The position numbers were made by a program, and so were the translations under genes. Source: a virus. Taken from it: DNA of 44,125 nucleotides. The notes under the pieces were generated by a model. The model saw only the letters and a list, made by a program, of their open reading frames with translations. It did not search any database and was not told the origin of the DNA. Shown piece by piece: positions 1 through 44,125 of this stretch. The stretch covers positions 1 to 44,125 of the IMG/VR virus record IMGVR_UViG_3300045935_000016. The stretch is one strand, 5' to 3'. Every line of letters begins with the position of its first letter. Position 1 is the first letter of the stretch.

Positions 1-250
1 CGCGCCGGTCCTGTTGCGCGTCAAGCTCGACGGCGATCCCGATCGACTTGTGGACGATCTGGATCAGCCCCGTCCAAACCTGATTGGCGTCCGCGTCCTG
101 GCCGAGCGGGATGACATACGCCGCCGGGAGGGCGAGCGACGTGTTGTAGTTCTTCAGCCCGGCATAGAACTCGGCGGCGCCGGCGACGCGACCGGCGAAG
201 ATCGGCGCATTCGCGCGAAGCTGCGAGATGAACGTCGCGATGATCGTCAG
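1..250 (-). CDS. Tail terminator, 5' fragment (left-end copy)
   Basis: This is the first 83 or so codons of the tail terminator gene, cut by the contig end; the complete copy is at 43104-43715. The open frame begins at a CTG (248-250) that overlaps the TGA of the gp10-like gene (247-249). No ATG, GTG or TTG occurs in frame downstream in this fragment. At 128-130, where the other copy reads TTG, this copy reads CTC, so that TTG cannot be a conserved start. The encoded residues are identical to those of the complete copy. Confidence 0.85.
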   Translation of the reverse strand, partial: MTIIATFISQLRANAPIFAGRVAGAAEFYAGLKNYNTSLALPAAYVIPLGQDADANQVWTGLIQIVHKSIGIAVELDAQQDRR

Positions 251-660
251 AGCTTGGTCTCTTTCCAGGTCAGCGACTTGTCGATCGCGGCACGGACGCG
301 GCGGGTCAGATCGCCGGACTCGGCGGCCATCACGCGATCAAGGAACGGACGCGGCTCGAGGACGCGGCTGGTATTGGCGGCGGCTTTGCGTCCGGTCCGC
401 CGGTTGCCCGCGCCGCGTCCGCCGCCGCCGGTCCGGCCGCCGCCGCGCGCGCCGGCTTCGAGAAACAGCGCATAGAACTTGCGCGCGCGGACCGCGAAGC
501 CCTCGGCGCTCGGATAGACGTAGGTTTTTAGCGAATCCCGCAAGCCGCCGGTCGGCGCGGCCGGCGGCGATCCCGGCGACGAGGCGGTATAGGCTGGCGC
601 GGCCGCGCGGTATTTCGTCGCCGGATGCGCCGGGTAATGCCGGCCGCCGCCTTCCGCCTT
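1..660. repeat. Terminal repeat, left copy (contig circularises)
   Basis: This block matches 43466-44125 over its full 660 bp with no gaps and 13 substitutions (about 98% identity). Differences lie at 128, 130, 230, 292, 349, 457, 463, 472, 475, 514, 529, 631 and 637. It holds the 5' part of the tail terminator gene and the 3' part of the gp10-like gene, so the two ends join into one continuous gene order. All 13 differences are silent in the two encoded proteins. Confidence 0.97.
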
Positions 661-783
661 GGCGATCAGCCGGCGGGTCTTGTTCTTGATATCGTTGCCG
701 GCGGCGCGCATCAGCTTACGAAGCTCGCGCTTGTCGAGCGCGACCTCGCCCCAGTTTGTGACGGTCAGCTTCAGATCGCTCAT
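247..783 (-). CDS. HK97 gp10-like neck/tail-completion protein
   Basis: The 178-residue protein has the character and gene position of the HK97 gp10 family: a basic N-terminal helical part (LRKLMRAAGNDIKNKTRRLI), a middle with SLKTYV and FYALFLEAGA motifs, and the family-typical C-terminal run RPFLDRVM. Members act at the head-tail interface. The ATG at 783 overlaps the stop of the upstream small membrane gene (TGATG). The frame is open further upstream, but that extension is arginine-rich antisense-like sequence and overlaps another gene. A glycine/arginine tract (GARGGGRTGGGGRGAGNRR) sits near residue 115 and probably forms a flexible loop. A second partial copy lies at 43712-44125 with an identical protein and several silent changes. 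Confidence 0.82.
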   Translation of the reverse strand: MSDLKLTVTNWGEVALDKRELRKLMRAAGNDIKNKTRRLIAKAEGGGRHYPAHPATKYRAAAPAYTASSPGSPPAAPTGGLRDSLKTYVYPSAEGFAVRARKFYALFLEAGARGGGRTGGGGRGAGNRRTGRKAAANTSRVLEPRPFLDRVMAAESGDLTRRVRAAIDKSLTWKETKL

Positions 784-947
784 CAGCGGAGATATCCCAG
801 CAGCAGCAGGATAATCAGGATCAGCACGACCGCGCCGATCCCGCCGCCGTAGTGATACGGCCCCCAGCCGGCGGTAGAGCCGTAATAGCCGCCGCCGAAG
901 AGCAGCAGGACGACGACGACGATCAGGATCAGCGCGATCGGACTCAT
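783..947 (-). CDS. Small two-helix hydrophobic protein, DUF3309-like
   Basis: A 54-residue gene with two hydrophobic stretches (about residues 4-17 and 37-52, rich in Val, Ile and Leu) separated by a Gly/Tyr/Trp linker. This resembles the DUF3309 family of small alphaproteobacterial membrane proteins. The ATG overlaps the stop of the head-tail adaptor (ATGA at 944-947), and its TGA overlaps the ATG of the gp10-like gene, so it is translationally coupled on both sides. A membrane peptide in the middle of a head-tail operon is unusual. Its role is not known; a holin-like or membrane-associated function is possible but not shown. Confidence 0.75.
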   Translation of the reverse strand: MSPIALILIVVVVLLLFGGGYYGSTAGWGPYHYGGGIGAVVLILIILLLLGYLR

Positions 948-1498
948 TCATCCCCTCCCGGTGCGGCGCCGGTATCGTCCCAAACGGAATTGCCATCGTC
1001 CCAGATGGTAAAGCCGCGATCCCATAGCGATTGATCGATCGGCTCGATCGCGGCGGCGCCGTCATATGGTTCGGTCAACAGCCGGTTGCGGGTCTGATCC
1101 GATACGTCCGGCGTGATCCGGCTATGCTCTAGCTCGCATTCCAACTGAAGGAAGCGCTTGCGGCCGGCGATCTCTTTCGAGCGGCGGACGCGGAATAGCT
1201 CGGTCCGCATCGCCTGATCGTCCGGCCGCGTCGTCGAGCGGACAACGACGTCGATCGTCGCCGGATAGTCCTGCCAGCGGATCGAGATCATATGCGTAAT
1301 CGGCGTATCGACCTGCGTCGACTGATAGAACGTCGAGGCATAGGTCGGCTGGATATCGGCATGGACGGTCGCGATCGGGACGAGGGTCTCGGTCAGCGCG
1401 AGATCGTCGGCCGGCGACTGGTCCCGCCGGTAGAGCGTCACGAGCCAGCGTAGCGAGCCTACGGACGCCGCTAGAGCGCCCGAAGGGTTAGCCGGCAT
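944..1498 (-). CDS. Head-tail adaptor (head closure) protein
   Basis: The 184-residue protein fits the phage head-tail joining family (SPP1 gp16 type). It has a beta-rich core starting near LVTLYRR, then a segment with VHADIQPTYAST and HMISIRW, then FRVRRSKEIAGRKRFLQLECEL, the typical 'convert and refine' pattern of these small barrels. The acidic, Trp-rich tail (SLWDRGFTIWDDGNSVWDD) is an added C-terminal extension. It lies between the gp6-like connector and the gp10-like gene, the usual order. A 63-bp gap separates it from the upstream connector gene. Confidence 0.78.
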   Translation of the reverse strand: MPANPSGALAASVGSLRWLVTLYRRDQSPADDLALTETLVPIATVHADIQPTYASTFYQSTQVDTPITHMISIRWQDYPATIDVVVRSTTRPDDQAMRTELFRVRRSKEIAGRKRFLQLECELEHSRITPDVSDQTRNRLLTEPYDGAAAIEPIDQSLWDRGFTIWDDGNSVWDDTGAAPGGDE

Positions 1499-1561
1499 GA
1501 TCGCCCGGTCCCGGACCGCAAGGCCGCTCTGGCACCGCTAGGAAGCCGCGCGCGCGGGTGG

Positions 1562-2194
1562 TCAACCGGCAAACGTCCACAATCTGTAAGGATCGAGCAG
1601 CCGCCGGAACGCCGGCGGCATTTCCGCCGAGACGTCGCCCCGGTTCTCGTAATAGTGCGCAACCCCGACGAGGATCGCCATGCGGATTGGCATCGGGACC
1701 GCCGCCGGATCGTGGTCGGCGTAGCCGGCGGTATAGTCGATAATCATCGACTGCTGCGGGATGCGCGGGAGCAATTGCGGCTTGACCGCGACATAACCCG
1801 GCTCGACCGCGAGGTTCACGTCATAGTCATCAGGATCGGCGACCGTCATGTCGCCGAGCGCGCCCCAGGTGATCTGCTCGACCGAGACCGCCGGCGCGCG
1901 CGGAAGCTCGATCGGCCGCTTGACGAGCGGCGGCCAATTGAGCGGAAAGACGATCAGCGTTTGCGGAACGAGCGGCGTCGCGGTCGGCGGCGGCGCCCAG
2001 GTGATCGCGTATTGCAGCTTTTGCGTGAACAGCGCGCGGTTGAGATACGCCTCGGCTTCAAGCCGCGCGCTGGTCAGGTACAGCGCGATCAGCGCGTCGT
2101 CATAGCCGGCATCAATCCGGCAATGCTGGCGCGCGAGATCGATCGTCACTGGCTCGGCCGTCGGCGCCTGGATAACCCGAAAGCCGGCGGGCAA
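1562..2194 (-). CDS. gp6-like head-tail connector protein
   Basis: This 210-residue protein resembles gp6/phiE125 gp8-type connectors. It opens with the EPVTIDLARQHCRID segment, has an N-terminal helix pair (DDALIALYLTSARLEAEAYLNR), and ends with the characteristic IIDYTAGY, PIRMAILVGVAHYYENRGD and LLDPYRLWTF motifs. It forms the ring under the portal. The start chosen is TTG at 2192-2194, only 4 nt after the TAG of the preceding gene. A GTG further in would remove part of the conserved N-terminus. The longer open frame upstream overlaps two other genes and is basic, low-complexity sequence. Confidence 0.8.
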   Translation of the reverse strand: MPAGFRVIQAPTAEPVTIDLARQHCRIDAGYDDALIALYLTSARLEAEAYLNRALFTQKLQYAITWAPPPTATPLVPQTLIVFPLNWPPLVKRPIELPRAPAVSVEQITWGALGDMTVADPDDYDVNLAVEPGYVAVKPQLLPRIPQQSMIIDYTAGYADHDPAAVPMPIRMAILVGVAHYYENRGDVSAEMPPAFRRLLDPYRLWTFAG

Positions 2195-2198
2195 GCGC

Positions 2199-2438
2199 CT
2201 ATGCTTTCCTGACGATCCCGCCGGGCTGACGCAACGGCCCGGAGGTGCTACCCGACTCCTCCGGGACCGTTGCCGCTGGCGGGATCGGCACCAGGAGATC
2301 GAGCGGCAGGGCGAGCCGCTTCGCGTGAAGCTCTTGCGCCGCATCCATCGGGACGGCGATCAGTTCGCCCGCCATGTACATTGAGAACCGCCGAAGCGTC
2401 CGCATCCGGACCATCGTCCCCGGCGTAAGATCGCTCAT
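2199..2438 (-). CDS. Hypothetical protein in head operon
   Basis: A 79-residue protein of unknown function whose ATG overlaps the stop of the Ig-like gene (ATGA, 2435-2438). The middle is a short beta/alpha segment (FSMYMAGELIAVPMDAAQEL) and the C-terminus is Pro/Ser-rich and probably disordered. Its place between capsid/decoration and connector genes suggests a small head or completion component. No family is recognised. Confidence 0.6.
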   Translation of the reverse strand: MSDLTPGTMVRMRTLRRFSMYMAGELIAVPMDAAQELHAKRLALPLDLLVPIPPAATVPEESGSTSGPLRQPGGIVRKA

Positions 2439-2926
2439 CGGCGGCCGCCCCGGTCATGGTGCCGTCGCCGCTCGTGACCGTCTCGCGTCGTATCGCTACC
2501 GCCGCCGTTGTCCTCGGCGATCTCGACGCCGTTCGATGGGGGCGCCGTCGTCGATCCCGCCGCGTTGGTCGCGGTCACGACGCAGGTCAGGGTATGACCG
2601 GGATCGTCCGGCGTGACGGTATAGCTCGCGGCGTCGGTCCCGATATCCTCGCCGTCGCGCTGCCATTGGTAGGCGTAGCCGGTCGGGGTTCCCTCCCAAT
2701 TCCCCATCGTGCAATTGAGCTCCTCGCCGTCCTGCGAGACATACGGAACGTCGACATTGACCGGCGGCGACGTGACCGCCGGCGGAAGCTCGCCGACGAC
2801 GCCTAGCTCGACGAGCCGCGCCGCCTCGTCCTCGGTAAAGGCGGCGGACTCGCCGGCATAGTAGCTCGCATATTGCCTGTTGAACGTGACGACGACCTCG
2901 CGTTGCGGGATACCCTCGACCGACAT
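2435..2926 (-). CDS. Ig-like domain protein, probable capsid decoration
   Basis: A 163-residue protein directly downstream of the capsid gene. Residues 1-50 form a small N-terminal module (VVVTFNRQYASYYAGESAAF, then EDEAARLVELGVV). Residues about 60-140 are an Ig-like fold with LNCTMGNWEG, YAYQWQRDG and HTLTCVVTATNAAGS, including the paired cysteines and the core tryptophan of the fold. The last 25 residues are very basic (His/Arg). Phage Ig-like domains are common on virion surfaces, where they bind carbohydrate or cell surfaces. Here a decoration or accessory head protein is inferred from the position. Confidence 0.72.
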   Translation of the reverse strand: MSVEGIPQREVVVTFNRQYASYYAGESAAFTEDEAARLVELGVVGELPPAVTSPPVNVDVPYVSQDGEELNCTMGNWEGTPTGYAYQWQRDGEDIGTDAASYTVTPDDPGHTLTCVVTATNAAGSTTAPPSNGVEIAEDNGGGSDTTRDGHERRRHHDRGGRR

Positions 2927-2938
2927 TTGTCGCCTCCC

Positions 2939-4489
2939 TTATGCCGGGTCTTTGAGCGCCGGCGGTGCGTTGGCGCCGGTCGCGAGCGCCGGCCGGATCG
3001 CGGCGGCCTGCGACCATGTGGGGTTAAGCGGCTGCGTCGAGTAAGGCGCCCCCGGCGTCCCCGGAACCCCGGTAAATGACCAATCTTGCGTCAGCAGGAC
3101 GACGAGCGACTGAAGGTGTCGCATGTTGCAGTCATGCTCGGCGATCACGCGGAAGAGCGACTGATCCCGCTGGAATGACGAGACCATCGTCACGCCGTCA
3201 TTGTACGCCGCGACGTCGGACGCATCGACGACGACGTTGTACGTATCGGCGATGACAAAATCGGCCATATCGCAAAAGTAGATCTCGCTTCCTTTGGTAA
3301 AGGTCGAGACCGTGAGATTCGTCGGAATCTGCTGCGTCAGGCGGATCGGATAGCCTTCCCAGCGGCCGGCCTCGATCTCGTCTTTCCAGTAGAAGCCGCC
3401 GACCTGATCGCGCGCGAGCGAGATGAATCGCGCGATCGTCGGATGCATAAACCACGTCGGACGGATCATCCGCGACATGCCGTTTTGCAGCGCGAGGATC
3501 GCCGCCGAGGCGCCGGCGAGGATCGCGGTCAGCGCGTCGCCCGGCGCCGGCGTTGTCGGCATCGCGGTCACGGTCACGGTATTCGCCGCCAAGGCCAGAC
3601 GGCGCATGCCGATTGGCCCCTTGTCGGTCCCGTCGCCGCGAAGGAAAGCGAGATCCTCGCGCCGCGCGATCGTCTGGACGAGATCGTCCCGGACAATTTC
3701 CTCGACGCCGATCGGCGAGCGGCGGATCAGGTCATTCGAGACCGGGACCATCGCGGTCAGTTTCTTGGCGACGAAATTGACGTCATCGAAGCGCTCTTGA
3801 CTGATCGCGATATCGTCAAGCTCGTTCTGGTAAGCGGCCGTCGCGCCGCCGGCGAGACGCGGGATCGTCAGATTGCCCATTGGCATTCCGACTTCCATCG
3901 GCGAGGCGCCCCGGACCGCTGTCATCGCGCGAAGCAGCTCGATCAGATCGGCCATGAAATCCTGCGGGATCAGCGCGCCGCCTTCGCCGGTCACGCCGCT
4001 ATTGAGCGCGCGCGCGACGATATCGTCGCCGAAGCGGTTGCTGATGAATTCCGCCGCCTTTTCCATCGAGACGTGATTGAACCGCGCATGAAGCAGGCCG
4101 AGGACATAGCGGGACGCCTTGATCCCGCGTTTGTCTTTCAGCCCCGCGTCAGGATCGCGCCTTGCGCGCGCCGGCGCATTGGCGCCAGCCTGGACGCGGA
4201 AGCTCGCCCGGCGCGGCGCGCGCATAGCCGCTTCCTCGGTATCGTTCTCGTCGTCGTCCTCGCCGTTCGCGTCGGTCGCGCCCTCGGCGGCGGCCTGCAT
4301 CGCGGCGGCGACCCGTTGTAGCCGCTGGTCGATCGTTTGGAGCGCGGCGGCTAGCTCGTCGAAGGTCGTCGACTGCTCGTCGCTGACCGGCTTGTCGTCG
4401 TCGTCGGCTTTGACGATCTCGCCCATCTTGGCGACGACTTCAGCGCGCCGACGCTTTAGCTCGCGGTGTTTTTCCGATAGCGTTGCCAT
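2939..4489 (-). CDS. HK97-family major capsid protein
   Basis: At 516 residues this has the length and plan of an HK97-type capsid precursor. It has an N-terminal charged coiled-coil delta/scaffold domain (about residues 1-75, then an acidic linker) and a long mature region with LIPQDFMADLIELLR, FVAKKLTAMVPVSNDLI, LAFLRGDGTDKGPIG and FVIADTYNVVVD, all typical of the fold (P-domain long helix and A-domain). The C-terminal extension past WSFTGVPG is Pro/Ala-rich. It follows the protease gene with a 12-nt gap. Processing of the delta domain by the neighbouring S78 protease is expected from the family. Confidence 0.95.
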   Translation of the reverse strand: MATLSEKHRELKRRRAEVVAKMGEIVKADDDDKPVSDEQSTTFDELAAALQTIDQRLQRVAAAMQAAAEGATDANGEDDDENDTEEAAMRAPRRASFRVQAGANAPARARRDPDAGLKDKRGIKASRYVLGLLHARFNHVSMEKAAEFISNRFGDDIVARALNSGVTGEGGALIPQDFMADLIELLRAMTAVRGASPMEVGMPMGNLTIPRLAGGATAAYQNELDDIAISQERFDDVNFVAKKLTAMVPVSNDLIRRSPIGVEEIVRDDLVQTIARREDLAFLRGDGTDKGPIGMRRLALAANTVTVTAMPTTPAPGDALTAILAGASAAILALQNGMSRMIRPTWFMHPTIARFISLARDQVGGFYWKDEIEAGRWEGYPIRLTQQIPTNLTVSTFTKGSEIYFCDMADFVIADTYNVVVDASDVAAYNDGVTMVSSFQRDQSLFRVIAEHDCNMRHLQSLVVLLTQDWSFTGVPGTPGAPYSTQPLNPTWSQAAAIRPALATGANAPPALKDPA

Positions 4490-4501
4490 GACTCTAAACC
4501 C

Positions 4502-5191
4502 TTATGTTGCTGTTGCTAGTGCCAGTTGGAACGCGCGTCGGCGGCGCGCTCGTGCTCTTGTTAATTCTTCGTTGTAAGCGGTGACCTCTTCGCCGGTCAC
4601 AGGCGGCGTATCGGCGGCGATCGCGGTCCCTTCGCCGGGACCCGGCGCCTCGATCAGTGCTTCGGGATTGGCCGGGACGGTGACGACGGATAGCTCGACA
4701 AGCTCTTGCTCCTCGAAGTCGATCCCCGGGAACCAGTCGTCGGCGCCGCGCGATTTGTCGGTCGTATATTCCCAGGCGAGCGGTCGGAAGCCGACCGAGG
4801 TCGCGGCGATAAAGCCGCCGCGCGCGAGCCGGTAAACCGACTCCGCGAACTGTCCGCCTTCCGGCGTATCGCTCGGGATAAACTCGACCGACGCCTTCAG
4901 CGCGCCGTCCTCGATCGCGACGTCGAAGGCGCGGCCGATCGGTAGCCGGCTCGCGTCATGTCCCCATAGGACGACGGGATTCCGGCGAAAGTTTTTCAGG
5001 TCCCAGCCGGCGAGCGCGATCCGGTCCTGCTCGCGATCGACCGCCGCCGTCGAGATGGTAAAGCGTAGCGCGCGCGCCTCGCCGAGCGCTTCCGCCGGCG
5101 CGATGATCTGCTTGCGAAGTCCGATCGCCGCGCGGGTGACATTGCGTCCCCGGTTGAACGCCTTAAATTGCGTCGCGCTAACGATCTGCAT
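4502..5191 (-). CDS. HK97-type prohead protease (S78)
   Basis: This 229-residue serine protease cleaves the capsid delta domain and scaffold during prohead maturation. The family triad is visible: His78 in LWGHDAS, Ser132 in AATSVGFRP and the acidic residue Glu166 in ELVELSVVTVPANPEA. The core begins near residue 42 with RFTISTAAVDREQD. The N-terminal 40 residues are an extension, and the C-terminal Arg-rich tail is probably self-cleaved. The gene overlaps the portal gene by 14 bp. Confidence 0.93.
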   Translation of the reverse strand: MQIVSATQFKAFNRGRNVTRAAIGLRKQIIAPAEALGEARALRFTISTAAVDREQDRIALAGWDLKNFRRNPVVLWGHDASRLPIGRAFDVAIEDGALKASVEFIPSDTPEGGQFAESVYRLARGGFIAATSVGFRPLAWEYTTDKSRGADDWFPGIDFEEQELVELSVVTVPANPEALIEAPGPGEGTAIAADTPPVTGEEVTAYNEELTRARARRRRAFQLALATAT

Positions 5192-6551
5192 CGTCGCTTG
5201 CTCCCGGTTCGGCGCGCGGCGCGGCGGCGCCCGGCGCGGCGGCGCTTTCGCTCGGCGCGGTCGTCGTCTGCGCGAGATTGTCGGACGGAACGGCGGTATT
5301 GAGCGGGACGCGATACTCGTCGCCGTGACCGTCCTCGATCGGATTCATGTTCTCGCGCGCGCGGACCTCGTTCCGGTTCAGCCAGCCGTTAAGCGTCCCG
5401 ATCTGGTACGCCTGGAAGCGGGTCAAGAGATCGCCGCGCGTCATGTCGTCAAAGTCGAACTTGCATTCGAGCATTGCGCGCTCGTCGTCGAACAACAGGT
5501 GGTGGTCAAAAAGCTGCTCGATCGAGCGCGCGGTCGGTTTCAGCGCGCTATCGACGTATTGCTGATTCTGCTGCTCGATATTGTTCAGCGTCGCCTTGTC
5601 TAGCTCGCCGAGCCGGTGCGGCGGGACGCCATAGAGCCGGCAGATATCGATAACCTGAAAGCGCCGCGTTTCGAGAAACTGTGCCTCTTCGTTGGTAATC
5701 GCGATCTTGTCGAATTTCATCCCTTCCTCGAGGATCGCCGCCTTGTGCGCGTTCTGAACCCCGGCATGCGTCTCGCGCCAGCTATTCGCGATCCGGTCCG
5801 CCGCCTCTTTCGATAACGAGCCGGGATGCGAGATCACGCCGCCGACCTGACCGCCCTGGCGGAAGAGAATCCCGCCATGCTGCTGTGTCGCGAGCGCAAG
5901 GCCGATCACGTCCTGCGCGATCGCGATCGGCGAGACGCCGACGTAACCGTCCATCGAAATATTCTTGATATGGATCATGTCGTCCGGCGGGATCAGAATC
6001 CCCTGGCCGATCCGGCGCGAATTGATCCGGTACCAGAGTTCGCCGTCGTCGGTCAGCATGATCGTGCAGCGATCCGGCGCGATCGGGACAAGCTCGATCG
6101 GATTCGCGTCTTTGTCCCGCTCGATCGCGACAAACGCATTGCCGCGAAGGCAAATCGAGGTCACGGCATAGCCGATAAATTCAAACCATGTCTGCCAGCG
6201 GTTCGGCCGGCGGAAGAGCTTCGTCAATGGGTGCTGAAGCTCGCGACGGTAGCCGCCGCCGACCAAGCGGCGGCGGACGAACGGCGAGAGCATGGCGATA
6301 TCTTGCGAGATCGCCCGAATGCAGGAATAGACCGCCGCCGCCTGAAGCGCGGTAAACGGCGTGACCGGAACGCCGGTATTCGACGCATAGCCGCCGAGTG
6401 CCGCGTATAGCATCGGCTGCGGCCAGCCGAGACCGCCGAGCGTCGAGGTCACGGCGGCGTCCGCCTTGGTTTCCGACGCGACCGGCGTCGACGCCGGCGT
6501 CGCGGCCGCCGAACCGATCAGCCATTGACCGAGCCGCTCGCGGAAGCTCAT
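5178..6551 (-). CDS. HK97-type portal protein
   Basis: The 457-residue protein is the dodecameric DNA gateway of the capsid vertex. It shows the family signatures AAVYSCIRAISQDIAML, LRGNAFVAIERD, PPDDMIHIKNIS and, near residue 310, ICRLYGVPPHRLGELDKATLNNIEQQ, followed by the stem helix. The C-terminal 35 residues are Ala/Pro-rich and overlap the start of the protease gene. The start ATG overlaps the large terminase stop (ATGA, 6548-6551). Confidence 0.95.
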   Translation of the reverse strand: MSFRERLGQWLIGSAAATPASTPVASETKADAAVTSTLGGLGWPQPMLYAALGGYASNTGVPVTPFTALQAAAVYSCIRAISQDIAMLSPFVRRRLVGGGYRRELQHPLTKLFRRPNRWQTWFEFIGYAVTSICLRGNAFVAIERDKDANPIELVPIAPDRCTIMLTDDGELWYRINSRRIGQGILIPPDDMIHIKNISMDGYVGVSPIAIAQDVIGLALATQQHGGILFRQGGQVGGVISHPGSLSKEAADRIANSWRETHAGVQNAHKAAILEEGMKFDKIAITNEEAQFLETRRFQVIDICRLYGVPPHRLGELDKATLNNIEQQNQQYVDSALKPTARSIEQLFDHHLLFDDERAMLECKFDFDDMTRGDLLTRFQAYQIGTLNGWLNRNEVRARENMNPIEDGHGDEYRVPLNTAVPSDNLAQTTTAPSESAAAPGAAAPRAEPGASDDADR

Positions 6552-8224
6552 CCGAGGACCAGCAGCCCGCGCGTTTCGTATACCGAGGTCGTCTCGACAT
6601 GCGTCATGGCGCGGGCGATCGCCATAATCAGCGCAACCGCCGCGTCGATCTTGTTCTCGGGACGCGCCTTGCGCGGGTAGACGTTGCCGCGCGCGTCATA
6701 GTGTCCGACGACGTTCCCGACGCACCACGCGAGCGCGCCGTTGCCGTCGTGACGAAGCCGGCCCGCCTGGATCGCGGCGTCTAGCTCTTTGGTCGGCTCG
6801 CTGAAGTTTTGCGTCGTCGCGCGGAATTCGACGACCGGGACGCCCTCAGCGGCGAGTCGTTGGGCAAGCTGCGTCGATCCCCAGGGATCATACGCGACCG
6901 ATAGGACATTGAACCGCCGGCCGAACTCGATCAGGTCGGTCTCGATCTCGCCGAAGTCGGTTTCATTGCCCGGCGTGATCCGCAAAACGCCGTCATGCGC
7001 CCAGCCGGGATATGACGGGTTGCGCGCTTCCATCACGGCGGACTCGTTCAGATAGCAGCGGGCGAATACCGCGTATCGCGCGCCGTCGCGAAAGACCAGC
7101 GCGATCGCCGCGAGATCGGTCTTGCTCGCGAGATCGAGCGCGATATGACACGGCTTGCCGGCGAAGTCGTCGAGCCGAAGCGTCGGGTCCGCGCAATTTT
7201 GCCATGCGCGCATGCTGAAAAGCGCTTCGTTGGCGCCGACCCATAGGTTCAGGTGCCGGGTTTTGAACGCGGACTCCTGCGCGGCGTTGTTCCGCGCCTG
7301 CTTGGCGATCGCGCGGATCGCGTCCGGCTGGACGGTCTGTCCCCAGCCGGGATTCACCTTCCGCCACGTCGTCTCGCTCCACGGATCGTCGTCCGGATCG
7401 GCGGTATAGATCAGCGCAAACAGCCGATCGTCGTCTTGTATCCCGTCGAGGATACGGATCGAGTATTCCCAAAGCTGCCGACCGACGCCGGCGCTGTTGT
7501 CGGTCGCCGTCGTGATGCAGATCAAGAGCGGCTGAATCCGCTTGCCCATCGCGGTCAGGAGGACGTCATAGACCTCGCTCGTCTTGTGACTGGCGATCTC
7601 GTCGCAGACCGCGACCGCGACGTTGAGACCGTCGAGCGCTTTCGCGTCCGACGAGATCGGCATCAGCTTGGAAGCGGTCCGTTCCTGATAGATCGAATTG
7701 ACCATGACCTTGACGCCGTATTCCCGGCGAAGCCGGGACGAGCGGCGGACCATCTGCTGCGCCATATCGAACAAGATGCGCGCCTGATCTCGCGTGACGG
7801 CGGCGGCGTAGCCTTCCGCACCGCCTTCTTCCTCCATGAAGGTCGCGTACAGCGCGAGCGGCGCGACGACGGTCGTCTTGCCATTGCCGCGCGGGACCGC
7901 GACGTACGCCTGCCGGAAGCGTCGCAAACGGGTCCCGGCCTCGACGAAGCCGAAGAGGTTCGCGTAAACGAAGCGCTGCCAATCCATTAGCTCGATCGGC
8001 TTGTCGGCGTCCGGTCCCTTGATGTTCGGTAGTAGAGACGCGAACGCCATCGCGCGTTGCGCGAGCTTCCTGTCGAAGCCCCAGGGACCGACGCCGGCCT
8101 CGGCGTCAGCTAGTTCGCGGTTGAAGCGCTCGACGGCCTTACGTGCCGTCGCGCATGCGCCGGGATCGTCAGCCAGCTTCCGCGCGAATTCGATCGCTCT
8201 GGCGACGTGATCCACACTAGGCAT
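6548..8224 (-). CDS. terL: Terminase large subunit
   Basis: A 558-residue packaging motor ATPase and nuclease. Walker A is PRGNGKT (residues 111-117), Walker B is VAVCDEI (Asp208, Glu209), and the coupling motif is ITTATDN at 238-243. The RNase H-like nuclease carries acidic residues Asp364 (ALDLASKTD), Asp446 (VAYDPWGS) and Asp527 (NKIDAAVAL). The arrangement is that of the HK97/lambdoid Terminase_1 group, often linked to cohesive-end packaging. No cos site was identified here. It overlaps the small subunit by 8 bp and the portal gene by 4 bp. Confidence 0.96.
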   Translation of the reverse strand: MPSVDHVARAIEFARKLADDPGACATARKAVERFNRELADAEAGVGPWGFDRKLAQRAMAFASLLPNIKGPDADKPIELMDWQRFVYANLFGFVEAGTRLRRFRQAYVAVPRGNGKTTVVAPLALYATFMEEEGGAEGYAAAVTRDQARILFDMAQQMVRRSSRLRREYGVKVMVNSIYQERTASKLMPISSDAKALDGLNVAVAVCDEIASHKTSEVYDVLLTAMGKRIQPLLICITTATDNSAGVGRQLWEYSIRILDGIQDDDRLFALIYTADPDDDPWSETTWRKVNPGWGQTVQPDAIRAIAKQARNNAAQESAFKTRHLNLWVGANEALFSMRAWQNCADPTLRLDDFAGKPCHIALDLASKTDLAAIALVFRDGARYAVFARCYLNESAVMEARNPSYPGWAHDGVLRITPGNETDFGEIETDLIEFGRRFNVLSVAYDPWGSTQLAQRLAAEGVPVVEFRATTQNFSEPTKELDAAIQAGRLRHDGNGALAWCVGNVVGHYDARGNVYPRKARPENKIDAAVALIMAIARAMTHVETTSVYETRGLLVLG

Positions 8225-8726
8225 CGCTGAGTTCTTGCCAAGGGTCGCCTTCGATCAGCTTCGGAGAACCGCCGGGGATCAGTTGCATGCGCGGCCGGGA
8301 AGCGGGCGAAAAGCCGAGTTCGCCGACTAGGCGCAAAAGCAATTGTGCCGTGCGGTCGATTTCTCGCAGGTAAGGCGACGCCACGAAGCGACCGTCTGAC
8401 ATTTTCTCCAATAGCGGCCATTCCGCCGTCTCGTTCGCGATGCGTTGATGTTCGACGGCGATTGAGTATTGCTCCCACGCGCGGACCCACATAACCAGCA
8501 CATCGCGATCCGTCGCTTTCAACAGGCCGCGTGGCGCGTTACTGACCGCGTACAGCCATTGCTCACGTTGCGCCGGCGTCAAGAAATCCGGCGGCACCGG
8601 ATCGAGATCGCTTTCCGGTTGCGGTTCATATTGCAACTTGTCGCGCTTCGCTTGCGTGACATTGAGCGAGCCGCGCAGCTTCTTCAGCGCGGTCGGCGTT
8701 GGTTTAGGCCCACTGCGTCGAGCCAT
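8217..8726 (-). CDS. terS: Terminase small subunit, P27 family
   Basis: The 169-residue protein begins with the family N-terminus (GPKPTPTALKKLRGS) and continues with DPVPPDFLTPAQREQW, RDVLVMWVRAWEQY and DRTAQLLLRLVGELGFSPASR, the hallmark stretch of P27-type small terminases. It recognises the packaging site and recruits the large subunit. An HNH gene sits two genes upstream, the arrangement in which HNH proteins assist terminase cleavage in HK97-type phages. Confidence 0.92.
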   Translation of the reverse strand: MARRSGPKPTPTALKKLRGSLNVTQAKRDKLQYEPQPESDLDPVPPDFLTPAQREQWLYAVSNAPRGLLKATDRDVLVMWVRAWEQYSIAVEHQRIANETAEWPLLEKMSDGRFVASPYLREIDRTAQLLLRLVGELGFSPASRPRMQLIPGGSPKLIEGDPWQELSDA

Positions 8727-8774
8727 TTTCCCAGACTTCTAATGCCAAAAAATTGGTTGGGGCGCGGTCATTAT

Positions 8775-8972
8775 TCAGAAGCGATCTAGGTTTCTGACAC
8801 CCCTATGGGTGGGGTCGGCGGCCGGCTTGCCGAGGCCGCCGTTGGCGGACCATTCGCGCAGCCATGCCTTCGCGCCCTCAGTGAATACGACGCGGCGCAT
8901 TGTTGGTTGAAGCGGCGGCGCGCCAAGGCGAAGCACAGGGACGGCGGGCTTGACCCAAGGCGGGTCGATCAT
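8775..8972 (-). CDS. Hypothetical protein between HNH and TerS
   Basis: A 65-residue protein whose ATG overlaps the stop of the HNH gene (ATGA, 8969-8972). The centre (MRRVVFTEGAKAWLREWSANGG) looks like a short amphipathic helix; the rest is Pro-rich. A 48-bp gap with no gene separates it from terS. No family is recognised. A packaging-related role is only suggested by location. Confidence 0.55.
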   Translation of the reverse strand: MIDPPWVKPAVPVLRLGAPPLQPTMRRVVFTEGAKAWLREWSANGGLGKPAADPTHRGVRNLDRF

Positions 8973-9301
8973 GGTCGCATCCTTCGATTGCCGAAGCCGC
9001 CGTCATGCGTCGCCGTCTTGCGATCGTGGCAGGGCTTGGTCATCGCCTGGAGGTTGTCCCAGGCGTAGAGCAACGCGTCGTCGCCGCCATGCGGTCGCTT
9101 GTGATCGACGACCGTTGCGACGTGACCGCACCCGCACTCGCATAGCGGATGGCTCGCGAGATAGGCGCGGCGCAGGTGATACCAGCGGCGCTTGGTATAG
9201 TGCCGCGCCTTGGTCTTGTCGTACGCCGCGCGGCGCTCGGCGTCGGCTTGCGCTGGCGGACGCCAGCCTTCAGGTCGATGGATCTCGGGACGTGTCGGCA
9301 T
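8969..9301 (-). CDS. HNH endonuclease
   Basis: A 110-residue HNH nuclease. The beta-beta-alpha-metal core runs from Cys54 (LCECGCGH) through VDHKRP (His67), DNLQAM (Asn83) and CHDRKT (His92), so the zinc cysteines and metal-binding histidines are all present. Small HNH proteins beside terminases are needed for efficient cos cleavage in HK97-like phages, and this one lies just upstream of terS and terL. The ATG at 9301 was chosen because it gives the standard N-terminus; an upstream in-frame extension overlaps the next gene. Confidence 0.88.
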   Translation of the reverse strand: MPTRPEIHRPEGWRPPAQADAERRAAYDKTKARHYTKRRWYHLRRAYLASHPLCECGCGHVATVVDHKRPHGGDDALLYAWDNLQAMTKPCHDRKTATHDGGFGNRRMRP

Positions 9302-9440
9302 GTTGCTCGTGCTCGCGCCAAAGCCGGGTATATTCCCGACGACGCGCTTCATACGTCTCACGACGCCGTTGCGCCTCGGCGACGTCGAACGTCATTGGCA
9401 CCAACGCCGCGACATAGATCGGCGGCTCGTACTGGTTCAT
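9270..9440 (-). CDS. Small charged helical protein
   Basis: A 56-residue protein whose ATG overlaps the stop of the MazF-like gene (ATGA, 9437-9440). After a short hydrophobic start (IYVAALVPM) it is almost entirely a charged helix (EAQRRRETYEARRREYTRLW). It overlaps the HNH gene start by 32 bp. The function is unknown. Being the partner gene of a MazF-like protein it could be an antitoxin, although antitoxins usually precede their toxin. Confidence 0.55.
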   Translation of the reverse strand: MNQYEPPIYVAALVPMTFDVAEAQRRRETYEARRREYTRLWREHEQHADTSRDPST

Positions 9441-9757
9441 AGGCGCAACCCCTCGAGTTGGTTCGCCTCGATCGCGCGACGCATGCTTGCCGCGATCGCG
9501 CTGATCGTCCCGTCGTCGCATTGCCCGATCGGCGCGCACTCGCGACCGATCAGCGTAACCGGATCGAGCAAATGGACGAGCATCGCCTTCCCGCCGAAGT
9601 CGACGCGCATTTGCGAGCGGTGGCGCGGTCCGGTCTGCGCGGTGAACGGCAGGGCGAGCGGGTCGGCATGACGTTGCCCGCTAGGGTACGCCCAAACGAT
9701 CCAGGTCCGGTTTTTGCAGCGCACAACCGCGCCGCGTTCAAAGCGATTGCTTGACAT
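9437..9757 (-). CDS. PemK/MazF-like fold protein
   Basis: The 106-residue protein reads like a PemK/MazF barrel. It has an opening strand RGAVVRCKNRTWIVWAY, then PLALPFTAQTG (residues 33-43) at the place of the family's conserved P-x-T segment, and the terminal helix DDGTISAIAASMRRAIE like that closing MazF proteins. MazF-family members are RNA endoribonucleases. The usual early catalytic Arg context is altered here, so activity is uncertain. No classical antitoxin precedes it: upstream lies a 192-bp gap. It is the first gene after that gap, heading towards HNH and terminase. Confidence 0.55.
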   Translation of the reverse strand: MSSNRFERGAVVRCKNRTWIVWAYPSGQRHADPLALPFTAQTGPRHRSQMRVDFGGKAMLVHLLDPVTLIGRECAPIGQCDDGTISAIAASMRRAIEANQLEGLRL

Positions 9758-9949
9758 GAAAAGGGGACCGCTCGCCGGTGCGATCAGCGCAACGGTTGCG
9801 ACGGTAACGGATTCGCTACCACCGATCGCGGATCGGCGCAACAATCGTGCGACTCGGCGCTCCGAATCTCGCCGTTCCCGATTCGCCCCAATCACTGTGG
9901 GAATCCCGCAACGCCAGTATGGCGCGAACGACTTGCCGTTTCCCCGCCC
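9758..9949 (-). promoter_or_regulatory. Gap before late genes, possible late control region
   Basis: This is the largest break in the leftward array (192 bp), between a putative regulator and the MazF/HNH/terminase block. On the minus strand, 9818-9801 reads GGTAGCGAATCCGTTACC, able to form a 7-bp hairpin (one G-U pair) with an AATC loop. A 15-bp word at 9874-9888 (gttcccgattcgccc) recurs at 19189-19203 within a roughly 39-bp similar stretch. No clear -35/-10 pair was found. Late promoter or antiterminator site is inferred from position only. Confidence 0.35.
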
Positions 9950-10459
9950 TCAGAGCGGTGCTACGCGGCGCCGAGCCGTCCCGGCTACTTCCCCGCGCCG
10001 CCAAACCCAGCAAAGCAGCCCTAGCGCCGTCACAGTCCAGTCGCGGACGGTCTCGGGGTTGCGGGCGAACGTGACGAGCCGCGCCGTCGCTGCCCAGGAC
10101 TGATCCTCGACCGCGCAACGGGAGACGAGTTGCGCCGCCAGAGTCCCAATCGCGGTCTCGGCGCGGCGAAGCCGGGAAAGCGTCACGAGTAGCCGTAGCA
10201 TCCGGTCGTGGCTGTCATTGGCGCCACCGCTGACCCGGACGGCGGCGAGATCGAGACCGCCATCGGCGAGGACGCTTTCCCATGCCGCGCGGTATTCGGT
10301 CGCCGCCTGCCAGACGTCCGCGCTGATCCGGCCGTCCGCGAGCAACCGATCGAGCCGGGTCCGCCGACGCCAACCCATGCGGAAGCTCGTCGCGTCGATC
10401 CTCGGCGGCTCGATCGTCTCGACGTGCTGGCGGTAGCTCGCGGTCGGGGCGGCGGTCAT
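9950..10459 (-). CDS. Putative phage regulator with C-terminal HTH-like segment
   Basis: A 169-residue protein. The N-terminal half has RLDRLLADGRISADVWQAA, a pattern seen in regulators of alphaproteobacterial phages. The C-terminal part (SWAATARLVTFARNPETVRD, followed by WTVTALGLL) resembles a helix-turn-helix of the type 'W-x-x-I-x-R-x-L-x-x-S-x-x-T-x-R'. It is the last gene before the gap leading into the packaging genes, which is where a late-gene activator or antiterminator would be expected. The family assignment is tentative. It is translationally coupled to the upstream gene (ATGA, 10456-10459). Confidence 0.5.
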   Translation of the reverse strand: MTAAPTASYRQHVETIEPPRIDATSFRMGWRRRTRLDRLLADGRISADVWQAATEYRAAWESVLADGGLDLAAVRVSGGANDSHDRMLRLLVTLSRLRRAETAIGTLAAQLVSRCAVEDQSWAATARLVTFARNPETVRDWTVTALGLLCWVWRRGEVAGTARRRVAPL

Positions 10460-10764
10460 GGCTCGTCCTGGAAGTAAGCTCGCTGACGGGCCGCTCGCCG
10501 CTCGCGGATCGCACGCCAGCGATCCCAACGTGATCCGCCATAGGCCATCGTTTGGTCAATGTGGCCGAGAAAGTCCTCGCGCTCATCGACCGAGAGTCGC
10601 GCCCATGCCAGATACAGCACGCTTTTCCAATCGATCGCGGGATCGCCCAGCGCGCGGCTTAGGAATCGCGACGTTGCATCGGGACGGGGACCGTCCGTCC
10701 GGAAGCACCACGGGACTTCGCCCTCTGGCACTACGGCGCGCGGTACGGGTTTTTGGGCGGTCAT
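10456..10764 (-). CDS. Hypothetical protein, early/middle leftward operon
   Basis: A 102-residue protein with no recognised domain. It contains an acidic/Trp helical centre (DWKSVLYLAWARLSVDERED) and a basic C-terminal helix (WRAIRERRAARQRAYF). Both ends are coupled to neighbours through ATGA overlaps (10456-10459 and 10761-10764), which supports it being translated. Confidence 0.6.
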   Translation of the reverse strand: MTAQKPVPRAVVPEGEVPWCFRTDGPRPDATSRFLSRALGDPAIDWKSVLYLAWARLSVDEREDFLGHIDQTMAYGGSRWDRWRAIRERRAARQRAYFQDEP

Positions 10765-11072
10765 GGCGCCGTACGCTTCGGCGGCGTTTGATACGCCGGC
10801 AGCGCGTCAATCCTAGCCTGCAACTGCGCAATCTGGCGGCGCCAGAGGTCCAACGCCTGGGTTATGTCCTGCCGACACTCGTCATCGATTGAACCGTCGT
10901 GTTCCACGTAAACGGCATCCCACACCGCCGCCGCGAAGGTTTCGGGCGTTAGCACGACGCGCAAGTCCAACGCGGGAAAGCACACTGCTAGAGCTTCAAG
11001 CTCATCCGTCGCGAAATTCAGGCTTCCGTCAACATAGTCGAATGCCCATAGCTCGTGCTCGGCGACGCTCAT
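10761..11072 (-). CDS. Hypothetical protein
   Basis: A 103-residue acidic protein starting at the ATG at 11070-11072, which has a good ribosome-binding site (GGGGAAGG). Residues 1-60 contain ELWAFDYVDGSLNF and ALDLRVVLTPETFAAAVWDA; the C-terminal part is helical with a coiled-coil look (LDLWRRQIAQLQARIDAL). A GTG at 11190-11192, 3 nt after the previous stop, would give a 143-residue form with a low-complexity N-terminus and is less likely. Unknown family. Confidence 0.6.
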   Translation of the reverse strand: MSVAEHELWAFDYVDGSLNFATDELEALAVCFPALDLRVVLTPETFAAAVWDAVYVEHDGSIDDECRQDITQALDLWRRQIAQLQARIDALPAYQTPPKRTAP

Positions 11073-11195
11073 GACCTTCCCCACTTTTGGACCACCCATG
11101 CGCGGATCGCGCCGCATAGCCGGCACGGCTTGCGAGGTCCCGGCGGCGGCGAAGGCGGACGCGGCGCCAGTCGCGCGGACGGCCCGCGCCACGCG

Positions 11196-11711
11196 CTAGG
11201 CGGCGGGCGGACGAGGCGGGGCGGTGTCGTTGGCTGGCGCACGGCGTTGGCCTCCTGGCAGCGGATTGATCTCGTCGAGTTGCGCCGGCGAGAGATAGCG
11301 CGGCTGCGGCGGCGCCGGCGCGTCGCGCTCGGCGTACGGGCTTCGCATGTTGCCAAGGATCGTCTCGACGCAACGGCGGACGTAGGCGCGCTCCTCGTCG
11401 GTCGGCTCGGGACGCGGCGGCGGTATCTCGGGCGCCGGTAGCGCCGGCAATGGCGGGCGATGCTCGCGCCACCACTCAGCGAGCCAGGCGGCAAGCTCGC
11501 CATAGGTCGGGAAGCCCTTCACGGCGCGCGCGGCGCAATGCTCAAGCGACGCGACCGTGAAGGCGGCATCGGGGAAGCGATCCATCAGCAACGGGACGAA
11601 TGCCGCGAGCTTCATCTCGGCCTCTTGGCGGCTAATGCTGACGGCGGACAAGATGCCGAGCGATTGGCACCACTGCCGCACCACGGGCAGGTGGGTCGCT
11701 TGCTTGGGCAT
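11196..11711 (-). CDS. Hypothetical replication-region protein
   Basis: A 171-residue protein following the DUF1376 gene. It contains SISRQEAEMKLAAFVPLLMD, DAAFTVASLEHCAARAVKGF and YGELAAWLAEWWREHRPP, a pattern seen in phage proteins encoded next to replication initiators. The C-terminal 70 residues are Pro-rich. The ATG at 11711 has a clear SD (GCAGGAGACG) and lies 80 bp inside the end of the DUF1376 gene, in another frame. A role in replication is inferred from position. Confidence 0.6.
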   Translation of the reverse strand: MPKQATHLPVVRQWCQSLGILSAVSISRQEAEMKLAAFVPLLMDRFPDAAFTVASLEHCAARAVKGFPTYGELAAWLAEWWREHRPPLPALPAPEIPPPRPEPTDEERAYVRRCVETILGNMRSPYAERDAPAPPQPRYLSPAQLDEINPLPGGQRRAPANDTAPPRPPAA

Positions 11712-12255
11712 GGTCGTTCGTCTCCTGCATGTCGCTGGTCGCGCTGTCAGCGAAGCCGTTCCGGCTCGCCTTCTCTGCCCCGATGACATGACCGCGCGCG
11801 CGCCTGCCCCCCTTGAGGGGGGCGTACGGGGGTGAAGCTTTAGCTATTGGATCTGGCTCTGGACGCGCGCGCGCGTGAGTCGTGAAAGCATTTGCTTTGT
11901 TTTCCGAAGCATTTGCTTTTTTGCCACCTGGTCTACCGCCTTGTTTTCCCGCAAAACTTCGCGCCTCGGATACCTCTCTCGCGTGTGCCCGCTCAGCATC
12001 GATTCTAGTATGTCGGCGGGCACCAGATTCCGATACTCGGAAGAGCGCCAAAACCGGGGGTGATGCCTGTCGCCAATGGAGCGCCGTGACCTTGGCAATC
12101 CGGGCGAGTTCCCCCTCGGTTTCCGGCAGGCTGCCGTGCTTGAAGTAGTGCATGATCAGCAGGACGTAGATGCCGTGCTGGAAGGTGGACAGATGCATCG
12201 TGTCGGCCAGGTAGTCGCCGACATGAAAGCGCATCCAGTGGTCGAACTGGCTCAC
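11632..12255 (-). CDS. DUF1376 (YdaU-like) replication-associated protein
   Basis: A 207-residue protein whose first 75 residues match DUF1376: FHVGDYLADTMHLSTFQHGI followed by YVLLIMHYFKHGSLPE and LARIAKV. DUF1376 is a winged-helix-like domain found at the N-terminus of phage replication initiators. The remainder is basic and low-complexity, with a KANASENKANAF repeat. It is the likely origin-binding or replication initiator-type protein of the phage. It overlaps the upstream gene by ATGA and the downstream gene by 80 bp. Confidence 0.78.
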   Translation of the reverse strand: MSQFDHWMRFHVGDYLADTMHLSTFQHGIYVLLIMHYFKHGSLPETEGELARIAKVTALHWRQASPPVLALFRVSESGARRHTRIDAERAHAREVSEARSFAGKQGGRPGGKKANASENKANAFTTHARARPEPDPIAKASPPYAPLKGGRRARGHVIGAEKASRNGFADSATSDMQETNDHAQASDPPARGAAVVPIARHLVRRQH

Positions 12256-12770
12256 CTTCCTGCCTGCTTTGCGCGGCGATGATCGCGCAGCCGCTGGCCC
12301 CAGTCCGCGCGATGATCAAGACTGCGCGCGTATTTGCGAAGATGCTCGATGCCCTCCGCGAGCTCGCCGTCGGAGATTACCTTTGGATCATGCAGAGCGA
12401 CATAAGTCCCGCGCGACGGAATGTAGAACGATAGAACGCCGATCTCCCGAGCGATGTCGCGCTCGTCCTCAGCCCAAAGGTCCAGCATTAGTTGCGTTGG
12501 TTCGTCAGCGTCCGATGGATCCCCCGGCAATGCTTCGCCATGGCGTAGAATGCCCATTGCGTGCATCTCGGCGCGAACCAGCCGACCCAAGCCCTCCATG
12601 AAACCTTCGCGAACGATGTCCTCGTCGTCGCGATAGAGCGCTGACCAATGCCGGATCATGAACCGACCAATGACCTCGGGCGGCTTAGGGCTAGTGCGAA
12701 AGCTCTTCTGCGTGTCGATGATCTTGTTGCGTAGTCTTATCCGTGCGGCGGATTGTTTGCGCGCTGCCAT
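12252..12770 (-). CDS. Hypothetical phage protein
   Basis: A 172-residue charged protein of unknown family. It begins with a basic helix (MAARKQSAARIRLRNKI), then RFMIRHWSALYRDDEDIVRE, and ends with YARSLDHRADWGQRLRDHRR. The ATG at 12770 has a strong SD (GGGGAG, 9 nt spacing) and lies 80 bp inside the preceding gene. It sits between the DUF3102-like gene and DUF1376, so a replication or recombination role is plausible but not shown. Confidence 0.6.
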   Translation of the reverse strand: MAARKQSAARIRLRNKIIDTQKSFRTSPKPPEVIGRFMIRHWSALYRDDEDIVREGFMEGLGRLVRAEMHAMGILRHGEALPGDPSDADEPTQLMLDLWAEDERDIAREIGVLSFYIPSRGTYVALHDPKVISDGELAEGIEHLRKYARSLDHRADWGQRLRDHRRAKQAGR

Positions 12771-13485
12771 TGGTGCCGTCTCCCCTATCAAGTGCCGCGA
12801 GGTATTGTTCGATGCGCTCGATCGCGCCGATCGCTTCGGCTCGGTGTTGATCGAATAGCATCGGAAAGTCGCGTGCCCTGTTGGCGATGTGTGCAGCGTC
12901 GAAGTGCTCGATACGCATGATCGCGCTGATGGCGCCGGTGAAGTCGATGTATCGGTGATCTGTTGAGGGGCGATCCTCTGGCGCAAGTCTTGGCTTACGT
13001 GTTGCAGGTTGCGCATCTGGGAATGCTTCGTGCAACGCCTCACGGATCACGCCGCGCAGGCCTTCCCGTGTCACAGGTTCAGTGTTGGCTCTGGCCCGGG
13101 CGAAGTAGGCGTCAACGGCGGCTTCTGCGGCACGCTGTCCTTGTTCCGTCTTGCCACCAGCCAGTTGTTCATAGTCATACGCTGTGCTTGTAGGGATGCC
13201 GGCAGCAGCAAGGACTGAGGTCTTGGTCTGCATCCGGCCGTCCGGATGCAGATCAGTGCGGGTGCGCTCCGCGGTCTCTAGCTCGCGCGAGATTTGGCCG
13301 ATGCGGATGCAGGCTCGTTCGTATATCTCACTGACCCACACTTCCAATTCCTTGTCGTCACGCTGTCGAGCGTAGGCTGCCATTGCCGCGGCCTTGTCGC
13401 GGATGTCCTTCGCCTCATCGACGCGGACGCATTCGGCAAGCGCCTGGCGCGCCGCCTCATACCGAACAAGCGCGGTTCCGCTCAC
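12691..13485 (-). CDS. DUF3102-like / ParB-region phage protein
   Basis: A 264-residue protein with the N-terminal pattern ALVRYEAARQALAEC, VDEAKDIRDKAAAMAAYARQ, ELEVWVSEIYERACIRIGQI. This is typical of phage proteins in ParB/MT-A70-like gene neighbourhoods (DUF3102-like). A segment TSVLAAAGIPTSTAYDYEQL resembles an HTH. The start is GTG at 13485, overlapping the VRR-NUC stop (GTGA, 13482-13485). The 55-residue upstream extension is Arg-rich antisense sequence of that nuclease gene. The molecular function is unknown. Confidence 0.62.
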   Translation of the reverse strand: MSGTALVRYEAARQALAECVRVDEAKDIRDKAAAMAAYARQRDDKELEVWVSEIYERACIRIGQISRELETAERTRTDLHPDGRMQTKTSVLAAAGIPTSTAYDYEQLAGGKTEQGQRAAEAAVDAYFARARANTEPVTREGLRGVIREALHEAFPDAQPATRKPRLAPEDRPSTDHRYIDFTGAISAIMRIEHFDAAHIANRARDFPMLFDQHRAEAIGAIERIEQYLAALDRGDGTNGSAQTIRRTDKTTQQDHRHAEELSH

Positions 13486-13919
13486 GCTGCGACCCTCCCC
13501 CGTAGCGGCACGCCGGCAGACGCCAGCGCGTCGAGAACGCCGACGACCGAGGTGCAGACGAAGATCCGCATCCCTGCTCGTTCCAGTCGTGGGAACACCT
13601 CGCGCTGACCCTCGACGTAGCGCGGCGCGCCACGTCGGGTGCGCACCCATCGCGCGATGCTTAACCTCTCGCCCGGCCGCTTTAGCTCGATGCCGAGAAT
13701 ACCGTTATGCAGCACGAGAATGTCGGGCCAGTTCCGTTTCAGGCCGAGCCGCGCGAGCTTGACCGCCCACAGCGCCGGCAATGGCACATGCCCAGCCGGA
13801 AAGGTCGTCCACTCGGCAGGCGGCATCAGTAGACGGTCGAGCGCGTCGGCGACCGCGAGATGGAGATCGTCCTCGGGGACAATAGGGGCGGTAAGCCGAA
13901 ACCGAGGGCGCGGCGCCAT
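13482..13919 (-). CDS. VRR-NUC domain nuclease
   Basis: A 145-residue stand-alone VRR-NUC protein. The PD-(D/E)xK core is visible: NWPDILVL (Asp66), GIELK (Glu78, Lys80), then Gln105 in GQREVFPRLERAGM and the closing strand FVCTSVVGVLDAL. VRR-NUC proteins are metal-dependent, often structure-specific nucleases such as Holliday-junction resolvases. No separate RecE/YqaJ-type exonuclease is seen beside recT, so this is the best candidate nuclease partner for recombination in this phage. It is the second gene of the leftward operon. Confidence 0.85.
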   Translation of the reverse strand: MAPRPRFRLTAPIVPEDDLHLAVADALDRLLMPPAEWTTFPAGHVPLPALWAVKLARLGLKRNWPDILVLHNGILGIELKRPGERLSIARWVRTRRGAPRYVEGQREVFPRLERAGMRIFVCTSVVGVLDALASAGVPLRGRVAA

Positions 13920-13931
13920 AGGGGCGCGGCC

Positions 13932-14180
13932 TCAGGCGACTTCGCAGGGCTTGCTATCACTCCGTACGGGTCGCGCCGGACCGGCGTCGAGTTGGCCTAG
14001 CGTCAACCGATAGCCGGCGCGGTCGGCGATCTTCAGCAGCGTCGCAAAGTGGCGCGGTGGAATGCCGTCGTCATTGCGCCAATGGCTGATCGTCGTGTTC
14101 GACAGGCCGAGCTTTTCGGCAAGCCGGACTTGCCCGCCGAGCCGCTTCGATAGCTGGTCGATGATCCGGCTGTGCTCCAT
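13932..14180 (-). CDS. Cro-like HTH regulator, first leftward gene
   Basis: An 82-residue HTH protein (helices in GQVRLAEKLGLSNTTISHWR) of YdaS/Cro type, opening the leftward early operon. The ATG at 14178-14180 is preferred. The alternative TTG at 14208-14210 lies inside operator O1 and inside the promoter. With the predicted -10 at 14189-14194 the transcript starts about 2 nt before the ATG, so the message is nearly leaderless. By position it should be the lytic-side regulator opposing the rightward HTH gene. Confidence 0.82.
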   Translation of the reverse strand: MEHSRIIDQLSKRLGGQVRLAEKLGLSNTTISHWRNDDGIPPRHFATLLKIADRAGYRLTLGQLDAGPARPVRSDSKPCEVA

Positions 14181-14188
14181 CAAGTCCG

Positions 14189-14217
14189 ACGGTAATTGCC
14201 TACAAGGCAACGGTCAA
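14189..14217 (-). promoter_or_regulatory. Leftward early promoter (PL-like)
   Basis: On the minus strand: -35 TTGACC (14217-14212), 17-bp spacer, -10 TACCGT (14194-14189). The spacer consists almost exactly of the operator TTGCC-N5-GGCAA, so repressor binding would block polymerase directly. The same arrangement occurs at 19627-19655. Confidence 0.6.
14196..14210. promoter_or_regulatory. Operator O1
   Basis: TTGCC TACAA GGCAA, an inverted repeat with 5-bp arms, inside the spacer of the leftward promoter. It is one of five such sites in the window. Confidence 0.75.
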
Positions 14218-14259
14218 GACGGCGTGATACCTAGCCGACTTGGGCCAGAAGTGATCGGT

Positions 14260-14288
14260 TTGCCAACGAAGCGGACAGCGTCTACAGT
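14260..14288 (+). promoter_or_regulatory. Rightward promoter of CI-like gene
   Basis: TTGCCA (14260-14265), 17 bp, TACAGT (14283-14288). Transcription would start near 14295, inside operator O2, so binding at O2 would shut this promoter (autoregulation). Confidence 0.5.
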
Positions 14289-14303
14289 TGCCCAAAGGGC
14301 AAC
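14287..14303. promoter_or_regulatory. Operator O2
   Basis: A perfect 17-bp palindrome GTTGCCC AAA GGGCAAC, the best-matched of the operator set. It covers the predicted start of transcription of the CI-like gene and ends 6 bp before its first ATG. Confidence 0.78.
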
Positions 14304-14309
14304 TGGGAG

Positions 14310-14750
14310 ATGCTAGTGAGAATCCGGCGCAAAAAGTATCCTCGCCGCATGATCAAGCAGGCGAAGCGGGGGATCAGCATTGACACGCTGGCCGGCGTCG
14401 GCGTGCGGCTTCGTATGCTGCGTGGGGTTCTCGACCGCACGCAAGCCGAGTGGGCAGACAGGTTAAAGATTTCGCGGCAGATGCTGAACAAGTGGGAGCA
14501 AGGCGTCCGACAGCCCAACATGGATAAGCTCATAGTGATCTGCGACACGACCGGATGCACCCTGGACTTCATTTTTCGCGGCCAGGTGGGCATGGACATG
14601 AGAGAGGGGCTCAGGAGGGCTTTGCTCGTTTCCTATGGCGACAGCCCTTACGTTTCCGAGCTTTTCGCGCCATCCGTGCCACCGCCTCCCCCATCTTCTC
14701 CAGCGCGTCGGCGGCGTAAGCAGGGTCCACGGTCTGACGCGGCGGGGTAA
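14310..14750 (+). CDS. CI-like HTH repressor (short, no LexA-type domain)
   Basis: A 146-residue protein with an HTH_3 domain at about residues 30-90: VGVRLRMLRGVLDRTQAEWA, then RLKISRQMLNKWEQGVRQP. It has no self-cleaving peptidase domain, so RecA-driven autocleavage is not expected and induction must work differently. The Pro-rich, basic tail (SVPPPPPSSPARRRRKQGP) coincides with an antisense gene at 14611-14787. The start is either the ATG at 14310, which has its SD too close, or GTG at 14316, which has GGGAG 6 nt upstream. Operators flank the gene on both sides. Confidence 0.75.
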   Translation: MLVRIRRKKYPRRMIKQAKRGISIDTLAGVGVRLRMLRGVLDRTQAEWADRLKISRQMLNKWEQGVRQPNMDKLIVICDTTGCTLDFIFRGQVGMDMREGLRRALLVSYGDSPYVSELFAPSVPPPPPSSPARRRRKQGPRSDAAG

Positions 14751-14787
14751 CTTCCGGGATTACCAGCACCCACTTGCGTTTGGGCAT
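14611..14787 (-). CDS. Small gene antisense to repressor 3' end
   Basis: A 58-residue open frame starting at ATG 14787, with a good SD (CAGGAGACG) and sensible composition: MPKRKWVLVIPEV, a helix AADALEKMGEAVARMARKAR, and a basic tail. It overlaps the last 140 bp of the CI-like gene on the opposite strand. A promoter (14885-14912) and operator O3 lie upstream of it. The same SD-to-start string (GCAGGAGACG, then ATGCCCAA) precedes the gene at 11711. A small DNA- or RNA-binding protein, or merely an antisense transcript, are both possible. Confidence 0.5.
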   Translation of the reverse strand: MPKRKWVLVIPEVTPPRQTVDPAYAADALEKMGEAVARMARKARKRKGCRHRKRAKPS

Positions 14788-14856
14788 TGAACGTCTCCTG
14801 CGTGTCTAGCCGAGCTCTTCCTTCAAAATACATGTTGCATCGCGTCAATCGGTCCG

Positions 14857-14871
14857 TTGCCCTTTGGGCGA
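14857..14871. promoter_or_regulatory. Operator O3 (one mismatch)
   Basis: TTGCC CTTTG GGCGA, an operator copy with one changed base in the right arm. It lies just downstream of the predicted leftward promoter at 14885-14912, about +7 to +21 of its transcript. Confidence 0.6.
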
Positions 14872-14884
14872 CCGTAACCTCGAT

Positions 14885-14912
14885 GCTGTAGTGTCGGATT
14901 GCGGTCTGTCAA
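14885..14912 (-). promoter_or_regulatory. Leftward promoter facing the repressor gene
   Basis: On the minus strand: -35 TTGACA (14912-14907, consensus), 16 bp, -10 TACAGC (14890-14885). Transcription would run through the 58-residue gene and then antisense into the CI-like gene, convergent with its own promoter. Confidence 0.45.
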
Positions 14913-14952
14913 CCGTGGAATAGTGACGATTTACGTCGGGATGGTTCCTCTA

Positions 14953-14967
14953 TTGCCTAGAAGGCAA
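14953..14967. promoter_or_regulatory. Operator O4, before the rightward operon
   Basis: TTGCC TAGAA GGCAA, a perfect 5-bp-arm operator 50 bp upstream of the Gp157 gene. A rightward promoter is expected here, but I could not assign a convincing -35/-10 pair. The intergenic stretch 14788-15017 otherwise holds only O3 and the leftward promoter. Confidence 0.7.
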
Positions 14968-15017
14968 CTCTGTGTCTAGGCTGCCCGCAGGCTCATACAC
15001 AAAGCGGGAGCCCGGTC

Positions 15018-15557
15018 ATGTCGGATAGCGCGGCGCCAGAGGTTCCGTCAGGCTACCAGTTAGAGCGGGCGGTCTCGCTCTGGCAGCAATTACGCGACGT
15101 CTATGACCTCGATCCGTCGCTTGCCGAGGACGAGGACGTCATCAACACAGCTTTCGCCGACGCTGAAATAACGCACCCTGATACGCTGCTTTCACGAGCG
15201 ATTGACGCTCTCGTCTGGTGCGAGCGCCGCGAGGTCGAGGCGGATGATATCCGGCGGGAGGTCATCGCCCGTCGCGATCGCTACCGCGCGCGCGCGTCAA
15301 ATATCCGGGTCATCATCGCCGAACTGCTCGACGCACTACGGATCAAGTCGCACCGCGCGAAGTATGGCGCCGCGAGCTTGGCGGCTGGTCCGCCTTCGGT
15401 CGTGCTGACCGACGCCGATCTCGTGCCTGACGAATTCGTCCGGATCGAGCGGCACGTCCAATTGACGCCGATCAAGGAAGCGATCGAGGCCGGTCGGGAA
15501 GTCCCTGGCGCGGTTATGTCGAACGGCTCGACGGTCCTACGGATAAGGAAACTCTGA
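15018..15557 (+). CDS. Siphovirus Gp157-like protein
   Basis: A 179-residue protein resembling the Gp157 family. The N-terminal half is a long acidic helical region; the centre has RDRYRARASNIRVIIAELLD and ALRIKSHRAKYGAAS; the C-terminal beta part has PDEFVRIERHVQLTPIKEAI, GREVPGA and STVLRIRKL. Gp157-like genes usually accompany single-strand annealing proteins in phages, as here: the next gene is recT, with a TGATG overlap. Family members have been linked to phage resistance when carried by a host. Confidence 0.75.
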   Translation: MSDSAAPEVPSGYQLERAVSLWQQLRDVYDLDPSLAEDEDVINTAFADAEITHPDTLLSRAIDALVWCERREVEADDIRREVIARRDRYRARASNIRVIIAELLDALRIKSHRAKYGAASLAAGPPSVVLTDADLVPDEFVRIERHVQLTPIKEAIEAGREVPGAVMSNGSTVLRIRKL

Positions 15558-16762
15558 TGGCGCAGGCAGCCCGCGAGCGGCAGGCATTGATGCCCGCGCC
15601 GCGCTATACCAAGCCGGCGATATTCGCCGGGACCGAGGCCGCCTGGCGCGTCCTATGCGATCTCTATCCATCCGCCGAGACGCCGGACATCGTTATGGCG
15701 GTGGTCGAGTATTGCGCGGCGAAGCGGCTGGATCCGTTCAAGGCCCCCGTGCACATCGTCCCGATGTGGAATTCCAAGCTACGCCGGCGCGTGCAAACCG
15801 TCATGCGCGGGATCAATGAGATCGAGATCGTCGCGTCGCGGACCGGCGTATGGGCCGGGATGGACCTTCCGCAATGGGGACCAGATCACGAGCGGACGTT
15901 TCGCGGGACGCGCGAGAATGACGACGGCTCGGTCCGCGAGGTTGAGCTAAGGCTGACATTCCCGCTCTGGTGTGCGGTCACGGTTTACCGGCTCGTCGCC
16001 GGCGAGCGCCGCGCGTTTACCGAACAGCTATTTTGGGAAGAGTGTTACGCGATGTCGGGCTTCAGGTCCGAGGTCCCGAACGAGCGCTGGGCGAAGGCGC
16101 CGCGTCAGATGCTTCACAAGTGTTGCAAGGCGGCGGTGCTACGCGCGGCGTTCCCGGAGGAAGGTCTCGGCTATGCCGCCGAAGAGATGGAGGACCAGTT
16201 TACCAAGGCGGGCGGCGTGACGATCGAGGGGAATACTGATCACGGCGACGCCGGTCTGACCGATCGGGACCGGCAAGCGGCACAGTACGGCCACAAGGCC
16301 CCGCCGTCGTCCTCTGGCGAGGAGACAGCCGGCGTTGACCCGCTGATGGAACCCAACGGCACGATTTGGCTAAAGAACCTCACGGCGCTTCTAGCAGCGG
16401 CGCCGAACCTGGCGCGCGTCGTCGAGATCGCCGGTCACCAGCGCGTCCGCGCATCGCTCGAAACCGCGCCACCGCTGATCAAGGACCGGATCAATGCGCT
16501 GTTGAAGCAGGCCTACGAGTTGTTTGCGCCCAAGGCCGCGGACGAGCCACCGCCTGGCGATGACGGCGCCGACTGGAACACCAGCCCGACCGACGAACTG
16601 CTCGCCGAGATCGAGGAAATGGACCTCGACGCTCTCGACACGCTGCCAAGCAGCAAGGCATGGGCTGCGAAAACCCGCAATCTGATCCCGCCCGATCACG
16701 ACACCATAAACGAGGCGATCGCGCTCCGCCGGGCGGTACTGAAGGGAGGCAATCCGACATGA
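15557..16762 (+). CDS. recT: RecT/Bet-type single-strand annealing protein
   Basis: A 401-residue protein whose first 230 residues match RecT/Bet: AVVEYCAAKRLDPFKAPVHI, RVQTVMRGINEIEIVASRTG, VWAGMD, and further on KAPRQMLHKCCKAAVLRAAF followed by EEGLGYAAEEM. It promotes annealing of complementary single strands during phage recombination. The C-terminal 170 residues are acidic and less conserved. The partner 5'-3' exonuclease normally adjacent to recT is not present; the only recombination-type nuclease in the window is the VRR-NUC gene of the opposite operon. Confidence 0.88.
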   Translation: MAQAARERQALMPAPRYTKPAIFAGTEAAWRVLCDLYPSAETPDIVMAVVEYCAAKRLDPFKAPVHIVPMWNSKLRRRVQTVMRGINEIEIVASRTGVWAGMDLPQWGPDHERTFRGTRENDDGSVREVELRLTFPLWCAVTVYRLVAGERRAFTEQLFWEECYAMSGFRSEVPNERWAKAPRQMLHKCCKAAVLRAAFPEEGLGYAAEEMEDQFTKAGGVTIEGNTDHGDAGLTDRDRQAAQYGHKAPPSSSGEETAGVDPLMEPNGTIWLKNLTALLAAAPNLARVVEIAGHQRVRASLETAPPLIKDRINALLKQAYELFAPKAADEPPPGDDGADWNTSPTDELLAEIEEMDLDALDTLPSSKAWAAKTRNLIPPDHDTINEAIALRRAVLKGGNPT

Positions 16763-16971
16763 ACAAGCGCAGCCCCGACCACGAAATGACCGTCATGCAG
16801 CGCGGCCTTCGCGATCTCGCGGCATTAAGTCCGACCGGCCGGCGCCGCGTCCTGGCCTATTGGTGCGCGCGCGCCGAGGTAATGCCGGCAAACAGTGAGC
16901 CGCACGGCGAGCAGCAATTGGATATCGAGGACGTCCCGATCATGCCGCATCTCAAAGGCGCGGCAGCATGA
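16759..16971 (+). CDS. Small hypothetical protein after recT
   Basis: A 70-residue protein coupled to recT by ATGA (16759-16762). It holds one helical segment (MQRGLRDLAALSPTGRRRVL followed by AYWCARAE), reminiscent of short phage proteins following recombination genes. The function is unknown. Confidence 0.6.
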   Translation: MNKRSPDHEMTVMQRGLRDLAALSPTGRRRVLAYWCARAEVMPANSEPHGEQQLDIEDVPIMPHLKGAAA

Positions 16972-17222
16972 AAGCGCGAACGCTCGCCGAGATCGACGCC
17001 GAGGCGAGCGCGAGCGCGACCGTGCCACGCCTAATTGACGCGGACCAGATCGCCGACCTGATGCACCTCGACAAGCGACAGGTTTACCGGCTCGTGCGCG
17101 AAGGGAAGTTTCCGCGCCCGACGATCGAGGTCGGACGGTATCGGCGTTGGAGCGCAAGTGATTATGTGACCTGGGTCGAGGCGCAGCGAAACGAGCGCGC
17201 GAAGCGGGGGCGCCATGCCTGA
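16968..17222 (+). CDS. AlpA/excisionase-like MerR-type HTH protein
   Basis: An 84-residue protein with the helix-turn-helix plus wing of the AlpA/HTH_17 group: LIDADQIADLMHLDKRQVYR, LVREGKFPRPTIEVGRYR, RWSASDYVTWVEAQ. This group includes excisionases and prophage regulators. With a P4-type integrase in the genome this is the leading candidate for the directionality factor (Xis), although it lies 3 kb from int. It is coupled upstream by ATGA (16968-16971). Confidence 0.75.
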   Translation: MKARTLAEIDAEASASATVPRLIDADQIADLMHLDKRQVYRLVREGKFPRPTIEVGRYRRWSASDYVTWVEAQRNERAKRGRHA

Positions 17223-17421
17223 CCTCTTGCCGATTACGCTCGACGATATGATCGCCGAGCTTCGCCGCGAGTGCCGCATGCGGCGTGAAGTGTACGCACG
17301 CGCGACGAGCGACGGACGCATGAACCGCCGCGCCGCCGATCGGCGGATCGACGTGATGGACGCGACGCTCGCTTACCTCGAGCAACGCCGAAGCGAACAG
17401 GAGAACGCCGATGGTCGATGA
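17215..17421 (+). CDS. Small helical hypothetical protein
   Basis: A 68-residue protein that is almost wholly helical and charged (LDDMIAELRRECRMRREVYA, RIDVMDATLAYLEQRRSEQE). This type is common among small phage genes located near recT. It overlaps the AlpA-like gene by 8 bp. Unknown function. Confidence 0.6.
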   Translation: MPDLLPITLDDMIAELRRECRMRREVYARATSDGRMNRRAADRRIDVMDATLAYLEQRRSEQENADGR

Positions 17422-17626
17422 ACGGTGGAACGACGCAAACCAGCGACGCGACGGATTGGCGGTTGTCGAGGGGATCGGCAATTACCTGATAATGCCCGGC
17501 GCCGAGGGCCTGCCGATCGACAAGTGCCCCTGCTGCGACAAGCCGTTCCCGCTGACCGCGACGGGATTGCGCGCCGCGCGGCTCGTCGCCGATGCGATGT
17601 ATCCGATCGAGGAGCCGGGCGGTTGA
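17411..17626 (+). CDS. Small protein with CxxC zinc-binding motif
   Basis: A 71-residue protein with a CPCCDKPFPLTATG segment near residue 39, a single CxC-C knuckle that may bind metal. The N-terminal part (VVEGIGNYLIMPGAEGLPID) is beta-like. It overlaps the preceding gene by 11 bp. Unknown function. Confidence 0.6.
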   Translation: MVDERWNDANQRRDGLAVVEGIGNYLIMPGAEGLPIDKCPCCDKPFPLTATGLRAARLVADAMYPIEEPGG

Positions 17627-17709
17627 ACGTGCGCGCGCTCGTCCACGCCGCGCTGCTCGCGATCCTGCTATGGTCGGTCATTCTCGTATTCATCGAGCTA
17701 GGGATATGA
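17623..17709 (+). CDS. 28-residue single-pass membrane peptide
   Basis: A very short gene, supported by coupling on both sides: its TTG start overlaps the previous TGA (TTGA, 17623-17626), and its TGA overlaps the next ATG (ATGA, 17706-17709). The peptide is MNVRALVHAALLAILLWSVI plus VFIELGI, one hydrophobic helix. It is a possible membrane-active peptide of unknown role. Confidence 0.55.
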   Translation: MNVRALVHAALLAILLWSVILVFIELGI

Positions 17710-17984
17710 TGGCGCTCCCGCGCTGCCGGTGTCGCCGCAAAGCGATCGTCTTCGCGCCGGGATCGGCGCCGAGCTACGCGCCGGGCGGTATCCTGACCGA
17801 TCGCGGCCGGCCGGTTGAAGCATGGTGTCAGCGGTGTGCGGCGGCCCGTAGCTGGCTCGTCTCGCCGGCGGCGGCGAAGGCAGCGGCGGCTTGCTCGACG
17901 CCGCGTAGCGCGCGGAAAATGGCGCCGGCGGGCCGGTCACGAATATCAGCCGCGAATCCTCCAACAGGAGCGAGCGATGGCTGA
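17706..17984 (+). CDS. Small Cys-rich basic protein
   Basis: A 92-residue protein with two cysteine knuckles (CRCRR near residue 7, WCQRCAAA near residue 40) in the style of a small zinc ribbon. The C-terminal half is Ala/Arg/Ser-rich. The start is ATG 17706 or the adjacent ATG 17709. It overlaps the next gene by 8 bp. Unknown function. Confidence 0.5.
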   Translation: MMALPRCRCRRKAIVFAPGSAPSYAPGGILTDRGRPVEAWCQRCAAARSWLVSPAAAKAAAACSTPRSARKMAPAGRSRISAANPPTGASDG

Positions 17985-18159
17985 CGCGGACGAACGTTCA
18001 ACCCGGGAAGTCACTATCTCGCCTTGCACGCTGGCGGCCGGGAGAGGACTGGCGGAGGGCAGCCACGCTTGGGCCCACGGGATCCACACGCTGAGCAGGA
18101 CGCAGACGCCGGCTCATTGGACAGGCCATGTAAAGTGCGGCGTCGGAGGATGCATGTAG
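17977..18159 (+). CDS. Hypothetical 60-residue protein
   Basis: Starts at ATG 17977 with SD CAGGAG 7 nt upstream. The sequence contains REVTISPCTLAAGRGLAEGS and HWTGHVKCGVGGCM, with three Cys and several His. It is the last small gene before the cargo block. Unknown function. Confidence 0.5.
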   Translation: MADADERSTREVTISPCTLAAGRGLAEGSHAWAHGIHTLSRTQTPAHWTGHVKCGVGGCM

Positions 18160-18188
18160 TTCTATCCAGCTCCCTCTTACACTACATG
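18153..18188. promoter_or_regulatory. Inverted repeat upstream of Panacea gene
   Basis: CATGTAGT (18153-18160) and ACTACATG (18181-18188), perfect 8-bp arms separated by 20 bp and ending 10 bp before the predicted -35. It is a probable operator for autoregulation of the pair downstream. It is unrelated in sequence to the TTGCC-N5-GGCAA sites. Confidence 0.5.
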
Positions 18189-18197
18189 TTGGTTCGA

Positions 18198-18226
18198 TTG
18201 ACGCAACTTGGGGGACTGCTGATAGT
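18198..18226 (+). promoter_or_regulatory. Promoter of the Panacea/membrane pair
   Basis: TTGACG (18198-18203), 17 bp, GATAGT (18221-18226). The transcript would start about 2 nt before the ATG at 18235, so the message is nearly leaderless, as for the Cro-like gene. Confidence 0.5.
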
Positions 18227-18234
18227 CGCCTCGC

Positions 18235-18729
18235 ATGCCTAAACCGTACAGACCGATTGTGCTCGCCAACGCTTTCATACTGCGGGCGCTACCCGACGGC
18301 GCCGAGCACATGAAGCTACAGAAGCTAGTTTATTACGCCCATGGCTGGTGGTTAAGATACCACGCCGATTCAATCATTTCCGAGGCCCCGCAAGTATGGC
18401 AGTTCGGGCCCGTCTTTCAGAGTCTGTACCATGCCTTGAAGCATCACGGCAGATCAGCGATCACGGGCTTGCAGAATGATGTTCCGTTTGGGCTTCCCCC
18501 GGAAATTGATGATACGGATGCAGACGCTCGTCAGTTGGTTGCCTTCGTATGGTCCAGGTATGGCGGGCTCTCATCCTTTGAGCTTTCAAACCGCACACAC
18601 GCGCCTGGATCAGCGTGGCATGCGGTCGCCGAGGAACATAACTGGAGCGTCCCTCATGGTACGCCAATTCCGGTAAGGGCGGTTAAGCAAGAAATCGAGC
18701 GAGAGGCAAGAAGGTTTGGGATTCAATGA
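18235..18729 (+). CDS. Panacea (DUF4065/SocA-like) antitoxin-type protein
   Basis: A 164-residue protein with the Panacea-domain hallmarks: MKLQKLVYYAHGWWL (residues 26-40), PQVWQFGPVFQSLYHALKHH, then LVAFVWSRYGGLSSFELSNR and a short C-terminal helix. The domain is known as a broadly used antitoxin module (PanA) that neutralises unrelated toxins encoded beside it, and is frequent in prophages. GC content drops clearly relative to the phage genes on either side, indicating a cargo insertion. It overlaps the downstream membrane protein gene by ATGA (18726-18729). Confidence 0.85.
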   Translation: MPKPYRPIVLANAFILRALPDGAEHMKLQKLVYYAHGWWLRYHADSIISEAPQVWQFGPVFQSLYHALKHHGRSAITGLQNDVPFGLPPEIDDTDADARQLVAFVWSRYGGLSSFELSNRTHAPGSAWHAVAEEHNWSVPHGTPIPVRAVKQEIEREARRFGIQ

Positions 18730-19133
18730 CCGATCCCCCAGAGGGAGAAGTCCCCCTCGATAGGAATCCCACCCCTGAACGGGAAGCTGAAGGAATCTTT
18801 GAAACCCATGAAGACGCAGCAAAACGATTAAGGAATCAGAACCTCGAACAGGACATTCAAGAGCGACGAAAATATGCCAAGCGCTCTTTCAACCTGACCT
18901 GCGCTTGGCTCATTTTTATCGTGCTCTCGACAACGGCGCAGTTCGTATTGAACGCGCTTGGAATAGGGTTGGATCGATACGAGTTCATTGCATTGATAAC
19001 TACAACCACCAGCGCTGTGTTGGGTTTTTGGCTTTTGGTGGGTCGCTATCTTTTTAGGTCATCAACGATACCAGATGGCGGGTCGCCACCCGATGGCAAT
19101 CGCTACGCATCCCGTCAGAGGAAAATTGAATGA
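18726..19133 (+). CDS. Two-helix membrane protein, candidate Panacea-linked toxin
   Basis: A 135-residue protein. Residues 1-55 are charged and soluble, with a helix DAAKRLRNQNLEQDIQERRK. Two membrane helices follow at about 56-78 (NLTCAWLIFIVLSTTAQFVL) and 87-109 (FIALITTTTSAVLGFWLLVG), with a 25-residue polar tail. It has the gene order and overlap of toxin partners in PanAT systems, several of which carry membrane toxins. No enzymatic domain is seen. It could instead be a membrane-anchored defence effector or an unrelated moron. Lower GC than the phage backbone. Confidence 0.65.
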   Translation: MTDPPEGEVPLDRNPTPEREAEGIFETHEDAAKRLRNQNLEQDIQERRKYAKRSFNLTCAWLIFIVLSTTAQFVLNALGIGLDRYEFIALITTTTSAVLGFWLLVGRYLFRSSTIPDGGSPPDGNRYASRQRKIE

Positions 19134-19156
19134 CGCTGCCTGGTCGGAGTTGATCC

Positions 19157-19381
19157 CTATCGGCTCGACTCGGCGGATCGACTCTCGCGTTCCCGATTCG
19201 CCCACGAGACGAGCCCGTGGCCGGGGGCAACATAGCTCCTACGCCAATCGCTTTTCGTCAAAAGCCCTTCGACCACTGCGAACACAGTGACGAACTTTCC
19301 GAGCGACTGATGGTAGTCCCCCATCGATTGCGGAGGATTGCGCTTTGGTGCCGGTTTCCTATCGCCTGGAGCGTCGGACAT
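19157..19381 (-). pseudogene. Truncated cargo gene remnant
   Basis: An open frame of 74 residues from ATG 19381, preceded by a purine-rich SD (GGAGGAGGGG). It contains SMGDYHQSLGKFVTVFAVVE, the opening of a family of larger cytoplasmic proteins that start with a 'lgkfv-x-x-fa-x-vE' helix, but it stops shortly after in an Arg/Ser-rich end. That end coincides with a repeat also seen at 9850-9889. It is probably a fragment left by recombination. It lies in the low-GC block, on the opposite strand to its neighbours. Confidence 0.35.
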
Positions 19382-19626
19382 GGGCACCCCTCCTCCCCTG
19401 ACGGACTCCGTAACGCCCAAGAATCTGAGCGCCGAACTATGCAACGCCGGCAACGCATCCATGCACGTTCGCATGGTAGATCGCATGGTCACCGGCAGGC
19501 TTTCCACTAAGTTATTGAAAGTATGTGGCATTTACGCCGAATATGCATTGTTCACCAGAATGTAACGCGTCGTTCCATACGATCATGCTGACTGAATAAA
19601 TCTTGCCTTTTCCGCAACTTAGGCGC

Positions 19627-19655
19627 TTGATGAGTTGCCCTTAAGGCAATACGAT
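19627..19655 (+). promoter_or_regulatory. Promoter with phage operator in its spacer
   Basis: TTGATG (19627-19632), exactly 17 bp, TACGAT (19650-19655). The spacer ends with the operator TTGCC CTTAA GGCAA (19635-19649), the fifth copy in the window and 4.7 kb from the switch region. The layout matches the leftward early promoter, so this promoter should be under the same repressor. The rest of the stretch 19382-19708 shows no gene. Confidence 0.7.
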
Positions 19656-19708
19656 CCTCTGGAATGACAACCGGGATCGCATGATTTTCGCATGATTGGA
19701 GATACGAT

Positions 19709-20200
19709 ATGACAACGAACCCCCGGGCAATTCGCACTTCGTTCCTGGCCTCGGTCCTGGCCCTAGCGACGGTCACAAGTGCCGCTGCGCAACAAGCTCC
19801 GCATCAGCGGCCGGACGGACTGTGGGTCTGTCCGAATGACGAGACCCGCATCATCATGAACGGCAACTGGCGGATCGCCTGCTACACCGATACGCCTGGA
19901 ACCTATCGGCGGGATGCTAACGTCGCTCCCGCTCCCAAGCCGCCGCCTGGCGATTTGGCGTTGCAAAATTCGTACAAGCTGGCGCGGGCGATGAACGATC
20001 ACAAAGCTGAGATTGGCACCGAATTAAAGCGATCAATGCTGGCGATGCCTGACGCAGAGAAAGCGAGATTGGCGGAAGAGGCACGCGCCCAGAGCATGAC
20101 CTTCGAGGAGCTGACCGTTCTTCGGACCGTTGCCCCGTTCGCTGGTGTTTCGGCAACGGATTACGACGCTTTTCGCACGTATTTGCGCATCACGCACTGA
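19709..20200 (+). CDS. Exported protein, operator-controlled
   Basis: A 163-residue protein with a typical signal peptide (basic start, hydrophobic core SFLASVLALATV, cleavage likely after SAAA near residue 27). The mature part starts with a small domain having two cysteines (LWVCPNDETRIIM and WRIACYTD), a Pro-rich linker, then a helical C-terminal domain (SYKLARAMNDHKAEIGTELK). It is periplasmic or secreted. Its promoter contains the phage operator, so it should be switched with the early genes rather than be constitutive. No lysis domain is recognised. SD GGAG lies 9 nt before the ATG. Confidence 0.72.
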   Translation: MTTNPRAIRTSFLASVLALATVTSAAAQQAPHQRPDGLWVCPNDETRIIMNGNWRIACYTDTPGTYRRDANVAPAPKPPPGDLALQNSYKLARAMNDHKAEIGTELKRSMLAMPDAEKARLAEEARAQSMTFEELTVLRTVAPFAGVSATDYDAFRTYLRITH

Positions 20201-20213
20201 CTACGCACAAGCA

Positions 20214-20239
20214 AACGGCACCCCTGCAAGGGCGCCGTT
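20214..20239 (+). terminator. Strong hairpin between exported protein and int
   Basis: AACGGC at 20214-20219 pairs with GCCGTT at 20234-20239, and inner pairs extend the stem across two mismatches. There is no clear T-tract after it on the plus strand, so termination is likely but not certain. Confidence 0.45.
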
Positions 20240-20271
20240 CGTCGCTCACGCAAACATGGAAAACTGACCCA

Positions 20272-21621
20272 ATGAACGCTACCACCCAAGCCGACCGGCC
20301 GCAACCGACAAAGATCGCGAAGGGATCGGATATCAAGACGGCAAAGCCAGGCGCGCGACTGCGTTTCGGCGGGGGTCTTTATCTGCTGGTCTCGCCGGCC
20401 GCGCGATCCTGGCAGGTACACTATCACGTCGCCGGCAAGCATCAGGCGGTGATCGTCGGACGCTGGCCCGAGCTTGGCGTCGAGCAAGCGAAGGAGGCGC
20501 GCGACAAAATCCGGCAGACCGTCCGCGCCGGCGGCGATCCCGCGATCGAGCGGGCCGAGCGTCGGATCGAGCGGCGCGGCGCCGAGGCGGCGACCGTTCG
20601 CGCGGTCGGCGAGCGCTGGATTGCCACCGCGTCGGTCGCGCGCGGTTGGACGCCGAACTATCTCCATCACACCAAGCTGCGGTTGAAGAACCATATCTAT
20701 CCGGCTCTCGGAGACCGACCGATCGGTCGCGTCAGAACTTTCGAGATTGAGGCGCTGATCGTCGGTCTCGTCAAAAACTATCGTTCTCAGACAGAGCATG
20801 TCCGACAGAATTTGCAATCGATCTTCGACTATGCGGTGCGGCATGATCTCGGCGTGACCGTGAATCCGGTTCGGAAGATCGCCGAGGATTTGCCGAGGCG
20901 GATCCAAAGCGAGGAAGCGAACCGTGCCAACGTCGAGTCGATCGAGGATGCGCGCGCCGTGCTCGCGGCGGTTGAGACATACAACTCCGGGCCGTTCGCC
21001 AAACTGGCGCATCGACTGATCGCGTTGACCGCAGTCCGCAAGCTCGAAGGTCTCGAAGCGCAATGGTCGGAGATCGTCGACGGGCCGGATGGCATGACGT
21101 GGACGATCCCCGCAGAGCGGATGAAAGGCCGGCGCGGCAAGCGGCGCGAGCATGTCATCCCACTATCGCCGCAAGCGGCAGATGTATTCCGTGCGGCCCG
21201 CGAGCTTGCGCGAGTGAGCGGTGTCAAAAGCCCGTTCGTATTTCCCGGTCGAGGCATGCGCGGCAACCTCGCGCGCAACACCCCGAATTTCCTATTGGCG
21301 TATGCGCTCGCAGGTAGCGACCTCGCCGGGCGGCATACCGTTCACGGATGGCGCTCGACGTTCTATACCGTGCTGAAAGAGGCGGATTACGACGAGCGGT
21401 TGATCGACGCGATGCTCGCGCATCAGCCGGCGCGGCCGTCGCAGGTGGCGCAGCATTACGATCGGTCCCGATTGATCCGCAACGGCGCGCATCTACAACC
21501 GCTGATCGACCGCCGCCGGCTCGCGACCGCATGGGCCGATCTGCTCTTGGCCGGGGCACCATCGCCGTTCGCGCTGGCGGGCCTGACGAGCAACGTCGTG
21601 CGACTGAGGGAGGCAGCATGA
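20272..21621 (+). CDS. int: Tyrosine integrase, P4 type
   Basis: A 449-residue site-specific recombinase that inserts the phage into the host chromosome. It has an N-terminal DUF4102-like arm domain (GGGLYLLVSPAARSWQVHYH), a core-binding domain about residues 105-195, and the catalytic domain with Arg256 (TAVRKLEG), Lys285, His358-x-x-Arg361 (HGWRS), His384 (AHQP) and Tyr396 (HYDRS). The catalytic Arg sits in TAVRKLEG rather than the common TGxRxxE. The attachment site is not apparent: no tRNA fragment or obvious core was found nearby. Confidence 0.95.
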   Translation: MNATTQADRPQPTKIAKGSDIKTAKPGARLRFGGGLYLLVSPAARSWQVHYHVAGKHQAVIVGRWPELGVEQAKEARDKIRQTVRAGGDPAIERAERRIERRGAEAATVRAVGERWIATASVARGWTPNYLHHTKLRLKNHIYPALGDRPIGRVRTFEIEALIVGLVKNYRSQTEHVRQNLQSIFDYAVRHDLGVTVNPVRKIAEDLPRRIQSEEANRANVESIEDARAVLAAVETYNSGPFAKLAHRLIALTAVRKLEGLEAQWSEIVDGPDGMTWTIPAERMKGRRGKRREHVIPLSPQAADVFRAARELARVSGVKSPFVFPGRGMRGNLARNTPNFLLAYALAGSDLAGRHTVHGWRSTFYTVLKEADYDERLIDAMLAHQPARPSQVAQHYDRSRLIRNGAHLQPLIDRRRLATAWADLLLAGAPSPFALAGLTSNVVRLREAA

Positions 21622-21695
21622 CGACCGATTACAAGCAAGCCGGCGGGCTCCGTCCCGGCGATCAAACGGACGTTTGCAGAGGTGGCCGAGTCTAG
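21618..21695 (+). CDS. Possible 25-residue ORF after int
   Basis: ATG at 21618 overlaps the int stop (ATGA) and has GGGAGG upstream. The peptide begins MTTDYKQAGGLRPGDQTDV. It ends within the first copy of the leader motif that precedes several small genes further on. It is supported only by coupling and the SD. Confidence 0.3.
   Translation: MTTDYKQAGGLRPGDQTDVCRGGRV
21671..21690 (+). repeat. Leader motif copy 1
   Basis: cgtttgcagaggtggccgag, differing at two positions from the copy at 23088-23107. Unlike the later copies it is not followed at once by a long frame: the ATG at 21700 opens only a 3-codon frame and the methyltransferase starts at 21722. The 5' ends of some tRNAs resemble this string, but no tRNA follows. 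Confidence 0.6.
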
Positions 21696-21721
21696 TGGGA
21701 TGAGACAGTAATGTTCCGCCT

Positions 21722-22657
21722 ATGATGCGAGTGCTCGACCTGTTCAGCGGCATCGGCGCGTTCAGTCTCGGCTTGGAGCGGGCCGGCATGACCACGACCG
21801 CATTTTGCGAGATTGATCCATTCTGCCGGCGTGTGCTCGCGAAGCACTGGCCGCGCGTTCCTATCTATCCAGACGTTCGCCACTTATCGGCACAGCACTT
21901 AACTGGCGATGGACACCGTGACATTGACCTCATCTGCGGCGGCTTCCCCTGCCAGGATATCAGCGTCGCAGGACGCGGAGCCGGCATCGGTGGCGAGCGA
22001 TCCGGCCTCTGGTCCGAGTTCGCCCGGCTCATTGGCGAGGTGGGACCGCGCTACGTCATCGTGGAGAACGTCGCAGCTTTGCTTGGACGGGGGCTTGGAG
22101 ACGTTCTCGGAGACCTGGCCTCGCTCGGGTATGATGCGGAATGGCACTGCATTCCCGCTTCGGCCGTTGGCGCACCGCATGAACGGGATCGCGTCTGGAT
22201 TATGGGGCACGCCAACGGGACAGGATGCCAAAGGCTCTCAGTGGAGCACCGGGGCGAACGGCACACGCATTCTCAAGCTGAACGGACAAGTGCAACGCTG
22301 GCCGACACCGACAGCAAGCGAGCAGAACACCAGCAGCGCACAGGCGGAAGCACGGAAGCGGTCGAACGGGATTTGCTTGGCGGATGCTGCACGGCGGTGG
22401 CCGACGCCGGCATCGCGCGACTGGCGACACCCGAACGCCAAATCATATGCGGATCGTGGTGGCGGGACGAAAGGCGAGCAATTGCCGAACGCAGTGGGTG
22501 GAGCACTGAACCCGACGTGGGTCGAGTGGCTGATGGGGTTGCCTCTCGGGTGGACAGATTGCGGGGACTCGGCAATTCGCTCGTCCCTCAGATCCCGGAA
22601 ATAATCGGGCGGGCGATTATGGCTTACGAGGCTTCGGCTTCGGAGCGTGCAGCATGA
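21722..22657 (+). CDS. DNA cytosine-C5 methyltransferase
   Basis: A 311-residue C5 methyltransferase. Motif I is VLDLFSGIGAFSLGLERAG, motif IV is GGFPCQDISVAG (catalytic Cys77), motif VI is VIVENVAAL, motif VIII is ERDRVWI, and motif X is RLRGLGNSLVPQIPEIIGRA. The target-recognition part (about residues 162-260) reads as poorly structured sequence and coincides with another convincing frame (21909-22604). It probably protects phage DNA from host restriction. There is no cognate nuclease beside it. Its last 41 bp overlap the convergent HTH gene. Confidence 0.88.
   Translation: MMRVLDLFSGIGAFSLGLERAGMTTTAFCEIDPFCRRVLAKHWPRVPIYPDVRHLSAQHLTGDGHRDIDLICGGFPCQDISVAGRGAGIGGERSGLWSEFARLIGEVGPRYVIVENVAALLGRGLGDVLGDLASLGYDAEWHCIPASAVGAPHERDRVWIMGHANGTGCQRLSVEHRGERHTHSQAERTSATLADTDSKRAEHQQRTGGSTEAVERDLLGGCCTAVADAGIARLATPERQIICGSWWRDERRAIAERSGWSTEPDVGRVADGVASRVDRLRGLGNSLVPQIPEIIGRAIMAYEASASERAA
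21909..22604 (+). CDS. Overlapping-frame 'WPTPT' protein within the methyltransferase gene
   Basis: An open frame of 231 residues, in another frame than the methyltransferase. It has features of a family found beside phage C5 methyltransferases: SSWRTSQLCLDGGLETFSET, WPRSGMMRNGTAFPL, repeated WPTPTAS and WPTPASRDW, and a conserved end LNPTWVEWLMGLPLGWTD. Over about 22205-22480 this frame looks more protein-like than the methyltransferase frame. It may be a real overprinted gene, a product of frameshifting, or a preserved relic. No clear start or SD is seen before ATG 21909. Confidence 0.4.
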   Translation: MDTVTLTSSAAASPARISASQDAEPASVASDPASGPSSPGSLARWDRATSSWRTSQLCLDGGLETFSETWPRSGMMRNGTAFPLRPLAHRMNGIASGLWGTPTGQDAKGSQWSTGANGTRILKLNGQVQRWPTPTASEQNTSSAQAEARKRSNGICLADAARRWPTPASRDWRHPNAKSYADRGGGTKGEQLPNAVGGALNPTWVEWLMGLPLGWTDCGDSAIRSSLRSRK

Positions 22658-22808
22658 GCCGCATCGCCACCCTGGCCGGACCTGGCACGCCTCGGTCGCC
22701 GGCCTCCCACATCTGCACCGTGCGCAGCGTGCATTCCAGCGCGGCGGCGAACTGCTGGCGTGTCATGCCCAGCCGCTCGCGCACCGCCGCCACGTCAGCG
22801 GGCGACAC
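22617..22808 (-). CDS. Small HTH protein, Aca-like
   Basis: A 63-residue protein that is little more than one helix-turn-helix (VAAVRERLGMTRQQFAAALE, then CTLRTVQMWEAGDRGVP). The start is GTG at 22808, 14 bp inside the upstream small gene. It is the second gene of a two-gene minus-strand operon whose promoter contains two palindromes. Short HTH repressors in this position are typical of anti-CRISPR-associated (Aca) regulators, and also of simple toxin-antitoxin or moron repressors. It probably represses its own promoter. Confidence 0.75.
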   Translation of the reverse strand: MSPADVAAVRERLGMTRQQFAAALECTLRTVQMWEAGDRGVPGPARVAMRLMLHAPKPKPRKP

Positions 22809-22998
22809 GGCGCTGCTTCGGCGTGTGGACGGCGATCACGGTGCCGTCGAGCAGGATGCGGTGGGCGTGGTCGCTGTAGGCGTAGAGGCTGATCTGCGCC
22901 GCCGCCTGCTCGGTCGTGGTCGTCACGGCGCCCTCGGAGCGAAGCTCCCAGCCGGCGCCCCGGTCCATCTCGATCCGCATGGTGTGGGTGTTTTCCAT
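22795..22998 (-). CDS. 67-residue protein in HTH operon, anti-CRISPR candidate
   Basis: The first gene of the minus-strand mini-operon. The sequence is a small mixed alpha/beta protein: TMRIEMDRGAGWELRSEGAV, an acidic/Thr-rich helix (TTTTEQAAAQISLYAY), and a closing strand pair (HRILLDGTVIAVH). ATG 22998 is immediately after the -10 (leaderless). No family is recognised. Guilt by association with an Aca-like HTH gene, small size and an isolated inverted operon make it an anti-CRISPR or other anti-defence candidate. It could also be one partner of a toxin-antitoxin pair. Confidence 0.6.
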   Translation of the reverse strand: MENTHTMRIEMDRGAGWELRSEGAVTTTTEQAAAQISLYAYSDHAHRILLDGTVIAVHTPKQRRVAR

Positions 22999-23004
22999 GC
23001 CCAC

Positions 23005-23044
23005 CTTATAGCGAATAATGTTCGTGGGTGCAAGAACAATGTTC
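23005..23044 (-). promoter_or_regulatory. Leaderless promoter with two palindromic operators
   Basis: On the minus strand: -35 TTGCAC (23033-23028), 17 bp, -10 TATAAG (23010-23005), and the ATG begins 6 nt after the -10. Two near-identical palindromes flank the -35: GAACATTGTTC (23044-23034) and GAACATTATTC (23022-23012), centred 22 bp apart, i.e. about two helical turns. They are the likely binding sites of the HTH protein at 22617-22808. Confidence 0.72.
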
Positions 23045-23087
23045 GCGCCCTAGCGGATATACAGAATGCTAAGTCCCCGTAAACCCT

Positions 23088-23107
23088 CGTTTGCAGGAGT
23101 GGCCGAG
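23088..23107 (+). repeat. Leader motif copy 2
   Basis: cgtttgcaggagtggccgag directly before ATG 23108. Degenerate versions precede ATG 23587 (cgtttgtgagaggtagccg), ATG 23885 (agttagcggagatagcccg), ATG 24145 (ccttagtggaggaagcccg) and ATG 24371. Each supplies the SD (GGAG or GAGG) plus a conserved AGCC/GGCC-G just before the start. Confidence 0.65.
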
Positions 23108-23242
23108 ATGAAATCGCAGATAGCCTTCGCCCTTGCGCATCCGGTCTATGAGCCGCAGCGCGATATTGTCCCCGGCCATTACTGGCGGGTCGGAAGCAGC
23201 GCCCTGTCGGCGTGCCTGACCGTCAACATCGGCCAGGAGTGA
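23108..23242 (+). CDS. Hypothetical 44-residue protein
   Basis: Short gene directly behind leader copy 2 (SD AGGAG). The protein contains MKSQIAFALAHPVYEPQRDI and VPGHYWRVGSSALSACLTVN. Three nt separate its stop from the next GTG start, so the two are probably cotranslated. Unknown function. Confidence 0.5.
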   Translation: MKSQIAFALAHPVYEPQRDIVPGHYWRVGSSALSACLTVNIGQE

Positions 23243-23245
23243 GCG

Positions 23246-23548
23246 GTGTATGCCGGTGGCCGTCCGCTCTGGCAGCTATCCATCGCTGTCCATGATGCGC
23301 GCGGCCCGGTGCCTGTGCTCCGTTGGAGCCTGACCACACACCGCCACGTTGACACAGCCCGCGACCGCATCCTTGCCGGCGCAGGCACCGACGAACCGCT
23401 GATCGAGACCAACGAGCTTGATGAGATCGAGGCCATGATGCCCGGCTACCGCCGCATCACGAAGCAATGGCGCAAACCGCTCAGGATTGACGAGATCGCG
23501 CAGATGGCGCCGACGCCCGAAGTGCGGGCGCGACCGGGGCGGCCATGA
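23246..23548 (+). CDS. Hypothetical protein, 100 residues
   Basis: GTG start at 23246, with SD AGGAG in the end of the previous gene. The protein has PLWQLSIAVHDARGPVPVLR, then a helical part with NELDEIEAMMPGYRRI and a basic Pro-rich end. It is typical of uncharacterised small proteins of phages in this GC range. No known domain. Confidence 0.55.
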   Translation: MYAGGRPLWQLSIAVHDARGPVPVLRWSLTTHRHVDTARDRILAGAGTDEPLIETNELDEIEAMMPGYRRITKQWRKPLRIDEIAQMAPTPEVRARPGRP

Positions 23549-23586
23549 CCCCTACATCCGATAATCGCGTTTGTGAGAGGTAGCCG

Positions 23587-23871
23587 ATGGCAGAGAGGTA
23601 TCTGATCTGGTCGCACGAGCATGGCGCATGGTGGGGACCGGGCCGGTGCGGATACGTCGCCAGCATTGGCGCCGCCGGCCGCTACACCGAGGCCGAGGCG
23701 ATGGACATCTGCACGAACGCCATCCCCGGCACGTCGCGGCAGTTGGGCGCCCTGCCAGAGTTGCCGGTATCCGAGACGCACGTCACATGGATGCACCAGC
23801 GGTTTCGCGCCATGTTGCCGGACATAGCGGCCGAGCGGTGGGAGCCACCTAGCATCGACAAGACCAGTTAG
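23587..23871 (+). CDS. Hypothetical protein, 94 residues
   Basis: Starts at ATG 23587 behind a leader-motif copy. The N-terminus RYLIWSHEHGAWWGPGRCGY with VASIGAAGRYTEAEA is recognisable as a recurrent small phage protein of unknown function ('WSxEHxxWWxPxxxGY' pattern). It is probably a compact beta/alpha domain. Cotranscribed with its neighbours. Confidence 0.62.
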   Translation: MAERYLIWSHEHGAWWGPGRCGYVASIGAAGRYTEAEAMDICTNAIPGTSRQLGALPELPVSETHVTWMHQRFRAMLPDIAAERWEPPSIDKTS

Positions 23872-23884
23872 CGGAGATAGCCCG

Positions 23885-24058
23885 ATGGCCGAGACTAAGC
23901 GGACTTTAGACGACCTTTACACCGAGATGACCCAGCTGGACGAACGGCGACGGCAACTACAGGCGGAGATTGACGAGGCAGAGGCCGAGTTTTCCCGTCG
24001 CAGCGACGAAGCGTTTGCACGGCGTAATAAGGCCGATACCTTCGACAACGCACCATGA
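23885..24058 (+). CDS. Small coiled-coil protein
   Basis: A 57-residue protein behind a leader-motif copy, overlapping the next frame by ATGA (24055-24058). Residues 6-45 are a continuous charged heptad-type helix (LDDLYTEMTQLDERRRQLQA, EIDEAEAEF), so a dimeric coiled coil is likely. Unknown function. Confidence 0.55.
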   Translation: MAETKRTLDDLYTEMTQLDERRRQLQAEIDEAEAEFSRRSDEAFARRNKADTFDNAP

Positions 24059-24354
24059 CAACGCGCTTCGACATGATCCGGCGATACTACGAGCGCCCGG
24101 CGCATGTCGTGGCGCAACCGCCACCCCTTAGTGGAGGAAGCCCGATGGCTCGTAAGCCGAAAGCAGTGACGACGCTCCACTATCTCGCAGTGACGCAATC
24201 GCTACAGGCACAGAATGACGCCGTCATGCTCTTGGTGCAAATAGTCCGAACGACGCTCGCGCTGGCGCAGGATTTGCCGGCGCCGATCCGCGAGAAGCTG
24301 GAACAAGCGACCGCTGCGACGGAGGCCGCGATGTGGCCGTCGGATGATGGGTAA
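24055..24354 (+). CDS. Hypothetical helical protein
   Basis: 99 residues from ATG 24055 (coupled by ATGA), or 69 residues from ATG 24145, which has the leader motif and SD GGAGG directly upstream. The second start may be the main one. The shorter form is helical (LHYLAVTQSLQAQNDAVMLL, LAQDLPAPIREKLEQATAAT). The N-terminal 30 residues of the longer form are basic. Unknown function. Confidence 0.55.
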   Translation: MTTRFDMIRRYYERPAHVVAQPPPLSGGSPMARKPKAVTTLHYLAVTQSLQAQNDAVMLLVQIVRTTLALAQDLPAPIREKLEQATAATEAAMWPSDDG

Positions 24355-24370
24355 CTTAAAGGACGTAGCC

Positions 24371-24469
24371 ATGCCGCCCGCTGACCCGATCGGCGTGACA
24401 ATCAGCCTATGAATCGTCGGCGCGATCGCGCTCGGCTTGATACTCTTTTGGCTGATCCGGAAGCTCTGA
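24371..24469 (+). pseudogene. Single-pass membrane peptide interrupted by TGA
   Basis: ATG 24371 follows a leader-type SD (aaaggacgtagcc). The frame reads MPPADPIGVTISL, TGA at 24410-24412, then IVGAIALGLILFWLIRKL and a TGA at 24467-24469. Without the first stop it would be a 32-residue peptide with one clear membrane helix. TGA at a place where a Trp (TGG) would suit suggests a recent nonsense mutation or readthrough. TGA is otherwise an ordinary stop throughout this phage. Confidence 0.4.
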
Positions 24470-24470
24470 C

Positions 24471-24713
24471 CTAGCGGACCTCGGGCTTCTCGGCATCAAG
24501 CCCCGCCCATACGTAACCGATACCGGGACAGGTCAGAATCATCGCGGGACCCATGACTTCGCGAAGCTGATGGACGTGAGAGCGTAGGCAAGCGGCGGCC
24601 CGGTCGCGGCGACGCTCGTCCGGCCATAGGGCGTTGTGCAGATCATCGTACGCCACGACTTCGCCCGTCTGTTCGATCAAGAGACAAACAAGCCGAGACT
24701 TGATACGGCCCAT
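24471..24713 (-). CDS. Stand-alone OmpR/PhoB-type winged-helix protein
   Basis: An 80-residue protein equivalent to a response-regulator DNA-binding domain without a receiver. It has the helical segment SRLVCLLIEQTGEVVAYDDL, the recognition segment (AACLRSHVHQLREVM) and the wing (ILTCPGIGYVW, the usual 'vrGvGY'). The first beta strands of the fold are lacking. It is the final gene of the late array, beginning directly after the TAA of the preceding gene. A regulator at the distal end of a tail operon is unusual. Its targets are unknown. Confidence 0.72.
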   Translation of the reverse strand: MGRIKSRLVCLLIEQTGEVVAYDDLHNALWPDERRRDRAAACLRSHVHQLREVMGPAMILTCPGIGYVWAGLDAEKPEVR

Positions 24714-25355
24714 TTACCACACCGCGACGCGCATCGCCGCATCTTCCATAATCAGCGCGGCTTGTCTTTCGGTCGTCAGGTCAGGCGGCTCTTGCCATGC
24801 GATCACGAGCGCGCCGCACATGATTCCGAAGATCGGCGGGACCTCGATCATGCACAACCGGGTAATGCGGAAGCGCTCGGCCGCCGCCGCGCCCTCGGCG
24901 TTCGGCGTCCCGGCGCTGACGTCGAAACAGACCGGCTCGTTCCGCAAAAACTTGACCAGCATCGACGGGTCGGTCGTATCGGAAATCGCCGGGTGCGGAC
25001 CGCCGAGCGGAATCCATACGCGGCCGTCGCGGTCTAGTCCGTCGCGGACGATCGCGACATTATCGCCGAGCCTGATCTCTAGTAGCAGGACGCCATAGGC
25101 GTGCGCGTCGCGGACGATCCCCGGCGCGAGCTTGGCAAACGCCTGCATATCGAGATGGGGCGTCACGCGCCGCGCCAGTACGGCCTGGGCGATTTGCGCG
25201 CGTTGCTCGTACAGAACATAGCCGCCGCCGCCGACGATCATCAGCGCGATCAGCGCGCCGACCTTCCACGGCCGGTCGATAAACGCGAGGACCGCCGCAA
25301 TGATCCCCGCCGCCCCGGAATAGTCCCGGCGTGACGGCGCCGGGTCGTCCGCCAC
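24714..25355 (-). CDS. Membrane-anchored protein of unknown function
   Basis: A 213-residue protein with GTG start one base after the previous stop. A single transmembrane helix lies at about residues 33-49 (GALIALMIVGGGGYVLY), after a positively charged N-terminus, and is followed by a 160-residue soluble domain (LAPGIVRDAHAYGVLLLEIR, RVWIPLGG, FLRNEPVCFDV). This suits an inner-membrane protein with a cytoplasmic or periplasmic domain expressed late. With no recognisable holin in the window, it is a candidate for lysis control, but no family evidence supports that. Confidence 0.6.
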   Translation of the reverse strand: MADDPAPSRRDYSGAAGIIAAVLAFIDRPWKVGALIALMIVGGGGYVLYEQRAQIAQAVLARRVTPHLDMQAFAKLAPGIVRDAHAYGVLLLEIRLGDNVAIVRDGLDRDGRVWIPLGGPHPAISDTTDPSMLVKFLRNEPVCFDVSAGTPNAEGAAAAERFRITRLCMIEVPPIFGIMCGALVIAWQEPPDLTTERQAALIMEDAAMRVAVW

Positions 25356-25356
25356 G

Positions 25357-27063
25357 TCAATACGTCGCCGTCGCCGTGATCGCCCACTTGCGATCGATGT
25401 ACTTGTTCGCCTTGCTGTTGGCGCGTATCTGGCCCGATAGCCATTCGGTACATTCGGCCGCGCCCTCGACGCCGAGCGTCGCCGCGATCGCGAGCGAGGC
25501 GTTGCAATAGCTCGCATAGGTCAGGCTATCGCCCGGCGGGATCGCGTTCTCGTCGTCATAGGCGCAAGTGTCCGACTGCATCGCTTCGTTCAGCGCCCAT
25601 GCGTCCGCCCATGTCTCGACGTATGGCGCGTCAGCCGCCGGTCGCAACGCGGTATTGTAGAGAACCGGCTTCGCGCGACACCATCCGCTCGTCCCGTTGG
25701 TCCGCGCGAGCGTGTTGCACATCTTCCATTCGAGAATCGTCATCCAGTCCGAGTGACCGGCGGCGACGACCCAGGCCAGCACCGCGCCCTCGTAATCTTC
25801 CATATAGGTTTGGACGACGCAGCCCGCCGGCATCGCGCCCGCCGGCGATCCGTCACAGGTCACAAGGAAATGGAACGGGTCCCCGATCGGCGGCGCGGCG
25901 GTCGCATTGACGAAGGTCGCGAGCATCCAGTCCCGCTCTTTGTCGAGCCATGCTTTCCAGTACGACGCCGGCTTAAGCCAGCATGGCACGTCGTCCGGCG
26001 TGACCGTCGTCGCCTGCGCCAGAGTCCGCAGCGCCCAGGCATGCGCGCGGACGGCATTCCCGATGCAGAACTTTTCGCGCGCGGCCGGCGGATTGCATAT
26101 GACGTTATAGGTCGCGGCGAATTGCACTTCTTCGAGGTAGTACGGATCGCCGGTCAAGAGGAACGGGAGGAAGCAAAGCGACGGCTCGTGCGCGACGTCG
26201 AGGACGATATCGGACTTGCACCAGGGGATCGTCGGCGTCCCGTATAGCGTCGCCTGCGGATGCGTGACGAAATCGAAGATGCCGCCGCCGATCTCGTCCC
26301 TGTAGTGCCATGTCAGCGTCCCGCTCGCCTCGGCCTGGGCGAGCATCGACCCAAGCGACGTGGCATCCGCGGTGCAGAGATACTCGGCCTGCGCTTCGGT
26401 GAAGAGTCCGATCTCGTCGCGCTCGCCGGTCGATGGCATGTAAGCGGTCAATCCCGCCAAGCCCATCGGCGAGTACGTTCGCGCCGGCGATCGCGGCCGG
26501 TTGCTCGCGAGCGTCTCGTCGTATGACGGGACGAGGCCCTCGGCGATGAGCTCGGCGAGCGACGCGCAAACCGGACGCGGCGCCGACTGCCATCGCCAGC
26601 GCGAATACCAGTAATGCTGCGGGACCTCGAGCTTCGCGAGCGTCGTCGGTCCGCGCGAGATCGTCGCGACATAGCCGGCCATATTCGCCGCGACATTCCC
26701 GGCGGTCGTATCGCCAAGCTCAAAGACGACCTCGTCCCGCGAGCCGTCCGGATCAGCGCGAAACTGGACGACGAGGCCGGTCAGGTCGGGATGCTCGACG
26801 CGGACGCAACCCTGAGAGAACCGACCGCCCGGCTCGCGGTAGACGCCGAGATCCTCGCCGGCGATCTCGTCGAATACATAGGCGCGGCCCTCGTAATCAA
26901 TAACCGCGCGGAGCTTGTCGGTCGTCGGCGGCGGCGTCGGCTCTGGCGTCGGCTCGGGCGGTGTCACGGCTCGCAACGTCAGCACCGTGGCGCCCGCCAT
27001 CTGCACGCCGTCAATGACGCCGGTCGCGACGATCGTCAGATCGTTGGCGATTGGCTCGGTCAT
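25357..27063 (-). CDS. Large tail-region protein, possible polysaccharide-active enzyme
   Basis: A 568-residue protein. Residues 1-60 are a virion-type beta start plus a Pro-rich linker (PPEPTPEPTPPPTTDKLR). The body is Trp-rich and helical from about residue 170 (QHYWYSRWRWQSAPRPV, LTWHYRDEIGGGIFDFV, GNAVRAHAWALRTLAQAT, YMEDYEGAVLAWVVAAGHSD), a texture like helical-toroid glycosidases or lyases. The gene lies with the fibre and spike genes, so a receptor-polysaccharide enzyme is a reasonable guess. No catalytic motif was identified with confidence. It overlaps the upstream gene by ATGA. Confidence 0.6.
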   Translation of the reverse strand: MTEPIANDLTIVATGVIDGVQMAGATVLTLRAVTPPEPTPEPTPPPTTDKLRAVIDYEGRAYVFDEIAGEDLGVYREPGGRFSQGCVRVEHPDLTGLVVQFRADPDGSRDEVVFELGDTTAGNVAANMAGYVATISRGPTTLAKLEVPQHYWYSRWRWQSAPRPVCASLAELIAEGLVPSYDETLASNRPRSPARTYSPMGLAGLTAYMPSTGERDEIGLFTEAQAEYLCTADATSLGSMLAQAEASGTLTWHYRDEIGGGIFDFVTHPQATLYGTPTIPWCKSDIVLDVAHEPSLCFLPFLLTGDPYYLEEVQFAATYNVICNPPAAREKFCIGNAVRAHAWALRTLAQATTVTPDDVPCWLKPASYWKAWLDKERDWMLATFVNATAAPPIGDPFHFLVTCDGSPAGAMPAGCVVQTYMEDYEGAVLAWVVAAGHSDWMTILEWKMCNTLARTNGTSGWCRAKPVLYNTALRPAADAPYVETWADAWALNEAMQSDTCAYDDENAIPPGDSLTYASYCNASLAIAATLGVEGAAECTEWLSGQIRANSKANKYIDRKWAITATATY

Positions 27064-27248
27064 AGCGGGACCTTTCCGCCGCGTAGCTCGGCGCCGGGCG
27101 CGTCCGCGTCCTGGCCCTGGCATTGCCGCTGGATCGAGGCGAGTAGCGGCGCGACAAGCCGGTACGGCCCTTCGGCGAGTTGCGCCATGATCGCGTTCCA
27201 CTCGGCGGCGCGAAGCGTCACGGTCAGCGTGGTATTCGGATCGAGCAT
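27060..27248 (-). CDS. Small phage protein
   Basis: A 62-residue protein: MLDPNTTLTVTLRAAEWNAI, then AEGPYRLVAPLLASIQRQCQ. The pattern 'NTTLTVTL-W-x-GPYRxVAPLI' is recurrent among uncharacterised small phage proteins of alpha- and betaproteobacteria. It is coupled to the next gene by ATGA (27060-27063). Function unknown. Confidence 0.62.
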   Translation of the reverse strand: MLDPNTTLTVTLRAAEWNAIMAQLAEGPYRLVAPLLASIQRQCQGQDADAPGAELRGGKVPL

Positions 27249-27260
27249 GCTTATCCCCTA

Positions 27261-27953
27261 TCAGACGACGATCCCGCGACCGGCGAGCACGTCTTTAACG
27301 TGCGCGTATATCAGGTCGATATTCGGCTTGCTGACGAATGAATTGTAATGCGCGAGGAACGCAATGTCGCACTGCTGATTATTGGCGCCCGGCGTCGCGC
27401 CGCCGAGCAGGATATTCGCCGCGCCCGGCGTGATATTGCCGGCGGTCCCGCCGGTCGCGCTTAGGTTCGCGGTCAGGTCATAGATAAAAGCGGCGTTGCC
27501 GTTGCCCGCCTGGAACGCATAGAATTTGAACGCGGTGGCCGTTGTGTTCAATACGACGGGCGTCGGTTGCGCGATCCCGGTCGCGGTCAACTGGACAGAT
27601 GCGCCGCCTCCGACAAGTGACGGTACCAGGGCTGCCCCGCTTTCGATAGACGCGGCCGCGCCGCCGGTGCCGCCCGAGACCCAGCGCGCGGCGACGAGAC
27701 AGGTCTGCGCCGGCGCGGTGCCGTTGAACGCGCTTTGGATTTGGCCGACGCCGGAGACGCAATGGCCATACGCGGGACTCCAGACCGGCCCGGTGAGATA
27801 GTTGGTATAGGCGCCGCCGGCGCTAATCACATTCTGCGAGGCCGCGAGCGAGCCGCCCCAATACGACCATGCGACAAGCCCCGGAACGCTCGGGAGCGGC
27901 TTGTACAGCGGATTGACGAAGCTCGCGCCGGCAAGCTGAACGGCTGTTGGCAT
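27261..27953 (-). CDS. Tail-associated beta-rich protein
   Basis: A 230-residue protein rich in Gly, Ala, Thr and Ser, with alternating beta segments (PSVPGLVAWSYWGGSLAASQ, TAFKFYAFQAGNGNAAFIYD) and a helical end (IDLIYAHVKDVLAGRG). The layout resembles concanavalin/laminin-like lectin domains of phage tails. It lies directly after the large fibre gene, so a receptor-binding or fibre-tip role is likely. Confidence 0.55.
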   Translation of the reverse strand: MPTAVQLAGASFVNPLYKPLPSVPGLVAWSYWGGSLAASQNVISAGGAYTNYLTGPVWSPAYGHCVSGVGQIQSAFNGTAPAQTCLVAARWVSGGTGGAAASIESGAALVPSLVGGGASVQLTATGIAQPTPVVLNTTATAFKFYAFQAGNGNAAFIYDLTANLSATGGTAGNITPGAANILLGGATPGANNQQCDIAFLAHYNSFVSKPNIDLIYAHVKDVLAGRGIVV

Positions 27954-27968
27954 TGGCTGAGGCCCCTA

Positions 27969-30900
27969 TCAGGTGCAGGCGAAGTCGCACGACTCAAGCG
28001 CCGACTCGATTGCCGTGATCCCATGCAACACCGAGGCGTGACCGATCCCGCCGCCGCCCCACGGCGACATATCCGGACTCCCGGTTGTCCCGGTGCTGGC
28101 ATTCGATCCGGCCGCCTCATAGTCGGTCAGTGTCGGCATGTAGAGCGTCCGCGCGTGCGGGTTCGCCGTCATCGCGCAGGCGTAGCCGTCGTACGAACGA
28201 TCGAAGTACAGCCCGGCTGTCACGGCGCCGGATGCGGCGGTGATCCTTGGGCGCCAGTTCGGGACGCCGAAGCGCGGGACGCAACCCATGAAACTATCGG
28301 TCCAGTGATCGCCGGCGCTGCCGGTGTTGGTGCCCTGGAAGATCACTTGTGGACCGCTGCACGACCATTGAAACGCGAAATTGCCCGTCCCGGCCGGCCA
28401 AGAGGCAATGATCCGCTTCGGGATAAAGACCTCGGTCTGTTCGGCGCCGGACGCGGTTTGCGTTACGTCCGCCTGCCAGTAGACATTCCCCGACGCGGTA
28501 TCGCGACCGACCCGGAATACGTTGCCGGAATTCGCGGTATTAAGCGTCTGCGAGCCTAGATCAAAGCGAAGCTCGTTGCCGAGCGCCGCCCAGCCGTTCG
28601 CGGGGACGAAAAACCAGCCGCCATACCCGCCGCAGGCAACCGGCCAAGTGAACGGCAGATTGATCGCGACGCGCGACGTAGTGGGCGTGCCGCCCGTAAC
28701 CGTATAATCGCGCATCAGCGGCAGGTCCGCGACGTCGACGCCCATGCGAGCCATGACGACCGCGCGCCAAGTATCGATCAGGCCGAGGCCGTGTGCGATT
28801 GCATAGGTCCGCTCGAATTCCGCGCAGTAGGACTGCCCCTCATATTGTGCCTTGGCGTTGTCTGCCGGCGTCGGCGAGCCGCCCGCGACGGTATAGAGGT
28901 ACGAATAAGGGTTGCTGGTAACGAGCACCAGATCGGGCGGCTTCGGCCATGACGCCATTTCCGCCCGCACCGCGTTGAGTTGCGATAGCCGGAACTGCGA
29001 GCCGTCATTGCTCGCAAAATTGACGAACACCACGTCGGGCGCGAGGTCTTTGATGTACTGAAGCCAAGGCCGCAGCGGATCGGTATACCAGCTAAAGGCG
29101 GTGCTCGTCGGCATCCCGGTCGGCGCGAGATTGCCCCAGGTCTGACCGCCGATCCCGCGATTATACCAAGAGATCACAGCGCCGGGATTGGCGAAGTCCA
29201 CCACACGCCGCAGTCGCGACCATAGGACGGCGCTCGACGTGAACCCGTTGGTCGTCGGCGCGGAGTAGCTGTCCCCCGTCAGCACGCACACACCCGTCCC
29301 CGTCGCCTTGATCGACACGGCGAGCGTCGGGCAGTGCTTGCGCGCGGTCAGCGTCTGCGTAAAGACGCGCGGCGGCGCCGGCGCGAACGGCGGGACAACG
29401 TACTTATACGGCTTGTTGCCGATCAGACTGCCACTGCCGACGAAATGCACCGCGTTCGCCGCGACGAGCATCCCCGGCACATAAAGCGGATTGTTGACCG
29501 CGATCAGCCGCTCGCCCGCCGCCGTCGCCGCCGCGACACAGTTATTGAGCGCGGTCGAGTCATCGGTCACACCATCGCCGGCCGCGCCATATTGTCGCGG
29601 ATCGCGCAGCGCCGGGACGGGATACGTACCGCTACCGCCGCCGCCGCCGCTGTGGCTATCGACATATGACTTGTTCGCCGCTTGGTTCGGGCTGGTCGGC
29701 CATGCGGCCGGGAGAACGAGCATCCCCGTCATCGTCCCGCCGGTCGTCGGGATATACGCGGCGTCGGCGTAGGACTTCCGCAACGCATGATTGGGCTGCG
29801 TCGCGTCGAAGCCGAGCGAGAGACTCGTCGTGACGGTCGCGACCGATATCTGAAATGTCCCGTCCGTCGCGATCGCGGCATTGACCGCGCCGGTCGGATC
29901 GATCCAGGCGTATTGCGCGCCGGGGATACGCGGATCGAGCGCGGCGAAGGTCGCGTCACTGACGACGAGCGACGGCGCGGATAGCGCGCCCGAGGTCGTC
30001 AGCGAGAGAAACGTCGCGGCATTGGCGCGGATCGTTGACCACGACAGCGTTCCGTCAGCGGTCACGCCGCCGGCGACCGCGCCGACCGCGTCGAGCCATG
30101 CATACGTCATCGACGGATAGCGGGGATCGAGCGGAAGCCAGATATCGCCGCCGACCGACATTTGTGTCCCGGATAGCGGACCGCTGAAATTGAACGTCGT
30201 GGAGACGGTCAGGCTCGGTGTGGTGATCGAGGCCGTCGCGGCCAGCGTCGAAAGCGTCGCGGTCCCGCCGGCGATCGTCGCGGTCTGAATCGTCGCGGCG
30301 GTCGCGACGAGACTGTTGATCTGCGCTTGCGACCAAAGCAGCGTGCCATTGACCGCGACGCCGCCGGCGATCTGTTGCGTCGGGTCCTGCCAGTAATACG
30401 CCAGCGTCCCGAGCCGGGGATCGCTCGCGTCGAAGATGTCGCCGCCGGCATCGGTCAGCGGCCCGGTCATGGTCCCGCCCGCCATCGGCAGATAGGCGCC
30501 GGTTAGGGTCGCGACGCGCGTCTCGACATATTGCCGCGTTGCCGCCTGAAGCGCGGCGACCGGATCGCGGTTCAGGATCAGATCCCCGGTCAGCGTCCCG
30601 CCGGCGAGCGCCAGCTTGGTATCGGCATACGCCTTGGTCGAGGCTTGCGCCGGAAGCACCGGATCGCCGACGAGCGCCAGCGGTCCGGTCATCGTCCCGC
30701 CGGCAAGCGGAAGCATGCGGTCGGCGTAGGCGCGCGTTGCTGGCTGAAGCGGCGCGGTCGGATCGCCGGCGAGAACGAGCGGCCCGGTCAGCGTTCCGCC
30801 GGCAAGTGCCAGCTTGGTGTCGGTATACCGCCTTGTCGCCGCCTGTAGCGGCTGCGACGGATCGGCGGCGAGGACGACGGGTCCGGTCAGCGTCCCGCCG

Positions 30901-31718
30901 GTCAACAGGAGATACGCGGCGGCGACGCCGGCGACGCGGCTGTTGACGTATCCCATTGTTGCCGCCTGCGTCGGCGCAACGGGATCGCCGTTCAGGAAGA
31001 GATCGCCGGTCAGTGTTCCGCCGGCAAGCGGAAGCATGCGGTCGGCGTAGGCTTTGGTTGCGGCTTGGAGCGGCGCGATCGGCGGACGGTTCAGGATCAG
31101 ATCGCCGGCCAGCGTCCCGCCGGCGAGCGGAAGATAGGCGCCGCCCGCCGTCGCGATATGCGCCTCGACGAATTGCCGGGTTGCCGCCTGAAGCGGTTGC
31201 GTCGGATCGCCGGCGAGGATCAGGTCGCCGGTCAGCGAGCCGCCGGCGAGCGGAAGGAACGAAAGCGGCGATCCGGCGATCGTCGGTGCGATCGCGAAGT
31301 CGATCGCGCCGGTCGCGCGGTTGATGACGAGCGGATTGCCGAGATAGCCGCCGGCGTCGCTATAGCGGGAGAGAATGAAATTCGCGCCGGCATTGCTCCC
31401 GGACTCGGCGGTCTGATCGCCGAGAAAGATGCCCCAGCGAGCGCTACCGGCCGAGCGTCCGGCGATAAGCCGCTGGCCGCCGGCGTCGGTATCGAGGAAC
31501 AATTGCGCCGGCTGCGCGCCGGTCCCCTTGATGACGGCATAAACGCCGATCGTCAGATTGCCGGTCAGCGTCCCGCCGGATAGCGGGAGCCAAGGCGCGG
31601 CGTCGAACGCGGCTTGCAGCGCGGTGATCTCGTCCGCCGCCGCCTGGAAATTGTCGCGGACGCTCTGCGTCGTCGGATCGCCCGAGATCGGATCATCGGG
31701 CTGGATATTCGAGACCAT
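27969..31718 (-). CDS. Tail fibre/spike with SGNH esterase domain
   Basis: A 1249-residue protein. An N-terminal coiled part (about 1-40) is followed by eight or nine short repeats of the type LPLAGGTLTGDL with QAATKAYAD (about 45-425), further beta-repeat sequence, a Gly/Ser linker, and a pectate-lyase-like cap (DPRQYGAAGDGVTDDSTALN, near 700). An SGNH hydrolase follows: TGDSYS with nucleophile Ser near 815, RGIGGQTWG, FVNFASND near 904, and a candidate catalytic His in GIGHAS near 1225. SGNH esterases on tail spikes remove acyl groups from surface polysaccharides. The late position of the His implies an inserted beta domain. Confidence 0.8.
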   Translation of the reverse strand: MVSNIQPDDPISGDPTTQSVRDNFQAAADEITALQAAFDAAPWLPLSGGTLTGNLTIGVYAVIKGTGAQPAQLFLDTDAGGQRLIAGRSAGSARWGIFLGDQTAESGSNAGANFILSRYSDAGGYLGNPLVINRATGAIDFAIAPTIAGSPLSFLPLAGGSLTGDLILAGDPTQPLQAATRQFVEAHIATAGGAYLPLAGGTLAGDLILNRPPIAPLQAATKAYADRMLPLAGGTLTGDLFLNGDPVAPTQAATMGYVNSRVAGVAAAYLLLTGGTLTGPVVLAADPSQPLQAATRRYTDTKLALAGGTLTGPLVLAGDPTAPLQPATRAYADRMLPLAGGTMTGPLALVGDPVLPAQASTKAYADTKLALAGGTLTGDLILNRDPVAALQAATRQYVETRVATLTGAYLPMAGGTMTGPLTDAGGDIFDASDPRLGTLAYYWQDPTQQIAGGVAVNGTLLWSQAQINSLVATAATIQTATIAGGTATLSTLAATASITTPSLTVSTTFNFSGPLSGTQMSVGGDIWLPLDPRYPSMTYAWLDAVGAVAGGVTADGTLSWSTIRANAATFLSLTTSGALSAPSLVVSDATFAALDPRIPGAQYAWIDPTGAVNAAIATDGTFQISVATVTTSLSLGFDATQPNHALRKSYADAAYIPTTGGTMTGMLVLPAAWPTSPNQAANKSYVDSHSGGGGGSGTYPVPALRDPRQYGAAGDGVTDDSTALNNCVAAATAAGERLIAVNNPLYVPGMLVAANAVHFVGSGSLIGNKPYKYVVPPFAPAPPRVFTQTLTARKHCPTLAVSIKATGTGVCVLTGDSYSAPTTNGFTSSAVLWSRLRRVVDFANPGAVISWYNRGIGGQTWGNLAPTGMPTSTAFSWYTDPLRPWLQYIKDLAPDVVFVNFASNDGSQFRLSQLNAVRAEMASWPKPPDLVLVTSNPYSYLYTVAGGSPTPADNAKAQYEGQSYCAEFERTYAIAHGLGLIDTWRAVVMARMGVDVADLPLMRDYTVTGGTPTTSRVAINLPFTWPVACGGYGGWFFVPANGWAALGNELRFDLGSQTLNTANSGNVFRVGRDTASGNVYWQADVTQTASGAEQTEVFIPKRIIASWPAGTGNFAFQWSCSGPQVIFQGTNTGSAGDHWTDSFMGCVPRFGVPNWRPRITAASGAVTAGLYFDRSYDGYACAMTANPHARTLYMPTLTDYEAAGSNASTGTTGSPDMSPWGGGGIGHASVLHGITAIESALESCDFACT
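30458..31260. repeat. Tandem degenerate repeats coding for fibre shaft
   Basis: Eight degenerate units of roughly 75-130 bp encoding GGTLTGDL-x-L-x-x-DP-x-x-PLQAAT-x-x-Y-x-(D/E). DNA identity between units is high at the words ccggtcagcgtcccgccggc and ggttgccgcctgaagcgg (and variants), which should favour unit gain and loss by recombination. Confidence 0.8.
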
Positions 31719-31731
31719 GCGGCGCGGCCCC

Positions 31732-31998
31732 TTAGCCGAAGTCCGGCGTTATGCCGTACGGTTCAAGCACGGCGGCGAGGTTTGTCTCGGTATCGATCCG
31801 CGTCGACGGATCGTAACCGAGCATCGCGGCCGCCGCGTCGCGCCATGCGACAAACGTCGCGTCATCGACCGGCACGTATTGGTTCCGCGCCGAGGCAAAG
31901 CGCCGCGTCTCGTCGCCGGTAAATTCACCGTTCTCGTCGAGATACGGCCCACCGCCGCCGACGATCCAGTACCAATTGAGCGGATTGTAAATCAGCAT
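31732..31998 (-). CDS. Small fibre-associated protein
   Basis: An 88-residue protein starting MLIYNPLNWYWIVGGGGPYL and containing NQYVPVDDATFVAWRDAAAA. This is the pattern of small proteins encoded between fibre genes in Mu-like and other phages ('YNPLNWYWIV'). It may be a fibre cap, a chaperone, or part of the next fibre. Neighbouring gaps are 12-13 bp, so it is cotranscribed with both fibres. Confidence 0.62.
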   Translation of the reverse strand: MLIYNPLNWYWIVGGGGPYLDENGEFTGDETRRFASARNQYVPVDDATFVAWRDAAAAMLGYDPSTRIDTETNLAAVLEPYGITPDFG

Positions 31999-32010
31999 GC
32001 GCGCGCCCCC

Positions 32011-33060
32011 TTAGTTGTACTGGCCGCCCTGCGTCACGGTCCCGGCCGTGCTGCCCGGCAGATAGGTCGCGCCCGCGCCGTTCACCTGGAAGCAGCCGCA
32101 GTTAATCGCCCAGTAGCGTTGCCCGGTCGCGCTGCCGACCCAGGTGGTGGTGTAAAGCTCCATCCGCCCCTGGTCGGCCATGAACACTTGGTTCGTGGCA
32201 CTCAGCCCGGTGACGTTGATGGTGGCGCCGGCGGTGTAGATCAGCCCGGCCACGCCGGAAAAGACGGCGTATTGCCCGGACCCAGTAATGGCGATGTTGG
32301 AGCCGGACAGGATGATATAGCCGCCTGCGTCGGTGCGGAGCGCGAACATGCCGCCCGTGACATCGAAGCGGCAGTTGGTCGCCTGCACGTAGCCGCCTCG
32401 GGACACGCCGAGGCCGATGCCCTGCGCCGTGGTCAAGGTCCAACTCGGCCCCGTCGCTTTGGTGGTGATCCCGTCGACATACATCAGCAGACGGTCCACC
32501 CCGATGCAGTTGGCATTGGTGGCGGACAGCACGACGTTCTGCGGCTGCGACGGGTTGCCCCGCAATGTGAGGCCGAACGCATTCATGCCGAACGGCGTGC
32601 CCGCGAAATAGGCTTGCCAGCCATTGGCCGTGGTGAACGGGTAGGTCCCGTCCGCAAGCTGGATCAGGCAGCTAAAGCCGTTCCAGTCGTACCGGCGATA
32701 AACCGCGTTGATGGCGGCCGCGATAGTCAGAAAGGCGGTCCCGGCGGTCAGGCCGCTGTTGGCATCATTGCCGGTCGGCGAGACGTAAATCGTCATATTC
32801 GCCGTGACGAGCGTCCGGGGGACGAATAGCTTATTGAGCGCCTGAAGCAGTTGCGTATTGTCGGTCTTGTTCAGCGTCAGTCCGGCCGTCTCGACGACGT
32901 GCGCTAGCTCTTCCTGATGCGAGTTCAGCCATTCATACCGGACGACGGTCGCGGCGAAGCCGCTCGATCCCGGCGAGCCGCCGGTGAAGTATCCCGGCGT
33001 CCCCTGCGCGCGCGGCGCCGGGAGCGTCGGGACGGCGGTCGGATCATCGATGCGGTGCAT
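32011..33060 (-). CDS. Tail fibre, parallel beta-helix type
   Basis: A 349-residue protein. Residues 1-85 are the baseplate-attachment part (TPGYFTGGSPGSSGFAATVV, WLNSHQEELAHVVE, QLLQALNKLF) common to Mu-like fibres. From about residue 90 a right-handed beta-helix begins (TIYVSPTGNDANSGLTAGTA with FLTIAAAINAV, the pectin-lyase-fold opening), followed by Gly/Asn/Thr-rich turns. It directly follows the gp48-like baseplate gene, so it is the first fibre attached. Its third-codon usage looks less extreme than in the baseplate genes. Confidence 0.8.
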   Translation of the reverse strand: MHRIDDPTAVPTLPAPRAQGTPGYFTGGSPGSSGFAATVVRYEWLNSHQEELAHVVETAGLTLNKTDNTQLLQALNKLFVPRTLVTANMTIYVSPTGNDANSGLTAGTAFLTIAAAINAVYRRYDWNGFSCLIQLADGTYPFTTANGWQAYFAGTPFGMNAFGLTLRGNPSQPQNVVLSATNANCIGVDRLLMYVDGITTKATGPSWTLTTAQGIGLGVSRGGYVQATNCRFDVTGGMFALRTDAGGYIILSGSNIAITGSGQYAVFSGVAGLIYTAGATINVTGLSATNQVFMADQGRMELYTTTWVGSATGQRYWAINCGCFQVNGAGATYLPGSTAGTVTQGGQYN

Positions 33061-33063
33061 CTG

Positions 33064-33663
33064 TCATTCCCCGTACTGAAACATCGGAATCGTATGCGCC
33101 GGCGCATAGAGCCGGATCAGGCATTCAAGCTGCTCATTGCCCCAGGTCGCGAGCGGCTCGTCGGCGTGTGAAATGTCGGCGCGGAAATAAACGATTGTGT
33201 CGGTCGCCGGCGAGATGACCGTCCAGGCGTAATCCCAAGCGGCGTCATAAAGCGGATCGTCGGCGCGATTGATATCGGCGCGGAATGCCTGGTGTTGCTC
33301 GATCTCGATCGTATAGCCATGCGCGGCGGCGAGATCGATGAAATACGCGACCGATTGACCGCCCCGCATCGAGAACTTGGCGCAGACCGCCGCCTGACGC
33401 TGTTGGACGGTATCGAGCGGCTCGCAGTCCGGCAGGCCGAGCGTCGCCTCCCACTCGGGCAGCATCTCGGCGGCGACCGAGCAAGGGAAGGTCTCGGCGA
33501 TCACTTCGCCGGCGCGCGTATGAAGCCGCGCCCAGGTCGGCATCAGGGTCAGCAAGTGCGCGGCTTGAACCGATCCCCAGCCGCGATGCCAGACGCGGCC
33601 GCGCGGGAGCAGCCGTTGGAATTGCCAGAGATAATCGAGCGCGGTCGCGACGGGGATCGGCAT
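33064..33663 (-). CDS. Mu gp48-like baseplate/tail protein (DUF2313, YmfQ)
   Basis: A 199-residue protein with the family pattern: YLWQFQRLLPRGRVWHRGWG, TFPCSVAAEMLPEWEATLGL, CEPLDTVQQRQAAVCAKFSM, SVAYFIDLAAAHGYTIEIEQ. It is the wedge protein that joins the baseplate to the fibres. The ATG at 33663 overlaps the gp47-like stop. The long in-frame upstream extension is Arg-rich antisense of gp47. Confidence 0.85.
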   Translation of the reverse strand: MPIPVATALDYLWQFQRLLPRGRVWHRGWGSVQAAHLLTLMPTWARLHTRAGEVIAETFPCSVAAEMLPEWEATLGLPDCEPLDTVQQRQAAVCAKFSMRGGQSVAYFIDLAAAHGYTIEIEQHQAFRADINRADDPLYDAAWDYAWTVISPATDTIVYFRADISHADEPLATWGNEQLECLIRLYAPAHTIPMFQYGE

Positions 33664-34766
33664 CAGACCAGCGTCAGCGTGCCCATGACCGGGAGCGCGC
33701 CGGGTGGCGCGGTGATCGGCGCGGCGGGTATCGTCATGTCGAAATGCTTGACGCCCGGCGTCGCGCCGATCGCGGCGTATAGCTGCGACGGATAGATCGT
33801 CCCGCCGATCTCGCCGATCACGAGAAACGCGTCCTGTAGCGATGCCAAAATGTCGGCTTCCATCTCGACGGTCGAGGGATCGAGACTCCCGATCGTCACA
33901 TTGACCGCGAGCGGGACCGGCGCGGCGACGAATACCAGCGCGGTAACGGGCTGAAGCGGCCAGATATGCTCGGCGACCGCAAGCTGATCGCCGCTCGCGG
34001 TCGGTCCGCGCGTCTCTTCGCTCGCGCAGCCGTCCGTCCCTTGCGGGAAGCCGCCATGCGCCGCGTTGGCGACGTCGAGCATCGGGTAAACCTGAACCTG
34101 CCCGGCGCTCGATTGTATCCACGCGCGGGTAACGCCGGGGACCTGAAGCGCCCACTCGATATAGTCGGACGCGGCGCCGCCCTGCGGCGGTTGCGCGTAG
34201 GCGAAGAGCATCCGCGTCCGAAGCTCGTCCTCGGTTTCCTGATCGGCGCCGCCGGTCAGCGGTCCGACCGTCACGCCGCCCGAATTGATCCCCGGTACCG
34301 GGAAGTCGATCGCGATCGCGACGCCGGCGTCGGCGTTGGTCGCGGCGCCATTGATAGCGGCGACGATAGGGACCGTCAGAAGCCCCGTAGCGTCGACCGT
34401 CGCGTCGGCGGTCGTCGTATAGGGCGCGCCGTCCTGGCGCGTCAGCGACGCTCCTAGCGGCAGGACGAGGCCGGTCGCGCCGGTGAACTGCGCGGAGCCG
34501 CTCGCCGGGGTGGAATCCTTTTGGTAAATCCCGATCAGCGCCGCCCAGGCGGCGAGGTACTCGTCGGTCGCGGTGAACGGGACCGCTTCGCGCGCGATCC
34601 AGTCGAGGTACCCGTAAACCGAGTACGCCAGCCCCGACATGCACCACGCTAGCGCGCGGAGGACGGCGTTGCGGAGCAGCCCGTCGAGACCGGGGACGCC
34701 GCTTGTCGTGATATCCTGAATCGCCTGATTGCGGATCGCGGTCAGGCTCGGCCGGGCGAACGGCAT
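33663..34766 (-). CDS. Baseplate J / Mu gp47-like protein
   Basis: A 367-residue wedge protein of the contractile baseplate. The family elements are GLAYSVYGYLDWIAREAVPF, ATDEYLAAWAALIGIYQKDS, NSGGVTVGPLTGGADQETED, LRTRMLFAYAQPPQGGAASD, YIEWALQVPGVTRAW and the C-terminal VLPVNVTI-like region (PVPLAVNVTIGSLD). It overlaps both neighbours (TAATG upstream, TGATG-type downstream). It is well conserved in length. Confidence 0.92.
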   Translation of the reverse strand: MPFARPSLTAIRNQAIQDITTSGVPGLDGLLRNAVLRALAWCMSGLAYSVYGYLDWIAREAVPFTATDEYLAAWAALIGIYQKDSTPASGSAQFTGATGLVLPLGASLTRQDGAPYTTTADATVDATGLLTVPIVAAINGAATNADAGVAIAIDFPVPGINSGGVTVGPLTGGADQETEDELRTRMLFAYAQPPQGGAASDYIEWALQVPGVTRAWIQSSAGQVQVYPMLDVANAAHGGFPQGTDGCASEETRGPTASGDQLAVAEHIWPLQPVTALVFVAAPVPLAVNVTIGSLDPSTVEMEADILASLQDAFLVIGEIGGTIYPSQLYAAIGATPGVKHFDMTIPAAPITAPPGALPVMGTLTLV

Positions 34767-35356
34767 TAGCGGACCCTCGCGCGTTGCAAGAGCGGCGGCG
34801 GCGGGACCGAGACCGGCGAGGCCAGTACCGCGAGACCGGCCCAGGCCCAGCCGAAGAGAAACCGGGTCAGGCTACCGTCCGGCCGGACGATCGCGATGCC
34901 GATCCCGAGTAGCGTCGAGCCGCCGCCGCCGAGCCATGACGTGTTGACCGCGATATCGGACGCGACGCCATCGGTGACGAGCCACGCGAGCGCGTCCTCG
35001 GCGTAGCGCTTGGCGAGCCCGAGCGTATCGCGGGTCTTTTTGGCGCGCTCTAGCTGCCAGAGATTCGAGCCGAGCGGCTGATCGAGATACGGGTCCGCCC
35101 ACCAGCCGCGCCGGTCCGACGAGCCATCGGTCGGAACGAAGTCCGGCGTCGCGAGCTTATCGGTGAACAGCGAGACGAGACACGCCGTTTCGAGGTCCTG
35201 GCCGGTCTGAAGATCGCCGTCCGCGAGAGACCAGTCGCCGCCGGCGTTGGCATTGTCCCATAGAAGATACACATCGTCCGCCGTCAGCGCGGCCGGGAGC
35301 GGCGAGACCGGCGCGAGCGGGACGAGCAGGCCGAGATCGGCGATCCAGCCGCTCAC
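34766..35356 (-). CDS. Mu gp46-like baseplate protein (GPW/gp25-like position)
   Basis: A 196-residue protein in the gp46 position. It contains GGDWSLADGDLQTGQDLETA, CLVSLFTDKLATPDFVP, RGWWADPYLDQPLGSNLWQL and KRYAEDALAWLVTDGVASDI, all typical of Mu gp46. The start is GTG at 35356 overlapping the gp45-like stop (GTGA). It has a role in baseplate wedge assembly. Confidence 0.85.
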   Translation of the reverse strand: MSGWIADLGLLVPLAPVSPLPAALTADDVYLLWDNANAGGDWSLADGDLQTGQDLETACLVSLFTDKLATPDFVPTDGSSDRRGWWADPYLDQPLGSNLWQLERAKKTRDTLGLAKRYAEDALAWLVTDGVASDIAVNTSWLGGGGSTLLGIGIAIVRPDGSLTRFLFGWAWAGLAVLASPVSVPPPPLLQRARVR

Positions 35357-35895
35357 GGCTCGTCCTCGGCGACTTGCGGCTGATTGGGAATGCCAGAGTT
35401 GCCGCTTCCCGGCTGTACGCCCCGGTGCGTATGCGAATTGTAGATCGTCCGCATATCGGCGTCGGTGTGATCCTGCTCGTCGCAATGGTCGATGATATCG
35501 CCGGTGACTTCGAGCCGAGGCGTCACGACGCGGACCTTCGTCGGACAGGTGATCTCGATATTGCCGCCGGCGGCGAGCTTCACGATGTTGCCGGCGTTAT
35601 CATAGAGCGCGACCTCGCCGGGCTTCAGATTGCGTAGCCGGTACTTTTGATTGCCGGTCGCGATGATGACGCCATTCGAGCGGTCGCCCGAGGCGAATAC
35701 CGCGACCGCATCGGTCCCCGGCATGGCATGCGAGGCGAGACCGTAAATCTGCGCGACCGGCATATTGTCGATCACTTCGGGCGGGAAGCCGCGAACCTGC
35801 GCGCGGTGAACCGGACCGCTATCGTCGGTCGCGGTGATCTTCAGTATCCCCACCGCCATCCGGATACGCCGATGCAGCCGGTCAAGCGCGCTCAT
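35353..35895 (-). CDS. Mu gp45-like baseplate spike (gpV-type)
   Basis: A 180-residue membrane-piercing spike. It has an N-terminal OB-like part (GPVHRAQVRGFPPEVIDNMP, VAQIYGLASHAMPGTDAVAV, FASGDRSNGVIIA), then a beta-helical shaft (PGEVALYDNAGNIVKLAAGG, NIEITCPTKV) and a tip with HTH (NSHTHRGVQPGSGNSG) that can bind the apical metal ion, as in gpV and gp45. It overlaps both neighbours by 4 bp. Confidence 0.9.
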   Translation of the reverse strand: MSALDRLHRRIRMAVGILKITATDDSGPVHRAQVRGFPPEVIDNMPVAQIYGLASHAMPGTDAVAVFASGDRSNGVIIATGNQKYRLRNLKPGEVALYDNAGNIVKLAAGGNIEITCPTKVRVVTPRLEVTGDIIDHCDEQDHTDADMRTIYNSHTHRGVQPGSGNSGIPNQPQVAEDEP

Positions 35896-37088
35896 GTCTC
35901 GACCGTCGCCGCCGGCGGATCGAATTTCTCGGCGCTCGGCTTGGTCGCATTGTTGCGGTTAACGTCGTCTTGCGTGACGAACATATTCGGCGAGGTCGGC
36001 TCGACCGAGAATGCTTCAGGCGGCCAGAGGCCGAGCCGGCAATGCTGGCCGTTCTCGTCGCGGGTATAGGTGACGGTCCCGATCAGCCAGCTTTTATCCT
36101 TCAGCTTCAGCGCCGGCGCGACGATCGGCGCGAGCTTGTTGGGTTCCCATAGCTTGCCCTTGGCGTCGCGCCATGCGTCACAGGTCACGGTAAAATTGAA
36201 GCTCTGGCCCCACCGGCGGTTCTTTTCCCAGATCGCCCGCTTGCCGGCGAGCGGCTGGCCCATGACGAATTGCTCGCTGATGACATAGAGCTTGCGGAAG
36301 CGCGGGACTTCCTCGTCCCGGACGATCTCGCCGACGCCGGGCATGTTGACGCCGGCGTCGGTCCCGAGCGCCATCGTCGCGATCAGATGGCCCTCGTATT
36401 CCGAATAGCGCTGATCCATCGAAAACATGACGTCGGCGCCCTCGACGTTCGAGCCGAGGGTAAAGCCGGACGCCATCGACTCGGTCCCGACCTTCGCGAG
36501 CATGATCGAGCCGTCCGGGAGGTCATAGACCAGCATTTCGGAATACCGGGTGATCCGGTCGACGATCTCCCATACCGTCTCGCCGAGGTTGATGTTGAAT
36601 TGCGGGACGGCAATCCCGTCGCCGGCGGTGCTCTGGACGTCGACATGATACGGCGCGGCGAGCTTGCGGACGATATCGAGCGTCGTCCCATTGACGACCT
36701 GCATCCCCTGCGTGCTCGGGCTTCCCGCGCTGGTATTCTCGACGAGCGCCGAGCAGTCGACTAGATCCTCGCTCTTGCTGCGGCCCTCGACGCGGATCGT
36801 ATGATTGCCGGCCGAGATCGACGAGGCGTAGCGGTCGACGTAGCCGGTCAGAACGAGATCGGCGCCGATCTTCACGACGCAGGGCGCGCCGGGCTTCAGG
36901 TCGATATCAGCGGCGTTCGGGTATCGCTCGGTCGCCTCGATCTGGAAGCTCGCCGGGATCGCCGCGAGCGGCCGGGTCACGGCGACGCGCTGCCAGCCGG
37001 TGACGGTCTGATTGCCGACCGTCAGGCTGAGGATATCGGCCGCGCCGGGCGGCGGTCCGCGCCTGACGACGCCATGCGCGTCACTCAC
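35892..37088 (-). CDS. Mu gpP-like baseplate hub
   Basis: A 398-residue hub protein (gp27/gpP type): LTVGNQTVTGWQRVAVTRPL, GAPCVVKIGADLVLTGYVDR, RVEGRSKSEDLVDCSA, TTLDIVRKLAAPYHV and the later VWEIVDRITRYSEMLVYDLP with VSEQ-like KLYVISEQFV. The start is GTG at 37088 overlapping the preceding stop (GTGA). The in-frame open region upstream to 37847 is Arg-rich antisense of gpN and should not be included. Confidence 0.88.
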   Translation of the reverse strand: MSDAHGVVRRGPPPGAADILSLTVGNQTVTGWQRVAVTRPLAAIPASFQIEATERYPNAADIDLKPGAPCVVKIGADLVLTGYVDRYASSISAGNHTIRVEGRSKSEDLVDCSALVENTSAGSPSTQGMQVVNGTTLDIVRKLAAPYHVDVQSTAGDGIAVPQFNINLGETVWEIVDRITRYSEMLVYDLPDGSIMLAKVGTESMASGFTLGSNVEGADVMFSMDQRYSEYEGHLIATMALGTDAGVNMPGVGEIVRDEEVPRFRKLYVISEQFVMGQPLAGKRAIWEKNRRWGQSFNFTVTCDAWRDAKGKLWEPNKLAPIVAPALKLKDKSWLIGTVTYTRDENGQHCRLGLWPPEAFSVEPTSPNMFVTQDDVNRNNATKPSAEKFDPPAATVET

Positions 37089-37651
37089 TGATTGAGCGCC
37101 ACGAAGCTTGTCGGGAGGAAGAGCGGATGCGGCGGGTCGGCGGACGCGACGAGACCCGGCTCGCGCGGGGTGTCCTGGTAGAGCGTCCATGCCTCGGCGA
37201 GCGACGGCGTAGGCGCGCCGGTCTCGATCTCGACGAGCCAAGCGAGGTTGGCGCCCCGGACGGCGAGATCGAGCGCGACGGCGGCGCGAAGGTCGCGGAG
37301 CGCTTGGTACGTCGCGTCCCGGCCGGCGTCGCCGGAACGGGTCGCTTCGGCGTCTAGCGCGTCGCATACGGCGCGGCGGACCGCTTGGGCGTCTTGGTAG
37401 CTCGCCGGCGCATACGCCGCCGTAGCGCCCGCCAAGGCCGCGCAAGCGGCACACCGGAGATTGGACGCGATCGCGTCCCCGACCGCCCTGGCGTTGTCGG
37501 CGAGCGGTCCGGTCCCGTCGATCGCCGGCGGTAGCCAGCCGGCGAGCGGGAGCAATAGCCGGATCGCGTCGGCGGGATCGTTGGCGGCGGCGGCGAGCGC
37601 CGCGCATAGCTCGACGCCGGCGGCGGCGAAGGCGTCGGTCTCGGCGCTCAT
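37085..37651 (-). CDS. gpN-like protein, C-terminal half as separate gene
   Basis: A 188-residue Ala-rich protein that corresponds to the C-terminal region of Mu gpN/DNA_circ_N proteins: DAQAVRRAVCDALDAEATRS, ALRDLRAAVALDLAVRGANL, SLAEAWTLYQD and PHPLFLPTSFVALNQ, the usual end of the family. In Mu-like phages this is normally one chain of about 490 residues with the preceding gene; here it is split by an ATGA overlap (37648-37651). Confidence 0.7.
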   Translation of the reverse strand: MSAETDAFAAAGVELCAALAAAANDPADAIRLLLPLAGWLPPAIDGTGPLADNARAVGDAIASNLRCAACAALAGATAAYAPASYQDAQAVRRAVCDALDAEATRSGDAGRDATYQALRDLRAAVALDLAVRGANLAWLVEIETGAPTPSLAEAWTLYQDTPREPGLVASADPPHPLFLPTSFVALNQ

Positions 37652-38529
37652 AGAAAGGCCGCGAGGCTATTGACCAGCCGGGCGGACGAATTGACCAGCG
37701 AGCGCGCCGAGGTCGCCGCCGAGAGAACCGTCCGGACGGTCGCGGTGACGGGCTGAAGCGTCGAGCGGCTTCCGGTCGCATAGCGGCCATAGAAGCCCTG
37801 AAGGCCCCGGACCGAATTGAACAGCCGCGCGGCGTCGCTGACCGCATGCGTCGCGAGCGAGGTGAACTGAAGCACCGGCGCGGTAACGTCGTGGATGGTC
37901 GAGCCGATGCTTTTGAGCGTCGCGCCGAGATCGCCGGCCGAGGCGGTATTGAGCCGCGCGGCCGCGCCGGTCACGCTCTGCGACGTCGCGGTCGCGGTCG
38001 TCGGATATTGGACGTCGCCGGCGACGATGAAGGAAAACTGCAATTCGACGACGCGGCCGCGCTCGCGGCGGTCCGAGGTTTGGAATTCGAGCAAGACGCA
38101 TTGGATCGAGCCGAGCGTCGGATGGACGAGCGTCCCCGCGCCGGCTTGCTCGCATGCCTTCAGCATGGCGTCGCGCTGCCGATAGCAGTCGTCGCCGACA
38201 ATGAACGCCTGGACGCTGAAGCGGCGCGGCAGCTTGCCGATATCTTCCGCCCATGCGTCGTCACGGTAGGGATACTCGTGGATCGCGACCCGGCGGCCGG
38301 CGACGGTATCGCCGGCGTCGAGGACGAAGCCGACGCCGCGCCACGAGCCGGGCTGAAGCTGCTGCGCCCACGAGCCGTCCGCCCATGATAGCGCCGACGT
38401 ATCGGGACGCCCCGCGCCGGTAAGGCTCTGGCCGAGCTTGGCGACGTCATTGACGAGGCTGCCGCTGGTCTGGACGATCCGGTTTACGCCCGAGATCGCG
38501 CCAGAGATCGGCCCTAAGATGCCGCTCAT
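37648..38529 (-). CDS. Mu gpN-like DNA_circ_N baseplate protein, N-terminal half
   Basis: A 293-residue protein with the DNA_circ_N domain: SWRGVGFVLDAGDTVAGRRV, AIHEYPYRDDAWAEDIGKLP, RRFSVQAFIVGDDCYRQRDA, LVHPTLGSIQCVLLEFQTSD. Members form the ring between tail tube and hub in Mu-like tails. The C-terminal 100 residues are a Ser/Thr/Ala helix region ending at the junction with the separate C-terminal gene. The start overlaps the tape measure stop by 4 bp. Confidence 0.88.
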   Translation of the reverse strand: MSGILGPISGAISGVNRIVQTSGSLVNDVAKLGQSLTGAGRPDTSALSWADGSWAQQLQPGSWRGVGFVLDAGDTVAGRRVAIHEYPYRDDAWAEDIGKLPRRFSVQAFIVGDDCYRQRDAMLKACEQAGAGTLVHPTLGSIQCVLLEFQTSDRRERGRVVELQFSFIVAGDVQYPTTATATSQSVTGAAARLNTASAGDLGATLKSIGSTIHDVTAPVLQFTSLATHAVSDAARLFNSVRGLQGFYGRYATGSRSTLQPVTATVRTVLSAATSARSLVNSSARLVNSLAAFL

Positions 38530-40562
38530 ATGCTCGCCATGTCCTGATGCTCGACGCGGACCGGCTTGACATTGACCGATCCCGAGCCGGTCGCGGTGAC
38601 GGCGGAATTCGGCGGCGCGTTCTTGTGGGTAATCGAGACGTCGACGGCACCGTTCGGCGGCGTCGACTGCGCGACATTGACCGGCGGGACGGCGGGCGAC
38701 GGGAGGTTGGCGTACTGCCCGGCATGCGCGACATGCGACGGAAGCGCCGGCTCTAGCGAAGCGGCGCCGCCGGACTCGTAGCCCCGGAAAAAGATCGCCG
38801 CCTTTTCCTCTGGCGTCTTTGCCGCCTGCATGCGGGCGAGCAGGCCGGGATACTTCGCAAGCTCTTCCTTCATGAACGACACTTGAGTCGATTGCTGGCT
38901 AACGTCGAGGCCGTTGCGCTTCGCGAAGTCCTCTAGGTCGACGCGGCGCGAGCCTGTCCATTGCGCGAGGCCATAGCCGCCGCGCGATCCCGGCACGAGC
39001 GGCTTGCGTTCATTGATCCCCGAGATCAGGCCGGACTCGGCGTGAAGATTGGAGACAATTGCAGCGGCGTCATCCTTGCCGATGTTCAGTTGCGTCGCGA
39101 TCTCGTCGCGAAGCTGCGCGGGATCGGCGCCCGATCCGGTCGGGTGAAGCGCGCCGGGAGCGACGGGCGGTCCGCCGCTATTGAACAGCCGATTTTTCAG
39201 CCAGCCGACGGGGTTATCCATGAACGACGGACCGCCGCCGCCTTTCTGATTGACCGGCGAATTCGGATATTTGCGCTGCTCGTCCTCGGGGATGCCCTGC
39301 CAGAACGGCGAGCCGGCCGGGAGATTTTCCGGCGCGTATGTCGCCGGGTCGTACGCCTTCTGCATGGTCTGGAACGCGAGAACCGCCGCATTGGCAAGCG
39401 CGACCGTCCGGCCGAGCGAGCCGAGCAAGCCCGAGCCGCCGGCCGCGCCGACGCCGGCGACGCCGAGCGCGCTATCGACGCCGCCGATCGCGCGGACGAT
39501 CCCGACGCCCCACTTGACGACGAACAGCGTCGCGATGACCTCGGCGGCGAGCTTGATATCGTCGAGATGCTTCCAGACCCATTTGAGCGAGTCGATGAAT
39601 TTGGTTATGCCCGCCTCGACGTCCTCCCACTTGATACTATCGAGCCAAGCGGCAAAGCGCGTCGATAGCTCGTCGAGCGCGTGGAGGATATCCGGCGTAT
39701 GTTTCTCGACGAAGATCGCGAACCGCTGTAGCAGCGGACCGAAGTGCTGCGCGATCATGATGCTGATCTGCTGGCCGAGATGGTCGAACGCGACTCCGAC
39801 GCGGCCCTGTGCCTCGCTGAATTGCTGAAGGCTTTTCTTTTGCTCGTCGGTCAGTTCCTTGTATCGGCTCGCGTCGGAGAACCATTGCGCGAAGCTCTGG
39901 CTCGACTGGCGGAAGGTCTCGACGAGCTTATCGCCCTCGGCGCCGAGTAGGCCGGTCGCGATCCGCGCGCGATCCGCCGGGTCTTTCAGCGCCGCGATCT
40001 TGGCGATCAATTCCGGCATGAGATCGCCGGCCGAGCGAAGATGCCCCGTCGCGTCGCGCGCATTGACGCCGAGATGATTCAGCATCTGCGCGGTCTCGGC
40101 GAAGCTGCCCCGGCCGATATTGAGATCGGCGAGGTTGTCGTGAAGCGACTTCAGGCTTTGATCCATATCGGCGGCATTGCCGCCGGCGAGCCGCGTCGCG
40201 TCCTCGAATTGCTGAAGCTGCTGCGTCGTGATGCCGATATTGTCGGCGATCTGGACTAGCTCGCGCGACCATGCGGCATACGACGAAACCAGCTTGACCA
40301 TGCCGGCGATCGAGGCAGCGCCGGTGATCGCGCCCATCAGCGGGACGACGGCGCTTAACGAGCGGAATACCGCGCCGACCGACTTCGCGATCCACTCGAA
40401 TCCGGTCGCGACCTTCCGCAAGCCCGAGACGTCGACGAAGCGCGAGATCGAGCGCGACATTCGCTCCATCGGCGCGCGCATCTGCGCGACGCGGCGATTG
40501 ATCGCGTCGATCTGCTTGGTCGCGTTGTCGACGACCGTGAAGGTAACGGCGTAACCGGCCAT
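38526..40562 (-). CDS. Tape measure protein with tail lysozyme domain
   Basis: A 678-residue protein that sets tail length. It opens with DNATKQIDAINRRVAQMRAP, has hydrophobic Ala/Gly membrane-type segments about residues 50-80 and 260-310, and long helices between. About residues 480-610 form a phage tail lysozyme-like domain (AIVSNLHAESGLISGINERK with Glu near 508, GYGLAQWTGSRRVDLEDFAK, FMKEELAKYPGLLARM), which should cut peptidoglycan during DNA entry. At 678 residues it predicts a moderate tail length. Confidence 0.92.
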   Translation of the reverse strand: MAGYAVTFTVVDNATKQIDAINRRVAQMRAPMERMSRSISRFVDVSGLRKVATGFEWIAKSVGAVFRSLSAVVPLMGAITGAASIAGMVKLVSSYAAWSRELVQIADNIGITTQQLQQFEDATRLAGGNAADMDQSLKSLHDNLADLNIGRGSFAETAQMLNHLGVNARDATGHLRSAGDLMPELIAKIAALKDPADRARIATGLLGAEGDKLVETFRQSSQSFAQWFSDASRYKELTDEQKKSLQQFSEAQGRVGVAFDHLGQQISIMIAQHFGPLLQRFAIFVEKHTPDILHALDELSTRFAAWLDSIKWEDVEAGITKFIDSLKWVWKHLDDIKLAAEVIATLFVVKWGVGIVRAIGGVDSALGVAGVGAAGGSGLLGSLGRTVALANAAVLAFQTMQKAYDPATYAPENLPAGSPFWQGIPEDEQRKYPNSPVNQKGGGGPSFMDNPVGWLKNRLFNSGGPPVAPGALHPTGSGADPAQLRDEIATQLNIGKDDAAAIVSNLHAESGLISGINERKPLVPGSRGGYGLAQWTGSRRVDLEDFAKRNGLDVSQQSTQVSFMKEELAKYPGLLARMQAAKTPEEKAAIFFRGYESGGAASLEPALPSHVAHAGQYANLPSPAVPPVNVAQSTPPNGAVDVSITHKNAPPNSAVTATGSGSVNVKPVRVEHQDMASI

Positions 40563-40566
40563 TACG

Positions 40567-41036
40567 CTAAGTCTCGCGCGCGGCTCGTTCGCGCTCGGCG
40601 ATACGGTGCGACTGCTCGGCCCACCAGATCAGTTGCGTTCCGGTCAGGCCCCATGCGTCGTGCGGCCCCCAGTGCCAGAAGCGCGTGAGATCGGCGATCA
40701 GGTCCCGCCATCCTTGCGGGAAGGCGCGAGCAGTTCGGCTAAAAAATCGAAGGCTTCCGTTAGCTGCGAAAAGCGCAATTCGAGAACGACCTCGCGCGGG
40801 ACCTGGGCGACGGCGGCGACCAGCGCGATCTGATAGCGCCGCATGGTATAGGCGGTCGGCTCGCGGGTATTAAGCTCGATCTCGGCCTTTTCGAGTTGCT
40901 TCGCCGTCGGCTCTTCAAGGTGGAGCGACGTGAACCGTTTCTTTTGAAACGTCACGTCGATATCGATATCGAGCGTCCGCGCGAGCGGCTCGTCGTCCTC
41001 GCTCGTCTCGAATTCGCCGGTGATCGCGTCCATCAT
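40567..41036 (-). CDS. Tail assembly chaperone, -1 frameshift product (gpG-T type)
   Basis: If ribosomes slip at 40746-40740, residues 1-99 of the chaperone are joined to 57 residues in the -1 frame (SRTARAFPQGWRDLIADLTR, FWHWGPHDAWGLTGTQLIWW, AEQSHRIAERERA), giving about 156 residues. The extension has the DLxADLxxFWxWxPxDxxxL pattern of gpE'/gp41' proteins in P2- and Mu-like tails, which recruit the tape measure. It has no start codon of its own with an SD, ends 5 bp before the tape measure gene, and fills what would otherwise be a gap. Confidence 0.85.
40698..41036 (-). CDS. Tail assembly chaperone, short form
   Basis: A 112-residue protein of the phage tail assembly (gp41/gpE) type, between tube and tape measure: LDIDIDVTFQKKRFTSLHLE, EPTAKQLEKAEIELNTREPT, RRYQIALVAAVAQVPREVVL, LRFSQLTEAFDFLAELL. 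It coats the tape measure during tail assembly. The ATG at 41036 overlaps the tube gene stop (ATGA). The track-length extension upstream is antisense of the tube gene. Confidence 0.88.
   Translation of the reverse strand: MMDAITGEFETSEDDEPLARTLDIDIDVTFQKKRFTSLHLEEPTAKQLEKAEIELNTREPTAYTMRRYQIALVAAVAQVPREVVLELRFSQLTEAFDFLAELLAPSRKDGGT
40740..40746 (-). promoter_or_regulatory. Programmed -1 frameshift site T TTT TTA
   Basis: On the minus strand the chaperone codons GAT TTT TTA (residues 97-99) contain T TTT TTA in the exact X XXY YYZ phase for -1 slippage. About 19 nt downstream, CCCGC and GCGGG can form a 5-bp stem with a 7-nt loop. Slippage leads into the extension that continues to 40567. 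Confidence 0.85.
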
Positions 41037-41398
41037 GACTCGCTCACGTCGAGGCCGTCGAAGCGGACCTGAAAGGTCCCCTCGGCGGCGCGGACTTCGA
41101 GCGCGCTCGTGTTCCACATATTCGAGCCGCCGACGACCTTGCCATTCGCGAGCGTCACGAGAATCTCGACGCAGCGCATCTCGTTGAAGTCGCCGATGCT
41201 GATATCGCCGCTATCGCGAAGCGTCGCCTCGACATAGCCTTGGATCGGGACCTCGGAAAAGCCGTGGACACTATCGAGACCGACGAGCGTCTCGCGCTTC
41301 CACCGCGCCGGCGACCACGTAACATCGGAGACGACCATATAAGCCGTTCCGTCGATGGTCAGGCCGGTGATCCCGGCCAGACGTTCGCATGCAGCCAT
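41033..41398 (-). CDS. Tail tube protein (Mu gpM-like)
   Basis: A 121-residue tube protein. GLTIDGTAYMVVSDVTWSPA, RWKRETLVGLDSVHGFSEVP, IQGYVEATLRDSGDISIGDF and NGKVVGGSNMWNTSALEVRA are typical of Mu gpM. It polymerises as hexamers inside the sheath. It follows the sheath gene after 12 bp and overlaps the chaperone by 4 bp. Confidence 0.9.
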   Translation of the reverse strand: MAACERLAGITGLTIDGTAYMVVSDVTWSPARWKRETLVGLDSVHGFSEVPIQGYVEATLRDSGDISIGDFNEMRCVEILVTLANGKVVGGSNMWNTSALEVRAAEGTFQVRFDGLDVSES

Positions 41399-41410
41399 CT
41401 TGCCGCCCCC

Positions 41411-42883
41411 TTACGACTTGCGGAATTGCAGAAGGATCGCGATCTGCCGAAGCTGATTGACCAGATCGACCGGCGCGAGGACCTTAATCAGCCCATTGCC
41501 GGCATTCTCGACGATCACGTTCTGCGCGAAAGTCCGGCTGTTCTGGACATAGCCGGCGCTTTCGAGCGCGCGATACTCGGCGATAACCGACGCGCGGATC
41601 ATCGGCGCGTTGACGCAATTCGAGCCGGGAAGGATCATTGTCGTATCGCTGACCAGCTTCTTGCGCGCGTAGCGGGTCAGCAGATAATTCGAGAGATCGC
41701 GCGAGACGAACATCAGCCCATAGGGCGTCTCGACGTCGAGGTACGAGTTGTCGACCGCGCCGGCGGCGTTCTTCTGATAGGTCGTCGCCGCCCGCTCGAT
41801 AATCACGGTATTGCCCGCGCCGACCCGCGTCGTGCTCATGCCGTCGTACAGCAGGGTATTCCGCTCGCCGAGCGTCCATTGCGAGGCGACGGGCGGCGGC
41901 TGAAGCGTCGTGTTGATGTACTGAAGCGGCAAGCCCGGATCGATCCGAAGGCTCGTCGCGGCGGCGGCGCAGTACTCGGCCGCCCATATCCAGACCGGAT
42001 CGGGCGAGCCGTTAAACGCCATGACCGACATGTGCTGATCGTTCCGCGCGTTGCCGAATGCCGAGCAGGCGCCGAGCGTCCCACGAAACGCCGAGAACGC
42101 GCCGCCATAGATCATCTGTTGCCATGACCAGCGACCGACGTCATCGGCGAAGAAGCTCTGAAGCGCATTGAGCGACGCGGTGTCGTTGTACGGCGTGCAG
42201 ATGAAGTCGAACGGCTTCGACGAGAGATTGGCCAGCCCGGCGGTCAGCGTCGGCGACGCCGTTCCGCCCGCCATCGCGACGAAGGCGAGCGTCACGCCGG
42301 GGACGGGATACTCGCCGCCGCCCGCGCCGAGATAGTTCGCCTGGACCTGTATGTCGTTGCCGAGCGCGCCCTTGTTCAGCGCGGTCAGCGTCACGACGCC
42401 GGCGACGGCGGCGCTCGTGACCGGGAGATCGTCATCGGCATTGATCGCGGTATTGATCGCCGGTCCGATGATCGCGGCGGTATCGCCATTGTTGACCGCG
42501 ACCTGTACGCGCTGGCCGGCGATGTAGAGATTGAGCGTCCCCGAGGCGGTCGCGGTCCCGGTGACGGTGATCGTCCCGGTCGCCGCCGCGCCGGCCGCCG
42601 GATCGACGAGCGGTAGCAGCCAGAGATCGCCGAACGGATCGCGGTCGAGATAGCGCTGCGCCATCGCCGCGAGGATCGAGCCTTGGCCGCAAAGCGAGAG
42701 AACCTGTGCGAGACTCTCGACCTCGATCGGCGTATCGGCGACGGCGGTCCCGACCGCTGTCTTTTGGCCGATCAACAGCGTGCTTTGCAGCGCCGTCCCG
42801 GTATTGGCTTGCGACGGGTCCATCTCGACGAATACGCCGGGGACCCGGTTCGACGACGGGTAATGCGTGAAATTGATTGCCAT
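41411..42883 (-). CDS. Contractile tail sheath (Mu gpL-like)
   Basis: A 490-residue sheath protein: RVPGVFVEMDPSQANTGTAL, LIGQKTAVGTAVADTPIEVE, then a beta-rich inserted domain (TGTITVTGTATASGTLNLYI), KPFDFICTPYNDTASLNAL, YGLMFVSRDLSNYLLTRYAR and the C-terminal arm (APVDLVNQLRQIAILLQFRK). It identifies the phage as a myovirus morphotype. Length is as in Mu. Confidence 0.94.
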   Translation of the reverse strand: MAINFTHYPSSNRVPGVFVEMDPSQANTGTALQSTLLIGQKTAVGTAVADTPIEVESLAQVLSLCGQGSILAAMAQRYLDRDPFGDLWLLPLVDPAAGAAATGTITVTGTATASGTLNLYIAGQRVQVAVNNGDTAAIIGPAINTAINADDDLPVTSAAVAGVVTLTALNKGALGNDIQVQANYLGAGGGEYPVPGVTLAFVAMAGGTASPTLTAGLANLSSKPFDFICTPYNDTASLNALQSFFADDVGRWSWQQMIYGGAFSAFRGTLGACSAFGNARNDQHMSVMAFNGSPDPVWIWAAEYCAAAATSLRIDPGLPLQYINTTLQPPPVASQWTLGERNTLLYDGMSTTRVGAGNTVIIERAATTYQKNAAGAVDNSYLDVETPYGLMFVSRDLSNYLLTRYARKKLVSDTTMILPGSNCVNAPMIRASVIAEYRALESAGYVQNSRTFAQNVIVENAGNGLIKVLAPVDLVNQLRQIAILLQFRKS

Positions 42884-42886
42884 TGC

Positions 42887-43090
42887 TCAGGCTTCCTTCG
42901 CTGGCGGTAGCCGCGCGCCTTCCGGGTCCGGCGGGTCCGGCGCGTCCGGCTCGGTCGCGCTGACGTCGCCGTCGCGAAGCCGGCGATTCCAGAACGGATC
43001 ATCGTCGGGGACTTCGCGGCCCTCGGCGGGTAGCTCCTGCAAGCTGCGCGGATCGCGCACCAGGCGCCCAGGCACAGGATAGACTTTCAT
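42887..43090 (-). CDS. DUF2635 protein (Mu gp38-like)
   Basis: A 67-residue protein, start ATG 43090. MKVYPVPGRLVRDPRSLQEL, PAEGREVPDDDPFWNRRLRD, GDV matches DUF2635, found before the sheath gene in Mu-like phages. The C-terminus is Pro/Asp/Glu-rich. Role in tail assembly unknown. It lies between tail terminator and sheath as in Mu. Confidence 0.85.
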   Translation of the reverse strand: MKVYPVPGRLVRDPRSLQELPAEGREVPDDDPFWNRRLRDGDVSATEPDAPDPPDPEGARLPPAKEA

Positions 43091-43103
43091 GCGCGGCGAC
43101 TCC

Positions 43104-43715
43104 TTACGGCGGGGTTGCGGGCGGATCAGGCCAAGGCCCATCGGTCGGCGGCGGATACGGCGGATCGCCGGTCGGGAGCATGACGACGGCAGGCGGGAGA
43201 TCGCCCGGCGCAACCGGCGCCTTGAAGTAATCGACCTCGATCCGGTTGATATCGACCGAGACCGGCTGTACGCCGTCCGCGTCGGTTATCTGCCAATCGA
43301 TGTTGAATTCCCATTGGTAGAACAGCCGCGCGCGGTCGAGATCGAGATACCGCGCGCCGGCGAACGAGGTCCCGCGCGGTTGCCGGCATTCGTCGATTTC
43401 GAGGTTCAGCACCGAGGCAAAGATCTGCGCCTCGATCGTCTCGAAATTCATCGTCGGCGCCTGTCCGCGCCGGTCCTGTTGCGCGTCAAGCTCGACGGCG
43501 ATCCCGATCGACTTGTGGACGATCTGGATCAGCCCCGTCCAAACCTGATTGGCGTCCGCGTCCTGGCCGAGCGGGATGACATACGCCGCCGGCAAGGCGA
43601 GCGACGTGTTGTAGTTCTTCAGCCCGGCATAGAACTCGGCGGCGCCGGCGACGCGACCGGCGAAGATCGGCGCATTCGCGCGAAGCTGCGAGATAAACGT
43701 CGCGATGATCGTCAG
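43104..43715 (-). CDS. Tail terminator protein, complete copy (CTG start)
   Basis: A tail terminator of about 203 residues in the Mu gp37 position. The N-terminal part LTIIATFISQLRANAPIFAG, then AGAAEFYAGLKNYNTSLALP, AAYVIPLGQDADANQVWTGL, QIVHKSIGIAVELDAQQDRR, NFETIEAQIFASVLN, ending in a beta region and a Pro-rich tail. No ATG or GTG precedes the conserved N-terminus; CTG at 43713-43715 overlaps the previous TGA as CTGA. The only other start, TTG at 43593-43595, would delete 40 conserved residues and is CTC in the second copy at 128-130. Confidence 0.82.
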   Translation of the reverse strand: MTIIATFISQLRANAPIFAGRVAGAAEFYAGLKNYNTSLALPAAYVIPLGQDADANQVWTGLIQIVHKSIGIAVELDAQQDRRGQAPTMNFETIEAQIFASVLNLEIDECRQPRGTSFAGARYLDLDRARLFYQWEFNIDWQITDADGVQPVSVDINRIEVDYFKAPVAPGDLPPAVVMLPTGDPPYPPPTDGPWPDPPATPP

Positions 43716-44125
43716 AGCTTGGTCTCTTTCCAGGTCAGCGACTTGTCGATCGCGGCGCGGACGCGGCGGGTCAGATCGCCGGACTCGGCGGCCATCACGC
43801 GATCAAGGAACGGTCGCGGCTCGAGGACGCGGCTGGTATTGGCGGCGGCTTTGCGTCCGGTCCGCCGGTTGCCCGCGCCGCGTCCGCCGCCGCCGGTCCG
43901 GCCGCCGCCGCGCGCGCCGGCCTCGAGGAACAGCGCGTAAAACTTGCGCGCGCGGACCGCGAAGCCCTCGGCGCTCGGGTAGACGTAGGTTTTCAGCGAA
44001 TCCCGCAAGCCGCCGGTCGGCGCGGCCGGCGGCGATCCCGGCGACGAGGCGGTATAGGCTGGCGCGGCCGCGCGGTATTTCGTCGCCGGATGCGCTGGGT
44101 AGTGCCGGCCGCCGCCTTCCGCCTT
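43466..44125. repeat. Terminal repeat, right copy
   Basis: The counterpart of 1-660 (13 substitutions, no gaps). Joining the copies gives a circular map of 43,465 bp. It contains the 5' end of the tail terminator and the 3' part of the gp10-like gene. Confidence 0.97.
43712..44125 (-). CDS. gp10-like protein, 3' fragment (right-end copy)
   Basis: The last 137 residues of the HK97 gp10-like gene, cut at the contig end; the complete copy is 247-783. The protein is identical to the complete copy over the shared part, while ten bases differ, all at silent positions. That argues that both copies come from functional genomes. Confidence 0.9.
   Translation of the reverse strand, partial: KAEGGGRHYPAHPATKYRAAAPAYTASSPGSPPAAPTGGLRDSLKTYVYPSAEGFAVRARKFYALFLEAGARGGGRTGGGGRGAGNRRTGRKAAANTSRVLEPRPFLDRVMAAESGDLTRRVRAAIDKSLTWKETKL

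Follow-up and report, generated by a model that had tools for sequence, protein, structure and literature searches.

A two-gene cassette occupies positions 22617–22998 on the minus strand of the window, by which we mean the whole 44,125-bp stretch of viral DNA analysed here. Both open reading frames (ORFs) lie where the original prediction had placed them: one encoding a 67-residue protein, hereafter P1 (69 aa if a GTG at 23004 is used as the start), and one encoding a 63-residue protein with a single helix–turn–helix (HTH), the two overlapping by 14 bp. Coordinates are collected in Table 1. AcaFinder describes acr–aca operons as genes of <200 aa on one strand, with gaps of <250 bp and an HTH gene of <150 aa (PMC9765179), a description that these short, overlapping, same-strand genes fit.

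Table 1. Features of the cassette and of its immediate neighbourhood in the window.
Feature	Coordinates	Strand	Description
P1 gene (67 aa)	22795..22998	-	ATG at 22998; stop ends at 22795
HTH gene (63 aa)	22617..22808	-	GTG at 22808; stop ends at 22617; single-HTH, Aca10-like putative autorepressor
C5-cytosine DNA methyltransferase gene	21722..22657	+	PF00145, 3.6e-43; phrog_363, 2e-85; convergent
3'–3' overlap of HTH and methyltransferase genes	22617..22657		Last 41 bp of methyltransferase gene; position fixed in relatives
Core promoter TTGCAC-17-TATAAG	23005..23033	-	−35 TTGCAC, 23033–23028; 17-bp spacer; −10 TATAAG, 23010–23005
Operator O1 GAACATTGTTC	23034..23044	-	Perfect 11-bp palindrome abutting the −35 (putative)
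Operator O2 GAACATTATTC	23013..23023	-	11-bp palindrome in the −35/−10 spacer (putative)

A further ORF on the plus strand (22654–23082) begins with an ATGA on the methyltransferase stop. We rejected it as a real gene, the minus-strand frames being best in every divergent pair and yielding a known HTH. It is most likely an antisense shadow, because in BLOSUM scoring the sense frame came out on top against every divergent relative (for instance, 171 versus 96 for locus L006 and 137 versus 94 for L012). Counts of silent changes gave no separation of the strands because the third codon positions of both coincide.

The window is a 44-kb viral record of a temperate, contractile-tailed phage, with genes for portal, large terminase, tail sheath, baseplate, RecT-like and Gam-like proteins, an excisionase, an integrase and a repressor pair (13932–14210 and 14310–14750). 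The cassette lies near the early genes, after the integrase and the methyltransferase, on its own strand and with its own promoter. A motif, CGTTTGCAGRRGTGGCCGAG, which looks start-associated, directly precedes small plus-strand ORFs in the window (21664–21690 and 23081–23107, with looser forms near 23568, 23863 and 24123) and was also seen by eye in the related loci L002, L003 and L004. ARAGORN reported a tRNA-Val at 8103–8185 (plus strand), antisense within the large terminase gene and probably spurious.

Related loci keep the gene plan and vary its parts

P1 has relatives at four close and eight more distant loci, all on IMG/VR viral contigs; one of these (L007) is apparently a second copy of L006, and another (L013) shares only an N-terminal segment with P1. 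Searches of INPHARED, PLSDB and contigs of bacterial genomes gave no relatives, and inference of the host is therefore limited. A GcrA-like ORF, noticed by eye in a related phage (L012, 6058–6591, minus strand), suggests an alphaproteobacterial host. An NusG-like ORF (WGVVHTHPQAERWA..), likewise found by eye, lies between early and terminase genes in L006, L008 and L017 (about 1100–2950, minus strand) and is perhaps a phage antiterminator.

The related IMG/VR loci keep the gene plan, and plan and operators together are conserved in nine loci. The first gene can be exchanged: in L017 and L020 the promoter, the first four codons and the HTH (73% identical) are kept, but the first protein is a different one, of 58 aa. 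Reading the L017 protein as a diverged P1 was unsupported past the four shared codons (43 of 500 shuffles scored as high), and no P1 homologue was found elsewhere in that record. L006 has an additional 66-aa ORF between the two cassette genes, and in L010 and L011 first proteins of the P1 family occur with another HTH and operator. The exchange looked for in acr–aca operons is found here both as the same HTH with other cargo (L017) and as the same cargo with another HTH (L010 and L011).

Paired palindromes at the promoter

The strong leaderless promoter proposed from the sequence held up on inspection: it is sigma-70-like, the P1 ATG lies 6 nt downstream of the −10, the predicted transcript start is at or next to this ATG, and the P1 mRNA would be leaderless if the −10 is right. 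Both of the near-identical 11-bp palindromes expected there are present, with a start-to-start spacing of 21 bp rather than the 22 bp first given. By chance, GAACATTRTTC with at most one mismatch is expected 0.67 times per window, and tandem palindrome pairs of any kind 0.6 times per Markov-1 sequence; O1 and O2 are the sole side-by-side pair of this sort in the window, GC-only repeats aside, and the P1 promoter is the only place with a paired operator. Comparative evidence speaks more strongly than these chance statistics for the palindromes as candidate operators, because the one adjoining the −35 does not vary among the five closest loci, whose flanking sequences differ.

O1 (GAACAWTGTKC) touches the −35 at all nine loci with the main HTH type; five of these loci (L003, L004, L008, L012 and L017) have TTGACA as their −35. 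The offset of O2 is 21–22 bp in the window, L002, L006, L008, L009 and L017 and 33 bp in L003, L004 and L012, or about two and three helical turns, which would fit two repressor dimers facing the same side. The −10 stands 6–7 nt from the first codon in eight of the nine promoters; in L008 the codon at that place is not a start codon, a downstream ATG being the probable initiation site, and L012 is the exception, with a 21-nt leader containing GAGGAGG. L010 and L011 have a different inverted repeat, TGTCCCATTGTC, as well as a different HTH, so that the operator varies in step with the HTH type. The criteria for acr–aca operons include one or two inverted repeats inside the core promoter (PMC9410906), and O1 and O2 are such repeats at nine loci.

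When 2.9 million viral contigs were scanned blind for the O1/−35 motif, 43 stretches came up, and in eight cases this HTH follows. The other 35 lack the HTH within 1.1 kb, and those listed look like ordinary sequence with no paired site. An earlier, looser operator pattern drew unrelated matches too. A literature search for leaderless acr operons found nothing relevant.

The HTH protein is Aca10-like

In Pfam, the 63-aa protein matches HTH_3 (2e-6) and HTH_31 (3e-6), and it matches general phage repressor families too. The proposal that it is Aca-like was supported by a search of PDB sequences, in which the best match is Aca10 (7XI5; 7e-6 with the single sequence and 7e-8 with a profile), followed by HigA2, with Aca3 (9VT3) lower (profile, 3e-3). 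Aca10 is a proven repressor of an anti-CRISPR operon that binds a promoter inverted repeat as a dimer; R34, Q37 and R44 contact DNA, R44 being critical, and G49 is a dimer residue (PMC9410881). These four residues align with R29, Q32, R39 and G43 of the HTH protein, of which Q32, R39 and G43 are nearly invariant across its family. Judged by sequence matches, a generic HTH effect would not by itself explain the resemblance, because the phage's own repressors, used as controls, match P22 C2-type repressors or, weakly, only a designed protein, and not Aca10. We nevertheless label the protein Aca10-like rather than Aca10, because both E-values miss the AcaFinder threshold for homologues of known Aca proteins (E < 1e-10, coverage > 60%; PMC9765179). 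It extends little beyond the HTH core, its C-terminal tail being freely replaced among relatives, and it probably binds O1 and O2 in its own promoter as a putative autorepressor.

Read by eye, a distant relative of this HTH in L048 (IMGVR 2728368988, 2500–5222) adjoins CRISPR-like repeats (GTTCCCCGC..GCGGGG), a CysH-like ORF and ORFs with a Cas6/Csf-like look. This is possibly a phage-borne type IV-like CRISPR locus.

P1 belongs to a new protein family

The P1 family, defined by the motif RIEMDRGxGWELRxEG...HR...DG, was aligned from ten sequences with 40–93% identity to P1 of the window; 18 residues are invariant, chiefly in the RIEMDRGxGWExR hairpin. Sequence searches of Pfam, PHROGs, NCBIfam and PDB sequences found no relative of P1 among known Acr proteins, a known Acr homologue in the operon being one more acr–aca criterion, nor one among Dmd or other anti-defence proteins, and neither Dmd nor AcrIF9 came up when a profile was run against PDB sequences with a cut-off of E 10. 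The ten sequences had no match to RelE/HigB or any other toxin family in Pfam and PHROGs at E ≤ 1. With 8 acidic and 8 basic residues P1 is not acidic, and we discarded the idea of a DNA-mimic anti-restriction protein.

An AlphaFold2 model built from the ten sequences (pLDDT 86.8, pTM 0.70) predicts a beta-beta-alpha-beta-beta fold, with two hairpins around one helix. Foldseek gave nothing significant for this model (E 0.15 or worse), its top PDB rows including T4 and RB69 Dmd and AcrIF9, and no RelE-type toxin is among the listed fold matches. VIA-align gave Z 7.2 for RB69 Dmd over 60 of 62 residues (6.3 for the second Dmd), 7.0 for a LepA domain and 5.0 for AcrIF9 over 61 residues, values under 8 that may reflect a common arrangement, a shared fold showing no function. 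The predicted structure may thus, by matches that are not significant, place P1 near an anti-CRISPR and a phage anti-toxin in a small structural neighbourhood to which LepA belongs as well. The best DALI match of AcrIF9 is itself Dmd (Z 5.3; PMC7714069), and AcrIF9 has been reported adjoining Aca2 (PMC9410906).

Genes for methyltransferases or methyltransferase-like proteins overlap the HTH gene at a fixed base

Across the loci whose neighbour can be read, the HTH gene overlaps the convergent gene 3'-to-3' at a fixed base. Counted from the HTH start, the neighbour's stop comes after 151 nt in the window, L002, L003, L006, L008 and L017, and after 147 nt in L010 and L011; in L009 (151) and L012 (154), open frames terminate at the corresponding base. 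Pfam identifies the neighbours in the window, L006, L010, L011 and L012 as C5 methyltransferases that differ in kind. Those of L002, L003, L008, L009 and L017 are phrog_12600-like proteins with PPCQ and EHP motifs. An attempt to assign phrog_12600 to the methyltransferases by profile comparison with C5 enzymes failed (1% probability); C5 methyltransferases are numerous among the top PDB hits of a weak model (pLDDT 63; best E 0.01), and we leave these proteins as methyltransferase-like. This overlap with varied C5 methyltransferases or a methyltransferase-like protein is new here, and a literature search on acr genes beside methyltransferases found nothing relevant.

The DNA common to the loci ends just past the neighbour's stop, at the 9-bp TCATGCTGC, where every neighbour ends in ..AA and the HTH gains a new C-terminal tail. 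The fixed junction may reflect either recombination that repeatedly places new methyltransferases there or selection of the pairing as a joint counter-defence. The suggestion that the adjacent methyltransferase fits an anti-defence island agrees with its constancy at the locus, but a recombination slot is equally possible. In L004 (5340–5440), the alignment apparently shows no more of the methyltransferase than its final ~15 codons, as though a deletion had removed the gene but spared the junction.

Discussion

The plan first proposed for this locus (a small gene, an Aca-like HTH, promoter operators and a phage setting) holds in the relatives, where the cargo is exchangeable, and the description 'Acr/aca-like autorepressed cassette' is well supported by comparison of the loci. 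As to function, we favour an autorepressed anti-host-defence unit resembling an acr–aca operon, with a probability of roughly 0.6, of which an anti-CRISPR in particular would account for perhaps one third. By analogy with acr–aca operons, the HTH protein would be absent when the phage DNA enters, so that the strong leaderless promoter fires and P1 is made at once. P1 would then bind and block a target in the host, most likely part of a defence system, such as a CRISPR, toxin–antitoxin or restriction effector. Meanwhile, the HTH protein, translated from the same mRNA via the overlap, would dimerize, occupy O1 and O2 around the −35 and shut the promoter, so that expression stays low at later stages as well as in the lysogen.

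Other roles are conceivable for such a pair. It might serve the convergent cytosine methyltransferase, either by controlling its dosage (as antisense over the 3' end or through a C-protein-like HTH) or with P1 as an anti-restriction partner, given that every locus with a readable neighbour has a C5 methyltransferase or methyltransferase-like protein overlapping at the fixed base. This is unlikely: the paired operator stands solely at the P1 promoter in the window, recombination at the shared TCATGCTGC can yield the fixed junction and, because unrelated methyltransferase types change while the cassette stays, cassette and methyltransferase do not form a matched pair. Slightly less probable still is a phage-internal regulatory pair (Cro/CII-like, or devoted to non-defence host take-over) carried as an early-region moron. 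The position beside early genes and the matches of the HTH to general phage repressor families would suit such a role, but the phage already has a repressor pair, and the cassette has a strand and a promoter of its own and changes its cargo.

Least probable, in our estimate, is a toxin–antitoxin module in HigBA order, in which P1 would be the toxin and the HTH protein its antitoxin and autorepressor, together stabilizing the prophage or excluding other phages. HigBA likewise has a small gene followed by an overlapping HTH gene, and among PDB matches of the HTH protein the HigA2 antitoxin comes second, after Aca10. Yet the ten P1 sequences match no toxin family, the two-hairpin model has no RelE-type toxin among its listed matches, the HTH protein barely exceeds its core and replaces its tail freely, and neither protein keeps to one partner, P1 occurring beside either of two HTH types and one HTH beside either of two first proteins.

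Returning to the anti-host-defence unit, a more specific version is tentative and on balance doubtful: a modular counter-defence island comprising a leaderless autorepressed cassette, exchangeable small inhibitors, a fixed-base junction with exchangeable cytosine methyltransferases, and P1 as an inhibitor of host defence with a Dmd/AcrIF9 fold. If the reading as an anti-host-defence unit is true, a new protein family from phages of uncultured hosts joins the anti-defence repertoire, found via its repressor and operators and not via known Acr proteins. The operator motif and the fixed methyltransferase junction offer a simple handle for finding more cargo genes.

Among known systems, HigBA shares gene order and HTH class with the cassette and differs in that P1 has no toxin family or fold match. 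The phage-borne Dmd of T4 and RB69, an antitoxin against RnlA/LsoA, is like P1 in size and in predicted fold over nearly the whole chain (Z 7.2 and 6.3), with 3–6% identity and no significant Foldseek match; we know of no HTH partner of Dmd. AcrIF9 is similar in size and general fold (Z 5.0 over 61 residues), with about 13% identity and no relation by sequence search. Aca3, Aca6 and Aca9 resemble the HTH protein in size, HTH_3 class and HigA2-like character, the similarity of Aca3, to which the sequence comparison was confined, being weaker than that of Aca10. The acrIC7–acrIC6–aca10 operon of Pseudomonas citronellolis differs in its unrelated cargo, in operator arms and in having one functional site, as against two matching sites at 21–33 bp and a predicted leaderless start here. 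Nonetheless, Aca10 (65 aa; PDB 7XI5) is the nearest solved HTH relative, with the DNA-contact residues R34, Q37 and R44 kept, although the identity of about 40% extends over no more than some 42 residues. Both operons place small genes first and the HTH last behind a strong promoter with an internal inverted repeat (TTGCAA-16-TATTCT for aca10), and both operators are odd palindromes with a CATTG centre, the Aca10 site core GCTCATTGAGC sharing 7 of 11 bases and the same centre with GAACATTGTTC.
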